A stretch of DNA of 64,000 nucleotides from Clostridium ljungdahlii. GTDB taxonomy: Bacteria > Bacillota > Clostridia > Clostridiales > Clostridiaceae. The position numbers were made by a program, and so were the translations under genes. This document shows, piece after piece, positions 1 to 64,000 of the stretch; the stretch's first letter is position 1, and every line of letters begins with the position of its first letter. A model generated the notes under the pieces. It was not told the DNA's origin. It saw only the letters and a list, made by a program, of their open reading frames with translations, and made no database searches. The stretch covers positions 1-64,000 of the forward strand of contig NZ_LITT01000064.1 in NCBI RefSeq assembly GCF_001636845.1, in the 5' to 3' direction.

Positions 1-164
1 CGGCTTATATCATTTTTATATTTTCTTGTTTTTGATATTTCATAATTTGCTGGTTTAATATATGATAACTGTCCGTTCTCTTTAACATAAACATAGTTTT
101 CTTCACTTTCATAACCTGCATCCGCAGTAATTTTAAAATACTTAAAATACAAGAAGTTCTCCAT
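1..164 (-). mobile_element. IS1182-family transposase fragment (C-terminal part, runs off window)
   Basis: Read on the minus strand, this stretch encodes ITADAGYESEENYVYV, then IKPANYEISKTRKYK. These match the conserved segment of IS1182-type DDE transposases (ADAGYxSEEN). The frame is open to the window edge. On its 5' side it is closed by a TGA at 170-168, so the N-terminal half of the enzyme is missing. It abuts a permease that is itself truncated, so this is an insertion-sequence scar and not an active element. The family call rests on remembered motif similarity. Confidence 0.7.
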
Positions 165-176
165 AGTTCATTTTTA

Positions 177-488
177 ATGTTTATAATTCAATCACTTTTA
201 ACATTTTTAATTCCTTCTGGGAGTGGATTAGCTATGACTACTATGCCAATCATGATTCCATTATCCGAAATAATACATTTAAACAAACAAATTGCTATAT
301 TAGCCTTCCAATTTGGTGATGGTTTTGCACATTTGGCTTTTCCAACTGTAGCCGTTGTAGTTGGTTACTTAGCATATACAAAAGTTTCCTTTGGAAAATG
401 GTTAAAATTTATATGGAGCTTTATAGTACTAGTTTATATTGCTGCATTCTTTACACTATGTATAGCTTTTATGATTAACTACCATTAA
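177..488 (+). pseudogene. C-terminal fragment of a YfcC/DcuC-type membrane permease
   Basis: The 103-residue product contains LIPSGSGLAMTTMPIMIPL and LAFQFGDGFAHL, followed by a hydrophobic segment. This is the typical C-terminal hairpin/TM region of YfcC/DcuC-type (basic amino-acid or C4-dicarboxylate) carriers. Full members have about 450-500 residues, so roughly the first three quarters are gone. The frame begins directly next to the IS1182 transposase remnant, which suggests an insertion and deletion event removed the 5' part. No ribosome binding site precedes the ATG at 177. It is probably not a functional transporter. Confidence 0.7.
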
Positions 489-535
489 TAAAATCAAGAC
501 ATCTATCTGCGCATGTATTAATTTTAAAATTTTTA

Positions 536-580
536 TTTAAAAGAAAAGCTAACATCAAAAAGGTTAGCTTTTCTTTTAAA
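536..580. terminator. bidirectional intrinsic terminator
   Basis: An 18-bp perfect inverted repeat (536-553 and 563-580) with a 9-nt loop, flanked by A and T tracts. It lies between the truncated permease and the convergent hutG gene and can serve both. Confidence 0.85.
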
Positions 581-603
581 TGTATGTTTACTAGATTGAA
601 TCA

Positions 604-1623
604 TTAATAACCTACAAATAGATTATTTATTGTACATAATGTATTTACTACTGAAAATATTATGACAGCAGCTAAATTTGCCGTAGTTTTATCCTGATCA
701 AATCTAGGAGAAACCTCGCATATGTCAAAACTTACTACTTTGTTGGATTTTAATATGTATTTTAAGAATTTTAAAACTTTTTCTGGGTCAAGTCCTAGAG
801 ATTGGGTAGCACTTACTCCAGGTGCGTAAGATGAAGTAAATACGTCAGAGCATATTGTTATGTAAATATCATCATGTTTTTTAATAAAATCATTCAGCTT
901 ATCTAAGGTATTCCACTCAGTATCGTTAGTTACATCTTTGGCTAGTACATATTTTACTCCAAATTTATGTGCTGTTTTAAAAAGATCTACAGTGTTACTG
1001 TGATTTTGTATACCCATGCAAAAATATGAATAGTCAATTCCCTTGTCTACATTGAGATCGTGAATTTGTCTGAACATTGTTCCTGAACTGGAACCTTTTT
1101 TATAAGGTCTGAGATCAAAATGAGCGTCAAAATTTACAATGCCAATGTCTGGAGCTTTAGTATGGTTACTTAAGTGATTTAATACTCCCTTGTAATTTCC
1201 AAAAGTAGTTTCATGGCCTCCACCTAGAATTATGGGGAAGAGATTTAAACTTAATATTTTAGATACTGCTTTTGAAAGTAGTTCCTGACTTTCTTCTAAA
1301 GAATTATCATCACAAATAATATTGCCAAAGTCAAATAAATTAACGTCTTTTGTAAAAAAGCAAGGAAGGTTTGCCATTTCTTTTCTAATACTTTCCGGAC
1401 CTTTTGAAGCACCTGTTCTCCCATTATTACGTCTTACACCTTCATCACAGCAGAATCCAATAAAGCCAAATCCCAGCTTACCAGTATAAGGAGAAAGATT
1501 ATCTTTTCTTAAATCAATGCATTTAATCCATTGATGCCATCTGAAAGCATCAAAATTAGTTTCACTATCAACTCTGCCTTTCCATAGTATTTTGTCCATA
1601 GGTTTGTATTTAGAATCAAACAT
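604..1623 (-). CDS. hutG: formimidoylglutamase / ureohydrolase family
   Basis: A manganese ureohydrolase of about 339 residues. The N-terminal FIGFCCDEGVRRNNGRTGA followed by GPESIRK is characteristic of HutG, which hydrolyses N-formimidoyl-glutamate to glutamate and formamide in histidine degradation. Metal-binding motifs are visible: GGGHETT (H137), DAHFD (D166, H168, D170) and ICSDVF (D260). In arginases the last motif reads DxD; here the first Asp position is Cys, a change I recall from other HutG proteins. The start at 1623 is preferred over a longer frame (to 1674) because AGGAG sits 7-10 nt upstream of it. No other hut genes adjoin; a hutD-like gene is at 52.1 kb. Confidence 0.8.
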   Translation of the reverse strand: MFDSKYKPMDKILWKGRVDSETNFDAFRWHQWIKCIDLRKDNLSPYTGKLGFGFIGFCCDEGVRRNNGRTGASKGPESIRKEMANLPCFFTKDVNLFDFGNIICDDNSLEESQELLSKAVSKILSLNLFPIILGGGHETTFGNYKGVLNHLSNHTKAPDIGIVNFDAHFDLRPYKKGSSSGTMFRQIHDLNVDKGIDYSYFCMGIQNHSNTVDLFKTAHKFGVKYVLAKDVTNDTEWNTLDKLNDFIKKHDDIYITICSDVFTSSYAPGVSATQSLGLDPEKVLKFLKYILKSNKVVSFDICEVSPRFDQDKTTANLAAVIIFSVVNTLCTINNLFVGY

Positions 1624-1865
1624 TTTAAAAAGTCTCCTTCTAGCTAAATTTGTAGTATAAATATATAGTAGCATATATATATTTATAGTATATAAGATTT
1701 TGATAAAAATGAATGAATTTTTTTAGTAAAATCTTATATTTGTCTTATAAATGTAATTAGTTAACAGTATAAATATTATGTAAATTAAAAAAATGTAAAC
1801 CAAACTAGATATTACAAAAAATAAATGATAAAATATAAAATATAAAGAATTTAGGAGGGAAAAAA

Positions 1866-2468
1866 TTGAAAGAAAAATATACAGCAGCAATTTTGTGTGG
1901 CGGAAAAAGTAGTAGAATGGGATTTGATAAAAGTAAAATAAAAATGGGAGATAAACTTCTAATAGAACTAACAGCTGAAAAATTAGAAAATATATTTGAT
2001 GAAGTGTTTTTTGTAGCCGAAAACAAATACAAATTTGGAAATATAAAATATACTGTAGTAGAAGACTTAAAAAAAGAATATGGACCTGCAGGTGGAATAT
2101 TTACAGGACTTAATTACTCCTCGTCACCTTATACATTTTTTATAGCCTGTGATATGCCTTGTGTAAATCTAGAATATATAAAATACATGATGAATTTTAC
2201 AAAAGAAAAAAAATTCCATGTTATAATGGCTCACAATGGAAAAGATATAGAGCCATTGTATTCTTTTTATTCTAAAGATCTTGTACCTTATTTTAAACGG
2301 GGTATAGATGCTGGAAGATTATCTATTAGAAAAATAATAGAAGGCACTAATATAAAATATATACCAGAAACTATAAAAGAAAAATATGATAATTCACTAA
2401 GCATGTTTACCAATTTCAATTACAAAAGTGATCTAGACAACATATATGGTAAATACACACAAGATTAA
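1866..2468 (+). CDS. mobA: molybdenum cofactor guanylyltransferase
   Basis: A 200-residue nucleotidyltransferase with the N-terminal signature LCGGKSSRMGFDK (residues about 10-22) of MobA/MobB-type enzymes. These transfer GMP from GTP to molybdopterin to form the guanine dinucleotide cofactor. DLKKEYGPAGGI and ACDMPCVN are the other expected motifs (substrate loop and Mg-binding Asp). It starts with TTG at 1866, preceded by AGGAGGG 6 nt upstream. Length matches the family. It is monocistronic, with a terminator after it and convergent tcdA beyond. Implies molybdo- or tungstoenzymes elsewhere in the genome. Confidence 0.85.
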   Translation: MKEKYTAAILCGGKSSRMGFDKSKIKMGDKLLIELTAEKLENIFDEVFFVAENKYKFGNIKYTVVEDLKKEYGPAGGIFTGLNYSSSPYTFFIACDMPCVNLEYIKYMMNFTKEKKFHVIMAHNGKDIEPLYSFYSKDLVPYFKRGIDAGRLSIRKIIEGTNIKYIPETIKEKYDNSLSMFTNFNYKSDLDNIYGKYTQD

Positions 2469-2490
2469 TGCTATATTTCTTTACAAATTA

Positions 2491-2534
2491 AAAAGACACA
2501 GACTAAAATATAAGTAGTTAAAGTCTGTATCTTT
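2491..2534. terminator. bidirectional terminator between mobA and tcdA
   Basis: The inverted repeat AAAGACACAGACT / AGTCTGTATCTTT has one mismatch and a 17-nt loop. It has an A tract on the left and a T-rich right side, between convergent genes. Confidence 0.7.
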
Positions 2535-2542
2535 ATATAAGT

Positions 2543-3298
2543 TTACATATCTATTATGTCTTTTATAACCTCTCCACCTATTATCATTCCTGCTACAGGA
2601 GGTACAAAAGAATTACTAGCCGGTATCTGACGTTTGGCAAGGCATTTTCTAGATCCTCCTGCACATACACATCCTTCCTTACAAGTTACAACCTCATCTA
2701 TCTTGGGCTTTCTAGGGATTTCTTCTGAATAAAGTACTTTTACCCTATCTATATCTCTTTTTCTAAGTTCATGCCTCATAACTTTAGCTAAAGGGCATAT
2801 TTTCGTATCATATATATCAGCTATCTTAAATTTAGTAGGGTCTAATTTATTTCCAGTACCCATGCAGCTTATTATATCAACATTGTGTTTTTTACACCAC
2901 ATTATTAAGGATATTTTGGAAGATACAGTATCCACTGCATCTATTACATAATCCGTTTTATCTGGTATGATTTCATCTATGTTGTCTTCCTTTACAAAGG
3001 TCTTGTAAGCTTCTATTTTACAATTAGGGTTTATATCTAAAACCCTGTCTCTTAAAACATCTACTTTATATTTACCTATTGTATGAAAGTTAGCTTGTAT
3101 TTGTCTATTTATATTTGTTAAACAAACAGTATCATCATCTACAATTACAATGTGGCCTATACCTGCTCTGGCTATAGCCTCAAGGCTAAAACTACCTACG
3201 CCTCCTAATCCAAATATAACCACTGTACTGTTTTTCAATTTTTCCAAAGCTTCTTTACCAATTAATAATTCAGTCCTTGAAAGTGAATGTTGTTTCAT
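2543..3298 (-). CDS. tcdA: tRNA threonylcarbamoyladenosine dehydratase (TcdA/CsdL, ThiF/E1-like)
   Basis: A 251-residue E1-like enzyme that ATP-dependently cyclises t6A37 in tRNA to ct6A. The Rossmann ATP-binding motif GLGGVGSFS is near residue 31. NINRQI, the adenylation Arg/Asn signature, follows, and then SCMGTGNKLDP and YDTKICPLAK. The C-terminal CKEGCVCAGG adds a Cys cluster. Length and motif order fit TcdA better than MoeB/ThiF, which have no ubiquitin-like partner here anyway. It starts with ATG at 3298, preceded by AGGGAG. It stands alone, convergent with mobA. Confidence 0.85.
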   Translation of the reverse strand: MKQHSLSRTELLIGKEALEKLKNSTVVIFGLGGVGSFSLEAIARAGIGHIVIVDDDTVCLTNINRQIQANFHTIGKYKVDVLRDRVLDINPNCKIEAYKTFVKEDNIDEIIPDKTDYVIDAVDTVSSKISLIMWCKKHNVDIISCMGTGNKLDPTKFKIADIYDTKICPLAKVMRHELRKRDIDRVKVLYSEEIPRKPKIDEVVTCKEGCVCAGGSRKCLAKRQIPASNSFVPPVAGMIIGGEVIKDIIDM

Positions 3299-3552
3299 TA
3301 AATAATCTCCCTCTTATCTATAGTAATATCATAAAAATTATATAATTTTACCTATTTTTAAGCAATAGATTTTTTGTAGTAATTTTAAAAACAATAATCG
3401 TATAAGCATTATTAAATTATGAAATTTTTTCGAAAACTTAAATAGTCTGGAGTAATAAATTAGAGTTAATGTTATAATATAAATTATACAACTTATGGCT
3501 ATAATATATTTTAACAATTAAATGAAATGATTTAATTTTAAGAGGTGTTTTT

Positions 3553-4386
3553 GTGGTAAAAATAGGTTTATGCCAAATGAAAGTTTTAAGTTGTTCTAAA
3601 AAAAGTAATATAGAAAAAGCAAAAAGCATGATAGTACAAGCTACCGATAAAGGGGCAGATATAGTAGTTCTACCTGAAATGTTTAACTGTCCTTATGACA
3701 TCAAAAATTTTAGAGAATATGCAGAAGCAGAATATTGTTATGGAGATACATTAGAAATGCTTTCCTCTGTATCAAGAGAAAAAAGGATACTTTTAATAGG
3801 AGGTTCTATACCAGAACTTGACCATAAGGGGAATGTCTATAATACTTCCTTTGTATTCAATAAGGATGGAAATTTAATAGGCAAATATAGGAAAATACAT
3901 TTATTCGATATAGATATAAAAAATAAGATGACTTTTAAAGAATCTAAAGTTTTAACTCCAGGTAATAAAATTACAATAATAGATACAAAATGGGGAAAGA
4001 TAGGTATAGCGATTTGTTATGACATAAGATTTCCTGAACTCATACGATTAATGGCTCTTAATGGTGCTAAAATAATATTTATTCCAGCAGCTTTTAACAT
4101 GACTACTGGTCCAGATCATTGGCAACTTTTGTTTAGAAGCAGGGCAGTGGATAATCAAATTTACATAGCAGGAATATCACCTGCTAGAGATATAAATTAT
4201 TCCTATGTAGCTTATGGACATTCTCTTGTAGTAAATCCTTGGGGAACAATAACAGATATATTAGATGAAAAAGAGGGAATACTAATATCTGAATTAGACT
4301 TAGACTATATAAATGATGTTAGAGAGTCTTTACCCATTATTAAAAACAGAAGAAAAGATATATATGACCTAACTTTTTTGCACTAA
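3553..4386 (+). CDS. carbon-nitrogen hydrolase (omega-amidase / Nit2-like)
   Basis: A 277-residue nitrilase-superfamily amidase. The Glu-Lys-Cys catalytic triad lies in LPEMFNCPYD (Glu), GKYRKIHLFD (Lys) and GIAICYDIRFPE (Cys). FNMTTGPDHW and NPWG complete the pattern of the omega-amidase/Nit2 branch, which deamidates alpha-ketoglutaramate and related omega-amides left by transamination. The start is GTG at 3553 with AGAGGTG about 6 nt upstream. It ends at a perfect 18-bp terminator shared with yedF. The exact substrate cannot be read from sequence. Confidence 0.8.
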   Translation: MVKIGLCQMKVLSCSKKSNIEKAKSMIVQATDKGADIVVLPEMFNCPYDIKNFREYAEAEYCYGDTLEMLSSVSREKRILLIGGSIPELDHKGNVYNTSFVFNKDGNLIGKYRKIHLFDIDIKNKMTFKESKVLTPGNKITIIDTKWGKIGIAICYDIRFPELIRLMALNGAKIIFIPAAFNMTTGPDHWQLLFRSRAVDNQIYIAGISPARDINYSYVAYGHSLVVNPWGTITDILDEKEGILISELDLDYINDVRESLPIIKNRRKDIYDLTFLH

Positions 4387-4430
4387 AAATTAATAAGGTG
4401 CTTAATTATTAAACTGCGTGTTGTAATTCA

Positions 4431-4476
4431 ATCAGATATAATGAAAAGAAATAAGTAACTTTTCATTATATCTGAT
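4431..4476. terminator. bidirectional terminator-like hairpin
   Basis: An 18-bp perfect inverted repeat (4431-4448 and 4459-4476) with a 10-nt loop, between the convergent amidase and yedF genes. It lacks a long T tract, so efficiency is uncertain. Confidence 0.65.
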
Positions 4477-4501
4477 GAACAGGTGAATGTAAAAGCTTAA
4501 A

Positions 4502-5083
4502 TTACAGCTTTATGGTTTTATCTGAAGAATTCATTTTTTCAACTATATCATACATATTAGTTATTTCACCTACAGATAATTTTTCTTTTACACCATAAAA
4601 ATCAAGGCAAGTTCCACAGCTGTATATGCTTACTCCTTTTTTATCGAGCACTTTTAAATTGTCAATGCAATCGGAACCTTCTACTGTTAGTTTTACACCA
4701 CCATTTAAAAATATTAAGTTAGTTGGAAGATATTCACTTTCACTCAGCGCATATAGATAACTTTTCATTAAAGTGGTCCCAAGTTTATCATCGCCAAGTC
4801 CAAGTTTATTATTTGATATAACTATAGTCAGTTTCTGTTGATTAGACTCACATAGCTCACAATTACTAGCATCTTTTTTAATAGTTATATAGAATAGATC
4901 TTCCTTTTGTTCTACTTTGGCAGTAAAACTATTGCTCTTAGCAAACTTGCATACATTATTTTTTGAGACTTCATTGTCCACAACAACAGTAGCAGTTCCT
5001 TTTTCTATGGAATCAAAGTATTTTTTAGTATTTATTACTGGTTGAGGACATTTTAGACCTTTACAATTTATTATATGTTCCAT
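4502..5083 (-). CDS. yedF: sulfurtransferase-like selenium metabolism protein YedF
   Basis: A 193-residue two-part protein. The N-terminal TusA-like domain begins MEHIINCKGLKCPQPV, with the CPQP motif at the end of the first strand and helix. The C-terminal part (GDDKLGTTLMKSYLYAL, then SCGTCLDFYG) is the DsrE-like half found in the clostridial 'selenium metabolism YedF' family. These proteins usually sit with selD or selenocysteine genes, but no selenium gene adjoins here. Starts at ATG 5083 behind a strong AAGGGGTGA. Function is inferred from family and is not biochemically defined. Confidence 0.8.
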   Translation of the reverse strand: MEHIINCKGLKCPQPVINTKKYFDSIEKGTATVVVDNEVSKNNVCKFAKSNSFTAKVEQKEDLFYITIKKDASNCELCESNQQKLTIVISNNKLGLGDDKLGTTLMKSYLYALSESEYLPTNLIFLNGGVKLTVEGSDCIDNLKVLDKKGVSIYSCGTCLDFYGVKEKLSVGEITNMYDIVEKMNSSDKTIKL

Positions 5084-5330
5084 TATTTTATCACCCCTTA
5101 AAATATCTATGTTTCAGGATAATTATAACATAGTTGAAAATATGCAAATTATATTTTTTAGTAATACAAAGTCACTTGACTATTAAAAAAAATTATAGTA
5201 TGGATATATATATTAATCAGAATATTACAACAAATACAGTATGACTAAAAATTTGTGGTATTATGATATACGATAATTATGTTTATTCGTTATATAAAAT
5301 AATAGAGTAAATATATTAAGGAAGGATTTT

Positions 5331-6731
5331 ATGATGAAAGGGTTTATTTTTAATTCTACATTTATTTTCCAAATATTAGTTTGTATACTTGCATCTTACT
5401 ACCTAATACTTTCTCTATTTGGATTATACAAAAAAAAGGATAATGGCGCTGAAAAATGCACACCTAAAAATACTTTTGCACTTTTAGTGGCAGCTCATAA
5501 TGAAGAAATGGTAATTGCACAAATAATAGAAAGCTTAAAAGACATTGATTATCCTAAAAATATGTATGATATCTTTGTGATTGCAGATAATTGTGACGAC
5601 AATACTGCATCTATATCAAAAAAATACGGTGTTAATGTATGCGAAAGAAAAGTTCCTGATAAAAAAGGAAAAGGTTATGCTCTTGAGTGGATGTTTAACA
5701 AAATATTTAAAATGGATCGTAAATACGATGCAGTAGCTATCTTTGATGCAGATAATTTAGTTTCAAAAAATTTTTTAACTGAAATGAATTATAAATTGTG
5801 CAAAGGATATAAAGTTGTTCAAGGTTACATAGATAGCAAAAATCCAAATGATTCATGGATAACAGGTTCCTATTCAATTTCTTTCTGGTCTACAAACAGA
5901 CTTTTTCAACTTTCTAGATCAAATCTTGGATTGTCAACTCAAATAGGTGGAACTGGATTTTGTATGAAAACAGATATATTGAAGAAATTAGGTTGGGGTG
6001 CTACTTGCTTAACTGAAGATTTGGAGTTTACATGCAAACTAGTATTAAATGGCGAAAAAGTTGGTTGGGCTCACAATGCAATAGTTTATGATGAAAAACC
6101 TTTGACCTTAAAACAATCTTGGACTCAAAGGAAAAGATGGATGCAGGGTTTTACTGATGTTGCTTCTAGGTTTTTCTTTAAGCTTATAAAAAAATCTATT
6201 GTAAACAGAAGCTTTACAGCATTTGATTGTGCAATATATACAATACAACCTTTTGTAACTTTATTACTTGGAGTTTCAGCACTCTTAACTATACTGCAAA
6301 ACAACAATCCACATGGCCTAAATATATTTGTTATAAATTCGCTGTTTTCATCGATTGAATGGAAAATTTTTAGTATATTTCAGTTTCTATTTACTCCCTT
6401 AATAATGCTTTTAGAGAGTAAACTTTCTAAAAAAATGTTTTCTGTATTTGCATTGTATTCTTTAAATATAATTGTGCTTTCATATGTATTTACGTCTCCA
6501 ACTTTCTATGAAATGTTAATTGGAAATATATTATATCTCTTAGTGTTTTTAATAGGTGTATCTTTATTATGTGGTAAAAATTGTTTTAAAGTTTTTATAT
6601 GGTATCTTTTATATGGTATCTATACCTTAACATGGATACCTATAACAATACAGGGTATATTGGACAAGAATAATAAAGAGTGGAATCACACAAAACATAT
6701 AAGACAAATAAGTATACAGGAAATGGAATAA
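5331..6731 (+). CDS. membrane family 2 glycosyltransferase
   Basis: A 466-residue processive-type GT2. One N-terminal membrane helix (about residues 8-30) precedes the catalytic domain. That domain shows LVAAHNEE, ADNCDDNT, FDADN (DxD), GGTGFCMKTD, TEDLEF (catalytic ED) and QRKRWMQGF (QxxRW). Three to five membrane helices follow (about residues 300-450). Such enzymes polymerise or export polysaccharide (cellulose/hyaluronan/PNAG-like). No partner genes for export are nearby, so the product is unknown. ATG at 5331 follows GGAAGG by about 5 nt. It is monocistronic, ending at a hairpin. Confidence 0.85.
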   Translation: MMKGFIFNSTFIFQILVCILASYYLILSLFGLYKKKDNGAEKCTPKNTFALLVAAHNEEMVIAQIIESLKDIDYPKNMYDIFVIADNCDDNTASISKKYGVNVCERKVPDKKGKGYALEWMFNKIFKMDRKYDAVAIFDADNLVSKNFLTEMNYKLCKGYKVVQGYIDSKNPNDSWITGSYSISFWSTNRLFQLSRSNLGLSTQIGGTGFCMKTDILKKLGWGATCLTEDLEFTCKLVLNGEKVGWAHNAIVYDEKPLTLKQSWTQRKRWMQGFTDVASRFFFKLIKKSIVNRSFTAFDCAIYTIQPFVTLLLGVSALLTILQNNNPHGLNIFVINSLFSSIEWKIFSIFQFLFTPLIMLLESKLSKKMFSVFALYSLNIIVLSYVFTSPTFYEMLIGNILYLLVFLIGVSLLCGKNCFKVFIWYLLYGIYTLTWIPITIQGILDKNNKEWNHTKHIRQISIQEME

Positions 6732-6732
6732 T

Positions 6733-6773
6733 ATAAATAATCCTTAATGGCAATGTCATTGAGGATTATTTAT
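6733..6773 (+). terminator. terminator after the glycosyltransferase
   Basis: The inverted repeat ATAAATAATCCTTAATG / CATTGAGGATTATTTAT closes on a short loop and follows the stop codon directly. Confidence 0.65.
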
Positions 6774-6829
6774 ATTGTATACATAAATTATGAGCTGTGA
6801 ATTGAAGAACTTATAGGTAGGTGTTAATT

Positions 6830-7543
6830 ATGGTAGAAAGATTACAAAAATATATGGCTTACTGTGGTATAGCTTCAAGGAGAAAATGTGAAAGCATAAT
6901 ATTGCAGGGAAGGGTTAAAGTAAATGGAGTAACTATTAAAAGCTTAGGAACAAAAATTGATGACAAGATAGATATAATTACTGTAGATAATGCAGAAATT
7001 GAAAAAGAAAGCAAAACAGTATATATACTATTGAATAAACCCACAGGATATGTTTCTACAGTTAAGGATGACCGCGGAAGGAATACTATTTTAGATATTG
7101 TCAAAGTAAAAGAACGAATATATCCAATAGGTAGATTGGATTATAACACTTCTGGTATCATTATACTTACTAACGATGGAGAAGTGTACAATAAAGTAGC
7201 ACATCCTAAAATGGAGAAAAATAAAGTCTATGTTGCAGTTATAAAGGGAATCCCTTCAAAGGAAGATATAGAAAAATTTAAAAATGGAGTGAATATAGAT
7301 GGCTATATAACAGCCAAAGCAGATTTTAACATACTTAATATAAATAAGAGCAAGAATAATTCCAAAGTTAGGATAAAAATACATGAAGGAAAAAACAGAC
7401 AAATAAGAAAGATGTGTGATGCCATTGGCCATCCTGTAATATCTTTGACTAGAATTTCTATAGGTAATATAAATGTAGGAAATTTAGAAGAAGGAAAATG
7501 GAGATATTTGAATGATGATGAAATAAAATATATAAAAAATTAA
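6830..7543 (+). CDS. 16S/23S rRNA pseudouridine synthase (RsuA/RluB family)
   Basis: A 237-residue enzyme with an N-terminal S4 RNA-binding domain (RLQKYMAYCGIASRRKCE) and a catalytic domain. The latter holds the conserved Asp in GRLDYNTSGIIILTNDG and the later KNRQIRKMCDAIGHPV. It isomerises a uridine in rRNA. RluB is the likelier assignment in clostridia (235-240 residues), but RsuA cannot be excluded. The start is ATG at 6830, with AGGTAGGTG 8 nt upstream. A GTG at 6821 in the same frame overlaps that site and is rejected. Confidence 0.8.
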   Translation: MVERLQKYMAYCGIASRRKCESIILQGRVKVNGVTIKSLGTKIDDKIDIITVDNAEIEKESKTVYILLNKPTGYVSTVKDDRGRNTILDIVKVKERIYPIGRLDYNTSGIIILTNDGEVYNKVAHPKMEKNKVYVAVIKGIPSKEDIEKFKNGVNIDGYITAKADFNILNINKSKNNSKVRIKIHEGKNRQIRKMCDAIGHPVISLTRISIGNINVGNLEEGKWRYLNDDEIKYIKN

Positions 7544-7715
7544 ATTTGTGTATTGCTTTATTCCTAATAAAAGTATCAATTATCAAGGAATATACAAAAA
7601 ATTAAGGGAAAAATTAGATAAACAAATGAATAATCTATTGAAAATTTGGTCAATAGATGTTAAACTGAAGTAAATATTGCAATAATTATAGCAATGAAAG
7701 AAAGGAATGAAGCAA

Positions 7716-8591
7716 ATGGAGAATGTTGACAACCATGACCTGATACGAACAATTCAAGTTAAATTTCCTAGATTGAGTAAAGGACAAAAATTAATAGCTG
7801 AATATATATTAAAACATTATGATAAAGCTGCTTTTATGACAGCTGCTAAATTAGGTGTAAGTGTAGGTGTAAGTGAATCAACAGTGGTTAGATTTGCAAA
7901 TGAACTTGGATTTTCAGGATATCCTAAATTGCAGAAATCTCTTCAAGAACTAATAAAGAATAAATTAACTACAGTGCAAAGAATTGAATTGTCAAATGAT
8001 TTTGTAAGTCAAGAAAGTCCATTAAAAAGTGTTTTAAAATCAGATATGGAAAATATAAGAGCTACACTAGAAAAGATAAATCATAAAACTTTTGACGATG
8101 TAATTACAAACATATTCAAAGCTAAAAAAATATATATAATAGGTCTTAGAAGTTCCACTGCAATTGCAGATTTTTTAGGATTTTATTTAAATTTGATATT
8201 GGATAATGTAAAAGTTGTTGGATATGGAATAAGTGATATTTTTGAACAGATGATAAATTTAACTGGAGATGATTTAGTAATAGGTATAGGATTTCCAAGA
8301 TATGCAGTAAGAACTATTGAATCTTTAACATTTGCTAAAAGTAGAAATGCAAAAGTAGTTGCTATTACAGATAGTCTTCTATCGCCACTTGCAGCAAGAG
8401 CAGATTACACATTAATAGCTCAGAGTAATATGGCTTCTTTTGTAGATTCACTAGTTGCACCTTTAAGTGTAATCAATGCTTTAATCGTAGCTGTAGGTAT
8501 GCAAGAAAAGGATAAAATATCTTCCACTTTTTCAGATTTAGAAGACATTTGGAAAGAATACCAAGTATATTCTTTTAGAGAACAAAATTAA
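7716..8591 (+). CDS. MurR/RpiR family transcriptional regulator
   Basis: A 291-residue regulator. The N-terminal HTH_6 domain (FPRLSKGQKLIAEYIL, then VSESTVVRFANELGFSGYP) binds DNA. The C-terminal SIS domain (IYIIGLRSSTAIADF, VIGIGFPRYAVRTIESL) senses phosphosugars. It is probably a controller of sugar or amino-sugar use, but no sugar gene adjoins, so the regulon is unknown. ATG 7716 is chosen because AAAGG lies 10 nt upstream; the in-frame ATG at 7707 directly abuts that site. A possible structured RNA follows at 8.7 kb. Confidence 0.85.
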   Translation: MENVDNHDLIRTIQVKFPRLSKGQKLIAEYILKHYDKAAFMTAAKLGVSVGVSESTVVRFANELGFSGYPKLQKSLQELIKNKLTTVQRIELSNDFVSQESPLKSVLKSDMENIRATLEKINHKTFDDVITNIFKAKKIYIIGLRSSTAIADFLGFYLNLILDNVKVVGYGISDIFEQMINLTGDDLVIGIGFPRYAVRTIESLTFAKSRNAKVVAITDSLLSPLAARADYTLIAQSNMASFVDSLVAPLSVINALIVAVGMQEKDKISSTFSDLEDIWKEYQVYSFREQN

Positions 8592-8684
8592 AAATGAATT
8601 TTCTACAAGGGACGAATTTATTTTGAATTTGTCCATTTTAGATTAGGCATTTGAAAGAAAATAACAAGTCAAAGATGCGACGAA

Positions 8685-8805
8685 TATCTTTTATCAGACA
8701 AGGAGGCAGGTTCCGCAGATAGTGAATCCTATCTAAGGGTTCTACCGACGCAGTATGATAAAAAATAGGCTAGCATACTGATTAGTTATTTCTTTGAAAA
8801 TGCCT
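8685..8805 (+). ncRNA. candidate structured RNA element
   Basis: This non-coding gap is locally less AT-rich than other gaps. It contains nested complementary segments: TTTTATCA near 8690 with TGATAAAA near 8756, an internal hairpin AGATAG/CTATCT (about 8718-8735), and AGTATG/CATACT (about 8752-8780), which would compete with the first stem. GGCAGG...CTACC can pair around the inner hairpin. There is no open reading frame. It lies between the RpiR regulator and a flavoprotein gene whose start is 100 nt downstream. I could not match it to a known riboswitch. Strand and boundaries are guesses. Confidence 0.35.
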
Positions 8806-8910
8806 TATTATCAATATATATCATATTTATATTGAATAAATGATTATAGTATATTACTATAATAGAAGTGCTATATGTATTATATATGAGAAAATAAGGT
8901 GTGTAGATTA

Positions 8911-10137
8911 ATGTCAAAAGTAATAGTAATTGGTGGTGGTCCCTCCGGTATGATGGCAGCCATAAATGCAGCAAAAAATAATGATGTCGTTTTAGTTGAA
9001 AAAAACAACAAGTTAGGTAAGAAAATGTTTATATCCGGAAAAGGAAGGTGTAATATAACTAATTCAAAAGATATAAGTGAATTTTTTGATTATATTCCTC
9101 GAAATCCGAATTTCTTATACAGTTCTCTTTATTCGTTTACAAACAATGATACTATAAATTTTTTCAATAATTTAAAAGTTAAATTGAAAGTTGAAAGAGG
9201 AGATAGAGTTTTTCCTGAATCTGATAAATCTTCAGACTTAATTGGTGCTATGGAAAAAGAATTGCTTAGAAAAAAGGTTGTTATAAAATTAAACTCCCAG
9301 GTTATCAAATTTATCTGTAGAGAAAATCGTATAGAATCAATTCAGCTTCAAGATAGCTCCATAATGAAAGGCGACTATTTTATATTGTGTACAGGGGGGA
9401 TGTCTTATCCCCAAACTGGTTCTACCGGGGATGGTTATAAAATGGCAAAAGATTTAGGCCATACTATAACACCTATAAATCCCGCTTTAGTACCAATAGA
9501 AATAAGTGATGATTGGATCAAATCTCTTCAAGGACTTTCTTTAAAGAATGTAGAGCTAAGTATAATAGATCCTAAAAAAAATACATTATATGAGGAATTT
9601 GGAGAAATGTTGTTTACCCATTTTGGCATCTCTGGGCCTATAGTATTAAGTGGGAGTAGAGTTGTAGAGAACAAACATAATTTAAAGGCAGTTATAAATT
9701 TAAAGCCTGCACTTAGCTTTGAAGAATTAGATAAAAGAATACAAAAGGACTTTTTTAAGTATTCAAATAAAAGTTTTAAAAATTCCCTAGATGACCTGCT
9801 TCCTAAAAAGTTAATAGATGTAATTGTAAGTTTGAGTAATATAGATCCAAATAAAAAAGTTAATTCTATAACAAAATTTGAAAGACATACATTAGTAAAT
9901 TTGCTTCAAAATTTATCAATGAATATAAAAGGACTTCGCCCTATAGCTGAAGCTATAGTAACTTCTGGTGGTATAACTGTTAAAGAAATAGATCCATCTA
10001 ATATGAAATCTAAAATAGTTTCAAACTTGTATTTTGGTGGAGAAGTAATAGATGTAGATGCTTATACGGGAGGATTTAACATGCAAATTGCTTTATCTAC
10101 TGGTTTTTTAGCAGGAAATGATATTGGGCATATTTAA
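8911..10137 (+). CDS. BaiN/HI0933-like NAD(P)/FAD-dependent oxidoreductase
   Basis: A 408-residue flavoprotein of the HI0933/BaiN/YhiN family. The N-terminal dinucleotide-binding motif VIVIGGGPSGMMAAINAA and then GKKMFISGKGRCNITN are family signatures. GGMSYPQTGSTGDGY and the C-terminal FGGEVIDVDAYTGGFNMQ are also present. Substrates of most members are unknown; BaiN is linked to bile-acid dehydroxylation, but this context gives no support for that. The start at ATG 8911 uses AAGGTG about 10 nt upstream. In clostridia this gene commonly precedes cmk and ispH-rpsA, as here. Confidence 0.85.
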   Translation: MSKVIVIGGGPSGMMAAINAAKNNDVVLVEKNNKLGKKMFISGKGRCNITNSKDISEFFDYIPRNPNFLYSSLYSFTNNDTINFFNNLKVKLKVERGDRVFPESDKSSDLIGAMEKELLRKKVVIKLNSQVIKFICRENRIESIQLQDSSIMKGDYFILCTGGMSYPQTGSTGDGYKMAKDLGHTITPINPALVPIEISDDWIKSLQGLSLKNVELSIIDPKKNTLYEEFGEMLFTHFGISGPIVLSGSRVVENKHNLKAVINLKPALSFEELDKRIQKDFFKYSNKSFKNSLDDLLPKKLIDVIVSLSNIDPNKKVNSITKFERHTLVNLLQNLSMNIKGLRPIAEAIVTSGGITVKEIDPSNMKSKIVSNLYFGGEVIDVDAYTGGFNMQIALSTGFLAGNDIGHI

Positions 10138-10266
10138 GAAAATAACTAATTTTATATAAGATCATAAAATAAAGGATTTTATAGTTTTATATAGAATTAT
10201 AATAGAATGTAGATATACAAATTTTTATCCTTATATTGACTATTTTAAGAAAGGCGGAATAACATT

Positions 10267-10932
10267 TTGAAAATATCTGTAGCAATAGATGGACCTGCAG
10301 CTGCAGGTAAAAGCACCATAGCAAATATCGTAGCCCAAAAATTTAATTTTATGTACATAAACACAGGAGCTATGTATAGAGCAGTTACTCTTATGTGTAT
10401 AAGACAAAATATAAGTTACACAGATGTAAATAGAGTATGTGAAATCACAAAATCACTTAAAATGCATTTTGAAGGAGAGAAGTTAATTGTAAATGGGGAA
10501 GACTTAACAGAAAGTATAAAGCATCCTACAATAAGTAATACTGTATCCAATTATGCTGCAATTTCTGATGTTCGAAAATTACTTGTAAAGTTGCAACAGA
10601 AGATGGCAGGGGAATATAATGTAATTATGGATGGAAGAGATATTGGCAGTGTTGTTTTAAAAAATGCACCTTTAAAATTTTTTCTAACTGCCAGTCCAGA
10701 GGAAAGAGCTAAAAGAAGATATAATGAGCTGAGTGAAAAAAATATATCTGTAAACTATGACGAAATACTAAATGATATAATTAAAAGAGATCATATAGAT
10801 TCACATAGGTCCTCTTCACCTTTTGTAAAGGCAGAAGATGCTGTAGAGATAGATTCATCTTTTCTCTCTCTTTCTGAAGTTGTACAAATAATTTCATCCT
10901 ATATAAAAAAATATATTGAAGAACATAGATAA
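10267..10932 (+). CDS. cmk: cytidylate kinase
   Basis: A 221-residue nucleoside monophosphate kinase that phosphorylates CMP and dCMP. The P-loop IDGPAAAGKSTIA begins at residue 8. NTGAMYRAVT (CMP-binding), MDGRDIGSVVL and ASPEERAKRRY (lid) match Cmk in order. It starts with TTG at 10267 behind AAAGGCGGA. Only 19 nt separate its stop from the TTG start of ispH-rpsA, so the two are almost certainly co-transcribed. Confidence 0.9.
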   Translation: MKISVAIDGPAAAGKSTIANIVAQKFNFMYINTGAMYRAVTLMCIRQNISYTDVNRVCEITKSLKMHFEGEKLIVNGEDLTESIKHPTISNTVSNYAAISDVRKLLVKLQQKMAGEYNVIMDGRDIGSVVLKNAPLKFFLTASPEERAKRRYNELSEKNISVNYDEILNDIIKRDHIDSHRSSSPFVKAEDAVEIDSSFLSLSEVVQIISSYIKKYIEEHR

Positions 10933-10951
10933 AATAATTAAGGTGATAAAA

Positions 10952-12865
10952 TTGAACATTATTTTAGCAGACAAATCTGGATTTTGCTTTGGAGTAAAAA
11001 GAGCTGTAGAAGAATCCTTAAAGGCTCAAAAAAAATTTAATAAAAAAATATATACTTTAGGTCCTTTGATTCATAATAGTGATGTAGTAAATAAATTAAA
11101 GGAAAAAGGTATATATCCTATAGAAATAAATAATATAGATAATCTAAGGGAAGATGATGTGGTTATAATACGTTCTCATGGTGTTCCCGAAAAAATATTT
11201 TTTACTTTAAAAAACAAAAAAGTAAACATAGTAAATGCAACTTGCCCATATGTTTTAAATATACAAAGAAAAGTACAAGAATATTATAAATTAGGGTATT
11301 CTATATTAATAGTAGGAGATAAAAATCATCCTGAAGTAATTGGAATAAATGGATGGTGTGAAAATAAGGCTTTTATATCTAAAGATGGCTCTAATTTGGG
11401 AAAATTACCATCAAAACTGTGTATAGTTTCTCAAACTACGGAGAAACAATCTAACTGGCAAAAAGTACTTAGTATAGTAGCTAAAAAGTGCAAAGAATTT
11501 ATTGCTTTTAATACTATATGCAGTGCCACAGAATTTCGTCAGAAGGCAGCAGCAGATATTTCTAAAGAAGTAGATATGATGGTAGTAATAGGTGGCAAAA
11601 ATAGCTCTAATACCACTAAACTTTATGAAATATGTAAAGATAACTGCAATAATACTATTTATGTTGAAAATTCAGGAGAAATACCTGATGATATAAGTAA
11701 CTGTAATAAAATTAAAACTATAGGTGTTACAGCAGGAGCTTCAACACCAGATTGGATAATAAAGGAGGCAATTTTAAAAATGAGTGATGACAAAAATTTA
11801 GAACTAAATGAGCAACTATCTTATATGGACAAAAATGATACACAAATAATATTAGGTGAAAAAATTAAGGGTACAGTAATATCTGTAAATCCAAAAGAAG
11901 TTTTTTTAAATATAGGATATAAATCAGAAGGTGTACTTCCAAAACGTGAAATAACAAAAAATGAAAGTGACAACTTAGAAGAATTAATTCATTGTGGAGA
12001 TGAATTATATGTTAAAGTAATAAGAAGACAAAATGAAGATGGATATGTGGTATTATCTAAGATAGAATTAGAGAGGGAAAATGCTTATAAAGAATTAAAA
12101 GAAGCTAATGGAAATAATCAGGTATTAAAGGTTATTGTAAAAGAAGCTGTAAATGGAGGTCTTGTTGCCAATTATAAAGGTGCTAGGGTCTTTATACCTG
12201 CTTCTCATGTAGAATTATATCATGTAGATGATCTTTCACAATATGTAGATAAAGAACTTGATGTAACTATAATTGAATTTAAAGAAGAAAAGAAAGGTAC
12301 CAGAATAGTAGCTTCAAGAAGAGACCTTTTGAGAATGGAAAGAGAAAAAATGGAAGAACAGACTTGGAATGTGCTTGAAAAAGATACTGTAGTAGATGGT
12401 GAAGTCAGAAGATTAACTGATTTTGGGGCATTTGTTGATGTACAAGGAGTTGACGGGCTTCTACATGTATCTGAACTTTCCTGGGGAAGAGTTGGAAAAC
12501 CAAGTGATGTTTTAAAAATTGGAGATAAGATTAAAGTTTACATCTTAGACATTGATAGAGAAAAGAAAAAATTATCTTTATCTCTAAAAAAGCTCATGGA
12601 AGACCCATGGATCAACGTAGACATAAAATATCCTGTCGGCAATGTAGTTCTTGGTAAAGTAGTCAGATTTGCAAATTTTGGTGCATTTGTTGAATTAGAG
12701 CCAGGTGTAGATGCATTAGTTCATATATCCCAAATAAGCCATAAGAGAATAGATAAACCAGAAGATGTACTTAAAATAGGTCAGGAAATAAAAGCAAAGA
12801 TCCTTGAAGTAAATAAAGATAGCGAAAAAATAGCTTTAAGTATAAAAGAAGTAGATGAAATCTAA
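10952..12865 (+). CDS. ispH: IspH (HMBPP reductase) fused to ribosomal protein S1
   Basis: A 637-residue bifunctional protein. Residues 1 to about 285 are IspH, the [4Fe-4S] enzyme for the last step of the MEP isoprenoid pathway. Its three cluster cysteines are in SGFCFGVKRA, NATCPYV and NTICSATEF. From about residue 300 there are four S1 repeats, including KGTVISVNPKEVFLNIGYKS, DGEVRRLTDFGAFVDVQGVD and GKVVRFANFGAFVELEPGVD. This is RpsA, which helps mRNA bind the 30S ribosome. The fusion is well known in clostridia. TTG at 10952 is preferred because AAGGTG lies 6 nt upstream; a longer frame from 10916 would overlap cmk. Confidence 0.92.
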   Translation: MNIILADKSGFCFGVKRAVEESLKAQKKFNKKIYTLGPLIHNSDVVNKLKEKGIYPIEINNIDNLREDDVVIIRSHGVPEKIFFTLKNKKVNIVNATCPYVLNIQRKVQEYYKLGYSILIVGDKNHPEVIGINGWCENKAFISKDGSNLGKLPSKLCIVSQTTEKQSNWQKVLSIVAKKCKEFIAFNTICSATEFRQKAAADISKEVDMMVVIGGKNSSNTTKLYEICKDNCNNTIYVENSGEIPDDISNCNKIKTIGVTAGASTPDWIIKEAILKMSDDKNLELNEQLSYMDKNDTQIILGEKIKGTVISVNPKEVFLNIGYKSEGVLPKREITKNESDNLEELIHCGDELYVKVIRRQNEDGYVVLSKIELERENAYKELKEANGNNQVLKVIVKEAVNGGLVANYKGARVFIPASHVELYHVDDLSQYVDKELDVTIIEFKEEKKGTRIVASRRDLLRMEREKMEEQTWNVLEKDTVVDGEVRRLTDFGAFVDVQGVDGLLHVSELSWGRVGKPSDVLKIGDKIKVYILDIDREKKKLSLSLKKLMEDPWINVDIKYPVGNVVLGKVVRFANFGAFVELEPGVDALVHISQISHKRIDKPEDVLKIGQEIKAKILEVNKDSEKIALSIKEVDEI

Positions 12866-13086
12866 GTTAAGTATTTTTAATTTACTACCCTGAAGTAAGG
12901 ATTAGAAAATAAAAACTATGTATAAATTCTAATTTCTTATACAATATACATAGGAAATAAGAGCAATATTTAATTAAATAGAGCTATTGTAAACTAATAT
13001 TTTAATAGTTATATTTATATTGACTTTTCTCTTATTTTTGATAAAATTTAATTGTTGTATTTTTTTCTAAGGGGGTAAATTAAAGC

Positions 13087-13467
13087 ATGCATGAATTAGG
13101 AAGACATATTTTAGCAGAGATTTATGGATGTGATGCTAAAATATTAAATAATAAAGATTTTATAGAAAAAATTATGATTGATTCTGCGATAAAGGCAGGT
13201 GCCGAAGTTAGAGAAGTTGCTTTTCATGAATTTAAGCCTCAAGGAATAAGTGGAGTAGTAATAATATCTGAATCTCACTTAACTATTCACACATGGCCTG
13301 AACTTGGTTATGCCGCCGTAGATGTGTTTACCTGCGGAAGTAAAATAAATCCTTGGGATGCATGTAATTATATGACTGAAAAGTTCCATGCCAGAAATAT
13401 GACAGCAACTGAAATAAAGAGAGGTATATTTGAGCAAGTTGTAGAAGTAAAAGCTTCAAATATATAA
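13087..13467 (+). CDS. speD: S-adenosylmethionine decarboxylase proenzyme
   Basis: A 126-residue bacterial-type (class 1b) AdoMet decarboxylase, which supplies the aminopropyl donor for spermidine. SESHLTIHTWPE contains the self-cleavage site; the Ser of ESH becomes the pyruvoyl cofactor. DVFTCGSKINPWDA carries the catalytic Cys. Start ATG 13087 follows AAGGGGGT. The gene stands alone and no speE follows, so the spermidine synthase partner must be elsewhere. About 220 nt upstream holds no gene or recognised riboswitch. A terminator overlaps the stop. Confidence 0.93.
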   Translation: MHELGRHILAEIYGCDAKILNNKDFIEKIMIDSAIKAGAEVREVAFHEFKPQGISGVVIISESHLTIHTWPELGYAAVDVFTCGSKINPWDACNYMTEKFHARNMTATEIKRGIFEQVVEVKASNI

Positions 13468-13495
13468 GAGATCATCACCTGAGATGGTCTCTTTA
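13467..13495 (+). terminator. terminator of speD
   Basis: AGAGATCATC / GATGGTCTCT with a 6-nt loop (one G-T pair), followed by a short T-rich tail. Confidence 0.8.
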
Positions 13496-13565
13496 TATAT
13501 TTGACCAAGATTTATTTTAAATTTATACTTATATTAAATAACAATCCTATGGGGAAAAATAGAGT

Positions 13566-14516
13566 ATGTATAAATGCGTGAAACTAACAAACAAGAATCT
13601 AAAGTATTTTAGGGAGTTAAACAATAAAAGATATTTATTTAATCCTGTAAACGAGGATTTTTTTAAAACCTATGATAGGTATAATTTTGCTAAGCAGCTA
13701 ATTTTAAGAAGAAGGGTAAAACTTATTAAAAAAGATTTACACTATATAGGCTATATTTGGTCTGATGTCTCTTATAATAAGATGCGTACTATAAACGCCA
13801 TGAATGTATTATGCAACTGCATTGCACCAGATAGTTTGCCTTATAAGTATCTAATAAACACTATAAAAGAGCCTTGTACTATAAAATATATGTGTCAAAA
13901 CAATAATTATAATTTCAACTTATTAAAAAGTATTGGATTTAAAAAAAGAGAGGGAACTTTAACCCTTTATAAGAATTTACTTGAAAATATACCGTTAATT
14001 TTTGACGAAAAGCTTCAATTCAAAATATTTCAAAAGGGAAAGGATGAACAAAAAAGATGTGAAATACAAAATGAAATATTTAAAGCTGATACGAGAATTC
14101 CTTTGACTTTAGAGGATATATATTTTGATGAAGCTCAAGATTACTATTTTGAAAGAGGGGCAATTTTTCTAAAGCAAAATAATGAGTATATAGGTTATGG
14201 TCAAATTATAATGGAAAATGATGTACCTGTTATAGTGAATTTTGGTATATTAAAACAATTTAGGGGGAAAAAATATGGTAAGGCATTGTTAATCTATCTT
14301 TTAAAAATGATGTACTCCAGTGGATTTAATAAAATAATAATAAAAGTAAAGAGCTCTAATTATATAGCCTTACAATTATATACTAGCATGGGATTTCGTA
14401 TTGAAAGTGAAAGGTATAACTGGATATTAGAAAAAAAAGTTTCCATAAATAATTATGGAAATTTTTTTATAATCATTTATTCTTTAACTTTTGATACTCT
14501 TCTAGTGCTACTTTGA
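13566..14516 (+). CDS. GNAT family N-acetyltransferase
   Basis: A 316-residue frame. The C-terminal GNAT fold is clear: VNFGILKQFRGKKYGKALLIYLL is the acetyl-CoA loop (motif A), and SSNYIALQLYTSMGFR is motif B. The first 150 residues may be a second, degenerate GNAT half. The last about 25 codons cross an intrinsic terminator (14440-14468) and overlap the opposing aminotransferase gene by 44 nt. An A8 tract at 14431-14438 sits just before this: one A more or fewer would end the protein soon after ILEKK. The annotated C-terminus is therefore doubtful. Substrate unknown. Confidence 0.75.
   Translation: MYKCVKLTNKNLKYFRELNNKRYLFNPVNEDFFKTYDRYNFAKQLILRRRVKLIKKDLHYIGYIWSDVSYNKMRTINAMNVLCNCIAPDSLPYKYLINTIKEPCTIKYMCQNNNYNFNLLKSIGFKKREGTLTLYKNLLENIPLIFDEKLQFKIFQKGKDEQKRCEIQNEIFKADTRIPLTLEDIYFDEAQDYYFERGAIFLKQNNEYIGYGQIIMENDVPVIVNFGILKQFRGKKYGKALLIYLLKMMYSSGFNKIIIKVKSSNYIALQLYTSMGFRIESERYNWILEKKVSINNYGNFFIIIYSLTFDTLLVLL
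14440..14468. terminator. terminator between GNAT and aminotransferase genes
   Basis: TTTCCATAA / TTATGGAAA with loop ATAA and a following run of seven T. It lies inside the open frame of the GNAT gene, 5 nt from the end of the convergent aminotransferase. Confidence 0.8.
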
Positions 14517-15672
14517 GAAGACCCATAGCATCTTTTAAATCATCACAATTTAAACAATAAGATATTCTCACTTCATCTTTTCCAAGACCAGGAGTAGCAT
14601 AGAAACCACCTGCTGGTGCTACCATTACAGTTTTACCATCTTTACTAAACTCAGTTAATAAGTATTTAGCAAAATCTTCTGCATCTGGAACAGGTAACTT
14701 AGCAACTATGTAGAAAGCACCTGTTGGCTTTTGACATACAACTCCAGGTATTTTTTTAAGGCCATCCATAAGTATGTCTCTTCTTTTTTGGTACTCTTTT
14801 CTAGTTTCAATGAAGTAACTTTCTGGAGTATCTTTTAAAGCTGCAGCACCTATCTGCTCTACTGTAGGTACACAAAGTCTAGACTGACATAATTTCATTA
14901 TATTGTAAATAAGGTTCTTATTCTTTGAAGCTACAAGACCAATTCTTGCACCACAAGCACTGTAACGCTTTGATATACTGTCTACGATTATTACTCTGTC
15001 TTCAATGTCCTTCAAAGTAAGGGCTGAAGTATATTTTAATCCATCATATACAAATTCCCTATAAACTTCATCTGCAATTAAGAATAAATCATGTTCTTTA
15101 GCTATATCTCCAAGCATCCTGAGTTCTTCTGCAGTATACACTGTTCCAGTTGGATTTCCTGGATTTGAAATCATAAGAGCACGTGTTTTATTAGTTATTT
15201 TGCTTTCTATTACTTCTTTAGGTGGTAAATGAAATCCTTCTTCAGCCTTTGTTAAATAAGGAACCATTTTAGCTGAAGCAACTTGTGCAAATCCGTTATA
15301 ATTTGTATAAAAAGGCTCAGGTGAAAGTATTTCATCACCAGGATCACATAAAGTTATAAAAGTAAGCATTATGGCCTCACTTCCACCATTAGTTATCAAA
15401 AGTTCATCTTTTGTAAATTCTGTACCCCATTTTTTATAATATTCTATAAAACTTTCTTGAAGTGCATCCATTCCTTGTGATTCAGTGTATTTAAGCACAT
15501 TTTCTTTAAAATTTGAAATTGCCTTAAAAAATATGTCAGGAGTACGTACATCAGGTTGTCCAATATTTAAGTGATAAACTTTTGTACCTCTCTTTTTAGC
15601 TTCAGCTGCATAAGGTGCCAATTTACGAATAGGTGAAAATTGCATCTTTAAAATTCTGTTTGATAATTTCAT
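14473..15672 (-). CDS. class I pyridoxal-phosphate aminotransferase
   Basis: A 399-residue fold-type I aminotransferase of the AspC/aromatic group. NIGQPDVRTPD binds substrate, NPGNPTGTVY and DEVYREFVYDG contact PLP, and the PLP-lysine is in VDSISKRYSACGARIG. APAGGFYATPGLGKDEVRISY carries the substrate-binding Arg. Amino-donor specificity cannot be set from sequence. ATG 15672 is chosen because GGAGG lies about 9 nt upstream; an in-frame extension to 15705 lacks a site. A 51-residue ORF and a second aminotransferase lie upstream on the same strand. Confidence 0.85.
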   Translation of the reverse strand: MKLSNRILKMQFSPIRKLAPYAAEAKKRGTKVYHLNIGQPDVRTPDIFFKAISNFKENVLKYTESQGMDALQESFIEYYKKWGTEFTKDELLITNGGSEAIMLTFITLCDPGDEILSPEPFYTNYNGFAQVASAKMVPYLTKAEEGFHLPPKEVIESKITNKTRALMISNPGNPTGTVYTAEELRMLGDIAKEHDLFLIADEVYREFVYDGLKYTSALTLKDIEDRVIIVDSISKRYSACGARIGLVASKNKNLIYNIMKLCQSRLCVPTVEQIGAAALKDTPESYFIETRKEYQKRRDILMDGLKKIPGVVCQKPTGAFYIVAKLPVPDAEDFAKYLLTEFSKDGKTVMVAPAGGFYATPGLGKDEVRISYCLNCDDLKDAMGLLKVALEEYQKLKNK

Positions 15673-15732
15673 ATAATTTATCCTCCAACTATTAATTTTA
15701 ACCAAGCTAAAGATAATTTAAGCTAAAAATTT

Positions 15733-15888
15733 CTATTTAATTAAGCTTTCTGTAGGAATGTGCATTGACTTAAATTGAAACATACTTTCATAATAAGTGC
15801 TTTTAAAATAACTCCTGTCTCCAATGCAATCAGCCCTTAGCTTATTTTTTCTCTCTTGTAATTTTTCAAAATCTTTTATATCATACAT
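15733..15888 (-). CDS. 51-residue hypothetical protein
   Basis: A short ORF lies between two aminotransferase genes on the same strand. It starts with ATG at 15888 behind GGGAGTGG and ends with TAG at 15733. The product begins MYDIKDFEKLQERKNKLR, then a Cys and DRSYFKSTYYESMFQFKS. It is charged and aromatic-rich with no signal peptide or membrane segment. I do not recognise the family. Good ribosome binding site, sensible codon use and an ordered position in a minus-strand gene run argue that it is real. Confidence 0.5.
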   Translation of the reverse strand: MYDIKDFEKLQERKNKLRADCIGDRSYFKSTYYESMFQFKSMHIPTESLIK

Positions 15889-15943
15889 ATTATCCACTCC
15901 CTTAAGAGAAGTTTAACCCAAAGGGAGTGGTTTTATTCATATA

Positions 15944-17128
15944 TTAATAGTATTTAGCAAGAACTTTTCCTAATCTTTTGATTCCTTCAACGATTTTGTC
16001 TTCAGACATACATGAGTAGTTTAATCTAAAGTGATTTTTATGTCCACCATTTGGGAAGAAAGGACCTCCAGGAACATAGGCAACATTTTCTTTTAGAGCT
16101 TCTTTTAATATTTCAGCAGAATCTAAACCTTCTTTTAAATAAACCCAAGTGAAAAGTCCTCCATAAGGATTTGTGTGTTTAACTTCTTTTGGAAAATACT
16201 TGTCCATACTTTCCAGCATAAGCTTTCTGCGTTTTCCATATACTTTTTTAATTTCTTCCACATGTTCATTTAAATCGTACTTTTGCATAAAAAGTGCAGC
16301 TGCCCTTTGATCTAAAGTACTGCACTGCAAGTCTACACCTTGTTTTATAATAACGTATTTTTCAAGTATTTCAGGTGCAGCACATATCCAACCAAGTCTC
16401 AAGCCTGGGCAAAAAGTTTTTGAAAATGTTCCAAGGTATATTACCCAGCCATCTTTATCAAAACTTTTTATAGATGGATGTGTAGTGCCTTCAAAAATAA
16501 GTTCTCCATATGGATTATCTTCAATTACAGGAACCTGATATTCTTTAGCAAGCTCTGCAATACGCTTTCTCCTATCATCTGACATAGTTATTCCTGTTGG
16601 ATTTTGAAAATCTGGAATTGTATATATCATTTTAACTCTTTTATTTTTCTTTAATTCTTCTTCTAATTTTTCTATTATCATACCATGTTCATCCATCTCT
16701 ATTTCAGTAAAATTAGGTCGATAAGCTTTAAATGCACCAATAGCACCTAAATAACTTGGGCTTTCACATATTATAGTATCTCCCTCATTTACAAATATCT
16801 TAGCTGAAAATTCAATTCCTTCTTGAGATCCAGATGTTACAATTATATCATCTCCAGTTACATCTACACCTTCACGAGACATTCTCTGCTTTGCTATTAT
16901 ATCTCTTAAAGGCTTAAAACCTTCTGTTGTACTATATTGTAAAGCAACTTGTCCATCCTTTTCCAAAACCTCTTGAGTAACTTTCTTCATTCCGTCTACA
17001 GGGAATAATTCCGGTGCTGGTAATCCTCCGGCAAAAGAAATGACTTCAGGCATCTCTGTTAATTTTAAAAGCTCTCTTATTTCAGATGCTTTTAAACCAT
17101 TTGCCCTTTCTGAAAAATTTATTTTCAT
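15944..17128 (-). CDS. PLP-dependent aminotransferase (2-aminoadipate/LysN-like)
   Basis: A 394-residue aminotransferase of the MocR-related, HTH-less group, often annotated as 2-aminoadipate or valine transaminase. It opens SERANGLKASEIRELLKLT, then ISFAGGLPAPELFP, the family signature. PDFQNPTGITMS and EDNPYGEL are PLP-site motifs, and the Schiff-base Lys is in LGTFSKTFCPGLRLGW. FRLNYSC ends the active site. It probably acts on branched or aromatic amino acids; substrate inferred only at family level. Start ATG 17128 follows AAGGGGGT. Same orientation as the small ORF and the other aminotransferase. Confidence 0.83.
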   Translation of the reverse strand: MKINFSERANGLKASEIRELLKLTEMPEVISFAGGLPAPELFPVDGMKKVTQEVLEKDGQVALQYSTTEGFKPLRDIIAKQRMSREGVDVTGDDIIVTSGSQEGIEFSAKIFVNEGDTIICESPSYLGAIGAFKAYRPNFTEIEMDEHGMIIEKLEEELKKNKRVKMIYTIPDFQNPTGITMSDDRRKRIAELAKEYQVPVIEDNPYGELIFEGTTHPSIKSFDKDGWVIYLGTFSKTFCPGLRLGWICAAPEILEKYVIIKQGVDLQCSTLDQRAAALFMQKYDLNEHVEEIKKVYGKRRKLMLESMDKYFPKEVKHTNPYGGLFTWVYLKEGLDSAEILKEALKENVAYVPGGPFFPNGGHKNHFRLNYSCMSEDKIVEGIKRLGKVLAKYY

Positions 17129-17486
17129 AAAAAAACCCCCTTAAGTAAATATTTTGTCATACAAATATCTATTTATCGCCACCTTATAAATAGATATATT
17201 ACAATAATAAAGTTTTTGAATGATTTTTTCAATAAAAACTTTATTATTGTATAATTCTGAATACGAAATTTATTCTATATATTTATTATACTTAAATTTA
17301 AAGAGCTATGAAAGTTAAAGTCATGTTATCACATTCTGATTTCAGAGTAAACAAAAATGCATTAAAAAATACAAAGTACGGCGAATTAGATATTTCAGGA
17401 AGCGAAATATAAGTGTATTCATATAATATATTAAAAAATAAAATTATGAGATTAAATAAAATTTTTACATAGATGGAGGTAATAAT

Positions 17487-17603
17487 ATAAAAAACCTTAT
17501 CAGAGATTATGCCACTGCTGCATTTAGATTTTATGCTAAACAAAATATGTCAGTGGATAAATAAAAGGAAAAAATATATGATGAAGCATTTGATATATGT
17601 TAA
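17487..17603 (+). pseudogene. decayed small clostridial gene (ATA start, internal TAA)
   Basis: Behind a good GGAGG (17476-17480), the expected start is ATA, not ATG (17487). The following codons read KNLIRDYATAAFRFYAKQNM, then SVDK, a TAA at 17562-17564, and KEKIYDEAFDIC in the same frame before a second stop. The reading looks like a short conserved clostridial protein that has lost its start codon and gained a stop. I cannot name the family. Alternatively ATA is used as a rare start and the peptide is 25 residues. Confidence 0.45.
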
Positions 17604-17636
17604 AAATAAGTTAGAAAAATGAAGGAGATGTTTAAA

Positions 17637-18074
17637 ATGTCAAATGAAGCAGAAAAAGTGTTTTTATATGATTTAGTTCGCACTCTTAATAAAAAATATA
17701 ACTATGAAACAGAATTAAGAAATAGAATAAGTCAAACTAGTAAGCTTATAATTGAATATTTTGATATTCTTCAAGAAAATTTAAAAAATATATGTGAAAT
17801 TTCTAATGGAGACATTATGATAAAATTAAATGAATCTAATGACATTATTGCTAGAATTAAAATATTTAGTGATGAACTAATATTTAAAAGGGAAAAAAAT
17901 ATGATAGATGTATTGCTGAAAGGGACCGCTATAAATGGTGATTCTAAAGATGTTAGAATCAATTATATTGACTGCCAACCTGATGAAGTTAATATTAATT
18001 TTAAAGTAATGGATGATATATTAAAACAGGCCTTTAAAGATGTGATTGAAAATATTAAAAAAGAGCTTAAATAA
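17637..18074 (+). CDS. hypothetical protein (145 residues)
   Basis: A soluble, charged protein starting MSNEAEKVFLYDLVRTLNKKYNYETELRNR. No membrane segment, signal peptide or catalytic motif is visible. The N-terminal third is helical and possibly coiled-coil; the rest looks like a beta-rich domain ending in a helix (DDILKQAFKDVIENIKKELK). ATG 17637 is chosen over 17619 because AAGGAG lies about 9 nt upstream. A terminator overlaps the stop codon, so it is monocistronic. Family not recognised. Confidence 0.6.
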   Translation: MSNEAEKVFLYDLVRTLNKKYNYETELRNRISQTSKLIIEYFDILQENLKNICEISNGDIMIKLNESNDIIARIKIFSDELIFKREKNMIDVLLKGTAINGDSKDVRINYIDCQPDEVNINFKVMDDILKQAFKDVIENIKKELK

Positions 18075-18090
18075 GCTCTTTTTTAATATT
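18051..18090 (+). terminator. terminator overlapping the end of the hypothetical gene
   Basis: A 19-bp perfect inverted repeat (18051-18069 and 18072-18090) around AAGAGCTTA/TAAGCTCTT, with A and T tracts on the two sides. The stop codon lies within it. Confidence 0.75.
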
Positions 18091-18111
18091 TAAATATAAT
18101 GTTTAAATATA

Positions 18112-18297
18112 ATGAATAGCATAGAACTAGTTAAATGGATTAATACTTTAATAAAACATAATAATATTAAAGAATTTTATGACTCTGATACAATATGGAA
18201 ACTAGTAAGAGCATACAGAACTCAAATCTATATTATCAAGTACTTAGCTACAGGATTTTTAAAATATTATATTTACAAAGTTCTGCTATTATATTAA
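18112..18297 (+). pseudogene. possible fragment of an HNH-endonuclease-like gene
   Basis: A 61-residue frame: WINTLIKHNNIKEFYDSDTIW, then KLVRAYRTQIYIIK. The KEFYDSDxWKxVRAY pattern resembles the segment just before the HNH core of small phage-type endonucleases. The core Cys/His residues never appear and the rest is hydrophobic and AT-rich. No ribosome binding site precedes the ATG. It may be a remnant truncated after a frameshift, or a chance frame. Confidence 0.25.
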
Positions 18298-18409
18298 AAG
18301 TAAGATAAACATAGTCCATTGAAAACAATCTTAATGAATTATGTTTATTTTCAGTTACTTATTATGTTATAATACAGTGTAAAGCTAAGACTATCGGAGG
18401 TTATAATAC

Positions 18410-19753
18410 ATGATAAATAACATAGAAAAGGCAACTAAAAATTTCTTTATTGAAACCTGGGGCTGTCAGATGAATGAAGAGGATTCTGAAAAATTATCTG
18501 GTATGTTAAAAAGATTAGGATATAAAAGAACAGAAGATAGATCTTCTGCAGATTTAATTATATTTAATACCTGCTGTGTAAGAGAAAATGCAGAACTAAA
18601 AGTATATGGAAATCTTGGAATGCTCAAAAAGCTAAAGATTAAAAATCCAAATCTCATAATAGCCATATGTGGATGCATGATGCAGCAAAAAGACATGGCA
18701 AAAAACATAATCAAAAGATTTCCTTTTGTAGATATAATATTTGGGACTCATAATTCTTATAAATTTCCTGAATACTTAAATAGAGTTCAGCAGGAAAATA
18801 CATCTGTAATTGAAATACAAGACAAAGAATCTGGAATTGTAGAAGGGCTTCCAATAGATAGAGAAAGTAATGTAAAAGCCTTTGTTACAATAATGTATGG
18901 ATGTAATAATTTTTGTACCTACTGCATAGTTCCCTATGTAAGAGGAAGAGAGAGAAGCAGAAAACCTGAAGATATTGAAAAAGAAATAAAAGAATTGATT
19001 TCAAAAGGTTATAAGGAAATAACCCTCCTTGGACAAAATGTAAATTCCTATGGTAAAACTTTAGAACCTAAAGTAAGTTTCAGTGATCTCTTGAGGAGAA
19101 TTAATTCTATAGATGGTGTTGAAAGAATTAGATTCATGACATCCCATCCCAAAGATTTAACTGAAGATGTAATAGATGCAGTAGCTGAGTGTAGTAAAGT
19201 ATGTGAACAAATACATCTTCCTGTTCAGTCGGGTTCAACTTCTCTTCTAAAAAAAATGAACAGAAACTACTCAAAGGAAGGGTATCTAAATCTTGTTAAA
19301 AAGATAAGAGAAAAAGTGCCAGATGCCGGTATTACTACGGATATAATAGTTGGTTTTCCAGGTGAGACGGAAGAGGATTTTGAAGAAACATTAAATCTTG
19401 CAAGAGAAGTACAGTATGATTCAGCATTTACTTTTATATATTCCAAAAGGAAAGGTACTCCTGCTTATGATTTTGAAGAGCAGATTCCAGAAGATATAAA
19501 ACATGAAAGATTTAATAGACTTGTTGAAGTTATAAATGAATCCTCCGCTAGAAAAAATAAAGCTTACGAGGGAAGAACGGAAGAAATATTAGTAGAGGGT
19601 ACAAGTAAAAATGATACTACAAAACTTACAGGTAGAACAAGATCAGGTAAGCTGGTAAACTTTGAAGGTAATAAAAAAGATATAGGCAAATTAGTTAAAG
19701 TAAAAATAACAAAAGCAACTTCTTTCTCACTTTTAGGTGAGGAAATACAGTAG
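18410..19753 (+). CDS. miaB: tRNA-2-methylthio-N6-dimethylallyladenosine synthase
   Basis: A 447-residue radical-SAM methylthiotransferase acting on i6A37 of tRNA. The N-terminal domain holds three cluster Cys ([26 protein letters not shown]). The radical-SAM motif CxxxCxxC is [22 protein letters not shown]-terminal TRAM domain ends the protein. Starts at ATG 18410 behind CGGAGG. It is 16 nt from mutS and heads the block miaB-mutS-mutL-miaA-hfq. miaB and miaA act on the same base, miaA first. Confidence 0.95.
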
Positions 19754-19769
19754 CAAGGAGGACAGTAAA

Positions 19770-22445
19770 GTGGCATTAACTCCAATGATGCAGCAGTATA
19801 TGGAGGTAAAAGAAAGTTATAAAGACTGTATACTGTTTTTTAGATTAGGTGATTTTTATGAAATGTTTTTTGAAGATGCAAAAATAGCATCTAGAGAACT
19901 TGAATTAGTGCTTACAGGTAGAGACTGCGGCCTAAAAGAAAGGGCTCCTATGTGTGGAATACCCTACCATGCCGCAAATTCATATATAGGAAGACTTATA
20001 AACAAAGGATATAAGATAGCTATATGTGAGCAGCTAGAAGATCCTGCTCTAGCAAAAGGTATAGTTAAAAGGGGCATAATCAAGGTTGTAACTCCTGGGA
20101 CTTATACGGACTCTACTTTTTTAGAAGAAAATAAGAATAATTATATAGCGTGTTTGTACATAAATACCAAGACAAATATTTCTGCACTGTGCTTTGCAGA
20201 TGTATCCACTGGAGAATTCAATTGTACGGACACTCCTTTTAATTTATCTATAATTTTAGATGAAATATCAAAATATTCTCCAAGTGAACTAGTGATTCAA
20301 GATAGTATAAGTATTGATCTATTGAATAAAATGAAGGATATTTTTAATGGTTCATTCACTAAATTAGATGAAAGCTATTTTTCAGACGAAACTAAAAATA
20401 TGTTAGAGGATCAGTTTGAAAATTTTGCAGGGGAAAATTATAGTAATGAAATTATAAAATGCTGCGGCTCTCTACTAAAATATATAAGGGAAACTCAAAA
20501 AAATGATCTATCTCATATAAATAAATTTTCCTATTACAATATAGTAGATTACCTCACTATAGATGGGAATTCCAGAAGAAATTTAGAAATTACAGAAAGC
20601 TTAAGAGAAAATAATAAAAAGGGATCTCTCCTATGGGTTATAGATAAAACAAATACATCTATGGGAGGGAGGCAGCTTAGAAGATGGCTGGAACAGCCCC
20701 TTATAAATAAGGTTAAAATAGAAGAAAGACTGGACTCTGTAGAAGAAATTTCAAATAATATATCCTACCATGAAGATCTAAAAGAGGCTTTAAAAAACAT
20801 ATATGATATTGAGAGATTAGTTGGAAAAATATCTTCTAAAAGTGTAAATGCAAAAGAGTTGAATTTTTTAAAAAACTCTATAGAAAAAATACCTGAAGTA
20901 AAATCCATACTATCCAATTTTCATACAAAATTATTGAAGGATATGTACGAAAACTTGGATGAACTAAAGGACATATATTCACTTTTGGATAAATCTATAT
21001 TAGATAATCCTGCAATATCTTTAAAGGAAGGCAACCTTATAAAAAAAGGATATAACAGTGACATAGATGAACTTAAAGAAATAAAGGCTCATGGTAAGGA
21101 ATGGATAGCTTCTCTTGAGAACTCAGAAAGGGAAGTTACTAAAATAAAATCTCTTAAAATAGGTTATAATAAAGTATTTGGTTATTATATTGAGGTTACT
21201 AAAAGTAATTTAAATCTTGTACCAGAAGGTAGATATATAAGAAAACAAACTCTTACAAATGCAGAAAGATACATAACCCCTGAATTAAAAGAAATGGAAG
21301 ATAAAATATTAGGTGCAGAGGAAAAACTTATAAATCTAGAATATAGTGTCTTTATAGAGGTAAGAGATAAAATAGAAAATGAAGTAGATAGAATGCAAAA
21401 ATCCGCTAAAATAATTTCAGAAGTAGACTGCTTAAGCTCCCTTGCAAGAGTTGCTATAGAAAATAATTATTGTAAACCTGAAATAACAAATTCAGATAAC
21501 ATAATTATAGAAGAAGGTAGACATCCTGTAGTAGAAAAGATGATTGACTCTGGAGAATTTATATCAAACGACATAAACATAGATACTTCCGAGAATCAAC
21601 TTCTTTTAATAACAGGACCTAATATGGCAGGCAAATCTACCTACATGAGACAAATAGCTTTGATTGTTATAATGGCCCAAATTGGCAGCTTTGTGCCAGC
21701 AAAAAATGCTTCCATATCTGTTTGTGATAAGATATTTACAAGGATAGGTGCATCAGATGACCTGGCATCGGGAAAGAGTACCTTTATGGTGGAAATGTGG
21801 GAGGTTTCAAACATACTTAAAAATGCAACTAATAAGAGTTTGATTTTACTGGATGAAGTAGGCCGTGGAACAAGTACTTATGACGGTCTTAGCATAGCTT
21901 GGTCGGTAATAGAATATATATGCAAAAACAGCAAACTAAAATGTAAAACCTTATTTGCCACCCATTATCATGAACTAACTAAATTAGAAGGTAAGATAGA
22001 TGGAGTCAAAAATTACTGTGTATCCGTTAAGGAGATGGAGGATAATATAGTTTTTTTAAGAAAAATTATAAGGGGAGGAGCCGACCAATCCTACGGCATA
22101 GAGGTTGCAAAGCTTGCAGGACTTCCAGAAGAAGTTTTAAAAAGAGCAGGAGAAATATTGAATAGCCTTGAAAGTAAAAAACTAAAAGAAAATAAACGTG
22201 CTGATTCTGAAATTGCACTAGATGTAGAGTATTCAATAAATGAGAAAAAAACTCCTCTCAAAAATAAGGAGACAATTATAGAAAAAGCTCCTATACTTGA
22301 ACCAACCAGACAATTGGGATTTTCAGATATAGAAAAAACAAATTTAGTAAAAGATATTACAGATATAGATATACTAAACATGACTCCTATGGACGGATTT
22401 AATAAACTTTATGATATAATAAGAAGAGCAAAGTCCATAAGATAA
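19770..22445 (+). CDS. mutS: DNA mismatch repair ATPase MutS
   Basis: An 891-residue mismatch sensor. The N-terminal mismatch-binding FxE motif is in [14 protein letters not shown]. The C-terminal ABC ATPase shows [16 protein letters not shown] (Walker A), [14 protein letters not shown] (Walker B) and FATHYHEL. The start is GTG at 19770, preceded by AAGGAGG by 8 nt; a longer frame from 19737 overlaps miaB and lacks a site. The stop is 23 nt before mutL. MutS itself is intact, whereas its partner mutL is interrupted. Confidence 0.95.
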
Positions 22446-22468
22446 AACTTAGTCATAAGGAATGATGT

Positions 22469-24301
22469 ATGGTGAAAAGAATAAATTTACTTGATGAAAA
22501 TACTTCAAATAAAATTGCCGCTGGAGAAGTAGTTTAAGGCCCTTCATCTGTAATAAAAGAGCTTCTTGAAAATAGCATAGACTCTGGAGCTAAGAACATA
22601 ACTATAGAAATAGAAGATGGTGGAGAAAAATCCATAAAAATAATAGATGATGGATGGGGAATACATCCTTTGGATATAAAAAAAGCCTTTATGCCTCATG
22701 CCACAAGTAAAATAAGCACTGTAGAGGATTTAGATAAAATAAGTACTTTAGGGTTTCGTGGAGAGGCTCTATGCAGCATAGCTTCCGTATCAAACACCAT
22801 GCTTAAAAGTAAAGCAGAAGGTTTTGATGTGGGAAATGAAATAATTATAAGTGGAGGAGCCTTAAAGGAAACTCAAGAAATTGGCTGTAACAAAGGGACT
22901 ACAATTTTAGTAGAGGATTTGTTTTTCAATGTGCCTGCCAGGAAAAAATTCTTAAAATCCCCAAGTAGGGAAGCTGCAGGTATATCGGACATAGTAACAA
23001 GACTTTCTCTTGCCAACCCAGACATATCCTTTAAATTTTTTAAAAATGGGAAAAAGGCTTTGACAACTTATGGTACGGGAAAAGTGATGGATGTTATACG
23101 ATGCGTATATGGGAAAAATATATATGAAAATATAATTCCTGTGGAAAAGCACAGCGATGTTATCTCAATTTTTGGATACATAGGTAACTCCGAAATAAGC
23201 AGGGGAAGCAGAAATAACCAAAGTATATTCATAAATAAGAGATATGTTAAAAATAAATCCATAACTTCTGCTGCAGAGCAGGCTTTTAAATCATTCTTAA
23301 CCATAAATAAATTTCCTTTTTTTATATTGTTCATAGATATATTTCCTGAATTTGTAGATGTAAATGTGCATCCAGCCAAATGGGAAGTTAAATTCAGCGA
23401 CTCCAGAATGGTATTTAAATTTGTATTTGATGCAATTCACGAGGCTTTAAGGGAAAGCTTAAAGGATTCCTTTACCATTGATTTAAAGGAAGATGATTTA
23501 AAGCCCAAAAAAACTGAAACTGAAATTAAGGAAGTTCAAATACCAATAGATTTGAGATCTCCAAATGAGGGGATTTATGTAGAAAAAAATGAGCCTGGCT
23601 TATTTAAAAAAAGTAAAGAAAGCTCAAATAAAAATGAATTTGTAAAAGAACCTAAGGTATCTTTTACTGCTAAAGAAAATGCAGTATCTAAAAATAAACC
23701 AGAAGAAACTAGAGTAGCTAAATTTCCACCACTTAGAATAATAGGACAATTTCATAGTACCTATATAATAGCAGAAGATAACAGTAATCTTTATATGATA
23801 GACCAGCATGCAGCCCATGAAAAAATTCTATTTGAAAAATATAAAAAGAGCATACAAAAGGGTATGGTATTATCCCAAGTTTTAATAACTCCTGTAGTAA
23901 TGGAACTTACAATTAAAGATTATAATTGTTTTATAGAAAATAGAGATTTATTTAAAAAAACTGGTTTTAATATAGAATTATTTGGAAATAATACAATAAG
24001 TATAAGAGAAGTACCTATGATACTTGGAAAACCTGATATGAAAAATTTATTTATGGATATATTAGATAATTTAAAAAACATGGGATCAGGCAATACCTGG
24101 GAAGTTAAATATCTTTCACTTGCAACCCTTGCCTGTAAAGCTGCCATAAAGGCAAATTCTAGCATTTCAGAAATAGAAATGAATCATTTAATTGAAGAAC
24201 TGCGCTTTATAGATGACCCATTTAACTGTCCCCACGGAAGGCCCACTATAATAAAACTTACATTAAATGATCTGGAGAAAAAATTCAAAAGAATACAATG
24301 A
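22469..24301 (+). pseudogene. mutL: DNA mismatch repair MutL, interrupted by in-frame TAA at codon 23
   Basis: From ATG 22469 (AAGGAATG just upstream) the frame reads MVKRINLLDENTSNKIAAGE, VV, then TAA at 22535-22537. It continues in the same frame as GPSSVIKELLENSIDSGAKN to a normal end at 24301. Other MutL proteins have VVERP where this has VV-stop-GP. The remainder is intact: GHKL ATPase motifs, the linker, the endonuclease motif DQHAAHEKILFE (DQHA-x2-E-x4-E) and CPHGRP. Total length would be 610 residues. Re-initiation downstream (for example TTG 22670) would lose the ATP-binding Asn/Glu box. It is either a recent knockout or an assembly error. Confidence 0.88.
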
Positions 24302-24309
24302 GGAGAGAC

Positions 24310-25245
24310 ATGAAAAACTTATTTATACTTTCGGGACCGACTGCAGTTGGAAAAACTCATATATCTATAGAACTTGCTAAAAAATTAAAGGGTGAAATAA
24401 TATCTGCAGATTCCATGCAAATATACAAGTATATGGATATAGGTTCTGCTAAAGTTACAGAAGCTGAAATGCAGGGGATTACCCATCACTTAATAGATTT
24501 TATTGAACCAGATAAGAATTTTAACGTATCTGAGTACAAAGCCTTAGCTGAAAATGCAATAGATGAAATATGTAAAAAGGATAAACTTCCTATGGTAGTG
24601 GGTGGTACTGGACTTTATATAAATTCTCTCATTTTAAATTACAATTTTACAGATGCAAAAACAGACAAAAGCTATAGAGAATGCCTGGAAAATTTAGCAG
24701 AAGAAAAGGGGAAGGAATACGTACATTCCCTTTTGAAAGAGGTAGACATAGATTCTTACAAAAGATTATATCCAAATGACTTAAAAAGAGTTATACGTGC
24801 CCTGGAAGTGTATAAACTCACAGGGAAAACTATAAGTGAGTACAACGCAAATACCAATTTATATGACATACCTTATAACATATATTATTTTGTACTCACT
24901 ATGGATCGGGCTAAATTATATGATAGAATAAATAAGAGGGTAGATTTAATGATGGAAAATGGCCTTATAGATGAAGTTAAAAGTCTAAAATCCATGGGAT
25001 ATACCCCTGATATGCAATCCATGAAGGGTATAGGCTATAAGGAAATTTTAGATTATTTAAATGGAAATTCTACCTTAGATGAAGCTATCTACTTAGTAAA
25101 AAAGGGAAGCCGAAATTATGCCAAAAGGCAGTTAACCTGGTTTAGAAAAGATAAAAGAGTAGTTTGGATAAATAAGGATAATTTTAGTTGTGACGAAGAC
25201 ATTGTAGAACATATAATACACGTCTTTAATATAATGAAAATTTAA
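24310..25245 (+). CDS. miaA: tRNA dimethylallyltransferase
   Basis: A 311-residue prenyltransferase that adds dimethylallyl to A37 of UNN-reading tRNAs, providing the substrate for Mia[18 protein letters not shown] is the P-loop, [18 protein letters not shown] the substrate site, and [13 protein letters not shown] the next signature. ATG 24310 has GGAGAGA about 5 nt upstream. An ATG at 24298 overlapping the mutL stop (ATGA) would give four extra residues and is possible. Co-transcribed with mutL and hfq. Confidence 0.94.
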
Positions 25246-25294
25246 ATTCATTATATTGTATGAATATAAATAAAAGTTACGGAGGGTGAGAACT

Positions 25295-25537
25295 ATGAGT
25301 AAAACAGCTAATAACTTACAGGACATATTTTTAAATGGGGCAAGGAAAAATAAAATTCCAGTTACTATATACTTAACAAATGGATTTCAAATTAAAGGAA
25401 ATGTAAAGGGTTTTGACAACTTTACCGTTATAATGGATTGTGATGGCAAACAAATGATGGTATATAAACATGCGATTTCAACTATGACACCTATAAAGTG
25501 CATTTTATTTAACAATTTTTCAGGAAATGAGATATAG
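25295..25537 (+). CDS. hfq: RNA chaperone Hfq
   Basis: An 80-residue Sm-like protein. [20 protein letters not shown] forms the proximal face and first strand. [19 protein letters not shown] and YKHAIST (the KH motif, uridine-binding) complete Sm1 and Sm2. Hexameric Hfq pairs small RNAs with mRNAs. Starts at ATG 25295 with GGAGGG upstream. Position after miaA is the conserved arrangement. Ends at a terminator. Confidence 0.95.
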
Positions 25538-25539
25538 GG

Positions 25540-25566
25540 GGAATGGACATTTGTCTATTCCTTTTC
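25540..25566 (+). terminator. terminator after hfq
   Basis: GGAATGGAC / GTCTATTCC (one G-T pair), 4-nt loop, then TTTTC. Confidence 0.75.
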
Positions 25567-25613
25567 TATATGTTAATATGACATTTAGTACATACATTTA
25601 GGAGGTAATATTT

Positions 25614-26891
25614 TTGCTAAATATAACAAAAAAAGTACTTAAAGATAAATATAAAATAAGCGATAAGGTAATTGATTTATATGAAAAGGCTTTAAATGAT
25701 GTGAAAGACCAATTTCAATACTACGATGAAATAAGGGAATTCAATCAATTAAAAGTTTTAAATGCACTGCAAGAAGAGGGAATAAGTGAATCTCATTTTA
25801 CAAATTCATCTGGATATGGATATGGAGATATAGGTAGAGATTCATTGGACAAAGTCTATGCTAGAATATTCAATTCAGAGAGTGCCCTTGTAAGGCCTCA
25901 TTTTGTAAATGGGACTCATGCTCTTGGCTGTGCACTTTTCGGAAACTTACGTCCTGGAGATACTATGCTTTCAGTATGCGGTGATCCCTATGATACCCTT
26001 CATGAAGTAATTGGCATAGAAAACAAGGGTTCCGGTTCTCTTAGAGAATATGGAGTAAATTATGAACAGGTAAATTTAACTGATGATAACAAAATAAATT
26101 TTGAGGACATAAAAAAGCATCTTGAAAATAATCATACAATAAAACTGGTACATATACAGAGATCTACAGGTTATGGCTGGAGAAAATCTCTTCTTATATC
26201 TGAAATCAAGGAAATTATAGATTTCGTTAAAGGTATAAATCCTAATGTAATATGTTTTGTAGACAATTGCTATGGTGAATTCATAGATACCATAGAGCCT
26301 ACAGATGTAGGAGCTGATTTAGTAGCAGGTTCGCTTATAAAAAACATAGGTGGTGGAATAGCACCAACTGGTGGATATATAGCAGGAAAGAAAGACTGCG
26401 TTACAAAAGCGTCTTACAGGCTAACTGTACCTGGAATAGGTGGAGAATGTGGTTCTACTTTTGGAGTTATGAGACTTTTATATGAAGGTTTATTTTTTGC
26501 ACCTCATGTTGCCATAGAAGCACTAAAGGGAGCTATATTCTGTTCTAGAATAATGGAACTTTCAGGATTTGAAGTACTGCCTAAATATACGGATAAAAGA
26601 AGCGATATAATACAGTCTATTAAGTTTAACGACAAGGAAAAGCTTATAAATTTCTGCCGTGGAATTCAAAAGGGATCTCCTGTAGATTCTTTTGCCCAGT
26701 GTGAACCTTGGGATATGCCTGGATATTCAGATCAGGTCATAATGGCTGCTGGAGCTTTCATACAGGGAGCTTCTATAGAGTTGTCTGCAGATGCACCTAT
26801 AAGAGAGCCTTATATAGGTTATCTGCAAGGTGGACTTACTTTTGACCATGCTAAGATTGGAATATTGATAGCTCTGTCAAATATATTTTAG
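25614..26891 (+). CDS. methionine gamma-lyase / aluminum-resistance family PLP protein (YnbB-like)
   Basis: A 425-residue fold-type I PLP enzyme of the family historically called 'aluminum resistance protein' (YnbB in Bacillus). SSGYGYGDIGRDSLDKVYAR and RPHFVNGTHAL open the active site. VDNCYGEF binds PLP and the Schiff-base Lys is in AGSLIKNIGGG. It is a probable C-S lyase, but the physiological substrate is not established. TTG at 25614 has GGAGGT 7 nt upstream. In clostridia this gene commonly lies between hfq and lexA. Here about 14 kb separates it from lexA. Confidence 0.8.
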   Translation: MLNITKKVLKDKYKISDKVIDLYEKALNDVKDQFQYYDEIREFNQLKVLNALQEEGISESHFTNSSGYGYGDIGRDSLDKVYARIFNSESALVRPHFVNGTHALGCALFGNLRPGDTMLSVCGDPYDTLHEVIGIENKGSGSLREYGVNYEQVNLTDDNKINFEDIKKHLENNHTIKLVHIQRSTGYGWRKSLLISEIKEIIDFVKGINPNVICFVDNCYGEFIDTIEPTDVGADLVAGSLIKNIGGGIAPTGGYIAGKKDCVTKASYRLTVPGIGGECGSTFGVMRLLYEGLFFAPHVAIEALKGAIFCSRIMELSGFEVLPKYTDKRSDIIQSIKFNDKEKLINFCRGIQKGSPVDSFAQCEPWDMPGYSDQVIMAAGAFIQGASIELSADAPIREPYIGYLQGGLTFDHAKIGILIALSNIF

Positions 26892-26893
26892 AG

Positions 26894-27018
26894 TTTCTAA
26901 GTAAAAAATCAACTTATACTGCGAATATTTTTACAACCTTCATCCCGGTTAAATATTTAAATGTGCTTCATTATTGTAAAAATATCTCTACGTATAAGTT
27001 GATTTTTAGGTTTAGAAA
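26894..27018. repeat. long imperfect inverted repeat (about 43-bp arms)
   Basis: Arms run from TTTCTAA (26894) to TTACAA (26936), and from TTGTAAAAATAT (26974) to TTAGAAA (27018). AAAAATCAACTTATAC on the left is exactly matched by GTATAAGTTGATTTTT on the right. The loop is about 37 nt. A half-copy of the right arm (ATGTATAAGTTAACTTTTTT) recurs near 27050. It starts 3 nt after the ynbB-like stop, so it may be an extended terminator or a small MITE-like element. Confidence 0.6.
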
Positions 27019-27143
27019 TTTGAGGTGAATTTTGTCAGTATTATTCCTATGTATAAGTTAACTTTTTTAATGAAAAACCCTATAATTAATATAAAGAAGA
27101 TTACATTGATTTTAAAATTTTAATAAATATGTGAGGTGGTAAT

Positions 27144-27767
27144 ATGTATACTTGTGCTATGTGTAAAGAACATTTTTGTAAAAAAGGAGAGCTTGAAAAT
27201 TTACCTTCTAACTGTCTCTGCAGGGAAGATGAGGAACAGGAAAAGATAAAGAAGTTGTACCTTGAAGATGAAAATGCTAAATTGTCTTATAATTCAGCAT
27301 TGGTAGAAGCAGAAGGTTATTGTAAAAAAACAAGACTTGAGGAAATAATGGATTTTGCAAACAAGTGCAACTTTAAAAAGTTGGGATTAGCTTTTTGCGT
27401 AGGCCTTAGCAATGAGGCAAGGATGTTATCTTCAATACTAGAGCATAATGGGTTTGAAGTTAATTCCGTAATATGCAAAAATGGAAGCATACCTAAAGAG
27501 TTTTTAAATATTAAAGACAGCCAAAAGGTAAGACCTGGTACTTATGAGCCCATGTGTAATCCAATTGGACAAGCTGATTTTTTGAACAAAACTAAAACAG
27601 ATTTAAATATCATTTTGGGTTTATGTGTGGGGCATGATTCTTTGTTTATAAAATATTCTGAAGCACCTATAACGGTTTTTGCAGTTAAGGACAGGGTTCT
27701 TGCACATAATCCTCTGGGAGCTTTATATCTTTCGGAAGGATATTATAAGAATAAGTTGTACAAGTAA
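27144..27767 (+). CDS. DUF1847 metal-binding protein
   Basis: A 207-residue protein of the DUF1847 family. The N-terminus MYTCAMCKEHFCKKGE with a later NCLCRE gives a CxxC...C...CxC cluster likely to bind zinc or Fe-S. LGLAFCVGLSNEARMLSSIL and ILGLCVGHDSLFIKYS are the other conserved blocks. VFAVKDRVLAHNPLGALY is the C-terminal signature. Function is unknown; homologues are common in anaerobes, often near redox or corrinoid genes. ATG 27144 follows GTGAGGTGG. It begins the accessory block and ends at its own terminator. Confidence 0.8.
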   Translation: MYTCAMCKEHFCKKGELENLPSNCLCREDEEQEKIKKLYLEDENAKLSYNSALVEAEGYCKKTRLEEIMDFANKCNFKKLGLAFCVGLSNEARMLSSILEHNGFEVNSVICKNGSIPKEFLNIKDSQKVRPGTYEPMCNPIGQADFLNKTKTDLNIILGLCVGHDSLFIKYSEAPITVFAVKDRVLAHNPLGALYLSEGYYKNKLYK

Positions 27768-27784
27768 ATGAATTTGATAATACT

Positions 27785-27820
27785 GCGTCATTGTTTTTTT
27801 AAGGAAGACAATGACGCTTT
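27785..27820 (+). terminator. terminator after DUF1847 gene
   Basis: GCGTCATTGT / ACAATGACGC, perfect 10 bp, 13-nt loop, then TTTTC and more T. Confidence 0.88.
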
Positions 27821-27901
27821 TCAATTTTTGTGAGTGATAATGTTTTAATACAAATAAAAACATTTCTATTCTTTTATATATTATAAAAAAGGAATGTAAC
27901 T

Positions 27902-28357
27902 ATGGAAAAAGAAGAAATTATTAATGCGTTTTTAAAAGTGGTTCCCGTTCTTAAAGATATGTTGTTGGATGATATAGTAGTGTCTGTTGCGGACACTACG
28001 AAAGTTCTATATTATAGACCAGGTGACACAATAGATATAAAAGCTAATGTAGGAGATAAATTGTCACCAGGTGAGCCTTTATATGAAGCAATTAAAGATG
28101 GAAAGACATATAGTTCAACAATTTCTAAAGAATTAAACGAAATAAGAAAATTAGCTCAATTAAGTAATCAATCATCAGAAAAAGTCTCACAATCTTTATC
28201 AGAGACAAATAAATATATTAGAAATATTTTCAAGGTAATAAGTGAAGCACAATCTATTTCCGAAGGACAAGCTGCCTCTACTCAAGAAATGAATGCCACA
28301 TTAGAAGAGATTACTACAAGTGCTCAAACATTAACAGAGATTTCAAAGACTAAATAA
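27902..28357 (+). CDS. short MCP-like sensory protein next to methyltransferase genes
   Basis: A 151-residue cytoplasmic protein with no membrane helix. Residues 1-75 (VLKDMLLDDIVVSVADTTKV, RPGDTIDIKANVGDKL) look like the sensor domain of small methyl-accepting proteins found beside corrinoid methyltransferases. Residues about 80-150 are coiled-coil and end with QAASTQEMNATLEEITTSAQ, the start of an MCP signalling helix. It stops before the kinase-contact hairpin tip. In longer relatives a further part of the sensor domain separates these blocks, so it may be internally deleted. It may control the downstream genes, from which a terminator separates it. ATG 27902, RBS AAGGAATG. Confidence 0.6.
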   Translation: MEKEEIINAFLKVVPVLKDMLLDDIVVSVADTTKVLYYRPGDTIDIKANVGDKLSPGEPLYEAIKDGKTYSSTISKELNEIRKLAQLSNQSSEKVSQSLSETNKYIRNIFKVISEAQSISEGQAASTQEMNATLEEITTSAQTLTEISKTK

Positions 28358-28370
28358 GTCTAAATATAAT

Positions 28371-28409
28371 TGCAATTTACACAGTATAGTGTGAATTGCA
28401 TATTTTTTT
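28371..28409 (+). terminator. terminator after MCP-like gene
   Basis: TGCAATTTACAC / GTGTGAATTGCA (one G-T pair), loop AGTATA, then TATTTTTTT. Confidence 0.88.
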
Positions 28410-28564
28410 GAATAAAAATAATGTCTAATAAATAATCACAGTGTATAAATAAACGTATCAAATTCAGTCATTATGTAAGCTGAATTTCCACAATGTATAT
28501 GATATTCTAACATTAGTACAAATTAACATAAATTTTTATTTTGTATTAAAAGGAGGATATGAAA

Positions 28565-29191
28565 ATGAGTAAAAAATTAATTGATGCAATGGCGGACTTA
28601 GATGAAGACGTTGTTTTAGCAGAAGTAAAGGCACAAAAAGAAAGTGGAACACCAGTATTAGATATTATAGCAGATTTGCAAGAAGGCATGGAAATTGTAG
28701 GAAATAGATTTGAGAAAAAAGAATACTTTTTATCTGAACTCATTATGTCAGCTGAAGTGTTTAATGAAGCTTCTGAAATTATTGGAGGATTGGGTGAATC
28801 TTCAGTATCAAGCAATGGAATATTTGTAATGGGAACTATTTATGATGATATACACGATATAGGAAAAAATATAGTAACTACTGTAATGAAAAGTAACGGC
28901 TTTGATGTAAAGGATTTAGGTGTTGATGTGCCTACAGCAAAATACATTGAAGCTATAAAACAATATAAGCCTAAGGTAATAGGAATATCATGTCTTTTAA
29001 CTACTTGCTTTGATAATGTAAAACAATGTATAAAAGAAATAGAAGATGCAGGACTTAGAAAAGATTTAAAGATTCTAGTTGGAGGTGGACCTGTAGATGA
29101 AAATGCAGGAAAATACATGGGAGCAGATTTAGTTTGTAAAGATGCACAACAGACAGTAGATTTCTGTAAAAAAGCTATGGAGGTAAAATAA
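28565..29191 (+). CDS. corrinoid (B12-binding) protein of a methyltransferase system
   Basis: A 208-residue MtaC/MttC-type corrinoid shuttle protein. The N-terminal helical cap (about residues 1-85) precedes a Rossmann B12-binding domain. There DDIHDIGKN gives the DxHxxG motif, whose His coordinates cobalt from below; GISCLLTT and LVGGGPVDENAG follow. It carries the methyl group between a substrate-specific methyltransferase and tetrahydrofolate. It lies directly upstream of, and 1 nt from, the UroD-type methyltransferase, its probable partner. ATG 28565 is preferred over 28559 because AAGGAGG ends only about 2 nt before the latter. Confidence 0.88.
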   Translation: MSKKLIDAMADLDEDVVLAEVKAQKESGTPVLDIIADLQEGMEIVGNRFEKKEYFLSELIMSAEVFNEASEIIGGLGESSVSSNGIFVMGTIYDDIHDIGKNIVTTVMKSNGFDVKDLGVDVPTAKYIEAIKQYKPKVIGISCLLTTCFDNVKQCIKEIEDAGLRKDLKILVGGGPVDENAGKYMGADLVCKDAQQTVDFCKKAMEVK

Positions 29192-29192
29192 T

Positions 29193-30302
29193 ATGAAAAC
29201 TGCAGAAGAATTATATAATGAACGTTTAAACAGAGTTAAAAAGGCAATTAAATTGGAGAAGACTGATAGGACACCTGTTGTTCCATTTGGAATTTGTATT
29301 TTTCCAAAGTTAACAGATGTGAAAATGTCTGATTTTGTAGCAGATTTAGATTTGTCAAATAGAGTTATATTAAAAGGAATGAAAATGTTTGGAGATGTTG
29401 ATGCATCACCAGCTTCGTTTTGTTTCGCATCAACTATGGGAACTACATCTTTTTCAAATATGAAGCTTCCTGGACGTGAACTTCCAGATAATATGCTCTG
29501 GCAGGTTGATGAACGCCAATTGATGACCACAGATGATTATGATACTATAATAAATAAAGGATTTGAAGCTTTTAGAAATGATTATTTTGCTTCAAAGATA
29601 AACTTAGATTTAGATGTATTAAATGAAGTAATAACTAAATGTCCTCAGTATATGAAAAATATAAATGATGAAGGATATCCTCTTTATGGTGCAGTACAAA
29701 TAGTACATCCTATTGATTACTTGAGTGTAGGCCGTACACTGGCAAAATTTATGATGGATATAAGAAAGATGCCTGAAAAAGTAGAAGAGGTAATGGACAT
29801 AATTACTGATGCAAACATTAAAACAATGAAACAAGCTGTTAAAAATGCTGTTGATCCTTTAGGCGTATTCATAGCTATGGGGAGAGGATGTCCTGATTTC
29901 TATAATCCTAAACTTTGGGAAAGATTTGTATGGAAAAACCTCAAAAAGATAACTGATGCTATAATAGAGACAGGAGCAGCTGCAAGTTTCCATGCTGATT
30001 CCAATTGGGAGCGCGGACTTGACTATTTTAAAGAATTTCCAAAAGGTACTTGTGTATTTGAAACAGATGGTACCACAGATATTTACAAAATTAAAGAAAA
30101 ACTAGGAGATCATATGTGTATTAAAGGAGATGTTCAAGCTTCAAAATTTGTTCTTGGAACTCCTGATGAAGTATATAATTACAGCTCTCGCCTAATAAAA
30201 GATATGGGCCCGGGATTTATTCTATCATCTGGCTGTGATATACCTGCAAATGCAAAGATAGAAAATGTGAAGGCAATGATTTCTGCTGCTTCAGGCAAAT
30301 AA
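29193..30302 (+). CDS. UroD-superfamily methyltransferase, O-demethylase MTI-like
   Basis: A 369-residue TIM-barrel methyltransferase of the uroporphyrinogen-decarboxylase superfamily (COG0407). The MtaA-type Zn motif HxCG is replaced by SFHADSNWERGLDYF. Candidate ligands are that His/Asp, the Cys in GTCVFETDG and the Cys in LSSGCDIP. This resembles the methyltransferase I of anaerobic aryl-methyl-ether (vanillate-type) O-demethylases, which pass a methyl group to the corrinoid protein encoded just upstream. Substrate is inferred, not shown. No methyltransferase II (pterin-binding) or RamA-like activator is in this window. Ends at a terminator. Confidence 0.75.
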   Translation: MKTAEELYNERLNRVKKAIKLEKTDRTPVVPFGICIFPKLTDVKMSDFVADLDLSNRVILKGMKMFGDVDASPASFCFASTMGTTSFSNMKLPGRELPDNMLWQVDERQLMTTDDYDTIINKGFEAFRNDYFASKINLDLDVLNEVITKCPQYMKNINDEGYPLYGAVQIVHPIDYLSVGRTLAKFMMDIRKMPEKVEEVMDIITDANIKTMKQAVKNAVDPLGVFIAMGRGCPDFYNPKLWERFVWKNLKKITDAIIETGAAASFHADSNWERGLDYFKEFPKGTCVFETDGTTDIYKIKEKLGDHMCIKGDVQASKFVLGTPDEVYNYSSRLIKDMGPGFILSSGCDIPANAKIENVKAMISAASGK

Positions 30303-30343
30303 AATATATTAAAATTTAACACTATTGACTGAAGCAAAAAAAT

Positions 30344-30390
30344 TTCACTTTGATAAAGTAAGTTTTTAATCAAAGTGAAGTTTTTATTTT
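30344..30390 (+). terminator. terminator of the corrinoid/methyltransferase pair
   Basis: TTCACTTTGAT / ATCAAAGTGAA, perfect 11 bp, 14-nt loop, followed by GTTTTTATTTTT. Confidence 0.88.
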
Positions 30391-30409
30391 TATCATTTAA
30401 ATATGAACA

Positions 30410-30459
30410 GAGTTCTAAGCATCAGGTGGAGTCAAAACGCAACCTGATGCTTAGAACTC
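30410..30459. repeat. dispersed hairpin repeat, copy 1
   Basis: An 18-bp perfect inverted repeat (GAGTTCTAAGCATCAGGT and its complement) with a 14-nt loop, followed by GTTATCCT rather than a T tract. A near-identical arm and the same GTTATCC follow at 63.83 kb, so this is a member of a repeat family and not a simple terminator. Confidence 0.65.
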
Positions 30460-30605
30460 GTTATCCTATGACTACCTATTCTAATTGATGAATAAATATA
30501 ATTTAGATATACTAATCATATAGATGATATAATAGATTCCAGATAATAGTAGAGGAAGTGATATTTTTTATTAAAAAAGCTTTTTCAATATTTAAAGAGG
30601 AATAA

Positions 30606-30807
30606 TTGGGAAATGGTCTTTTTCGCTATAACAGTAGAAAAATATTGTATGATAAAATATAAGCTTATTAGCAATGGTATTAAAGTAAAGACTAAAATAA
30701 TAAGACACAATGGAAGAAAAAGTGGACATGAATACTATGAAATATATATCGAATCCAAAGAAATAGAAAAAGCTAATAAAGTTATTCATAATACAATGTT
30801 GATCTAA
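30606..30807 (+). pseudogene. small frameshifted gene, family not recognised
   Basis: Behind AAAGAGGA, a TTG at 30606 opens MGNGLFRYNSRKILYDKI and stops at 30662. The +1 frame immediately carries on with IKYKLISNGIKVKTKIIRHN and ends YYEIYIESKEIEKANKVIHN at 30807. Joined by one base, the two parts would make a plausible protein of about 66 residues. The overlap near 30645-30662 marks the frameshift. The second half alone could also be expressed from ATG 30649. No function assigned. Confidence 0.35.
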
Positions 30808-30817
30808 ATCCTAGTGA

Positions 30818-30928
30818 TTCTTAGGTTCAGATGGAGTTTGATTACAATGATGACTTTCTCCAGCTGAGCCTAAGAAGAGAACTTCCATAATAAAAAATAG
30901 GGTTAATTACTGGTAGCGATCGGATGAA
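30818..30928. repeat. dispersed hairpin repeat, copy 2
   Basis: Arms TTCTTAGGTTCAGATGGAG (30818-30836) and CTCCAGCTGAGCCTAAGAA (30858-30876) form a long hairpin. Downstream, TACTGGTAGCGATCGGATGA (from about 30909) matches AATGGTAGCGA at the very end of the window, so the element shares its 3' part with the 63.83-kb copy. It lies just downstream of the NiaP-like gene. Confidence 0.55.
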
Positions 30929-30988
30929 TCAAATAATCATATTTATTTTTAGATAATTAATCAATATACTCTTAAGTACTTAGTGTAG

Positions 30989-32329
30989 TTAAGATACATT
31001 GATTTCATCAAGGGTTCGACCTTTAGTTTCAATACCAACTAGAGCAACTACTACTGCAACTACTGCGAACACTATAGTTAGCATAAGAAAGACATAAGTG
31101 AAGCCAGCTTGTTTACCTTTAGTTTCATATACCAATCCAACGATGTAAGGAGCAGCGATGGCACCAATTCGGCCAATTGCAGCTGCCCAACCGGCTCCAC
31201 TGCCCCTAACACGTGTAGGATAAACTTCCGGTGTATAAGCATACACTGCACCCCAGGCTCCTAGACTGAAAAAGTAAAGTAGGCATCCGAAAACAAGCAC
31301 AGTAACTGCAGATGTTGCTTGGCCAAATAAATATGCTGATAAGGAGGTACCTATTAAGTAGACCACTAGAACTACTTTACGACCAATCTTTTCTATTAGA
31401 TAGGCTGCACTGTAATATCCGGGCAGCTGAGCAATACTCATAATTAATGTAAATTGGAATCCCTTTACTAAGCTGAACCCTTTGCCAACAAGCAGAGTCG
31501 GAGTCCATAAAACAAACCCGTAATATCCAAAATTAATACCTAACCATAGAACCCACAGCACAATAGTACGCCTAAAATAAGCTTTAGACCATAAATCAGC
31601 AAGAGTGATATTACTCATTTTTTCATTTTTGGGCAAATCGGTTACAGCTATTTCATTATTAATTACTCCAGCCTGTTGTTCCATTTTACGTACAATTCCA
31701 TCTGCTTCTTCCAAACGTCCTTTTTGTTCCAAGTATCGAGGAGATTCTGGAATATTTCTTCTTAGATAGGCTGCATACAATGCTGGCATTCCTCCTAAGA
31801 AAAACCCAATACGCCATCCATATATTGGTATCAAAAGGTAAGCAATTAAAGCTGCAGCAATCCATCCCCAAGCCCAGAAACTTTCTAACAAAACAACCAT
31901 CCGACCGCGGGATTTAGCAGGTGAAAATTCACTAACCAAAGTAGATGCCGCTGGCAGCTCTCCACCCAGTCCTAATCCAGTTAAAAATCGCAGCAACAAT
32001 AATATATTAAAGTTAGGAGAAATACCGGATACAGCACTGGCTAATCCATATAGAACAAGAGTAAATGTAACGACTGTTCTTCTGCCATATCTGTCAGCGA
32101 CCATTCCAGCAACAGCGGCACCAATAGCCATTCCCACTGCCGAAGCGCTTCCGAGCAAACCTAAATCGGCAGGAGTAAGTTTCCATGACTTTCCAATTGA
32201 AGCCATTACACCAGCCATCATGCCTTGATCCATTGCATCAAACAACCATCCGATACCTGACAAAAACAGCACTGTCCAAAGCATGGGTGTGACCGGCAAT
32301 TTTTCAATTCTTCGCGAAATACTACTCAT
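30989..32329 (-). CDS. NiaP-like MFS transporter (nicotinate/aromatic acid type)
   Basis: A 446-residue 12-helix major facilitator. GWLFDAMDQGMMAGVM in helix 1, GMVADRYGRRTVV in loop 2-3, and LGGELPAASTLVSEFSPAKS followed by LESFWAWGW closely follow Bacillus NiaP (YceI), a niacin importer whose relatives also carry aromatic acids. YAYTPEVYPTRVRGSG is the C-half signature. Base composition is strikingly GC-richer than flanking genes, with many GC-ending codons, and a hairpin repeat borders its 3' side. Recent transfer is likely. Start ATG 32329, with a weak AAAGTGATG upstream. It may supply an aromatic substrate to the methyltransferases (inference). Confidence 0.8.
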   Translation of the reverse strand: MSSISRRIEKLPVTPMLWTVLFLSGIGWLFDAMDQGMMAGVMASIGKSWKLTPADLGLLGSASAVGMAIGAAVAGMVADRYGRRTVVTFTLVLYGLASAVSGISPNFNILLLLRFLTGLGLGGELPAASTLVSEFSPAKSRGRMVVLLESFWAWGWIAAALIAYLLIPIYGWRIGFFLGGMPALYAAYLRRNIPESPRYLEQKGRLEEADGIVRKMEQQAGVINNEIAVTDLPKNEKMSNITLADLWSKAYFRRTIVLWVLWLGINFGYYGFVLWTPTLLVGKGFSLVKGFQFTLIMSIAQLPGYYSAAYLIEKIGRKVVLVVYLIGTSLSAYLFGQATSAVTVLVFGCLLYFFSLGAWGAVYAYTPEVYPTRVRGSGAGWAAAIGRIGAIAAPYIVGLVYETKGKQAGFTYVFLMLTIVFAVVAVVVALVGIETKGRTLDEINVS

Positions 32330-32675
32330 TTAATTCACATCACTTTCTTAAATAGCTATTTATTTTTTTAATTCTTTTAAATAACTAACTTCTTATTATT
32401 TTTTGTATAATACTATAGAATATTTACGCCAATAACGACTTCTTACATAAATACTCACCTCTAATAATATAAATTTTATAACTTCAACATTTATATTATA
32501 CTGTATATACACATGTAAATTCAATGTTTTCTCATGTTTTATATGAGCTTTTAAAAATAGGAAACAAAGTATTTAAGATATAGCACGAAAAACGCTGCTA
32601 ATTTCAAAGAAGTATTTAGAAGATAACATTCCACATATAGATATGTTATATAAAAAATAATATTAAAAAATTTAT

Positions 32676-32704
32676 TTGACAATAGGTTAAATTAGTACTA
32701 CAAT
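32676..32704 (+). promoter_or_regulatory. sigma-A promoter of the T-box/MFS transcript
   Basis: TTGACA (32676-32681), 17-nt spacer, TACAAT (32699-32704), placing transcription start near 32711, just before the first T-box stem I. Strong consensus match. Confidence 0.75.
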
Positions 32705-32728
32705 TAAGAAAATCAAATTTAAAAACTA

Positions 32729-32938
32729 TGACAGGAATCAAGTAGGTATATAATATTCAAAGAGAGTGATGTTTGCTGTAAATTCACAATATTTATATAT
32801 TGAAAACTCATCCTTGAGTTATTAGCTGAAATATCAGTAGGCTGTATCGGTTGAACCCGTTATTTTATAAAGAAAAAATTTGGATGGTACCGCGGTATTG
32901 TTTCTCGCTCCAAGAGAAACAATACCGCTTTCTTATTT
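32729..32938 (+). promoter_or_regulatory. T-box riboswitch 1 (predicted Leu, CUC specifier)
   Basis: Stem I base is AGGA/TCCT, with AAGTAGG opposite the specifier loop and the AGAGAG box at 32760-32766. The specifier loop reads TGAAAA-CTC-A before TCCT, so CUC (32807-32809) is the likely codon (leucine). The T-box GGATGGTACCGCG is at 32882-32894. The terminator GCGGTATTGTTTCTC / GAGAAACAATACCGC, with T tract, ends near 32938. The base in UGGU fits an A73 discriminator. The T-box class is seen directly; the amino acid is an inference, since a frame shift by two would read ACU (Thr). Confidence 0.85.
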
Positions 32939-32964
32939 TAACAACTTAATATTATAAAAATAAT

Positions 32965-33167
32965 GATAGGGACAAGTAGATATAATTATACTTTAAAGAG
33001 AGTGCGCATGGTGAGAAAACACATTTATATTATATTGAAACTCACCCTTAAATTGCAATCTGAAATCAGTAGGACTGTGCCGGCATGAAGCCGTTAAACT
33101 ATTTAAGTAATAAATTTGGGTGGTACCGCGATAGACCTTTCGCCCCATGGGAAGGTCTATTTTTTAT
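32965..33167 (+). promoter_or_regulatory. T-box riboswitch 2 (predicted Leu, CUC specifier)
   Basis: A second complete T-box in tandem. Stem I base is AGGG/CCCT, with AAGTAG then AGAGAG (about 32997-33002). The specifier loop TGAAA-CTC-A before CCCT puts CUC at 33041-33043, matching copy 1. The T-box GGGTGGTACCGCG is at 33118-33130. Its own terminator (ATAGACCTTTC / GGAAGGTCTAT, T6) spans 33131-33166. Both leaders precede the MFS gene at 33254, so two uncharged-tRNA checks in series gate its transcription. Confidence 0.87.
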
Positions 33168-33253
33168 ACTCAATTTTAGAAAATAATTTTTACTGGCCAG
33201 TGAAATTATATATAAAAAAATTAATTTTGCACTTATTGGATGGAGGTATTTTA

Positions 33254-34591
33254 ATGGAATCAGTTAGTTACATTTCTGAAAAGATGGATTATGTTCCAGT
33301 ATCTAAGTTACATTACAAGATATTATGGCTTATAGGCCTTGGAATATTTTTAGATGGTTTTGATGTATATCTGGCAGGTGGAGTTTTAGGAGTATTATTA
33401 AAAAGTGGATGGTCAAATATTGGCTTAAATGCTACTTTTATCTCTGTAACTTTTTTGGGACTTTTAATAGGTTCACTTCTTACTGGATTTTTAGGGGATA
33501 GTTTCGGACGTAAATTTTCCTATCAGTTGAATCTTTTAATATTTGGAGGAGCTTCTCTTGTGGCTGCATTTTCTCCTAATATGATTTTTTTAATAGCTTG
33601 CAGAGGAATAATGGGGATTGGTCTTGGCGCTGAAATTGTTACAGGATATGCATTACTTGGAGAATTTGTACCATCAAAAACGAGAGGAAGGTGGGTATCC
33701 ATGCTTTCTCTTATAACAAACTGCTCTACTCCAGCAGCTGCATTTCTAGGATATATCATAATACCTAGATTTGGATGGAGATGGATGTTTGTATTTGTAG
33801 GAGTATTTTCCCTAATTGTATGGTATCTTAGAAAAAGTATGCCTGAATCCCCAAGATGGTATGAATCAAAGGGAATGGAAAAAGATGCACAGGATGTAGT
33901 AAATATATTTTACAGTGCAGCACAAGAAGAATCAGGAAATCCAATATCCCAACCCAATGTAGCAAAGAAAGTACAGAATAAAAATGAGGGAAAATTTTCT
34001 GATTTATTTAGTAAAAATATGATCTCCAGAACTATTGTAGGATGCGTAGTTTTAATTGCAATAAACACTTTGATATACACTTTTGTAAGCTGGGCACCTA
34101 CGTTTTTCTTGAGAAAGGGCATAAATATTTCTAAATCTCTAGGATATACAACTATAATGATGATAGGTGCACCACTTGGAGCTTTAATTGGCAGTTTTAT
34201 TGTAGATAAGCTTGGACGTAAATGGTGTCTTACTGTATTTATGCTTGCAGCTGGTGCACTTGGATATGCATATGCTTCGCAAAATGTTATGGGAATAATA
34301 TTAACAATGGGATTTTTCTTAACTGTAATAATATATATTTTACTTACACTTGGCCTTGCTATCTACGTTCCGGAATTATTTCCTACAAATATAAGAATGA
34401 GAGGTTCTGGATTTTGTAATGCTATTGGAAGACTGGCAACTATATTCAGCCCTTATGGAGTAGCATGGATACTTAAAAATTATGATACCAAAGTTGTCTT
34501 TATAACACTTGGATTTATACTTATAATAGTAGCATTTGTTATCGCCTCTTTAGGAGTTGAAACAAAACAGAAATCTTTAGACGAAATATAG
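33254..34591 (+). CDS. MFS transporter under tandem T-box control
   Basis: A 445-residue 12-helix major facilitator. GIFLDGFDVYLAGGVLGVLL in helix 1, GFLGDSFGRKFSYQ in loop 2-3, and LGEFVPSKTRGRWVS with ESPRWYESKG at the central loop place it among metabolite:H+ symporters of the sugar-porter/aromatic-acid type. The ATG at 33254 follows GGAGG by 7 nt; the frame extends to 33116 only because it runs into the T-box leader. Leucine-type T-boxes imply induction when the charged tRNA is scarce, so the substrate may be a branched-chain amino acid, its keto or hydroxy acid, or a precursor. Convergent with a methyltransferase gene. Confidence 0.83.
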   Translation: MESVSYISEKMDYVPVSKLHYKILWLIGLGIFLDGFDVYLAGGVLGVLLKSGWSNIGLNATFISVTFLGLLIGSLLTGFLGDSFGRKFSYQLNLLIFGGASLVAAFSPNMIFLIACRGIMGIGLGAEIVTGYALLGEFVPSKTRGRWVSMLSLITNCSTPAAAFLGYIIIPRFGWRWMFVFVGVFSLIVWYLRKSMPESPRWYESKGMEKDAQDVVNIFYSAAQEESGNPISQPNVAKKVQNKNEGKFSDLFSKNMISRTIVGCVVLIAINTLIYTFVSWAPTFFLRKGINISKSLGYTTIMMIGAPLGALIGSFIVDKLGRKWCLTVFMLAAGALGYAYASQNVMGIILTMGFFLTVIIYILLTLGLAIYVPELFPTNIRMRGSGFCNAIGRLATIFSPYGVAWILKNYDTKVVFITLGFILIIVAFVIASLGVETKQKSLDEI

Positions 34592-34635
34592 TATTCCTAA
34601 TGTAAGTATAAAGTTAAGCTAGTTGTTTCCAATAT

Positions 34636-34684
34636 AAAAACTCCACCGCTGAAACTTTTCATTATTTTAAATGGTGGAGTTTTT
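34636..34684. terminator. bidirectional terminator between MFS and methyltransferase genes
   Basis: AAAAACTCCACC / GGTGGAGTTTTT, perfect 12 bp, 25-nt loop, between convergent genes. Confidence 0.88.
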
Positions 34685-34700
34685 ATAAACACAAGATAGG

Positions 34701-35768
34701 CTACAGCAAATCTGGTTTTATAGGATAGGCACCAAAGCTTCTTGCCGTATCCATAAGTGCCTGTATATTTTCAATTGGGGAATTTATAGGAATTTGGCAT
34801 CCTGTACTAAGTACAAATCCTTTTGGATTGTCATAAGCTTTTTTGATACAAAGCTTGCTTTCACGTACAACATCATCATAAGTCCCATACCTTACAGCAT
34901 CTACTGGAGATACATTACCAACCAAACAAACCTTGTCTCCAATAGCTTTTTTAGCCTTTTCTAGATCCTCAGTATTATCAATACTCAATGTGGTTATTCC
35001 TGTTTGTATTAAACTATCCCATATTTCTTTGCTTTTACCGCACACATGCATGGAGGTTCCCATACCATTTTTTTGTCTCATTCTATCTACACATTTTTTT
35101 ACATAGGGCATAGAAAACTTATCATATAATTTTTTGCTTATTATACTTGAAGAAGAAACAGGGTCACACATTTCAAAACCAATTCCTATATTTGCTATAA
35201 TATCTATAATCTTAAAATTAGATTCTGTTACTATCTCTAAAAGCTCATGAACTTTTTCAGGATATTTAATCAGCGCTTTTAAAAAATTTTCAGTTCCTAA
35301 TAAATCTGACGCTGTTGTAAAAGGAGCTGGAATCGAAAAACTTACATTTACTTCTTTACCTAAAGCATCGTTCACCATTTTTACTGCTTCAAGTCTTATT
35401 GGAAGTTTCCCATCTTTATAGGGATCAGCAGGGGAAAGCTTTGCTACATCATTGATATCCTTTATGGCAGGTTTGTCTACGTATGAAATAGCATTTTCAG
35501 GATATATAACTTTCGTTCCCATAGCTTCTGCAATTTCTCTAAGAGAAACACCTACCCCAACACTATCATGTCTAAATTTTTTAAAAAGAGCTATTTCAAG
35601 TTCAGCAGTTACATCCGCATTATGATAGTATTCATAAGTAGTTTGCCCAATAAAAGGAGCTAAAGTAACGCCCATCATGGGAGTACATGGTATCCTATCA
35701 ACAGGTTCACCTTTTGATAGGGCTTTCATTCTTTCTTTTGGAGTCATCGAATCCTTTTTAATTTCCAT
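34701..35768 (-). CDS. UroD-superfamily corrinoid methyltransferase (MtaA/MtbA-like)
   Basis: A 355-residue TIM-barrel methyltransferase. TPKERMKALSKGEPVDRIPC is the family N-terminus. SMHVCGKSKEIW provides the His-x-Cys Zn ligands, and the third is Cys in LSTGCQIPINSP. The zinc would activate a thiol or other methyl acceptor, or hold the methyl donor. In methanogens the acceptor is coenzyme M, which clostridia lack, so the true substrate is unknown. It lies 63 nt downstream of the double-cubane reductase gene on the same strand and probably shares its transcript. Start 35768; ATG 35747 is an alternative. Confidence 0.82.
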   Translation of the reverse strand: MEIKKDSMTPKERMKALSKGEPVDRIPCTPMMGVTLAPFIGQTTYEYYHNADVTAELEIALFKKFRHDSVGVGVSLREIAEAMGTKVIYPENAISYVDKPAIKDINDVAKLSPADPYKDGKLPIRLEAVKMVNDALGKEVNVSFSIPAPFTTASDLLGTENFLKALIKYPEKVHELLEIVTESNFKIIDIIANIGIGFEMCDPVSSSSIISKKLYDKFSMPYVKKCVDRMRQKNGMGTSMHVCGKSKEIWDSLIQTGITTLSIDNTEDLEKAKKAIGDKVCLVGNVSPVDAVRYGTYDDVVRESKLCIKKAYDNPKGFVLSTGCQIPINSPIENIQALMDTARSFGAYPIKPDLL

Positions 35769-35831
35769 ATATAATTAAACACCTTCTTAAATTTATATTA
35801 AAATAATCATATGCTTATGGTGATAAATAAA

Positions 35832-36980
35832 TTATAGCATTTCTATAAAAGCAGCAACTCTAGTCTTAATCTGACCTACGTCTGTTTTTGAATAATCTGT
35901 TTCGATAGCCATATAAGGCACTTTTTTCTCTTCATTTACAAATTTCTTTATTCCATAAGATTCTACACTGTATGGATGACAAGACTGAAGTATTACATCT
36001 ACTACTCCATCTATTTTATAGTCATCTATAAGTTCTGAAAGTAAATTTATTCTATTGTTGTTTGGAGTCATACAGGCACAGCCTATTTTTAAATATTTTT
36101 CAGTAATTGCATCTATTGGATCTTTAGTTTCATCTACAAGTTTAGAGATTTCCTTAACACCTGTACAATCTTCATAGCATACTACTACTCCACCGTTATC
36201 TTCTATAGCATGTACAACTTTTTCTGTAGCTTCACCCATTGGACAGCCTGTAATCAATATTCTCTTTGCATTTTGTGATATTTTTCTTTCTCCCTTATCA
36301 TAAGCATCTTTAATTTTTGCTGTTGTATTATGTAAGTCATTGATTAAAGCTTCCTTGTCCCATTTAAAAGACGATCCATTTAAAATTTTAAGTAATTCTA
36401 TGCCTGTTATTGGAGGAGGGCACATTTTCCCTAATTCATAAAATTCCTTTAAGGCTTTTCTTTCTCTATTACGAAGCTTTATAGAATTTTTTAACTTTTC
36501 ATTAGTTATAGTTATATTGAATTCTTTTTCAAGCTTTTCCTTTAATTTTATCAATTCATCTTTCCATAATTTATAGCTATCAGCATCATCAGGCATCTGC
36601 GGCAGGTGCATTACATGTACATTCTTAAATTTACTTAAGTATTCATACATCTTTTTCTTTCCATCACAAGTAGTTTCTCCCACAATTAAATCTGAAAAAT
36701 AAAAATAAGGGCATTTATCTGTCATAGCAAAGCCGTAACTTGATTTAATAAGCGGGCATAGATTCCTAGGTAAATGCTTTTCTGCATCTTCTATGGTTTC
36801 ATCACTTTTTGAACACAGTGAAACAGCCAAAGCTCCTGAAGCATTTATAATTTCCCAGGGGGTAAAAGTACAAAAAGTTCCTACAACCTTTTTACCCTCA
36901 TCCTTTAGATTTTTTATAGTTATAAATCCTTGTTTTCTAGAATCGCTAAAATCATTAAATATTTGGGGTAAATCATTCAT
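35832..36980 (-). CDS. double-cubane-cluster / 2-hydroxyacyl-CoA dehydratase-like reductase (HgdB family)
   Basis: A 382-residue protein of the HgdB/benzoyl-CoA-reductase superfamily. Single-subunit length and VVGTFCTFTPWEIINASGAL, then NLCPLIKSSYGF and VGETTCDGKKKMYE, fit the double-cubane-cluster proteins (DCCP) that carry an [8Fe-9S] cluster and reduce small substrates with ATP-activated electrons. Cys37, Cys75 and Cys105 are visible, with others in TGCPMGEATEK, YEDCTG, IGCACMTP and LQSCHPYSVE. It needs an ASKHA-type activase; one is encoded at 46420. It adjoins two corrinoid methyltransferases, so a role in corrinoid reduction or substrate reduction is inferred. RBS AAGGAAGGT. Confidence 0.8.
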   Translation of the reverse strand: MNDLPQIFNDFSDSRKQGFITIKNLKDEGKKVVGTFCTFTPWEIINASGALAVSLCSKSDETIEDAEKHLPRNLCPLIKSSYGFAMTDKCPYFYFSDLIVGETTCDGKKKMYEYLSKFKNVHVMHLPQMPDDADSYKLWKDELIKLKEKLEKEFNITITNEKLKNSIKLRNRERKALKEFYELGKMCPPPITGIELLKILNGSSFKWDKEALINDLHNTTAKIKDAYDKGERKISQNAKRILITGCPMGEATEKVVHAIEDNGGVVVCYEDCTGVKEISKLVDETKDPIDAITEKYLKIGCACMTPNNNRINLLSELIDDYKIDGVVDVILQSCHPYSVESYGIKKFVNEEKKVPYMAIETDYSKTDVGQIKTRVAAFIEML

Positions 36981-37421
36981 TTATCAATACCTTCCTTACT
37001 TTTAATTTTTAATGGATTACATATTTTAATATTATCACAGATTATATCGTTAATTTTATCTATAAAGAAATCTTATATTATTTAAGTTGATTATTTGTTT
37101 TATGTATAATTATTGTTAAATTTTCACATGCAGGGATATAATTGAATTAGAATTATACTGTTATGTAATATTACATACTGCAATGGTGAGGAAAGATGTT
37201 ATAAATGTAAGGTGGCAATTTTCGGAAATTTGTCTAAAAAAACAGAAAAAGAAATAAAGCATACTGAAGACTCTTATAAATAAAAATAAACTAAATAAAA
37301 TAAGTGCTATTAAAAATAGTAAAGTTGTCAACGAGAGACGATTTTCAAGATCATTTTGTAAAAACTTTGAATTTTTAATTGTATATATAAATATAAATTT
37401 AAGAAGGGATATGATTTTATT
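36981..37421. other. divergent intergenic region of the methyltransferase/reductase cluster
   Basis: 440 nt of AT-rich sequence separate the leftward reductase-methyltransferase genes from the rightward corrinoid-methyltransferase genes. I see no convincing riboswitch or terminator. A short Cys-containing frame (CNGEERCYKCKVAIFGNL, about 37170-37230) lacks a start codon and is not called. Promoters for both sides and any operator for the nearby Lrp/AsnC regulator should lie here. Confidence 0.5.
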
Positions 37422-38081
37422 ATGAAGGATGATTTATTAAAGGAACTATCTGATTCTGTATTAAATATGCAAGAGGAGGAAACAATAGAGATATCAAAAA
37501 AGTGTGTAGAAAATAATATCAATGCTTATGAAGCTATAGATAAAGGATTAGCTGACGGCATGAATAGAGCTGGAAAGCTCTATGAAGAAGAAGAATATTA
37601 TATACCTGAACTACTTTTGTGCTCTGATGCCATGTATTCTGGTTTAGATATATTAAAGCCACATTTAGAGAGAGAAGAAACTGAAAGCAAAGCTAAAGTA
37701 GTAATTGGTGTAGTAGAAGGAGATACTCACGATATAGGTAAAAACTTAGTTAAAATAATGATGGAAACAGAAGGATTTGAAGTTATAGACTTAGGAAGAG
37801 ATATACCTCCTATAGATTTTGTAAACAAAGCCAAAGAAGTAGGAGCCTCAATTATTGCACTATCAACTCTTATGACTACTACTATGGACGGCATGGCTGA
37901 GGTAATAAACCTTTTGAAAAAGGAAGGTTTAAGAGACAAAATATCAGTCATGGTAGGCGGAGGCCCTATATCTCAAAGCTTTGCAGATAAAATAGGAGCA
38001 GATGCTTATACCTTAGATGCTTCAAAAGCTGCTAAACGAGCTAAAGCTTTAATTAAAAAACAAACAGCAGAAATTATATAA
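37422..38081 (+). CDS. corrinoid (B12-binding) protein
   Basis: A 219-residue corrinoid shuttle protein. The N-terminal cap includes NRAGKLYEEEEYYIPELLLC. The B12 domain shows VVEGDTHDIGKNLV (DxHxxG, His the cobalt ligand), ALSTLMTTTMDGM and VMVGGGPISQSFA. It matches MtaC/MtbC-type proteins well, more canonically than the 28.6-kb copy (GDxHDIG here, DDIHDIG there). It lies 15 nt before the methyltransferase it presumably serves. Start ATG 37422, RBS AAGAAGGG. Confidence 0.9.
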   Translation: MKDDLLKELSDSVLNMQEEETIEISKKCVENNINAYEAIDKGLADGMNRAGKLYEEEEYYIPELLLCSDAMYSGLDILKPHLEREETESKAKVVIGVVEGDTHDIGKNLVKIMMETEGFEVIDLGRDIPPIDFVNKAKEVGASIIALSTLMTTTMDGMAEVINLLKKEGLRDKISVMVGGGPISQSFADKIGADAYTLDASKAAKRAKALIKKQTAEII

Positions 38082-38096
38082 GGAGAGCTAAAAATT

Positions 38097-39173
38097 ATGG
38101 AAGATCAAATGACACCTATAGAAAGATCTATAGCATTAAATAAAAAGCAAGAAGTAGATAGATTACCCTGCAATCCTAATATAGCTAACGGCGTAGCAAG
38201 AATTTATGGCTGCAAGATTTCGGATTTTAATACTAGCGGACAAGCTATAGCTGAGGCACAAATAGCAGCGTATAAAAAATTTCATATGGATGGAGTAAGA
38301 GTATTCACAGATTTATATGCTTGGGCAGAAGCTATGGGATGTGAGCTTACATTTCCAGAAGATAATACTGCTGATCTTTTAAAACCGGCCATAAAAAATA
38401 TTGACGATATATGTAAAATAAAGATAGCAAATCCTTATAAAGATGGTAGATTGCCCGTATATATTGAGGCAATGAAATATTTAGTTGATAAAATTGGGAA
38501 AGAAGTTGCTTGCTCTGGAGGTATAGTAGGACCATTTTCAAATGCCTTTTTCCTGGTAGGAATAGAAAATATGACAAGACTATTTTTTAAAAATCCAGAG
38601 GCCGTACATAAACTTTGTGAGCTTTCCTTACAGACATGTATAGAATACGCAAAAGTTGTAATGAGTTTAGGACTTTCTATTACTATTTCAGAACCTTTAT
38701 CCTCTTGCACTGTAATTAGTCCAAAGCATTTTGAAAAATTCTGCATTCCTTATTTAGAAAAGCTTGTACGATTCATACAATCTCAGGGAAAAACATGTGT
38801 GCTCCATATATGTGGTAAAACTAAAAAAATATGGCCCTACGTTGGAAAACTTTCTGAAATAGGTGTCAGTGGTTTTAGCATGGACAATGTAGAAAGTTTA
38901 AAAGAATGTAAAGAAGAACTAGGCGATAAAGTAAAAATAATGGGTAATGTAGATCCTTCAAATATAATGTATGGAGGCACAAAAAAAGAAATTGTAAATA
39001 CAGTTGCGAAATGTGTATTAGATGGATATGATAGTTTAAAAGGTTATGTGGTAATGTCCGGGTGTAGTTTACCTGTAGAAACCCCTTCAGAAAATATACA
39101 ATTAATGATGGATACTGTTAGAAAAATTGGATATCCAATAGATGTTGAAAAGGTAAAATCATTTATTGTATAA
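38097..39173 (+). CDS. UroD-superfamily corrinoid methyltransferase (MtaA/MtbA-like)
   Basis: A 358-residue relative of the 34.7-kb methyltransferase. MTPIERSIALNKKQEVDRLP is the N-terminal signature. VLHICGKTKKIWP holds the His-x-Cys Zn pair, and VMSGCSLPVETPS the third Cys. It contains ISEPLSSCTVISPKHFEKF near the substrate cavity. It is translationally close to the corrinoid protein upstream (RBS AAGGAGAG), forming a two-gene operon ending at a terminator. The two methyltransferases flanking the reductase may act as donor-side and acceptor-side enzymes with the single corrinoid protein between them (inference). Confidence 0.85.
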   Translation: MEDQMTPIERSIALNKKQEVDRLPCNPNIANGVARIYGCKISDFNTSGQAIAEAQIAAYKKFHMDGVRVFTDLYAWAEAMGCELTFPEDNTADLLKPAIKNIDDICKIKIANPYKDGRLPVYIEAMKYLVDKIGKEVACSGGIVGPFSNAFFLVGIENMTRLFFKNPEAVHKLCELSLQTCIEYAKVVMSLGLSITISEPLSSCTVISPKHFEKFCIPYLEKLVRFIQSQGKTCVLHICGKTKKIWPYVGKLSEIGVSGFSMDNVESLKECKEELGDKVKIMGNVDPSNIMYGGTKKEIVNTVAKCVLDGYDSLKGYVVMSGCSLPVETPSENIQLMMDTVRKIGYPIDVEKVKSFIV

Positions 39174-39245
39174 CACAAATAATTAAAAAAGAATAGTACA
39201 AATTAAAATGTTTAGTAAATCCAACGAATTTAATACAAAGTTTTT

Positions 39246-39286
39246 AAAAAAATAAGGTTAAATACTATTTTAGCCTTATTTTTTAT
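39246..39286 (+). terminator. terminator of the corrinoid/methyltransferase operon
   Basis: AAAAAATAAGGTTA / TAGCCTTATTTTTT (one G-T pair), 10-nt loop, T-rich tail. Confidence 0.85.
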
Positions 39287-39367
39287 TTTATTATCTAAAA
39301 TATATTTAACAATTTAAAGTATATACTATAATATATTTAATAAACTAAAAAAGAGGTTTTGCTTAAT

Positions 39368-39820
39368 ATGGATGCTATAGATGTTAATATATTAAAATTA
39401 CTAAAGGAAAATTCGAGAATTTCAGCTTCAGAAATAAGCAGTAAAATTAATTTATCAATACCTGCAGTAAGTGATCGGTTGAAAAAACTTGATGCATCAG
39501 GAGTAATAGAAAAATACACTGTAATTATTAGTAATAAGGAAATGAATAAAAATATCACAGTAATAATGTTTGTAAGTCTTAAAAATCCAAATTTTACAGA
39601 CAAATTTGTAGAATTTGTTCAAAATGAAAATGAAATAATTGAATGTCACTACTTAACGGGTGACTTTGATTATGCATTAAAAATTGTTACTGAAGACACA
39701 GAAACTCTTGAAAAGATTTTAAATGAAATAAAACTAATTAAGGGAGTCTTACGAACTAAAACTATAGTTACACTTTCTACTATTAAGAATAACTATTCAA
39801 TACCACCTGATGAAATCTAA
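39368..39820 (+). CDS. Lrp/AsnC family transcriptional regulator
   Basis: A 150-residue regulator. The N-terminal winged HTH (AIDVNILKLLKENSRISASE, LSIPAVSDRLKKLDASG) binds DNA. The C-terminal RAM/ligand domain (HYLTGDFDYALKIVTED, then GVLRTKTIVTLSTIK) senses amino acids. It follows the methyltransferase operon and may regulate it or the leucine-T-box transporter; this is proximity only. ATG 39368 is preferred: GAGG lies 11 nt upstream, versus 2 nt for the in-frame TTG at 39359, and MDAIDVNIL is a typical family N-terminus. Confidence 0.85.
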   Translation: MDAIDVNILKLLKENSRISASEISSKINLSIPAVSDRLKKLDASGVIEKYTVIISNKEMNKNITVIMFVSLKNPNFTDKFVEFVQNENEIIECHYLTGDFDYALKIVTEDTETLEKILNEIKLIKGVLRTKTIVTLSTIKNNYSIPPDEI

Positions 39821-39870
39821 AAATAGTTCAATAGATAAATACTGTTAAATCAGGGCAAACGCATGAAAAG

Positions 39871-40027
39871 TTATAATCTCTTATATCCCAAGAGTAATTC
39901 TGGAATAAATTCTATCATTGCTAAATTTTCACACATATTAGTATGATTTAATAACTCCTTTTAAAGCTATAACAGATCTCCTAATTAAAAACATTTCAGA
40001 TGCAATTACACCACCAGGTAAAAACAT
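39871..40027 (-). pseudogene. possible frameshifted gene remnant
   Basis: On the minus strand an ATG at 40027 opens MFLPGGVIASEMFLIRRSVI, then ALKGVIKSY and a stop. A shifted frame directly continues TNMCENLAMIEFIPELLLGY, then KRL and TAA at 39871-39873. Both pieces look like coding sequence. I cannot assign a family. The surrounding about 300 nt between the Lrp gene and dinB hold nothing else. Confidence 0.3.
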
Positions 40028-40117
40028 AACTTTACAGTAAAAAATATATTTAAATTTAAGCAAAAATAGGGGATACAGGTATATTTTAAAAACCTCACTT
40101 GTATTCCCTAAAAAAAA

Positions 40118-41332
40118 TTAATCTTTACTATTTTTCTTCATTAATATTGCACGATTAATTATTGAATAGCCGTACTTTTTTCGTATACTATCAATGGCAT
40201 TTTCTATTTTGTCGACTTTATCCGCATCTCTCATACAGATTTCTTCACGCTTAATTTCTTTCATATTAAAAAATGATATCTGCTGTATACTAGTATCTCC
40301 ACTAAATCCACTAAGACTTATCCCTAATAACCGTATTGGCAATCGTAGGTTCCAATTTTTCTCAAGAAGTTTAATTCCTGTAGAATAAATTTCCTTAACT
40401 AAATAAGTTGCAGGTACCGTTGTTTGCCGAGTAATAGTTTGAAAATTAGAATATTTGATACTAATTTGTATTGTATGGCCCTTTTTCCCGTATTTACGTG
40501 CAGTCATTCCAACTTCATCGGAAAGCTTCATCAAAATAATTTTAGCACGTTCCATATCTGAAATATCTTCACCTAGAGTGGTGGATTTGCTAATTGATTT
40601 TATATCTTTTTTTAAATGTGGCTTTACGGAAGAGGTGTCTATACCATTTGCAAGTTGATGAATCTCAGCACCTATTTTGCCAAGTTTTTTTATAAGATGT
40701 CGTCTATTAAAAAGTGCAAGATCACCAATAGTCTTAATTCCCATTCTTTGAAGCTTTTGTGCAGTTTGCTTGCCAACTCCATACATAGACTCAATAGGGA
40801 GTGGCCATAGCTTTACTTTAATATCCTGTCTCCAAAGCTCTGTAACACCTGAAGGCTTTTTCATATCAGAAGCCATTTTTGATAAGAACTTATTTTGAGA
40901 TATACCTATAGAACATTTTAAATCTAACTGGCTGTTAATGTGATTCATAATTCTTTTAGCTGACTCAAACGGCTTCCCAAAGATTCCTTCACAGCCTGTC
41001 ATATCAAGCCAGGCTTCATCAATACTATTTTGTTCAATAGAAGGAGTATACTGCGAAAGTATACTCATGACTTCTCTGGATTTTTGCTTATAAAATTGAT
41101 GATCTGGAGGAATAACGACCATATTTGGGCAGAGCTTTAAAGCTTGATGTAGAAGCATAGTTGTTTTAACTCCAAATCTTCGTGCTTCATAATTTGCAGT
41201 TAAAATAATACCTGCTCGATTTTTAGGATCCCCAGCTACTGCAGCAGGCTTATTTATGATTTCAGGATGGCGTGTTGCCTCACAACTTATGAAAAAAGCA
41301 TTCATATCTACAAGAAAAATAACTTTCTGCAT
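40118..41332 (-). CDS. dinB: DNA polymerase IV (Y-family)
   Basis: A 404-residue translesion polymerase. IFLVDMNAFFISCEA carries the first catalytic Asp. NSIDEAWLDMTGCE carries the conserved SxDE pair. SIGISQNKFLSKMASDMKKP and MYGVGKQTAQKLQRMGI (HhH) match DinB; a little-finger domain follows. The start at 41332 is 45 nt after lexA on the same strand, so lexA-dinB is probably one SOS-induced transcript. Confidence 0.9.
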   Translation of the reverse strand: MQKVIFLVDMNAFFISCEATRHPEIINKPAAVAGDPKNRAGIILTANYEARRFGVKTTMLLHQALKLCPNMVVIPPDHQFYKQKSREVMSILSQYTPSIEQNSIDEAWLDMTGCEGIFGKPFESAKRIMNHINSQLDLKCSIGISQNKFLSKMASDMKKPSGVTELWRQDIKVKLWPLPIESMYGVGKQTAQKLQRMGIKTIGDLALFNRRHLIKKLGKIGAEIHQLANGIDTSSVKPHLKKDIKSISKSTTLGEDISDMERAKIILMKLSDEVGMTARKYGKKGHTIQISIKYSNFQTITRQTTVPATYLVKEIYSTGIKLLEKNWNLRLPIRLLGISLSGFSGDTSIQQISFFNMKEIKREEICMRDADKVDKIENAIDSIRKKYGYSIINRAILMKKNSKD

Positions 41333-41377
41333 ATTTACACCTGTACTTTACCTCTTTATATATTTACACAAAAATAT

Positions 41378-41995
41378 CTAGTACCTTCTATATATTCCTA
41401 CTAGCCTACCAATTATTTTACAATCATCCACTATAATAGGAGACATACTTTTGTTTTCAGGCTGTAACCTTATATGGTCTTTCTCTTTAAAAAACCTCTT
41501 TAGAGTAGCTTCATTGTCAATTAAAGCTGCTACTATATCTCCATTTTCTGCAAAATTAGTCTGTTCTATTATAGACATATCTCCATCCAATATACCTGCA
41601 TCTATCATACTTTCTCCTTGTACTTTGAGTATAAATAACTGATTTTTATTTTTTACATATTCTATTGGAAGGGGGAATACATCTTCTATATTTTCTACTG
41701 CTAAAATAGGAATTCCTGCCGTTATAGTTCCTACAATAGGTATATCTATTAGTTCTTTTTTAGTAGTTTTAGGAACGGATCTCTTAATAATCTCTATGGT
41801 TCTAGATTTTGAGGAATCTCTTTTTATAAAACCCTTTTTTTCTAATTTTTCTAGATGACTGTGAACAGTAGAAGTAGATTTTAAACCTACGCCCGCACAT
41901 ATCTCTCTAACAGAAGGGGGATATCCTTTCTCCCTAATTTGAGTCTTGATAAATTCATATATTTGAAACTGTCTATCTCGATTGTGTTCTGTCAT
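41378..41995 (-). CDS. lexA: SOS repressor LexA
   Basis: A 205-residue repressor and self-cleaving protease. The N-terminal wHTH is [27 protein letters not shown]. The cleavage site Ala-Gly is in GTITAGIPI. Ser-Lys catalytic residues are in [11 protein letters not shown] and [13 protein letters not shown] 41995 follows GAGGGG by 8 nt; the in-frame GTG at 42004 is not favoured. A LexA operator lies about 60 nt upstream in the region shared with the divergent gene. Confidence 0.94.
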
Positions 41996-42025
41996 TGAAA
42001 ACACCCCTCTAATTTACTTATGTGA

Positions 42026-42070
42026 ATTATATCATATAAGTTGACAAATATCAAACTTATGTTCTATACT
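42026..42070. promoter_or_regulatory. shared LexA operator with divergent promoters
   Basis: Minus-strand GAACATAAGTTTG (42064-42052) matches the Gram-positive LexA box (CGAACATATGTTCG type). It overlaps the -35 (TTTGAT) of the lexA promoter, whose -10 TATAAT is at 42031-42026. It also lies inside the 18-nt spacer of a rightward promoter (TTGACA 42041-42046, TATACT 42065-42070) for the Cys-rich gene. One operator can therefore repress both directions. Confidence 0.75.
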
Positions 42071-42118
42071 AACTTTATTAATACACATATTAATATAAAA
42101 TTTAAAGGAGTACTATGT

Positions 42119-42535
42119 ATGAATAGAGAATATTGCATATTTGATGAAAAAAAGCCCTGCAATAATTGCGGCGAATGTGAAATCTGCGATTTAGATTCAA
42201 ACAAGAAGTGTGACAACTGCGGCAAATGCCTTGAAATGGAAGGGTATGATATGAAGGCCATAAAAATTGACCAAATTATAGATGATAAAGATGAAATAAG
42301 AGAATATGAGGAAGAGACTTCAGAGAGTACAGATAATACTAATGACTCTCATTATCAATTAGATGATGAAGAAAATTCACAAGCAGATCTAAAAGACGAC
42401 GAAATCAATGTCCAATTCATTGATGACATAGATGGATTAAAGGAAATTCTAGAAGACAGAGAAAAATATCAAGATATAACTTATGAAGATTATCCTGGAC
42501 TTATAAAAATTAAAAAGAAAAAAGAAGCTAAGTAA
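42119..42535 (+). CDS. Cys-rich/acidic small protein, predicted SOS-regulated
   Basis: A 138-residue protein starting MNREYCIFDEKKPCNNCGEC. The N-terminal part has paired CxxC units (PCNNCGECEIC, CDNCGKCLEM), likely zinc- or Fe-S-binding. A highly acidic central stretch (EEETSESTDNTNDSHYQLDD) leads to a basic tail. Similar 'CxxCxxC' proteins sit beside lexA in other clostridia; function is unknown to me. ATG 42119 follows AAAGGAG by 8 nt, and the upstream frame extension runs through the promoter. The LexA box in its promoter predicts DNA-damage induction. Confidence 0.7.
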   Translation: MNREYCIFDEKKPCNNCGECEICDLDSNKKCDNCGKCLEMEGYDMKAIKIDQIIDDKDEIREYEEETSESTDNTNDSHYQLDDEENSQADLKDDEINVQFIDDIDGLKEILEDREKYQDITYEDYPGLIKIKKKKEAK

Positions 42536-42580
42536 GAAGTACGTCTGTTCTTTGAAAGAGTAGGGAACAGACGTACTTCT
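42535..42580. terminator. bidirectional terminator
   Basis: AGAAGTACGTCTGTTC / GAACAGACGTACTTCT, 16-bp perfect, 14-nt loop, with T-rich right flank, between convergent genes. Confidence 0.85.
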
Positions 42581-43567
42581 TTATTCTTCTTCATTGCTTA
42601 AAGGATTTGAATTCACTGCTTCTCTCAATTGTTCATCATCTACATGAGTATAAATTTGAGTAGTAGATACATTTTCGTGGCCCAATATTTTTTGAAGGCT
42701 TCTAATATCTACATTTCCATATTTATACATAAGAGTTGCAGCCGTGTGTCTTAATTTATGTGGAGTATATTTATTGCTGTCAAGTCCTGCATTTTTTAAA
42801 TATTTCTTGAGCATCATTTCCACAGATCTTTTATTTATCCTGGTGTGATTTTTACTTAGAAAAAGGGCATCCTTATCTTTTATTTTATCATAATCCTTAT
42901 TTCTAATTTCAAGATAATTATTTAAAGCCATCAAGCAGGCTTTGTTTAAATATATGGTTCTTTCCTTATTTCCTTTTCCAACTACAGTTAATGTATCTTC
43001 CTTAATCTTTGATACATTTATGCTGCAAAGTTCTGAAAGCCTCATTCCACAGTTTAAGAAAAAGGTTATGATGCAATAATCTCTTTCTTTAAATTTGCCA
43101 TCTATAGAATTTAAAAGGATTTTGCTTTCCTTCAAACTTAAATAAATAGGATTCCTCTTATCTATTTTAGGAGACTCTAGCTCTAAAGCTGGATTTGTAT
43201 CTATTAATTTAGCTTTACTAAAAAGATACTTAAAAAACGATTTTAAGCAAGCTACTTTTCTAGCTCTAGCATAATTGCCATTATTTCTATAATTTTCGGC
43301 AAAGGATATAAATGCATATAAATCACTTAAAGTTATTTTACATATAAAATCCGTATTTATATCACTTATATCTATATTTTCAAATTCATAATTTTCCTTA
43401 ACAATTCCTCTATATATTTTTAAAAATCTAAAAAACATGGTCAGATCAACTTGATATCCATCTTGTGTATTTTTTGACTTACCTCGAATAGTTCCAAGGT
43501 AATTTAAAAAGCCATTCAGGCATTGTGGAAGTTCAGGATTATAAATATTACTTAAATTATACTGCAT
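42581..43567 (-). CDS. tyrosine recombinase (XerC/XerD-like)
   Basis: A 328-residue site-specific recombinase. An N-terminal SAM-like core-binding domain (about residues 10-115) precedes the catalytic domain. Catalytic residues are Arg in NCGMRLSELCS, Lys in VVGKGNKERTIYL, HxxR in HKLRHTAATLMYKYG, His in ILGHENVSTTQ and Tyr in IYTHVDD. Slightly longer than canonical XerC/D (about 300). The 3' end overlaps nothing and the terminator precedes it. Starting at ATG 43567, it has a striking 14-bp palindrome 30-61 nt upstream that could be its binding or crossover site. Whether it is the chromosomal dif recombinase cannot be told here. Confidence 0.85.
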   Translation of the reverse strand: MQYNLSNIYNPELPQCLNGFLNYLGTIRGKSKNTQDGYQVDLTMFFRFLKIYRGIVKENYEFENIDISDINTDFICKITLSDLYAFISFAENYRNNGNYARARKVACLKSFFKYLFSKAKLIDTNPALELESPKIDKRNPIYLSLKESKILLNSIDGKFKERDYCIITFFLNCGMRLSELCSINVSKIKEDTLTVVGKGNKERTIYLNKACLMALNNYLEIRNKDYDKIKDKDALFLSKNHTRINKRSVEMMLKKYLKNAGLDSNKYTPHKLRHTAATLMYKYGNVDIRSLQKILGHENVSTTQIYTHVDDEQLREAVNSNPLSNEEE

Positions 43568-43596
43568 ACAGCCATTCCCCTTTCTAAAATTAGGTA

Positions 43597-43628
43597 TAAC
43601 TTCGCTAAATGGTTATTTAGCGAAGTTA
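43597..43628. repeat. lox-like 14-bp perfect palindrome upstream of tyrosine recombinase
   Basis: TAACTTCGCTAAAT (43597-43610), GGTT, ATTTAGCGAAGTTA (43615-43628). No T tract follows on either side, so it is not a typical terminator. It lies 30 nt upstream of the recombinase start codon. The outer TAACTTCG/CGAAGTTA octamers resemble loxP arms. It may be a recombination site, an autoregulatory operator, or a structured 5' leader. Confidence 0.65.
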
Positions 43629-44445
43629 ATATTCTATAAAACTAAGTCAAAATCCTCCTTATATGCCCTTATATTGTATGAATAATTTGTTAATTATATT
43701 TTATTCTCATATTTTATGATGATAAATGTCATAGATTTTCTCTCAAATTATGAGCTATTTCATGCTGCATGCTTTCCATGTATTAATTTGTAAAAACATC
43801 TCTTACGCATTAAATTTTTATTTCAATTGATAATATTCTCAATTCATATTTTTAACTTTGAAAAAGAATATTTTAAATTGGAATATTTCATTTTTAATTT
43901 AGAGTTGTATATATTTTATTGTATGAAAAAGTAATTTTTATCAAATTGAAATATTTCCACAATATGGGCATAACTTTGTGGATTCATTTTTCTACTTTAT
44001 TCTTTCTTATCTATTGTTGTAAACCTTTCTGCATAATATTTGCAGAATTATGATTTATTTTCAGATATTATATACCCTCTTATTTATAAAATCAGAAAAT
44101 AGAAATACTCCTAACTTGTATTTTATAGTCGAAAGCTTTTTTAAAAATATTTTTTTCAACACAATTCATATGTTAATCAAGCGATTCTTAAACTCAGGTG
44201 GAAGATAAGAGTGTTGCGTATGGTAGGCATCAGATAAACTCTAGCACAGCCTTTTTATAAGTTCATCTTATACTTTACATAATATTTATTCTGAAAAGTA
44301 AAAAATAATATTTTATAAAGATTGAATAAATCCAAGAAATTATGGCAAAATATACAAATGTAAATATTTAATCATAAAAGATTGGAGGAATCGCTGCTTA
44401 GAAATTTCTATGTTCTTCTCTCCTATTGAAAGCAGCAACTTATAT
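43629..44445. other. 817-nt gene-free AT-rich region
   Basis: No supported coding frame. The sequence is very AT-rich with T/A tracts. It contains a third copy of part of the dispersed hairpin repeat (44184-44265). A GGAGG at 44384 precedes the DUF2229 gene but lies unusually far from any ATG. Confidence 0.5.
44184..44265. repeat. dispersed hairpin repeat, partial copy 3
   Basis: GATTCTTAAACTCAGGTGGA, then AGATAAGAGTGTTGCGTATGG and TAGGCATCAGATAAACTC, share segments with the 63.83-kb copy (AGAAGATGGGGGTGTTAGCA then ATGGTAGCGA). Degenerate and without the long perfect stem. Relationship is by eye. Confidence 0.4.
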
Positions 44446-45345
44446 ATGAAACTAGGTATTCCTAAAGGATTATTGTATTGTAAATATCACACTTTTATAG
44501 AAACGTTCTTTAAAGAACTTGGAGCTGAAATAATAACATCCCAAGATACAGATAAATATATACTTAATCTTGGAACAAAGTATTGTGTAGATGAAGCATG
44601 TCTTCCAATAAAGGTATTTCATGGTCATGCAGCTTCAATAAAGGATAAATGTGACATCATGCTTATTCCTAGAATAATGCAACTACAAAAAAGAGAATTT
44701 ATATGTCCTAAATTTTGCGGCCTTCCAGAAATGATAACAAATGACATTCCCAATATGCCTCCATTGTTAAACTACCCTATATATGCTTTTTCTAAAACAA
44801 AGCGTAGAAACTGGTTATTAAAAGCTGGTTTGATATTTACTAAAAATATTTTTAAAATAAGTGCTGCCTATAAAAAAGCATTAAGTACCCAAGAAAATTA
44901 TAAGTTATCAATAGATACCAGTGATTTTCCTATAAAAACTGCATTAGTAAGTCATCCTTACAACTTATATGACACCTTTACCAATATGAATATAGCAAAA
45001 AAATTAAACAAACTTGGTATCGGCATAGTTACAGAGGAAAGTATAAATGAAAGCATAATAAACAGTGAGGTAAACCATCTATTTAAAAAGCCATTTTGGC
45101 ATTTTGCTAGAAATTCTTATGGTTTTTCCACTTATGCAGCAGAAAATAAAAAAGTAGATGGTATAATATACATCTCTTCTTTTGCCTGTGGAATAGATTC
45201 TGTAGTAATTGAACTTATTAAAAATAGGTTAAAAGATTTTCCTATGCTCATATTAAAAATAGATGAACAAACTGGAGAAGCAGGTTTTAATACTAGATTA
45301 GAAGCCTTTTCAGATATGCTTAAAAGGAGGTGTACAAATTTATGA
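44446..45345 (+). CDS. DUF2229 acyl-CoA dehydratase activase-related protein
   Basis: A 299-residue protein starting MKLGIPKGLLYCKYHTFIET, the DUF2229 N-terminus. YCVDEACLPIKVFHGH and RIMQLQKREFICPKFCGLPE carry conserved cysteines, and ISSFACGIDSVVIELI and LKIDEQTGEAGFNTRLEAF follow. Such proteins accompany or are fused to the ATP-dependent activases of HgdB-type dehydratases and reductases; their role is not known. It overlaps the next gene by 4 nt (ATGA). The start is uncertain: family alignment favours 44446, though GGAGG at 44384 is nearer ATG 44410. Confidence 0.75.
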   Translation: MKLGIPKGLLYCKYHTFIETFFKELGAEIITSQDTDKYILNLGTKYCVDEACLPIKVFHGHAASIKDKCDIMLIPRIMQLQKREFICPKFCGLPEMITNDIPNMPPLLNYPIYAFSKTKRRNWLLKAGLIFTKNIFKISAAYKKALSTQENYKLSIDTSDFPIKTALVSHPYNLYDTFTNMNIAKKLNKLGIGIVTEESINESIINSEVNHLFKKPFWHFARNSYGFSTYAAENKKVDGIIYISSFACGIDSVVIELIKNRLKDFPMLILKIDEQTGEAGFNTRLEAFSDMLKRRCTNL

Positions 45346-46439
45346 AAGTAACCTTTCCCCATCTTGGAAATACATGTTTTGCAGCAAAAGCTGTATTTGA
45401 TGGACTTGGTGTTGATTATATAATTCCGCCATTGAGCAACAGAGAAGCTTTAGAAATTGGATCATTTTATTCTCCAGAGGAAATGTGTCTTCCTTTTAAA
45501 ATAATGATAGGAAATTATATACAAAGTATAAAACAAGGTGCAGATACAATATTAATAGTTGGAAGCTGCGGCCCATGCAGATTTGGAGAATATTGTGAAC
45601 TCCAAATGAATCTATTGAAAAAATTAGGCTATAACTTAAATTTTGTAGTTCTAGATTATCCAAAAGATATAGGATTGAAAGAACTTATGAGAAGATTGCT
45701 TTCTATTGGATCAGTTAGCACGAAAAATACAGTAGAAAAGTTAAAAGTAGTATATCAAGGACTTAAGATAATAAATCTAATGGACAATATAGATAAAAAG
45801 GCAAAATTATTATCAGGCTATGAAATAGAAAAAGGACAGTGCAAAGATATATTAAAAAGTTGCAAATTAAACTCTTTTAAAACTACTTCACCAGAAGAAA
45901 TGATATTTACTATAAAAAGCCATATGAAGCAGTTAAACAAAGTACCAATCTCTAAAAATGAAAAGCCTTTAAAAATTGCTATAATCGGTGAAATATATAC
46001 TATAATAGAACCTTTTTCAAATCTTTTTATAGAAGAAAAACTTATGAATTATGGAGTATCTACAGCTAGATATCTTTCTCCAAGTTGGTGGATTAAAGAT
46101 ATGGCTTTATCTCCATTAAAGTTGAATTCACTCAATTTAAGAAAAAATTCTAAAAAATATTTACCTTATTATATAGGCGGTCATGCAAGGGAATGTATAG
46201 GAGAAGCTGTTTTAGCAGATAAAAGCGGGTTTGATGGTGCTATACAGATTTTTCCTATGGGATGTATGCCTGAAATTGTATCAAAATCCATACTTCCAAC
46301 TATATCAAAGGATAGAAATTTTCCTATACTTACATTAATAGTAGATGAAATGACCGGTGAAGCTGGATATATAACAAGAATAGAAGCATTTTTAGATTTA
46401 CTTGAAAGGAGAAAAAAGAATGTATTATATGGGAGTTGA
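45342..46439 (+). CDS. second DUF2229-type activase-related protein
   Basis: A 365-residue protein beginning MKVTFPHLGNTCFAAKAVFD. Conserved Cys are in SPEEMCLPFKIMIGNYI, VGSCGPCRFGEYCELQMNLL, GGHARECIGEAV and FPMGCMPEIVSKSI; LIVDEMTGEAGYITRIEAF is shared with the upstream protein. Together they look like a paralogous pair derived from the halves of a larger DUF2229 protein. ATG 45342 follows AAGGAGGTG by 8 nt. Its end overlaps the activase gene by 20 nt, so the three genes are translationally coupled and probably form a complex. Confidence 0.78.
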   Translation: MKVTFPHLGNTCFAAKAVFDGLGVDYIIPPLSNREALEIGSFYSPEEMCLPFKIMIGNYIQSIKQGADTILIVGSCGPCRFGEYCELQMNLLKKLGYNLNFVVLDYPKDIGLKELMRRLLSIGSVSTKNTVEKLKVVYQGLKIINLMDNIDKKAKLLSGYEIEKGQCKDILKSCKLNSFKTTSPEEMIFTIKSHMKQLNKVPISKNEKPLKIAIIGEIYTIIEPFSNLFIEEKLMNYGVSTARYLSPSWWIKDMALSPLKLNSLNLRKNSKKYLPYYIGGHARECIGEAVLADKSGFDGAIQIFPMGCMPEIVSKSILPTISKDRNFPILTLIVDEMTGEAGYITRIEAFLDLLERRKKNVLYGS

Positions 46440-47379
46440 CGTAGGCTCAGTTAGCACAGATATTGTAATAGTTGATGAAAATATGAACTTACTTGAATCA
46501 CTTTACTTAAGGACAAAAGGAAGGCCTATAAGTGCAATTCAAGAAGGATTTAAATTATTGAAAAATAAATATAGAGATACGGACATAAGTGCAGTTGGAA
46601 CCACTGGAAGCGGAAGACAAATTGCTGCTTCTATTATAGGTGCTGATATAATTAAAAACGAAATAACTTCTCATGCCATTGCTGCCTTAAACCTAGATAA
46701 AGATGTTAAAACCATAATAGAAATAGGTGGTCAGGATTCTAAAATAATACTTTTGCAAAATGGCATTGTGCTAGATTTTGCAATGAATACAGTATGTGCA
46801 GCAGGAACAGGTTCCTTTCTAGACCGTCAAGCTGAAAGATTAGATATCCCTATTGAACAATTTGGAGAATATGCTTTAAAGTCTACTTCTCCTGTAAGAA
46901 TAGCAGGGAGATGTGCCGTATTTGCTGAATCAGATATGATACACAAGCAGCAATTAGGTTATAGTAACTCTGATATAATAAAAGGTCTTTGCAATGCTCT
47001 TGTCAGAAATTATTTAACCAACGTGGCCAAAGGCAAAGATATAAAATCCAAAATATTTTTTCAAGGAGGAGTTGCTGCAAATATAGGAATGAAGACTGCT
47101 TTTGAAGAAATACTAAATAAAGAAGTAGTAATCCCCCAAAATTTCAAAGTAATGGGTGCCATTGGTGCATCCATTTTAGCAAAGGAAGCTTTGGAGAAAA
47201 GTAATAAGATCACTAACTTTAATGGATTTAATTTAGCAAATGCTAGTTTTACATCTAAAAGCTTTGAATGCAAAGGATGTCCTAATAGATGTGAAGTTGT
47301 AAAAATATCAGGCACTAAAAAAACTATGGGCTTTTTTGGTGGAAGATGTGAAAAGTGGAATAAAACTATTTCTGCATAA
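46420..47379 (+). CDS. ASKHA-type acyl-CoA dehydratase/DCCP activase (HgdC-like)
   Basis: A 319-residue ATP-dependent electron donor. GVDVGSVSTDIVIVDE is the phosphate-1 loop. GTTGSGRQIAASIIGAD, EIGGQDSKIILL, NTVCAAGTGSFLDRQA and AGRCAVFAESDMIHKQQLG are HgdC signatures; the two latter Cys hold the [4Fe-4S] cluster bridging the homodimer. GGVAANIGMKTAFEE closes the ATPase fold. An extra C-terminal Cys-rich tail (FECKGCPNRCEVVKI, GGRCEKW) is present. Likely partner: the double-cubane reductase at 35832, there being no other HgdB-type protein in the window. ATG 46420, RBS AAGGAG. Confidence 0.85.
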   Translation: MYYMGVDVGSVSTDIVIVDENMNLLESLYLRTKGRPISAIQEGFKLLKNKYRDTDISAVGTTGSGRQIAASIIGADIIKNEITSHAIAALNLDKDVKTIIEIGGQDSKIILLQNGIVLDFAMNTVCAAGTGSFLDRQAERLDIPIEQFGEYALKSTSPVRIAGRCAVFAESDMIHKQQLGYSNSDIIKGLCNALVRNYLTNVAKGKDIKSKIFFQGGVAANIGMKTAFEEILNKEVVIPQNFKVMGAIGASILAKEALEKSNKITNFNGFNLANASFTSKSFECKGCPNRCEVVKISGTKKTMGFFGGRCEKWNKTISA

Positions 47380-47398
47380 ATGCAGAAATAGTTTTATT
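47359..47398 (+). terminator. terminator of the activase operon
   Basis: An 18-bp perfect inverted repeat (47359-47376, 47381-47398), loop TAAA containing the stop codon of the activase gene. Confidence 0.85.
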
Positions 47399-47420
47399 CC
47401 CTAAAATAAGTATAGGTAAA

Positions 47421-47633
47421 TTAATTCCACATATCTTTAGTTATATATTCCATATGTTTTTTCCTATTTTGAGTTTCTTCTAGATCTATAGTTATTTCAT
47501 CTCCATTTACATCAAGTACATATCCCTCTTTTGCCTCAATGGGTAAATTTATTCGTTTTATATCCATCATAGTTTTATCTTCCTTTTCACAAACGGCATA
47601 AGGTCCCTCAAACCTATCTATTATAACTTTCAT
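47421..47633 (-). CDS. DUF3006 family small protein
   Basis: A 70-residue protein starting MKVIIDRFEGPYAVCEKEDK, with INLPIEAKEGYVLDVNGDEI and a charged helix ending ENR-type. This is the DUF3006 beta-barrel family, common in Firmicutes and often next to metallo-beta-lactamase genes; function unknown. The start at 47633 is set by GGGGGA about 8 nt upstream and by family length. The longer frame to 47672 is rejected. Confidence 0.75.
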   Translation of the reverse strand: MKVIIDRFEGPYAVCEKEDKTMMDIKRINLPIEAKEGYVLDVNGDEITIDLEETQNRKKHMEYITKDMWN

Positions 47634-47718
47634 AAAAATAATCCCCCATTTCATAGTATTATGTATTCCCATTATATTACTATTATACTACCTATTTTTT
47701 AACTTTAAAGTATTTATT

Positions 47719-48507
47719 TTAAAAATTTTTAGTTACATTTTCCTGTATTTTTCTAACAACAACCGCAGAAATCTTGCCTGGCAGTAGCTTAGAAAATAAA
47801 ACAGCTATTTTATTAAAAGATCCTGGTATTATAACAGATTTATTTTTCATAAATCCTCTATAAGCTATCTCAGCAGTTTTTTCAGCACTCATAGCAGTTT
47901 TTATATCTTTTTTACCTGCATTTTTAGAAAATCCCGTTTTAGTAGCTCCTGGGCACAGAGTACATACTTTTATGCCATATGGTTTTAGCTCATTTTCAAG
48001 GGCTTGAGAAAAGGATAGCACATATGCTTTAGATGCATAATATACTGCAATATAAGGTCCTGGCTCATAAGAACCTGTAGATGCCACATTTAATATACTC
48101 CCCTTCTTTAATTTTATCATCTCTTTTGAAAATAACTTCGTTAAATAGGTAATAGCTTCAATGTTTAAACCTATAATTTTTTCATCTTTGTCTATATCAA
48201 TTTCATGAAAAAGGCCGCAGTAACCTGCACCTGCATTATTAACAAGAGTAGTTACTCTTATTCCTAGTTGCTGTACTTTCAGAAATAGATCTTTTACAGA
48301 TTCTCTTTTTGAAAGATCTTCTTTTATTATATGTACATTAATATTATATTTTTTTATTAAATTTTCTGCTATTTCTGCTAATTTGCTTTCACTTCTAGCT
48401 ACAAGTACTAAATTATACCCATCCTTAGAAAATAGTTTTGCAAGTTCAAGTCCTATTCCACTTGAAGCTCCTGTAATTAGAGCAGTCTTTTCATTATTTA
48501 AAGTCAT
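47719..48507 (-). CDS. short-chain dehydrogenase/reductase
   Basis: A 262-residue classical SDR. TALITGASSGIGLELAKLFS is the NAD(P)-binding glycine motif, followed by LVNNAGAGYCG, the catalytic Ser in LNVASTGSYEPGP and YYASKAYVLSF (YxxxK). An Arg two positions past the first strand (VLVARSESKL) suggests NADP preference. Substrate unknown; the closest named types are DltE/YqjQ-like oxidoreductases. Monocistronic, pointing away from the spoVA operon. Confidence 0.8.
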   Translation of the reverse strand: MTLNNEKTALITGASSGIGLELAKLFSKDGYNLVLVARSESKLAEIAENLIKKYNINVHIIKEDLSKRESVKDLFLKVQQLGIRVTTLVNNAGAGYCGLFHEIDIDKDEKIIGLNIEAITYLTKLFSKEMIKLKKGSILNVASTGSYEPGPYIAVYYASKAYVLSFSQALENELKPYGIKVCTLCPGATKTGFSKNAGKKDIKTAMSAEKTAEIAYRGFMKNKSVIIPGSFNKIAVLFSKLLPGKISAVVVRKIQENVTKNF

Positions 48508-48671
48508 AATAAATCTCCATTTTATTTATTGCTAGTTTATACTTTTTATTTTAAGTAGTTTTGTTTTTATTTACAACTGTTGTTTATCATTATTTTTGGT
48601 TTACTTTATTTTTAATTTACATAATATTTATTATTTTAACATAACATATTTCATTACATTCTTGTTTAAAT

Positions 48672-48712
48672 AAAGGTCATAATTATCATATTAATTGATA
48701 ATTATGACCTTT
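48672..48712 (-). terminator. terminator at the end of the spoVA-type operon
   Basis: AAAGGTCATAATTATCA / TGATAATTATGACCTTT, 17-bp perfect, 7-nt loop, A/T tracts outside. It follows the last DUF1657 gene. Confidence 0.8.
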
Positions 48713-48740
48713 AAGTCTTTTCTTAATTATATTTTTATTA

Positions 48741-48947
48741 TTAACATTGTTTATATTGTGGTTCCTCTTGCTGTATGAACTTTTGTCTTCCTTGAAGTAT
48801 TTGAAGAGCGTCATCCAGATTTGTTGCTATTTGGTGAAAATCTTTTTTAGCACTTTTGTCCTCTGTCTCCAGTTCAAATGTCTTCATAGTTGCAGCTGCA
48901 CTTTGAATTCCTGCTATTGCTTGCTGCATTTGAGTTCCAACTGTCAT
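48741..48947 (-). CDS. DUF1657 protein (spoVA operon, distal)
   Basis: A 68-residue helical-hairpin protein: MTVGTQMQQAIAGIQSAAAT, then FELETEDKSAKKDFHQIATN and the C-terminal EEPQYKQC. DUF1657 proteins accompany spoVA2mob-type operons, where they contribute to spore heat resistance in Bacillus. It shares the EEPQYKQ tail with the proximal DUF1657 protein at 51704. ATG 48947 follows AAAGGAGGTGA. Last gene of the operon. Confidence 0.85.
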   Translation of the reverse strand: MTVGTQMQQAIAGIQSAAATMKTFELETEDKSAKKDFHQIATNLDDALQILQGRQKFIQQEEPQYKQC

Positions 48948-48967
48948 TTATTATCACCTCCTTTAAA

Positions 48968-49321
48968 TTACCCTTTAGGTTTAAATATTAAAGCCCCTAT
49001 AAATCCAAAAATAACAGCAGCAGAAATACCAGCACTGGTAATCTCAAAAATTCCTGTTAGCACACCTATTATTCCATATTCATCTGCTTCCATCATAGCT
49101 CCTTTAACTAATGAATTTCCAAAACTACTTATTGGTATAGAAGCACCAGCACCAGCAAATTTTACTAAAGGATCATATAATCCAAATCCTCCAAGAACAG
49201 CTCCAACTACTACAAGAGTAGTTGTTGTATGTGCCGGTGTGAGTTTAAATACGTCCATCATTATCTGACCTATTACACATATTCCTCCACCTACTAAAAA
49301 TGCCCAAAGAAACTTTTCCAT
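48968..49321 (-). CDS. spoVAE: stage V sporulation protein AE
   Basis: A 117-residue membrane protein with three to four helices. [20 protein letters not shown] opens the family, and [20 protein letters not shown] is the SpoVAC/AEb signature. It forms part of the inner-membrane channel that moves dipicolinic acid into the forespore and out on germination. Located 17 nt after the SpoVAD stop, with GAGAGGTG as RBS. Confidence 0.88.
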
Positions 49322-49338
49322 ATGAATGCACCTCTCTT

Positions 49339-50336
49339 CTATGCTTCTATAGATACTGCATGAGCTACAGATGGTATACTCTCTTTTTGCTGATATGACA
49401 TAGGTGACATAAGTGCTCCTGTTGCCACTATCAATATTTTATTTAACTTTTTTTCTTCATTTCTTTAAAAAAATGTCCATAAGTTACTGTAGCAGAACAT
49501 GCACATCCGCTGCCACCTGAAAATACAGGTTGATCTTTGTTATATATTAGCTTTCCGCAGTCTTTAAATACTCCTTCTTGAAACTTAAATCCATCCTTTT
49601 TTAAAATTTCTTCTGCTATATCATGACCTATTTTCCCCAAATCTCCTGTAGCTATTATGTCATAATAAGAAGGATCTCTGTTTAGATCTCTAAAATGAGC
49701 TTCTATTGTATCTACTGCCGCTGGTGCCATAGCAGCACCCATATTAAATGGATCAGAAATTCCCATGTCTACTACTTTACCTATAGTAGCTGATGTAACT
49801 TTAGGTCCAGTACCTTTCCCAACTACTGCAGCTCCTGCTCCTGTTACCGTCCATTGAGCTGTAGGCGGCTTCTGCCCGCCATACTCTGTAGGATATCTAA
49901 ACTGTTTTTCTGCAGCAGCATTATGACTGGATGTTCCACAAAGAACGTATTCTGCTGCACCATTATCTACAAGCAAAGACGATATAGCTAACCCTTCCAT
50001 AGAGGTTGAGCAAGCTCCAAATATACCTAAATACGGTATGTTTAAAGTTCTAGCAGCAAAACTACTGATAACTATCTGATTTATAAGATCTCCGCTTATG
50101 AAAAAATTTATACTTTCCTTTTTCACTTTTGCATTTTTTATAGCAATCTGACAAGCTTCCTCCAATAATTTTTTTTCAGATTTTTCGAAACTATCCTGTC
50201 CAACCCATATATCTTCATGAAGCAGATCAAAATCTTTAGCTAAAGCACCTTTTGCTTCAAACGGTCCTCCTACTGCACCACATCCAAGTATAGTCGGTTT
50301 AGATTCAAATACCCATGATTGATGACCTTGAATCAT
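49339..50336 (-). pseudogene. spoVAD: stage V sporulation protein AD, frameshifted near the 3' end
   Basis: From 50336 the frame gives a thiolase-fold SpoVAD (dipicolinic-acid-binding). GCGAVGGPFEAKGALA, GIFGACSTSMEG and FSGGSGCACSATVTYG are in order. It stops at 49443 after HFFKEMKKKS. The -1 frame continues [20 protein letters not shown], then [13 protein letters not shown] and TAG at 49341-49339, the normal SpoVAD end. One extra A in the A7 tract (49448-49454, minus strand) restores a full-length protein of about 332 residues. It is a sequencing error, a true mutation, or slippage at the A tract. ATG 50336 is 1 nt from spoVAC. Confidence 0.88.
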
Positions 50337-50815
50337 TTACATCCCACCTAACCATTTAATAATTACTTTTATAGTAGCAACTACAAAAGCAGAAAAAACT
50401 CCAAAAGTTATTACAGGACCTGCAATTTTAAACATATTTCCTCCTACACCAAGAACGAATCCTTCGCTTCTATGTTCTATGGCAGCAGATGCAATAGAAT
50501 TTGCAAAACCAGTAACAGGAATAGATGTTCCTGCACCAGCCCATTGTGCAATGTGATCAAACACTCCAAACCCTGTAAGTAATACAGCAATTATTATTAA
50601 AACTGCAGATGTCGGATTACCAGCATTGTCCTCTGTAAATTTAAAATACTTTATAAATATAATTTGAAGTAACTGACCAAAAGCACAAATACTCCCGCCA
50701 ACCAAAAAAGCTTTCAAACTATTTTTAAGAACATTTCTTTTTATCTCTTTTGTTTTAGCTAAATTTTGATACTCCTGTTGTACGGGAGTCAACTTTTTAT
50801 TTTTTTATTAGACAT
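50337..50815 (-). pseudogene. spoVAC: stage V sporulation protein AC, frameshifted in its first codons
   Basis: The family frame begins LTPVQQEYQNLAKTKEIKRN and includes FLVGGSICAFGQLLQIIF and GAGTSIPVTGFANSIASAAI, a four-helix membrane protein. The only well-placed start is ATG 50815 behind AAGGTGATATA. It reads MSNKKIKS and stops, because the A7 tract at 50800-50806 is one A short. With A8 it reads MSNKKNKKLTPVQQEY, the expected N-terminus. Without it translation would need TTG at 50792, which has no site. Same A8-to-A7 change as in spoVAD. SpoVAC is a mechanosensitive channel component. Confidence 0.85.
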
Positions 50816-50826
50816 TATATCACCTT

Positions 50827-51687
50827 CTATTTCAATAAATAGGGTTTTAACTTTACTAATACATTCTTTAAAATATCAGAATCCTTTTTATACATATCTT
50901 TTATCTTTTTATCCTCAGTTTCAAGTGCAAATGCCATCAGATCTGCCTGAGCCTTTTCCAGATTGGCATAGAGAATTTTTCTAACATTTGATTGGGGAGT
51001 TTGAATTAAATCATCAAATAAATCTATGTAGAGCTCGCCTTTTGAATTAACCTGACCTATAAATACATTATCCAAAGATACACCTTTAGATTCTAACTGT
51101 ACATCAAGCCATCCTTGATTTAGTCCTAAATTGCTCAAGGATTCATTTATTATATTTCCGTCCAATATTACAGTCTGCGGTGCTCCTTCTTGACATACTT
51201 CTATCTGAAGATCATTTGGAGTAAGTGGCCTTTTATCTGATTTCATGAGTATATTTATATCTCCTGTAGACTCCATCATGGCAAATTCCACATCTGCTAA
51301 ATTAAATACATTTTTTGAGCGAAGTTCCCTTAATAAGTCTTCGCCGCTGCATCCAATTTTACTTAAATTTTCTTCCATTACTTTTCCTTCTTTTACAACT
51401 ACGACTCCTTTACCCTTTAGTAAATTGCTTATAAACTTACTTTTCATAGAAGCATATTCTAAAATTAATGGAAGTAACATCCATACAGCTATGGCCAGAA
51501 TACCAATTACCCAGTTATATATAACATTTATACACGTTAGTGCTATTAAAACCGCTATTACACTATAGTTTATAAAATTAAAGGGGGTTATCCTTCTGGG
51601 ATACTTTTTTCCCATTATTGTTATAAAAAACAAGGTAACAAAAAATAGTACCGTAGATTTTAACAAAATTGTAATCCAAATTTTCAT
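50827..51687 (-). CDS. DUF421 membrane protein with C-terminal DUF1657-like segment (YetF-like)
   Basis: A 286-residue protein. Three membrane helices (about residues 5-85) are followed by the cytoplasmic DUF421 domain (VVVKEGKVMEENLSKIGCSG, LLRELRSKNVFNLADVEFAM). A second part (VILDGNIINESLSNLG) repeats that fold. The last 45 residues (KAQADLMAFALETEDKKIKD, then a helix) resemble DUF1657, the family encoded on either side of this operon. Such DUF421 genes occur in spoVA2mob operons. It overlaps nothing; 16 nt after the proximal DUF1657 gene. Confidence 0.82.
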   Translation of the reverse strand: MKIWITILLKSTVLFFVTLFFITIMGKKYPRRITPFNFINYSVIAVLIALTCINVIYNWVIGILAIAVWMLLPLILEYASMKSKFISNLLKGKGVVVVKEGKVMEENLSKIGCSGEDLLRELRSKNVFNLADVEFAMMESTGDINILMKSDKRPLTPNDLQIEVCQEGAPQTVILDGNIINESLSNLGLNQGWLDVQLESKGVSLDNVFIGQVNSKGELYIDLFDDLIQTPQSNVRKILYANLEKAQADLMAFALETEDKKIKDMYKKDSDILKNVLVKLKPYLLK

Positions 51688-51703
51688 ATATTATTCCCCC
51701 AAA

Positions 51704-51910
51704 TCAGTTCTGTTTATATTGAGGCTCTTCATATTCTAAATATTTTAATCTATCATTTAGATTCTTTGTAATACCATCTACAGCATCCAGTGCCTCTTTG
51801 TACACATTCTTTACTTTTTTATCCTGCTCTTGAAGAGAATATACCCTCAAAGTACTTTCAGCGCCTTTAAGAACAGCCAGTGTCTGTTTTACTTGAGATC
51901 CTACAGTCAA
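51704..51910 (-). CDS. DUF1657 protein (spoVA operon, proximal)
   Basis: A 68-residue helical protein: MTVGSQVKQTLAVLKGAEST, VYSLQEQDKKVKNVYKEALD, and the tail EEPQYKQN. First gene of the spoVA-type operon. The start is TTG at 51910 with GGGAGGG upstream. No clear sigma-G promoter (TGAATA-N17-CATACTA type) could be picked out in the 125 nt before it, although sporulation control is expected. Confidence 0.82.
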   Translation of the reverse strand: MTVGSQVKQTLAVLKGAESTLRVYSLQEQDKKVKNVYKEALDAVDGITKNLNDRLKYLEYEEPQYKQN

Positions 51911-52033
51911 TTTATTAAGCCCTCCCTCACATTTCTTATAAAATTGCTAACCAACTTTTCTAATATAGTTTTACCCTGTTTAAATAGAATTATTACATAT
52001 AATTTATGTACACTTATATTTAAATTTTTTAAA

Positions 52034-52080
52034 TAAAAAAAGACCCCAAAAACAATAATATTTTTAAAGGTCTTTTTTTA
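52034..52080 (-). terminator. terminator after hutD-like gene
   Basis: TAAAAAAAGACC / GGTCTTTTTTTA around a 23-nt loop. Confidence 0.75.
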
Positions 52081-52094
52081 TTTACTACATATAA

Positions 52095-52727
52095 TTAATA
52101 CGCTATTTCTGTCTTTATAACTTTAAGGTCTTCTTCACCTCTATTGCAAAATTTAATATTAAAAGGATCACCATTAACCAAAGTGGTTACAGCTAATGTA
52201 TCTTTATTGTTAAGATACACCTTCATACCGCTAATATAAGCTTCCACTTTTTCACCCAAAATATAAAATACATATGTAATTTGTTTTATATTTTTTTCTC
52301 TATTAATATATTCGCCTGGATTAAGTTTTTCTTCATATATTTTTTTACCTTCAAAAGTGTATGTCTCTATTTTCCCCTGGCAGCCAGGAGCCATCATTAA
52401 GTTAAAATCTGTTACCTTTCCAAAACTTTTAGTATTCCAATCACCCATAAAACTATCCTGTTCAAAAGGCTTTAAATCTTTTTCATAGTGTCCCTCATGA
52501 TGGAGAGTTAACTTTCCATCTATGCTCATTATGATTCTAGCAATTCCAGGTAAATGAGTGAATACAGATTCTTCATCTATAACCTTAGCAGAGCTTAATC
52601 TCCATTTAAAATTTCTATCAGCATATTTTGCTTCATAAGGATATATTAAAAGTTCCGTAGTAGTCCCTCCCGACCATCTGCTTGTCTTATATTCATCCGA
52701 CCTTATAATTTTTACTGTATTCATCAT
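52095..52727 (-). CDS. HutD/Ves family cupin protein
   Basis: A 210-residue bicupin of the HutD/Ves family. IIRSDEYKTSRWSGGTTTEL and then FKWRLSSAKVIDEESVFTHL are the signature first-cupin motifs. HEGHYEKDLKPFEQDSFMGD and FNLMMAPGCQG follow. HutD proteins are linked to histidine utilisation but have no proven enzymatic role. The start at 52727 is chosen because GAGGAG lies 9 nt upstream; the frame to 52748 contains that site. Isolated from hutG (0.6 kb) in this window. Confidence 0.8.
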   Translation of the reverse strand: MMNTVKIIRSDEYKTSRWSGGTTTELLIYPYEAKYADRNFKWRLSSAKVIDEESVFTHLPGIARIIMSIDGKLTLHHEGHYEKDLKPFEQDSFMGDWNTKSFGKVTDFNLMMAPGCQGKIETYTFEGKKIYEEKLNPGEYINREKNIKQITYVFYILGEKVEAYISGMKVYLNNKDTLAVTTLVNGDPFNIKFCNRGEEDLKVIKTEIAY

Positions 52728-52791
52728 ATTACACATCTCCTCATACATATAGGTTTAATTCTAGATAAATTATATCACAACAAATTTTATT

Positions 52792-53682
52792 TTAATTTCT
52801 ATTCCAAAATAAACAGGAAGTAAATGTGCCTACTATTATTATCCCTAGTATGGTTTCCATAATTACCATAAAACGCACTATAATAGAATTAGGCAAAATA
52901 TCACCATATCCCAATGTGGTTATAGTTACAGCACTAAAATATATAAAATTCTCTATTGGATATTTGAAATTTCCACAAACTACTGATTTAAGTACTAGAG
53001 GACTATTATCCAAAAATGATATGGAATTTTCAACAAGCTTTGAAAAATAAAAGCTTAGTGGATAATAATAGTATTCTTCTTTAAAAAATTTACTTTTAAG
53101 CATGGTATAGTCATTTACCCACATATATTTAGTATCCACTTTGCTTAACTGATTTGCTTGACTTTTTTTATAGCACTTAAAGCTTTTATAGATTTCATTT
53201 TCATTTACTGTATAAAAGCATATTTTTAATTTGCAACTGCTAAATTTACTATTAACCCTATCTTCTCCCATATCTTCTACACTTATATGGGTTACGCCCT
53301 TATCTTTTAACAATGTACTATAATAGTTGGCCCATAATTTTCCTAAAGGCTTATCAAAGGAAAATACCTTTATAGAAGAACCTGAATCATCTACAATTTC
53401 TAAATTTGCAAAAGGTCTTTTGTATTCATCAGAATTTATTAAATCTTCTACAGTGCTTTTCAATTCTCTGCTTTTAATTTTAATGTTTAGATTTTTTTTA
53501 AATGCATCTATTTTTGTAGTCATATTTACATCTCTTTGAAATACAAAAAAATCTCCCCTAGAATTATTTGCAATGCTCCAATAGATAAGCCCAAATAAAA
53601 GTAATACAGTTACATAGGAAAATGCCAATACAGACAAAATGATTCTTTTTCTAAGTTTATATATACTAACAAACTTTTTCAT
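52792..53682 (-). CDS. two-TM potassium channel with large extracytoplasmic domain
   Basis: A 296-residue protein. TM1 is at about residues 12-35 and the pore segment is NFIYFSAVTITTLGYGDILP, with the K+ selectivity filter TTLGYGD near residue 255. TM2 is at about 265-290. Unlike KcsA-type channels, about 200 residues lie between TM1 and the pore helix. That stretch should be extracytoplasmic and has a mixed alpha/beta character (LEIVDDSGSSIKVFSFDKPL; CKLKICFYTVNENEIYKSFK). Possibly a sensor domain. No RCK domain. ATG 53682 is preferred: AGAGGT is 7-8 nt upstream. Confidence 0.75.
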   Translation of the reverse strand: MKKFVSIYKLRKRIILSVLAFSYVTVLLLFGLIYWSIANNSRGDFFVFQRDVNMTTKIDAFKKNLNIKIKSRELKSTVEDLINSDEYKRPFANLEIVDDSGSSIKVFSFDKPLGKLWANYYSTLLKDKGVTHISVEDMGEDRVNSKFSSCKLKICFYTVNENEIYKSFKCYKKSQANQLSKVDTKYMWVNDYTMLKSKFFKEEYYYYPLSFYFSKLVENSISFLDNSPLVLKSVVCGNFKYPIENFIYFSAVTITTLGYGDILPNSIIVRFMVIMETILGIIIVGTFTSCLFWNRN

Positions 53683-53767
53683 AAACATACCTCTATCTAT
53701 TGTATATATATTTATACTTTCTGAAAAAGTTTATTATCACATTTTCCTATTAATTTTTCACCTTAAT

Positions 53768-55183
53768 CTAACTGTTTCTAACCTTCAACTTAGTCCCTTC
53801 TTTTGAGTCTATTATATCTATTCCCATGGATTTAAGTTCATCCCTAATAACATCTGCCTTATGCCAATCCTTATGGTTTCTTGCATCATTTCTCTCACAT
53901 ATGAGTCTTTTAATATCTTCTGAATCCAACTTTTCTAAATTATGATCGTTGGGTTTTAAAAGATCCAGTGAAAAAACAGTATCAAAACTTTCTATAAGTA
54001 AGCTTTTTTCCTTATTTGTCAATTCATTATCCTTTATAACTTCAAATAAGACGGTAAATGCATTTGGTATATTCAAATCATCACTTATCTTTTCCTGAAA
54101 CTTATCTTTATACTTATTAACAAGATCCTCATCTGACCTTTCATTTTCTTTTACATTTGAAACTATATCTGCAACTTTCTCCTTTAATTTTTTGTAAGCT
54201 AGCTGTGCTTGCTTTAATGCATCAAAACTAAACATAAGCTGTTTCCTATACCTAGATTGAAGACAAAAGTATCTATAATCCATAGGTGAGAAGCCTTCCT
54301 TTTCAATTTTAGAAAGAGTTAAAAAATCACCTTTTGATTTAGACATTTTGCCATCAGATAATACTAAAAATTCTCCATGCATCCAATAATTCACCCATTT
54401 GTGCCCAAGCACCGCTTCTGATTCAGCTATTTCATTTGTATGATGTACTGGAATATGGTCTACTCCACCACAGTGTATGTCTATTTTATCTCCTAAATAT
54501 TTTATTGACATAGCAGAACATTCTATATGCCAACCAGGAAAGCCTTTTCCCCAAGGAGAATTCCACTGCATTATTTGATCTTTAAATTTAGAATTTGTAA
54601 ACCAAAGTACAAAGTCTAGTGGATTTTTCTTATTCTCATCCACATCTATTCTAGCTCCTGCTTCTAATTCTTCCATACTTAAATTGGCTAGTTTATTATA
54701 ATCTTTAAATTTATCAATTTCATAATACACATTCCCCTTTGATGTGTAGGTATATCCCTTTTCCTCCAGTATCTTAATTATATCTATCATATCTTGAATA
54801 TGATCTGTGGCCTTACAAACTATATCAGGTTTTCTTATATTAAGTTTATGGCAATCCTCAAAAAAAGCATTCTCATAAAATTTAGCAATCTCCCATACAG
54901 TTTTATTTTCACGTTCAGCCCCTATTTGCATCTTGTCTTCACCTGTATCTGCATCAGATTGTAAATGTCCTACATCAGTTATATTCATAACATGCTTAAC
55001 TTTATAATGACCATATTCAAAAGCTTTCTTTAATATATCTTCAAAAATATATGTTCTTAAATTTCCTATATGAGCATAATTATAAACTGTAGGACCACAG
55101 GTATAAATTCCAACTTTCCCTTCATTTACAGGAACAAATTTTTCCTTTTTTCTACTCATTGTATTATAAACGTAAAAATTCAT
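53768..55183 (-). CDS. cysS: cysteinyl-tRNA synthetase
   Basis: A 471-residue class I synthetase. YTCGPTVYNYAHIGNLRTYI contains the first zinc Cys and the HIGH-like HIGN. GWHIECSAMSIKYLG and HCGGVDHIPVHHTNE supply the other Zn ligands, and KMSKSKGDFLTL is the KMSKS loop. A C-terminal anticodon-binding helix bundle ends ICERNDARNHKDWHKADVIR. ATG 55183 has AGGGGAG 7 nt upstream; the longer frame to 55207 is rejected. No Cys T-box was found upstream in this window. Confidence 0.95.
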   Translation of the reverse strand: MNFYVYNTMSRKKEKFVPVNEGKVGIYTCGPTVYNYAHIGNLRTYIFEDILKKAFEYGHYKVKHVMNITDVGHLQSDADTGEDKMQIGAERENKTVWEIAKFYENAFFEDCHKLNIRKPDIVCKATDHIQDMIDIIKILEEKGYTYTSKGNVYYEIDKFKDYNKLANLSMEELEAGARIDVDENKKNPLDFVLWFTNSKFKDQIMQWNSPWGKGFPGWHIECSAMSIKYLGDKIDIHCGGVDHIPVHHTNEIAESEAVLGHKWVNYWMHGEFLVLSDGKMSKSKGDFLTLSKIEKEGFSPMDYRYFCLQSRYRKQLMFSFDALKQAQLAYKKLKEKVADIVSNVKENERSDEDLVNKYKDKFQEKISDDLNIPNAFTVLFEVIKDNELTNKEKSLLIESFDTVFSLDLLKPNDHNLEKLDSEDIKRLICERNDARNHKDWHKADVIRDELKSMGIDIIDSKEGTKLKVRNS

Positions 55184-55276
55184 AGTATATCTCCCCTTAC
55201 TAGGCATAAACTGTTAAAATTGTGTTATAAATAAATATTATCACAATTTTAATATAATTCAATAATCTCACATGTC

Positions 55277-56194
55277 CTATTTTACATAATCCCTTATATA
55301 ATTGTGAAAATCCCAAAGATGTAAAAACCTTTCTGCACTACTATATCCTGATTGAAAAAGTTTCATCCTCATTTTTCTGGATATATTAAATTCTGTGCTT
55401 CTAACTCCTAATGTTGGAATAAATACAGTTCTAACTGCATATTTATCCTTCACATACACCTCTTCATTTTTATCTATCATAGTCCCAAATATATCAAATA
55501 AGTAAGAGATGAAATCCATCTTTTTTGATTCTCCATAGTTTATATCCTCTTCCGCTAACTTAAATCCTATTGTAGGAAACTCCGGGACTTCCTCTGTATC
55601 AAATATCCATATTGGAAAATTACTGAGTATGCCCCCATCAACTATATAGCTGCATTCACCTTTATAATAAAATTTCACCGGTTTAAAATAAAGTGGAATA
55701 CTTATACTCATTCTAACTGCTTCCGCTATTTCAAACTTCATAGGATCTATACCGTATTCTTTTAAATCATCTGGTAATATTATCATTCTCTTTTTAGTTA
55801 TATCTGATGCTACTATTTTAAGAGGTGACTTTCCATTTACACTTATATCTCCAAAAGTTCTTTTTCCCTTTTTAGATATGAGTTCTCCAATATATTTTTT
55901 TACAGCATCTGAAGAATATATTCCCTTATCTTTAAAAAGTGTAAAAGACTTTTTAATTAAGGAAAGTTCTCTTATCCATTTTTTTTTAAAGAATACATCT
56001 TTGTCTAGATTCATAGCTATATTTTTCAATTCTTCTCCACTATACCCTACTGCTAAAAGTGAAGCTATTACCGCTCCAGCAGAAGTTCCTGCAAACTTGT
56101 TCCACTTATATCCCATTTTTTCAAAACAACATACTGCTCCTATAAGTCCTATTCCCTTCATACCTCCACCTTCAAATACAGCATTTGCTATCAT
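55277..56194 (-). CDS. patatin-like phospholipase
   Basis: A 305-residue patatin-family acyl hydrolase. FEGGGMKGIGLIGAV is the oxyanion loop, FAGTSAGAVIASLLAVG contains the catalytic Ser (GTSAG), and VDGGILSNFPIWIFD the catalytic Asp (DGG). No signal peptide, so cytoplasmic. Probably hydrolyses phospholipids or acyl esters; substrate unknown. ATG 56194, with GAGGTGG upstream. Confidence 0.85.
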   Translation of the reverse strand: MIANAVFEGGGMKGIGLIGAVCCFEKMGYKWNKFAGTSAGAVIASLLAVGYSGEELKNIAMNLDKDVFFKKKWIRELSLIKKSFTLFKDKGIYSSDAVKKYIGELISKKGKRTFGDISVNGKSPLKIVASDITKKRMIILPDDLKEYGIDPMKFEIAEAVRMSISIPLYFKPVKFYYKGECSYIVDGGILSNFPIWIFDTEEVPEFPTIGFKLAEEDINYGESKKMDFISYLFDIFGTMIDKNEEVYVKDKYAVRTVFIPTLGVRSTEFNISRKMRMKLFQSGYSSAERFLHLWDFHNYIRDYVK

Positions 56195-56326
56195 AAAACC
56201 ACCTCAATATATAAATATGTAAATTTTCATATATTGGATACTTAAAAATCAATTATAGAATATTATTCAAAATAAATGGGAAACTATAATTATTGATGTT
56301 ATGTTAAAAGAAGGGAGATTGTCAAA

Positions 56327-56722
56327 ATGCGAATTGAAATTTACTATAAAGGCATTAAAAACGCCAATGAGGCTGTAAAGAAACTTAAAAATGAAGGATT
56401 TAGCCATACCGCTGTGGATTTAAATGACAATTATATAGACCCCTTAAGCTCTAATTCAGATTTTGGTATAAATTTTTCAAATGTAATAAATTCCTCAGGA
56501 GTTTCCTATACTTCATCCGGAAAAACTCTTCCATCCACAAGTCCTATGATAAGTGGTTTCGGTAGTTTTAGAGACCTTGAAAACACATCTTATAAAGTAA
56601 TTGTAAATTCTAATTCTATGGATAATGAAAAGTTGAAAGAAACCATAAAAAAAACTGGCGGAAAAATCAAAAATTATATTTCAAATAGTGAAAGTAAAAT
56701 TGGAGATAATAGTTTACTTTAA
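56327..56722 (+). CDS. hypothetical protein, ferredoxin-fold-like (131 residues)
   Basis: Starts MRIEIYYKGIKNANEAVKKL behind AGAAGGGAG. Two beta-alpha-beta halves (MRIEIYYKG...NEGFSHTAVDL; TSYKVIVNSNSMDNEKLKET) flank a Ser/Gly-rich low-complexity middle. The pattern resembles small general-stress proteins that guard against osmotic stress, but no named family is certain. Monocistronic, ending at a terminator shared with the ROK kinase. Confidence 0.6.
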   Translation: MRIEIYYKGIKNANEAVKKLKNEGFSHTAVDLNDNYIDPLSSNSDFGINFSNVINSSGVSYTSSGKTLPSTSPMISGFGSFRDLENTSYKVIVNSNSMDNEKLKETIKKTGGKIKNYISNSESKIGDNSLL

Positions 56723-56755
56723 TTTTAAATAAACATAATAATTTTTACGTTAATT

Positions 56756-56808
56756 AAAAACCTCACATAAGTGTCTTAAAATTTTATAACTTATTACGTG
56801 AGGTTTTC
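56756..56808. terminator. bidirectional terminator
   Basis: AAAACCTCAC / GTGAGGTTTT plus outer pairs ATAAGT/ACTTAT, between convergent genes, T-rich on the right. Confidence 0.8.
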
Positions 56809-56849
56809 TTTTTAAATTTTCTGATTATCACTCTGTGCAATTGCTACAT

Positions 56850-57809
56850 CTAATTTTCATAACAACCCTCCATAATAGCAAGAGCTGCAGCTCCGACAGC
56901 TCCAGAATCTTCTCCTAAAAGGGCAGAAAGTATCTTAGTATTTTCACTTATAGATTCAAAACATCTTTTTTTCACAACCTGTTTTACTTTACTTAAAACT
57001 ATACTTCCACCTTTGGAGACTCCTCCCCCTATCACAACTACTTCCGGATCAAAGCAAGTGACTACATTTGCAACACATATTCCAAGATAATTTAAAGCTT
57101 TATCCAATATATTTTTAGACACCTCATCTCCAAGTTCTGCCTCTTTAAACACTTCTTTTGAAGTTATATCCTTATATTTAGAAAGAGAAGTACACTCTCC
57201 TATTTTTACTGCTCTTTTTCCTTCTCGTGCTATAGCAGTACCAGATGCAAGTACCTCTGCACATCCATAATTTCCGCAGTTACATAGAGGACCTTCTTTT
57301 TCTAAAGTCATATGTCCTACTTCCAGTGCATTTTTAGTATTACCTCTGTATATCCTACCATTTAATACAGCTCCTCCCCCTATTCCTGTAGAAACTGTTA
57401 TAAACACCATGTTTTTACTTCCCTTGCCTGCACCAAACATATATTCTCCTAGTGCCGCTGCATTTGCATCATTATCCAAATATACAGGGATCTTAAAATT
57501 ATCCTTTATGGGTTTTACAATATTAAAATTTCTAAAAGGCAAATTTGGGGTACATATTATCTCACCTTTGTCTATATCAAGCGGACCTGGAGATCCGATT
57601 CCCACGCCTACTATTTTTTTTCTGTCAACTTTACACTCCTCAATTACCTTTTCAATAATCTCTATCATCCTATTTAATATGAAGTTTTCCCCTTTTTCCG
57701 CTTCCGTTGGCAGAGTAACCTTATATATTACTTGTCCCATGAAATTTACAACAGCAGCACAAATTTTGGTACCACCTAAATCAACTCCAACTACATATTT
57801 ATCTTTCAA
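56850..57809 (-). CDS. ROK-family glucokinase
   Basis: A 319-residue sugar kinase. VVGVDLGGTKICAAVV is the ATP loop and DNDANAAALGEYMFGAG holds the catalytic Asp. GHMTLEKEGPLCNCGNYGCA is the ROK zinc motif (CNCGxxGC). Glucose phosphorylation is likely given similarity to clostridial GlcK; other hexoses or ManNAc are possible. The start appears to be TTG at 57809, about 11 nt after GGAGAGGAG. Monocistronic. No sugar transporter adjoins. Confidence 0.85.
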   Translation of the reverse strand: MKDKYVVGVDLGGTKICAAVVNFMGQVIYKVTLPTEAEKGENFILNRMIEIIEKVIEECKVDRKKIVGVGIGSPGPLDIDKGEIICTPNLPFRNFNIVKPIKDNFKIPVYLDNDANAAALGEYMFGAGKGSKNMVFITVSTGIGGGAVLNGRIYRGNTKNALEVGHMTLEKEGPLCNCGNYGCAEVLASGTAIAREGKRAVKIGECTSLSKYKDITSKEVFKEAELGDEVSKNILDKALNYLGICVANVVTCFDPEVVVIGGGVSKGGSIVLSKVKQVVKKRCFESISENTKILSALLGEDSGAVGAAALAIMEGCYEN

Positions 57810-58004
57810 GTTATCTTATCTCCTCTCCATATAATATTTCCATTAAAATATAATATATCACATATTTATATCATTAACTAATTTTTATAAAAAGGTATAT
57901 ATCTACATAAAGTTACTCAAAATAACTTAAATTAGAGTTATTAAGTTAGATTAATATACACATATTATAGATATGTATCTTTTATATATTTTGGAGGCAG
58001 TATT

Positions 58005-59852
58005 ATGTTAGAAAAATTTGTAGATGTTTTAATTGGTAAACCACTGCCAAATGAACAAACGTCACATGAAAAATATAACATTTTGTTCGGATTAGCAATT
58101 ATGGCTAGTGATGCTATTTCATCAGTTGCATATGCAGCAGAAGAAATTTTAGTCGTATTAATAGGCGTATTAGGTTTAGCCGCCTATAACTGGCTTGGAT
58201 GGGTTTCATTAATGATTATAGGCTTATTGTTTATTCTCACCATATCATATGTTCAAATTATCAGGGCATACCCACAAGGTGGAGGTGCTTATATAGTTGC
58301 CAAAGAAAATTTAGGTATAAGACCAGGATTAGTTGCTGCATCTGCATTATTAATAGATTATATATTGACGGTTGCAGTAAGTGCTAGTGCTGGAGTTGCA
58401 GCAATAATCTCAGCTTTTCCTGCTTTAGAAATTCATAAGATTTCACTAGTAGTGGGATTAATTATCATACTTACTATCTTAAATCTAAGAGGTGTTAGTG
58501 AATCATCTAAAATATTTAGTATACCTACTTATTTATTTATATTGGGTATGATAACTATGATTATATATGGTTTTATAAAATACTCTATATATGGTGCAAC
58601 TGCACCTATGATAAATACTCCTATTAAGGCAACGGGAGCATTAAGTATATTTTTAATTCTTAGAGCTTTTTCTTCTGGATGTTCAGCATTAACGGGATTA
58701 GAAGCAGTAAGTAATGCAGTCCCTAACTTTAAAAAGCCTAGTCAAAAAAATGCCAAAATAGTTATGATATTATTATCAAGTTTAATATTGTTTATCTTTG
58801 GTGGTACTTCACTACTTGCTAGATTTTACCATGCTATACCAACAAAAAATGTTACAGTTCTATCTCAAATAGCATTTGGTGTATTTGGCAGAAACTTTAT
58901 GTACTATTTTATACAGATTACTACATCCATAATATTAATAATGGCATGTAATACAGCTTTTACAGGGTTTCCCATGCTAATGTACGTTGTTGCTAGAGAT
59001 GGATTTGCACCAAGACAATTTACTATGAAAGGTAAGAGGCTAAGTTTCTCCATAGGTATTGAAGTATTATCCCTTATTGCAGGGGTATTAGTACTTATAT
59101 TTAAAGCAGATGTTCACAGCCTAATTCCTCTGTATTCAGTAGGTGTTTTCTTGTCCTTTACTTTAGCACAAACGGGAATGGTGCTGCATTGGAAGAGTAG
59201 TACTGAAACTGGATGGAAAAAGCGTGCTTTAATTAATGGTATAGGTGCCATAGTAACTATAATTACAACACTTATAATTATATATGAAAAAGCATTAGCT
59301 GGTGCATGGATAGTTATTGCTTTAATTCCTATACTGGTTATTATTATGGCATCTATAAAGAGACATTATAATAAAGTGGCAGAACAGCTGAGGGCATCAA
59401 AAGAAGATATATCAAATATAGAGTTAGGTAAAAAATTTACACATATTTGTATAATTCCTATTGCAAGTTTAAATAAAGCAACGTTAAACGCTTTACAATA
59501 TGCTAGGAGCATAACACCAGATGTAATAGCTTTAAATGTATCCATTGATAAAACTTCTATAGAAAAACTAAAAACTAAATGGGCTGAGTTAAATACAGAT
59601 ATATTACTAGTAACTAAGTATTCTCCTTATAGACAAATAATAACTCCATTGCTCAAGTATATAGAGATCATATCAAATGCAGCTTCTGAGAATGAGAAAG
59701 TAACTATAATATTGCCACAATTTATAACACATAAGTGGTGGGGAAATTTTCTTCATAATCATACAGGATTTTTGCTTAGAGAAAATTTACTGAGGAATAA
59801 AAATATTGTAGTATCAACTTATCCTTATCATTTAAATGATGAAGAACTTTAG
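58005..59852 (+). CDS. kimA: KimA-type potassium transporter (APC superfamily)
   Basis: A 615-residue APC-fold permease with about 12 membrane helices and a C-terminal cytoplasmic domain of about 150 residues. LIGKPLPNEQTSHEKYNILF, ASDAISSVAYAAEEILVVL, YPQGGGAYIVAKENLG, FSSGCSALTGLEAVSNAVP and the tail LPQFITHKWWGNFLHNHTGF, then YPYHL, follow Bacillus KimA closely. KimA is a high-affinity K+/H+ symporter inhibited by c-di-AMP. The 195-nt upstream region shows no ydaO-type c-di-AMP riboswitch, unlike in Bacillus. ATG 58005 follows TTGGAGG. Specificity by homology only. Confidence 0.82.
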   Translation: MLEKFVDVLIGKPLPNEQTSHEKYNILFGLAIMASDAISSVAYAAEEILVVLIGVLGLAAYNWLGWVSLMIIGLLFILTISYVQIIRAYPQGGGAYIVAKENLGIRPGLVAASALLIDYILTVAVSASAGVAAIISAFPALEIHKISLVVGLIIILTILNLRGVSESSKIFSIPTYLFILGMITMIIYGFIKYSIYGATAPMINTPIKATGALSIFLILRAFSSGCSALTGLEAVSNAVPNFKKPSQKNAKIVMILLSSLILFIFGGTSLLARFYHAIPTKNVTVLSQIAFGVFGRNFMYYFIQITTSIILIMACNTAFTGFPMLMYVVARDGFAPRQFTMKGKRLSFSIGIEVLSLIAGVLVLIFKADVHSLIPLYSVGVFLSFTLAQTGMVLHWKSSTETGWKKRALINGIGAIVTIITTLIIIYEKALAGAWIVIALIPILVIIMASIKRHYNKVAEQLRASKEDISNIELGKKFTHICIIPIASLNKATLNALQYARSITPDVIALNVSIDKTSIEKLKTKWAELNTDILLVTKYSPYRQIITPLLKYIEIISNAASENEKVTIILPQFITHKWWGNFLHNHTGFLLRENLLRNKNIVVSTYPYHLNDEEL

Positions 59853-59902
59853 GTGCCTGGCACCTAATGGGAATATTTTTGTCCCACTCGGTGCCAGGCA
59901 CC
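59852..59902. repeat. GGTGCCTGGCACC/GGTGCCAGGCACC hairpin repeat
   Basis: Two self-complementary 13-mers (59852-59864 and 59890-59902) form an outer stem, with inner GGG/CCC pairing. The motif overlaps the kimA stop codon. GGTGCC(T/A)GGCACC hairpins recur between genes in many unrelated bacterial genomes (recalled, not checked here). Confidence 0.7.
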
Positions 59903-59909
59903 ATTATGT

Positions 59910-59945
59910 AAAAAGTGCTTTCACGGTTTCGTGAAAGCACTTTTT
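59910..59945. terminator. bidirectional terminator
   Basis: AAAAAGTGCTTTCACG / CGTGAAAGCACTTTTT, 16-bp perfect with loop GTTT, between convergent kimA and the symporter gene. Confidence 0.93.
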
Positions 59946-59965
59946 GCAAAGACTATATATGACAA

Positions 59966-61282
59966 CTACGCCTCTACACTTTTTAATTTATCTTCATGAT
60001 CTTTATGATCTATAATGGATTGGTAATACTTTTCACCCTTTTCCTTGTCATATACATGTTCCCAGTTAGCAACAAATATACTAGCTAAAGAATTTCCAAC
60101 AACATTTACTACTGTTCTTCCCATATCTAAAAGACGATCAATTCCAGCTATAAAAGCAAGACCTTCTATTGGAATACCACAAGTTCCAAGTGTAGCTAAC
60201 AATACTACAAAAGAGGCTCCTGGGACACCTGCTATTCCCTTTGAAGTTATCATAAGTACTATTACTAAGCTTATTTGAGCTCCAATGGAAAGATGTATAC
60301 CATATAACTGTGCTATAAATATAGCTGCCATAGATTCATAAAGCGTGGAACCATCAAGGTTAAAAGTATAACCTGTAGGAACTACAAAAGATACAGTAGC
60401 ACTTGGGCATCCGTACTTCTCCATTTTTGTCATCAACCTTGGAAGTACTGTTTCTGAACTAGCTGTACTAAAAGCAAGCAAAAGCTCATCTTTTAATATT
60501 CTTATTATTCTAAATATGCTATTTCCAACCAACTTTGCTGCTATTCCCATAAATACAAGTATAAAGAAAATCATACCCGCATAAACTAATATCATTAGCT
60601 TTCCTAATGGAATGAGAGATTTAAGGCCAAAATTGCATACAGTGCAGCCAATTAATGCAAATACACCTATAGGTGCAGTTTTCATAATCTGATTAGTTAC
60701 CCAGAACATTGTATCTGCTACACCCTGGAAAAAGTTCAATATAGGTTTTCCTTTTTCTCCAATAGATGCAACTCCGAGTCCAAACATAACAGAGAAGAAT
60801 ATAATTGGAAGCATATCTCCTTTACTTAAAGAATCCATAATATTTGTAGGGAAAATATTTATTATAGTATCTACAAATCCCTTATTAGTAGCCTTTTTTG
60901 CAGTATCAACGTAACTAGCGATGTTTGTCTTAGTCAAGCTGCTCATATTTACACCTGTACCCGGATGGAATATGTTTGAAAATAAAAGTCCAACAATTAA
61001 TGCTATAGTAGTCATTATTTCAAAATATATTATAGTCTTTAATGCAAGAGCTCCTACTTTCTTCATATCACCTACTCCTGCAACACCTACTATAAGACAT
61101 GATACTACAATAGGTATAACTATCATTTTAATCAGCCTTAAAAAGATAGTTCCAAAAGGTTGAAGATATTTAGGTAAATTTGGATTACCATAAAAAATAG
61201 CACCAACTATAACTCCAAGTATAAGACCAATTAAAATTTGAGTGGCTAGTCCACCTTTAAGTTTTCTTTTTTTCTTTTCCAT
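59966..61282 (-). CDS. dicarboxylate/amino acid:cation symporter (DAACS/GltP family)
   Basis: A 438-residue symporter with the glutamate-transporter fold: about eight membrane helices and two re-entrant loops. SSETVLPRLMTKMEKYG holds the serine-rich HP1 tip, PTGYTFNLDGSTLYESMAA the NMDGT-like motif (here NLDGS) in TM7, and GVPGASFVVLLATL HP2. Substrates are probably glutamate, aspartate or C4-dicarboxylates. ATG 61282 is set by AAGGGGA; the frame to 61456 is spurious. Divergent from a GlnK/GlnL-like two-component system that may regulate it. Confidence 0.88.
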   Translation of the reverse strand: MEKKKRKLKGGLATQILIGLILGVIVGAIFYGNPNLPKYLQPFGTIFLRLIKMIVIPIVVSCLIVGVAGVGDMKKVGALALKTIIYFEIMTTIALIVGLLFSNIFHPGTGVNMSSLTKTNIASYVDTAKKATNKGFVDTIINIFPTNIMDSLSKGDMLPIIFFSVMFGLGVASIGEKGKPILNFFQGVADTMFWVTNQIMKTAPIGVFALIGCTVCNFGLKSLIPLGKLMILVYAGMIFFILVFMGIAAKLVGNSIFRIIRILKDELLLAFSTASSETVLPRLMTKMEKYGCPSATVSFVVPTGYTFNLDGSTLYESMAAIFIAQLYGIHLSIGAQISLVIVLMITSKGIAGVPGASFVVLLATLGTCGIPIEGLAFIAGIDRLLDMGRTVVNVVGNSLASIFVANWEHVYDKEKGEKYYQSIIDHKDHEDKLKSVEA

Positions 61283-61588
61283 TCTAATCCCCTTCCCATC
61301 TTTTAAATAATTATATCGTTTGCTTTGTAAACGATTAATGTATGTACATATTTCCAACACCTCAATATTACAACTTGACATACAAAAAACTATATTATTA
61401 TACTGAAATATATAAAAAAATTTTATCAATTTTATAAATAAAGAATATATTTGCATATACTAATTTAAATTTCAAACTAATTAAAATATATAATTAATAA
61501 TATTTTTGTAGAAGTTTGTCAATCTTATTTATTTAATTTATAATATATGGGGTCTTATTTTTATATAATTAAAATGAGGTGTGTTTAC

Positions 61589-62893
61589 TTGAGAAATACT
61601 GTATCTGCCTTAAAAGAAGATTTATTTATTTTAATATTAATAATAGTTTCAATACCAATAGTTGGAGAATTTAAATTTTTCCCATTAAATAGTACTTTTC
61701 GTGTTAGCTTCAGTCCTGTATTATTTTTATTCTTCCTATTTTGGGTTAAAAAGCTTCCCATACCTCTATATGGAATTGTAGCTGGTATATTTACTGTTAT
61801 ATTTAGAGTTGTTCTCGACTGCGTACTTCAAAGTGGATTTGAATTTCATCAAGCTTTTTTGATAAATTCTCCTGCATTTTTTTACTATTTAGTTTTTTCG
61901 TGTTTATTTTATTTAACAAAAATAAATAACTTACACAATAATCCTCTTTTGATGGGTGCTTTAGCTGCCTGTATAGACATACTTTCCTCAACTTGTGAAC
62001 TTGTAGTGAGGTTTTTAGTACTTAGAAATTCTATTTCAGTTTATGCCTTTGGGTTGGTTTCCATAGTAGCAATTATACGATCTTTTTTTGTACTCGGGTT
62101 TTTCAACATAATAAAATTAAATGAAATGAGAACAGCCGCTAACCAGCAAAAAGAGCAAAATAGATATATGCTGCTGCTTATTTCAAACTTATATGCAGAA
62201 TCTGTACAATTAAAAAAATCCCTAACCTTTGCAGAAAATATTACAAGAGACTGTTACACTTTATATGAATCTTTCAAAACCAATTATTCAAAATTGAATA
62301 GAGATGAATTGTCACAAAGCTTATTAAAAATTGCAGGTCAAGTGCATGAAATTAAAAAGGACAACCAAAGAATATATTCTGGACTTTCTAAAATGATTTT
62401 ATCCGAAAATTCTAAGGACTATATGAATCTTGAAGAAATCGGCAATATAATAGTAGATACAAATAAAAAATATTCTATTGCTCTTGGAAAAAACATTGAT
62501 TTTTCAATAAATATAACATCTAGCGGCATCCCTGATCTTCATATTTATACTGTACTGTCACTTATAAATAACTTAGTATCAAATTCTGTAGAGTCCATAG
62601 AAAATACAGGTACTGTAAAAATCTATATAAGCAAAATAGAAGACTTAATTAAATTTCAAGTCTCTGATAATGGCGTAGGAATACCTGAAAAGAAAAAGGA
62701 TCTCATTTTTAAGCCCGGCTATACAACAAAATATAATAAGCTAGGAAAACCATCAACAGGAATAGGTCTTTCTTATGTAAAACAAACAGTTACAAATTTG
62801 AAAGGAAGAATCATGCTGGAAAGCACATATAGTTCAGGTGAAACTACTTTTACTATTGAGCTTCCAATTAAAAGTCTGATAAAGGAAGGATGA
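61589..62893 (+). CDS. sensor histidine kinase, GlnK/YcbA-like
   Basis: A 434-residue membrane kinase. Six hydrophobic segments fill residues 1-190. The dimerisation helix carries the phospho-acceptor His253 in GQVHEIKKDNQRIYSGLSKM. The HATPase domain has NNLVSNSVESI (N box), DNGVGIPEKKKD (G1), IFKPGYTTK and STGIGLSYVK (G2). The H-box closely resembles Bacillus GlnK (YcbA), which senses glutamine. TTG at 61589 is chosen because GAGGTG lies about 9 nt upstream; the frame to 61547 has no site. 7 nt from the response regulator. Confidence 0.8.
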   Translation: MRNTVSALKEDLFILILIIVSIPIVGEFKFFPLNSTFRVSFSPVLFLFFLFWVKKLPIPLYGIVAGIFTVIFRVVLDCVLQSGFEFHQAFLINSPAFFYYLVFSCLFYLTKINNLHNNPLLMGALAACIDILSSTCELVVRFLVLRNSISVYAFGLVSIVAIIRSFFVLGFFNIIKLNEMRTAANQQKEQNRYMLLLISNLYAESVQLKKSLTFAENITRDCYTLYESFKTNYSKLNRDELSQSLLKIAGQVHEIKKDNQRIYSGLSKMILSENSKDYMNLEEIGNIIVDTNKKYSIALGKNIDFSINITSSGIPDLHIYTVLSLINNLVSNSVESIENTGTVKIYISKIEDLIKFQVSDNGVGIPEKKKDLIFKPGYTTKYNKLGKPSTGIGLSYVKQTVTNLKGRIMLESTYSSGETTFTIELPIKSLIKEG

Positions 62894-62900
62894 TACAAAC

Positions 62901-63827
62901 ATGAGATTTTTTATTGTAGACGATGATGAAGCTATTCGTTCAATGTTATCTGAAATAATTGAAGATTACAATTTAGGAGAAGTTGTTGGTGAGGCATCAA
63001 ATGGCGTCCCCATATCAAGCAGCTTTCTATGTACTAAAAAAATAGACATACTTATAATCGATCTTTTAATGCCAGTTAAAGATGGTCTTCAAACTATAAG
63101 TGAACTTGACCCTTCTTTCAAAGGTAAATCAATAATGCTATCCCAAGTAGAAAACAAAGAAATGATAGGAAAGGCTTATTCTTTAGGCGTACAATACTAT
63201 ATTACAAAGCCAATAAATAGGCTTGAGGTAATTGGCGTTATAAAAAAAGTAATTGAACAAATAAAAATTGAAAAATCCATAAATTATATTCAAGATACCT
63301 TAAACTTTTTAAAAATGGATACACGGGATGATAAAAACAGTTCAAAATCAAATAAAGGTATTTTAGAATACAGTGAATTTATATTAAATCAATTAGGTAT
63401 AATTGCTGAAAGCGGCAGTAAAGATCTACTATCCATTGTAGAATATTTATATACCCGTGAGAACGAAAAAACTATTGAAAAGGATTTCCCATCTTTAAAA
63501 GAAATATTCACTAAAACCTCTGAAAAGAAACTTGGACAAAGTTCTTCTTCAATTGATATAAAAAAAGAGGTAAAAGCATCAGAACAAAGAGTTAGAAGGG
63601 CCGTACTTCAGTCACTAAATTATATATCCTCTCTTGGGCTTACAGACTATTCCAACCCAAAATTTGAAGAATATGCTGCTGAATTTTTCGATTTTACAGA
63701 AGTGAGAAAAAAAATGCTGGAACTAAAAAATAATACTCCCCTTAGTCAACCTATACATATAAATGTTAAAAAGTTTATCAAAGTTTTATATATAAAATCA
63801 AAAAACTACAAAAACAATGATATATAA
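62901..63827 (+). CDS. response regulator with YcbB domain, GlnL-like
   Basis: A 308-residue regulator. The receiver domain (residues 1-120) has RFFIVDDDEAIRSML (acidic pocket), IIDLLMPVKDG (phospho-Asp) and YYITKPINRLEV (Lys). After a linker, the C-terminal YcbB domain (KASEQRVRRAVLQSLNYISS, then YSNPKFEEYAAEFFDF) is the DNA-binding output found in Bacillus GlnL. Operonic with the kinase. Probable target: the divergent symporter. Confidence 0.85.
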   Translation: MRFFIVDDDEAIRSMLSEIIEDYNLGEVVGEASNGVPISSSFLCTKKIDILIIDLLMPVKDGLQTISELDPSFKGKSIMLSQVENKEMIGKAYSLGVQYYITKPINRLEVIGVIKKVIEQIKIEKSINYIQDTLNFLKMDTRDDKNSSKSNKGILEYSEFILNQLGIIAESGSKDLLSIVEYLYTRENEKTIEKDFPSLKEIFTKTSEKKLGQSSSSIDIKKEVKASEQRVRRAVLQSLNYISSLGLTDYSNPKFEEYAAEFFDFTEVRKKMLELKNNTPLSQPIHINVKKFIKVLYIKSKNYKNNDI

Positions 63828-63829
63828 AC

Positions 63830-64000
63830 AGAGTTCTTGGCATCAGGTTGAGTTTTGACTCCACCTGATGCTTATTAACAGGCTTCTTAGTGCTTCAGCA
63901 GTTAGAAGGCGTTATCCTTTAGGAAAAATCGTTATCCAGGCGCGTAGCAGTGCTTATCCCCCACTTTGGTAGAAGATGGGGGTGTTAGCAATGGTAGCGA
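63830..64000. repeat. dispersed hairpin repeat, copy 4 (runs off window)
   Basis: Opens with ACAGAGTTCTTGGCATCAGG, a hairpin with GAGTTTTGACTC and CCACCTGATGCTTA. Next come CTTCTT/AGAAG, two CGTTATCC copies (about 63910 and 63930), CCCCCA/TGGGGG (about 63958-63982) and GTGTTAGCAATGGTAGCGA. The start matches copy 1 (30410) and the end matches copy 2 (30909). No reading frame. Could be the end of a mobile element or a structured RNA. Confidence 0.6.

Follow-up and report, generated by a model that had tools for sequence, protein, structure and literature searches.

A reduced type I mlp-like gene cluster in Clostridium ljungdahlii with a deleted corrinoid reactivase gene and a double-cubane protein possibly tied to selenium

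The analysed window, 64,000 nucleotides of contig NZ_LITT01000064.1 of Clostridium ljungdahlii, contains a divergent gene cluster with a double-cubane protein (DCCP), two methyltransferases and a corrinoid protein (Table 1). A reading made from the sequence only had described an HgdB-like double-cubane protein flanked by two UroD-type His-x-Cys proteins and a corrinoid protein in divergent operons; the coordinates given for DCCP are exact, and profiles, motifs and gaps bear out the arrangement. The spacing of 63 bp between DCCP and MlpB and of 15 bp between CorrA and MlpA fits two divergent operons (DCCP+MlpB and CorrA+MlpA). A scan of the divergent gap revealed no terminator and 4 promoter-like sites, where shuffled sequences had a mean of 6.3. 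DCCP, CorrA, MlpA and MlpB are all under purifying selection relative to the sister genomes (dN/dS 0.06-0.13).

Table 1. Features of the DCCP cluster, in window coordinates.
Feature	Position	Strand	Evidence
MlpB, MtaA-like (Mlp2-like) methyltransferase, His-Cys-Cys zinc site (by motif)	34701..35768	-	UroD/MtaA-like; Mlp2-type group in Mlp tree
DCCP, short class, 382 aa	35832..36980	-	NF040772, 557.6 bits; 6ENO; invariant cysteines
Divergent intergenic gap, former RACE gene site	36981..37421	.	574-aa RACE at matching place in L109
RACE remnant, residues 34-68 of L109 protein, 77% identity	37173..37277	+	tblastn E 3.5e-11, whole window
RACE remnant, residues 553-574 of L109 protein, 86% identity	37310..37375	+	tblastn E 4.6e-7, whole window
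CorrA, corrinoid protein, B12-binding_2 + B12-binding, DTHDIG	37422..38081	+	Domain profiles, DxHxxG motif
MlpA, MtaA-like (Mlp2-like) methyltransferase, His-Cys-Cys zinc site (by motif)	38097..39173	+	UroD/MtaA-like; 4AY7; Mlp tree
Site of MlpC (341 aa, Mlp3-like) in both sister genomes; absent here	39174..39358	.	Sister synteny
Lrp/AsnC-family regulator, conserved at cluster end in both sisters	39359..39820	+	Sister synteny

The best PDB match of MlpA is 4AY7, and both MlpA and MlpB carry His-x-Cys followed later by Gly-Cys. In a tree of Mlp proteins the two window copies fall in the Mlp2-type group and the lost MlpC in the Mlp3 group; His-x-Cys is present in all three. A His-Cys-Cys site is the mark of sulfur and selenium methyltransferases, and ClMlp2 methylates selenide (PMC10418091); the motif cannot separate sulfur from selenium chemistry. 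O-demethylation is not favoured, as the window Mlps have His-x-Cys where the UroD-type protein at 29193 has His-x-Asp. No selenium marker was found within 9 kb of the window DCCP.

Kountz and Balskus 2023 (PMC10418091) described type I mlp gene clusters and already included DCCP among their genes, in some cases together with a DCCP reductase (DCCPR); the window cluster is related to these but reduced. Common to both are Mlp2-like methyltransferases with His-Cys-Cys (in MlpA and MlpB by motif), a corrinoid protein, whose counterpart in the type I-like cluster L013 shares 61% identity with the window copy, and DCCP. Unlike type I clusters, the window copy lacks an adjoining DCCPR, a Mlp3-like gene (MlpA and MlpB are both Mlp2-like, and MlpC, present in both sisters, is missing) and a Ram/RACE activase, of which remnants alone survive. 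The SdmABC dimethylselenide system of Methanococcus, as described in the accessible part of its report (PMC11097638), likewise combines UroD-type methyltransferases with a corrinoid protein for a proposed methyl-selenide demethylation, and a homologous operon of M. maripaludis rises 5.6-7.8 log2-fold under selenium depletion; SdmABC differs in being archaeal, and that part of the report does not mention DCCP.

The sequence-only reading had also stated that neither a RamA-type activator nor a pterin methyltransferase is present. The present-day cluster indeed has neither, but RACE remnants lie in the divergent gap, the genome encodes five PF14574 proteins elsewhere, and a PF00809 protein lies in the cluster at C64:69116 (L010 9080-9877). 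RamA/RACo/RACE proteins (PF14574) are the established ATP-dependent corrinoid reactivases, and one was the ancestral partner in the window cluster. At the sister locus L109 the RACE gene is located between the corrinoid gene and DCCP, and the two scraps in the window gap lie at the matching site. The usual cobalt-reactivating gene is absent through deletion; a cluster with no activator can reflect gene loss rather than a new enzyme. In the other sister (locus L104, genome G146) RACE is truncated, with pieces different from those in the window; sister G148 has lost MlpB and has the Mlp3-like gene and RACE. Two of the five remaining RACE-family genes are inside Mlp/corrinoid clusters. The nearest, C64:69116, is about 30 kb off, past the window end; it lacks about 100 N-terminal residues present in its sister copies and may be truncated. 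Among the genome's RACE proteins, the best match to the lost one is just 37% identical to it.

DCCP itself scores above the curated cut-off of 350 bits for NF040772, an equivalog model named 'double-cubane-cluster-containing anaerobic reductase'. Its closest solved relative is the DCCP of Carboxydothermus hydrogenoformans (PDB 6ENO; 7YYL/7YZM with DCCP-R), with which it shares family, full-length alignment, conserved cysteines and fold (AlphaFold model against 6ENO, TM 0.90, rmsd 1.9 A); eight cysteines are invariant in 90/90 aligned DCCPs. It differs from that protein in belonging to the short class and in having no DCCP reductase within 9 kb by neighbourhood search. Such a reductase is common beside DCCP (within 2 kb in 53 of 81 loci) and is not a defining feature. 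The genome encodes a second DCCP on contig C24 with a reductase beside it, and this reductase is the likelier activating partner of the window DCCP. The activase at 46402 is a less likely partner: it overlaps DUF2229 genes of its own, and its identity to the two DCCP-adjacent activases compared is 32-33%, against 45% between those two. The physiological relevance of the known DCCP reactions was still called unclear in 2025, in the accessible part of PMC11971306.

Comparison across genomes revealed a close association of DCCP with SelD. In an order-level sample (n = 225) SelD is present in 78/78 DCCP-positive genomes and DCCP in 0/78 SelD-negative genomes (78 both, 0 DCCP only, 69 SelD only, 78 neither), an overlap that none of 20,000 within-genus shuffles attained. 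A phylum-level sample (n = 199) gave SelD in 65/66 DCCP-positive genomes (65/1/74/59 in the same order). In genome G390 DCCP is present and SelD is not over its cut-off. Paralogues below the DCCP cut-off, used as a control, have no such link (SelD in 34/73). As 69 of the 147 SelD-positive genomes of the order lack DCCP, the protein is not required for selenium use. By trait, 31 DCCP genomes have SelA only, 20 YqeB only and 27 both, and DCCP occurs in 0/83 genomes with neither. Because DCCP accompanies the selenocysteine trait in some genomes, the selenium-molybdenum trait in others and both in the rest, it probably acts at the step common to the two, where reduced selenium is supplied; which reaction it carries out there we infer. 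Of 81 DCCP neighbourhoods searched to 9 kb, 14 include selD and 18 a gene similar to DUF3343, one of which (L116), when scanned, matched Pfam Se_S_carrier; an 83-aa gene similar to these separates DCCP from its reductase on C24. In the window's own DCCP clade (9 members) nifS and mnmA are beside DCCP in 5/9 loci, neighbours that could point to sulfur. A literature search for a genome-wide DCCP-SelD link, largely confined to open-access papers, led to PMC10418091, which draws the link to DCCP and calls it provisional, and to Lin et al. 2015 (PMC5322559), in the accessible part of which a STRING table lists 2-hydroxyglutaryl-CoA dehydratase subunits and an activase.

We favour, at a probability of roughly 0.55, the explanation that this is a reduced type I mlp locus whose DCCP is not a reactivase but a reductase of the selenium economy, served in trans. 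Its basis is observed: the gene identities, the loss of RACE and of the Mlp3-like gene, purifying selection on the survivors and the DCCP-SelD co-distribution; from these we infer the trans-acting RACE, the trans-acting activator, the substrate and the direction of electron flow. The locus would descend by reduction from a type I mlp gene cluster in which His-Cys-Cys zinc methyltransferases would strip soft atoms (selenium or sulfur) of their methyl groups and pass these to the corrinoid protein, and an ordinary RACE, encoded between the corrinoid gene and DCCP, would formerly have reactivated Co(II). With RACE and the Mlp3-like gene lost in this genome, another RACE would probably serve in trans. 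DCCP would be an ATP-driven, low-potential reductase, with the DCCP reductase adjoining the second DCCP on C24 as its activator in trans, and most likely would convert hard-to-reduce selenium (or sulfur) species to selenide or selenol for SelD. The fallback offered by the sequence-only reading, that DCCP reduces a substrate, is close to this explanation.

Its main proposal, that DCCP, together with an activase, serves as an alternative ATP-dependent reactivase returning CorrA to Co(I), now or since the RACE loss, is very improbable and finds no support in synteny, RACE content or co-distribution. The co-occurrence of DCCP, corrinoid and Mlp genes that it named as a check is real (6/9 loci of the window's clade, scored within 9 kb), DCCP stands opposite CorrA across a short divergent gap, and L115 likewise combines DCCP with corrinoid and Mlp genes and has no RACE within 9 kb. 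CorrA and MlpA are under purifying selection although RACE is gone here and truncated in L104; the measured divergence, however, may largely predate the RACE loss. The RACE gene stood exactly in that divergent gap before its deletion, and a RACE frame of >500 aa is kept in 13 of the 16 distinct DCCP+corrinoid+Mlp loci seen, which argues against DCCP as a functional activase in place of RACE. L115's genome (G116) has two RACE-family genes, and the C. ljungdahlii genome the five noted above. DCCP, of another family (HGD-D), co-distributes with SelD and not with RACE: RACE-family genes are absent from 38/78 DCCP-positive genomes, and DCCP occurs in 0/13 RACE-positive, SelD-negative genomes.

Less improbable, though still unlikely, is that DCCP reduces a sulfur or selenium metabolite of the methyl-transfer pathway, for example by reductive C-S/C-Se cleavage or reduction of an oxidised methyl-chalcogen, in the manner of the nitrogenase-like MarHDK, which has been published near non-selenium type I clusters (PMC10418091). 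In the DCCP tree, several branches include clusters in which DCCP is joined by Mlp, corrinoid and RACE genes (5 changes), consistent with this role, but corrinoid and Mlp genes are not both within 9 kb in 70/81 DCCP loci, and the 20 DCCP genomes with the selenium-molybdenum trait only argue against it. Somewhat less probable again is a decaying relic without present function, with the DCCP-SelD link reflecting a shared anaerobic lifestyle. Gene losses in all three genomes (RACE and MlpC here, MlpB in G148, truncated RACE in G146) and the many SelD-positive genomes without DCCP would suit a relic; the low dN/dS of the remaining genes, the absence of a SelD link among the sub-cut-off paralogues and the within-genus shuffles speak against it.

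Under the selenium-economy explanation, DCCPs in general might tentatively be regarded as ATP-driven reductases feeding reduced selenium to SelD. The Se(0)/HSe- couple is near -0.7 V, and elemental selenium, diselenide or other oxidised or organic selenium species beyond the reach of ferredoxin are possible, if speculative, substrates; we know of no reaction of DCCP on selenium. If the idea is true, a nitrogenase-like enzyme serves a trace nutrient, which would explain what DCCP does in both anaerobes and E. coli. Near-complete nesting of DCCP within SelD-positive genomes, robust to within-genus shuffling and independent of the selenium trait, directs the question to selenium supply. It becomes testable in E. 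coli K-12, where yjiM and yjiL encode DCCP and its activase; matches over the respective cut-offs for DCCP, SelA and YqeB are present in the E. coli control genome.

The sequence-only reading saw an HgdB-like reductase among corrinoid methyltransferase genes and proposed it as a possible alternative reactivase, taking the place of the RamA/RACo/RACE-type activator (RACE) that returns Co(II) to Co(I). Its gene positions in the cluster were confirmed. A profile search scored the reductase at 557.6 bits against NF040772 (cut-off 350), which by sequence makes it a true double-cubane cluster protein (DCCP). Its top PDB relative by sequence is 6ENO, to which an AlphaFold model (mean pLDDT 85, built from a 24-row alignment) compares with a TM of 0.90, and eight cysteines are invariant across DCCPs (90/90 aligned). 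The flanking UroD proteins, MlpA and MlpB, are MtaA-like, with one at 196.0 and the other at 223.3 bits, slightly below the TIGR01463 cut-off of 235.4. The corrinoid protein, CorrA, resembles MtbC/MtgC in the profile search, with scores short of the cut-offs.

Coordinates of the cluster genes and of other features in the window and elsewhere in the genome
Feature	Contig	Position	Strand
YedF selenium-metabolism protein	window	4502-5083	-
Corrinoid protein and UroD pair	window	28559-30302	+
Palindromic repeat	window	30402-30466	
MlpB	window	34701-35768	-
DCCP	window	35832-36980	-
CorrA	window	37422-38081	+
MlpA	window	38097-39173	+
DUF2229 and activase module	window	44410-47379	+
Palindromic repeat	window	63823-63874	
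RACE gene (4411-5892 of locus L010)	C64	69116	
selD and selA	C47	77044-79466	
selD and selA	C6	97467-102038	

In a tree of 90 DCCPs, made by a quick method with SH-aLRT support only, in which L165 alone has a very long branch, the window protein lies inside a nine-member clade (support 98%). The expected co-occurrence of this clade with corrinoid and Mlp (MtaA-like zinc methyltransferase) genes was borne out at 6/9 of its loci, and on the whole tree this association requires five changes. nifS and mnmA were found at 5/9 clade loci, two of which are also among the six with corrinoid and Mlp genes. These neighbors of tRNA 2-thiouridine synthesis (L107, L110, L113, L114, L115) hint at a possible sulfur or selenouridine chemistry. 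None of the nine clade loci showed a DCCP reductase in the up to 9 kb inspected. Six of the nine genomes encode a long-class DCCP and its reductase elsewhere (L004, L170-L174), G146 and G148 have a long-class match, and fragments only were found in G113.

We compared 81 hand-picked, mostly short-class DCCP loci, comprising the window and 80 of the 109 over-cut-off places in the order sample. Corrinoid and Mlp genes lie within 9 kb of DCCP in 11 of these, with a RACE frame of >500 aa in eight, truncated in L104, and absent from the window and L115. The named loci, the best 80 of 494 on genome contigs, include six with corrinoid and Mlp genes, and all six carry a RACE frame of >500 aa. Pooled, with the single record listed as both L016 and L095 counted once, the two sets give RACE at 13/16 loci. 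Two other named loci were left out of the 16: L025, which has Mlp and RACE genes at the end of its contig, and L068, which has corrinoid and RACE genes and a weak Mlp. The corrinoid and MlpA genes of L107 are fragmented.

The cluster is matched in two genomes of the same genus, G148 (L109) and G146 (L104), at ~92-96% DNA identity over aligned blocks. In L109, a gene for a 574-aa RACE (PF14574 and PF17651) separates the corrinoid gene from DCCP. Two stretches of this protein, residues 34-68 and 553-574, persist in the 441-bp window gap, and residues 1-41 and 424-574 in L104, where the truncated protein is matched independently by the Pfam RACE model. Because neither remnant is derivable from the other, and DCCP (fork support 86%) and CorrA place G146 closer to the intact G148, RACE was likely lost twice, in the window lineage and in L104; a shared first deletion followed by recombination is a possible alternative. 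MlpC, a third methyltransferase present in both sisters, is missing from the window cluster, and MlpB from L109. Values of dN/dS for DCCP, CorrA, MlpA and MlpB against the sisters are 0.06-0.13, although much of this divergence may predate the gene losses. A palindromic repeat of ~50-65 bp (a long hairpin), present twice in the window and also in L010, L011, L013, L014, L104 and L109, is a recurrent intergenic element of this genome and the sister genomes and also adjoins sites of Mlp gene differences.

A profile search of the genome found five PF14574 proteins. Two lie on C1 inside Mlp/corrinoid clusters (L013 and L014); L013 and its G146 counterpart L175 have the order Mlp1-Mlp2-corrinoid-Mlp3-RACE, numbered by gene order, which Kountz and Balskus described for C. 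ljungdahlii (PMC10418091). The C64 copy, ~30 kb from the window cluster, has corrinoid, UroD and PF00809 genes as neighbors; at 493-517 aa it lacks ~100 N-terminal residues of the 617-aa sister copies (L176, L177) and may be damaged. Those on C7 and C47 are each clustered with a gene resembling the pterin-type gene of L010. Within this genome the L014 copy comes closest to the L109 RACE, at 37% identity, which leaves service to CorrA in trans no more than plausible. The window also encodes a separate corrinoid protein and UroD pair with His-x-Asp instead of His-x-Cys, relatives of which occur on L010 with RACE and a PF00809 protein.

Across the 225 genomes of the order sample (DCCP over cut-off in 78, SelD in 147, the RACE family in 58), DCCP is nested within SelD-positive genomes (both, 78; DCCP only, 0; SelD only, 69; neither, 78; Fisher p 2e-19, ignoring kinship). 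Shuffling SelD within genera 20,000 times gave a mean of 15.9 DCCP-only genomes and a minimum of 7, against 0 observed. Genomes whose best match fell below the DCCP cut-off served as negative control (n = 73; 34 SelD-positive, 39 SelD-negative). The phylum sample (n = 199), which shares the window's genome with the order sample, gave 65 with both, 1 DCCP only (G390, 94% complete), 74 SelD only and 59 neither. Within the window's genus (n = 13), DCCP occurs in six genomes, SelD in exactly the same six, and RACE in 13/13. By trait, the 78 DCCP genomes carry SelA only (selenocysteine, 31), YqeB only (selenium-molybdenum, 20) or both (27), and none of the 83 genomes without SelA and YqeB has DCCP. 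This distribution links DCCP to selenium. The lesser link to corrinoid chemistry is also real, since DCCP and RACE are associated both overall (both, 40; DCCP only, 38; RACE only, 18; neither, 129; p 6e-10) and within SelD-positive genomes (40, 38, 5 and 64, respectively).

Of the 81 loci, 14 have selD no more than 9 kb from DCCP, 10 of them within 2 kb, and a DUF3343-like gene is nearby in 18; the one copy scanned, from L116, is Pfam Se_S_carrier (80.2 bits). L149 has the order yqeB, yedF, selD, DCCP, activase, mocA-like. None of these selenium markers was found within 9 kb of the window DCCP. A YedF protein (TIGR03527, 238.7 bits) is encoded ~30 kb away, and the genome carries selD with selA twice, with ~7 kb between the C47 pair and a corrinoid/RACE cluster.

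Earlier work (PMC10418091) already placed DCCP in type I mlp clusters and linked it provisionally to selenium. In the literature searched, we found neither the genome-wide nesting of DCCP in SelD-positive genomes with a paralogue control nor an earlier description of the RACE deletion. As the window cluster lacks two defining type I features, we file it as a reduced derivative of that type. The Mlps would demethylate a methyl-selenium or methyl-sulfur compound and pass the methyl group to CorrA, as suggested by their family, the His-Cys-Cys residues, the reported activity of ClMlp2 (PMC10418091) and the induction of a homologous operon by selenium depletion in M. maripaludis (PMC11097638). A RACE acting in trans would return CorrA from Co(II). 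The reductase on C24, with ATP, would charge DCCP, which would reduce a selenium or sulfur species feeding SelD; the simplest place for this step is at or before SelD, because DCCP accompanies the selenocysteine and molybdenum-selenium traits alike. Elsewhere in the window, two DUF2229 proteins, which form a split pair, share an overlapping module with an acyl-CoA dehydratase activase.
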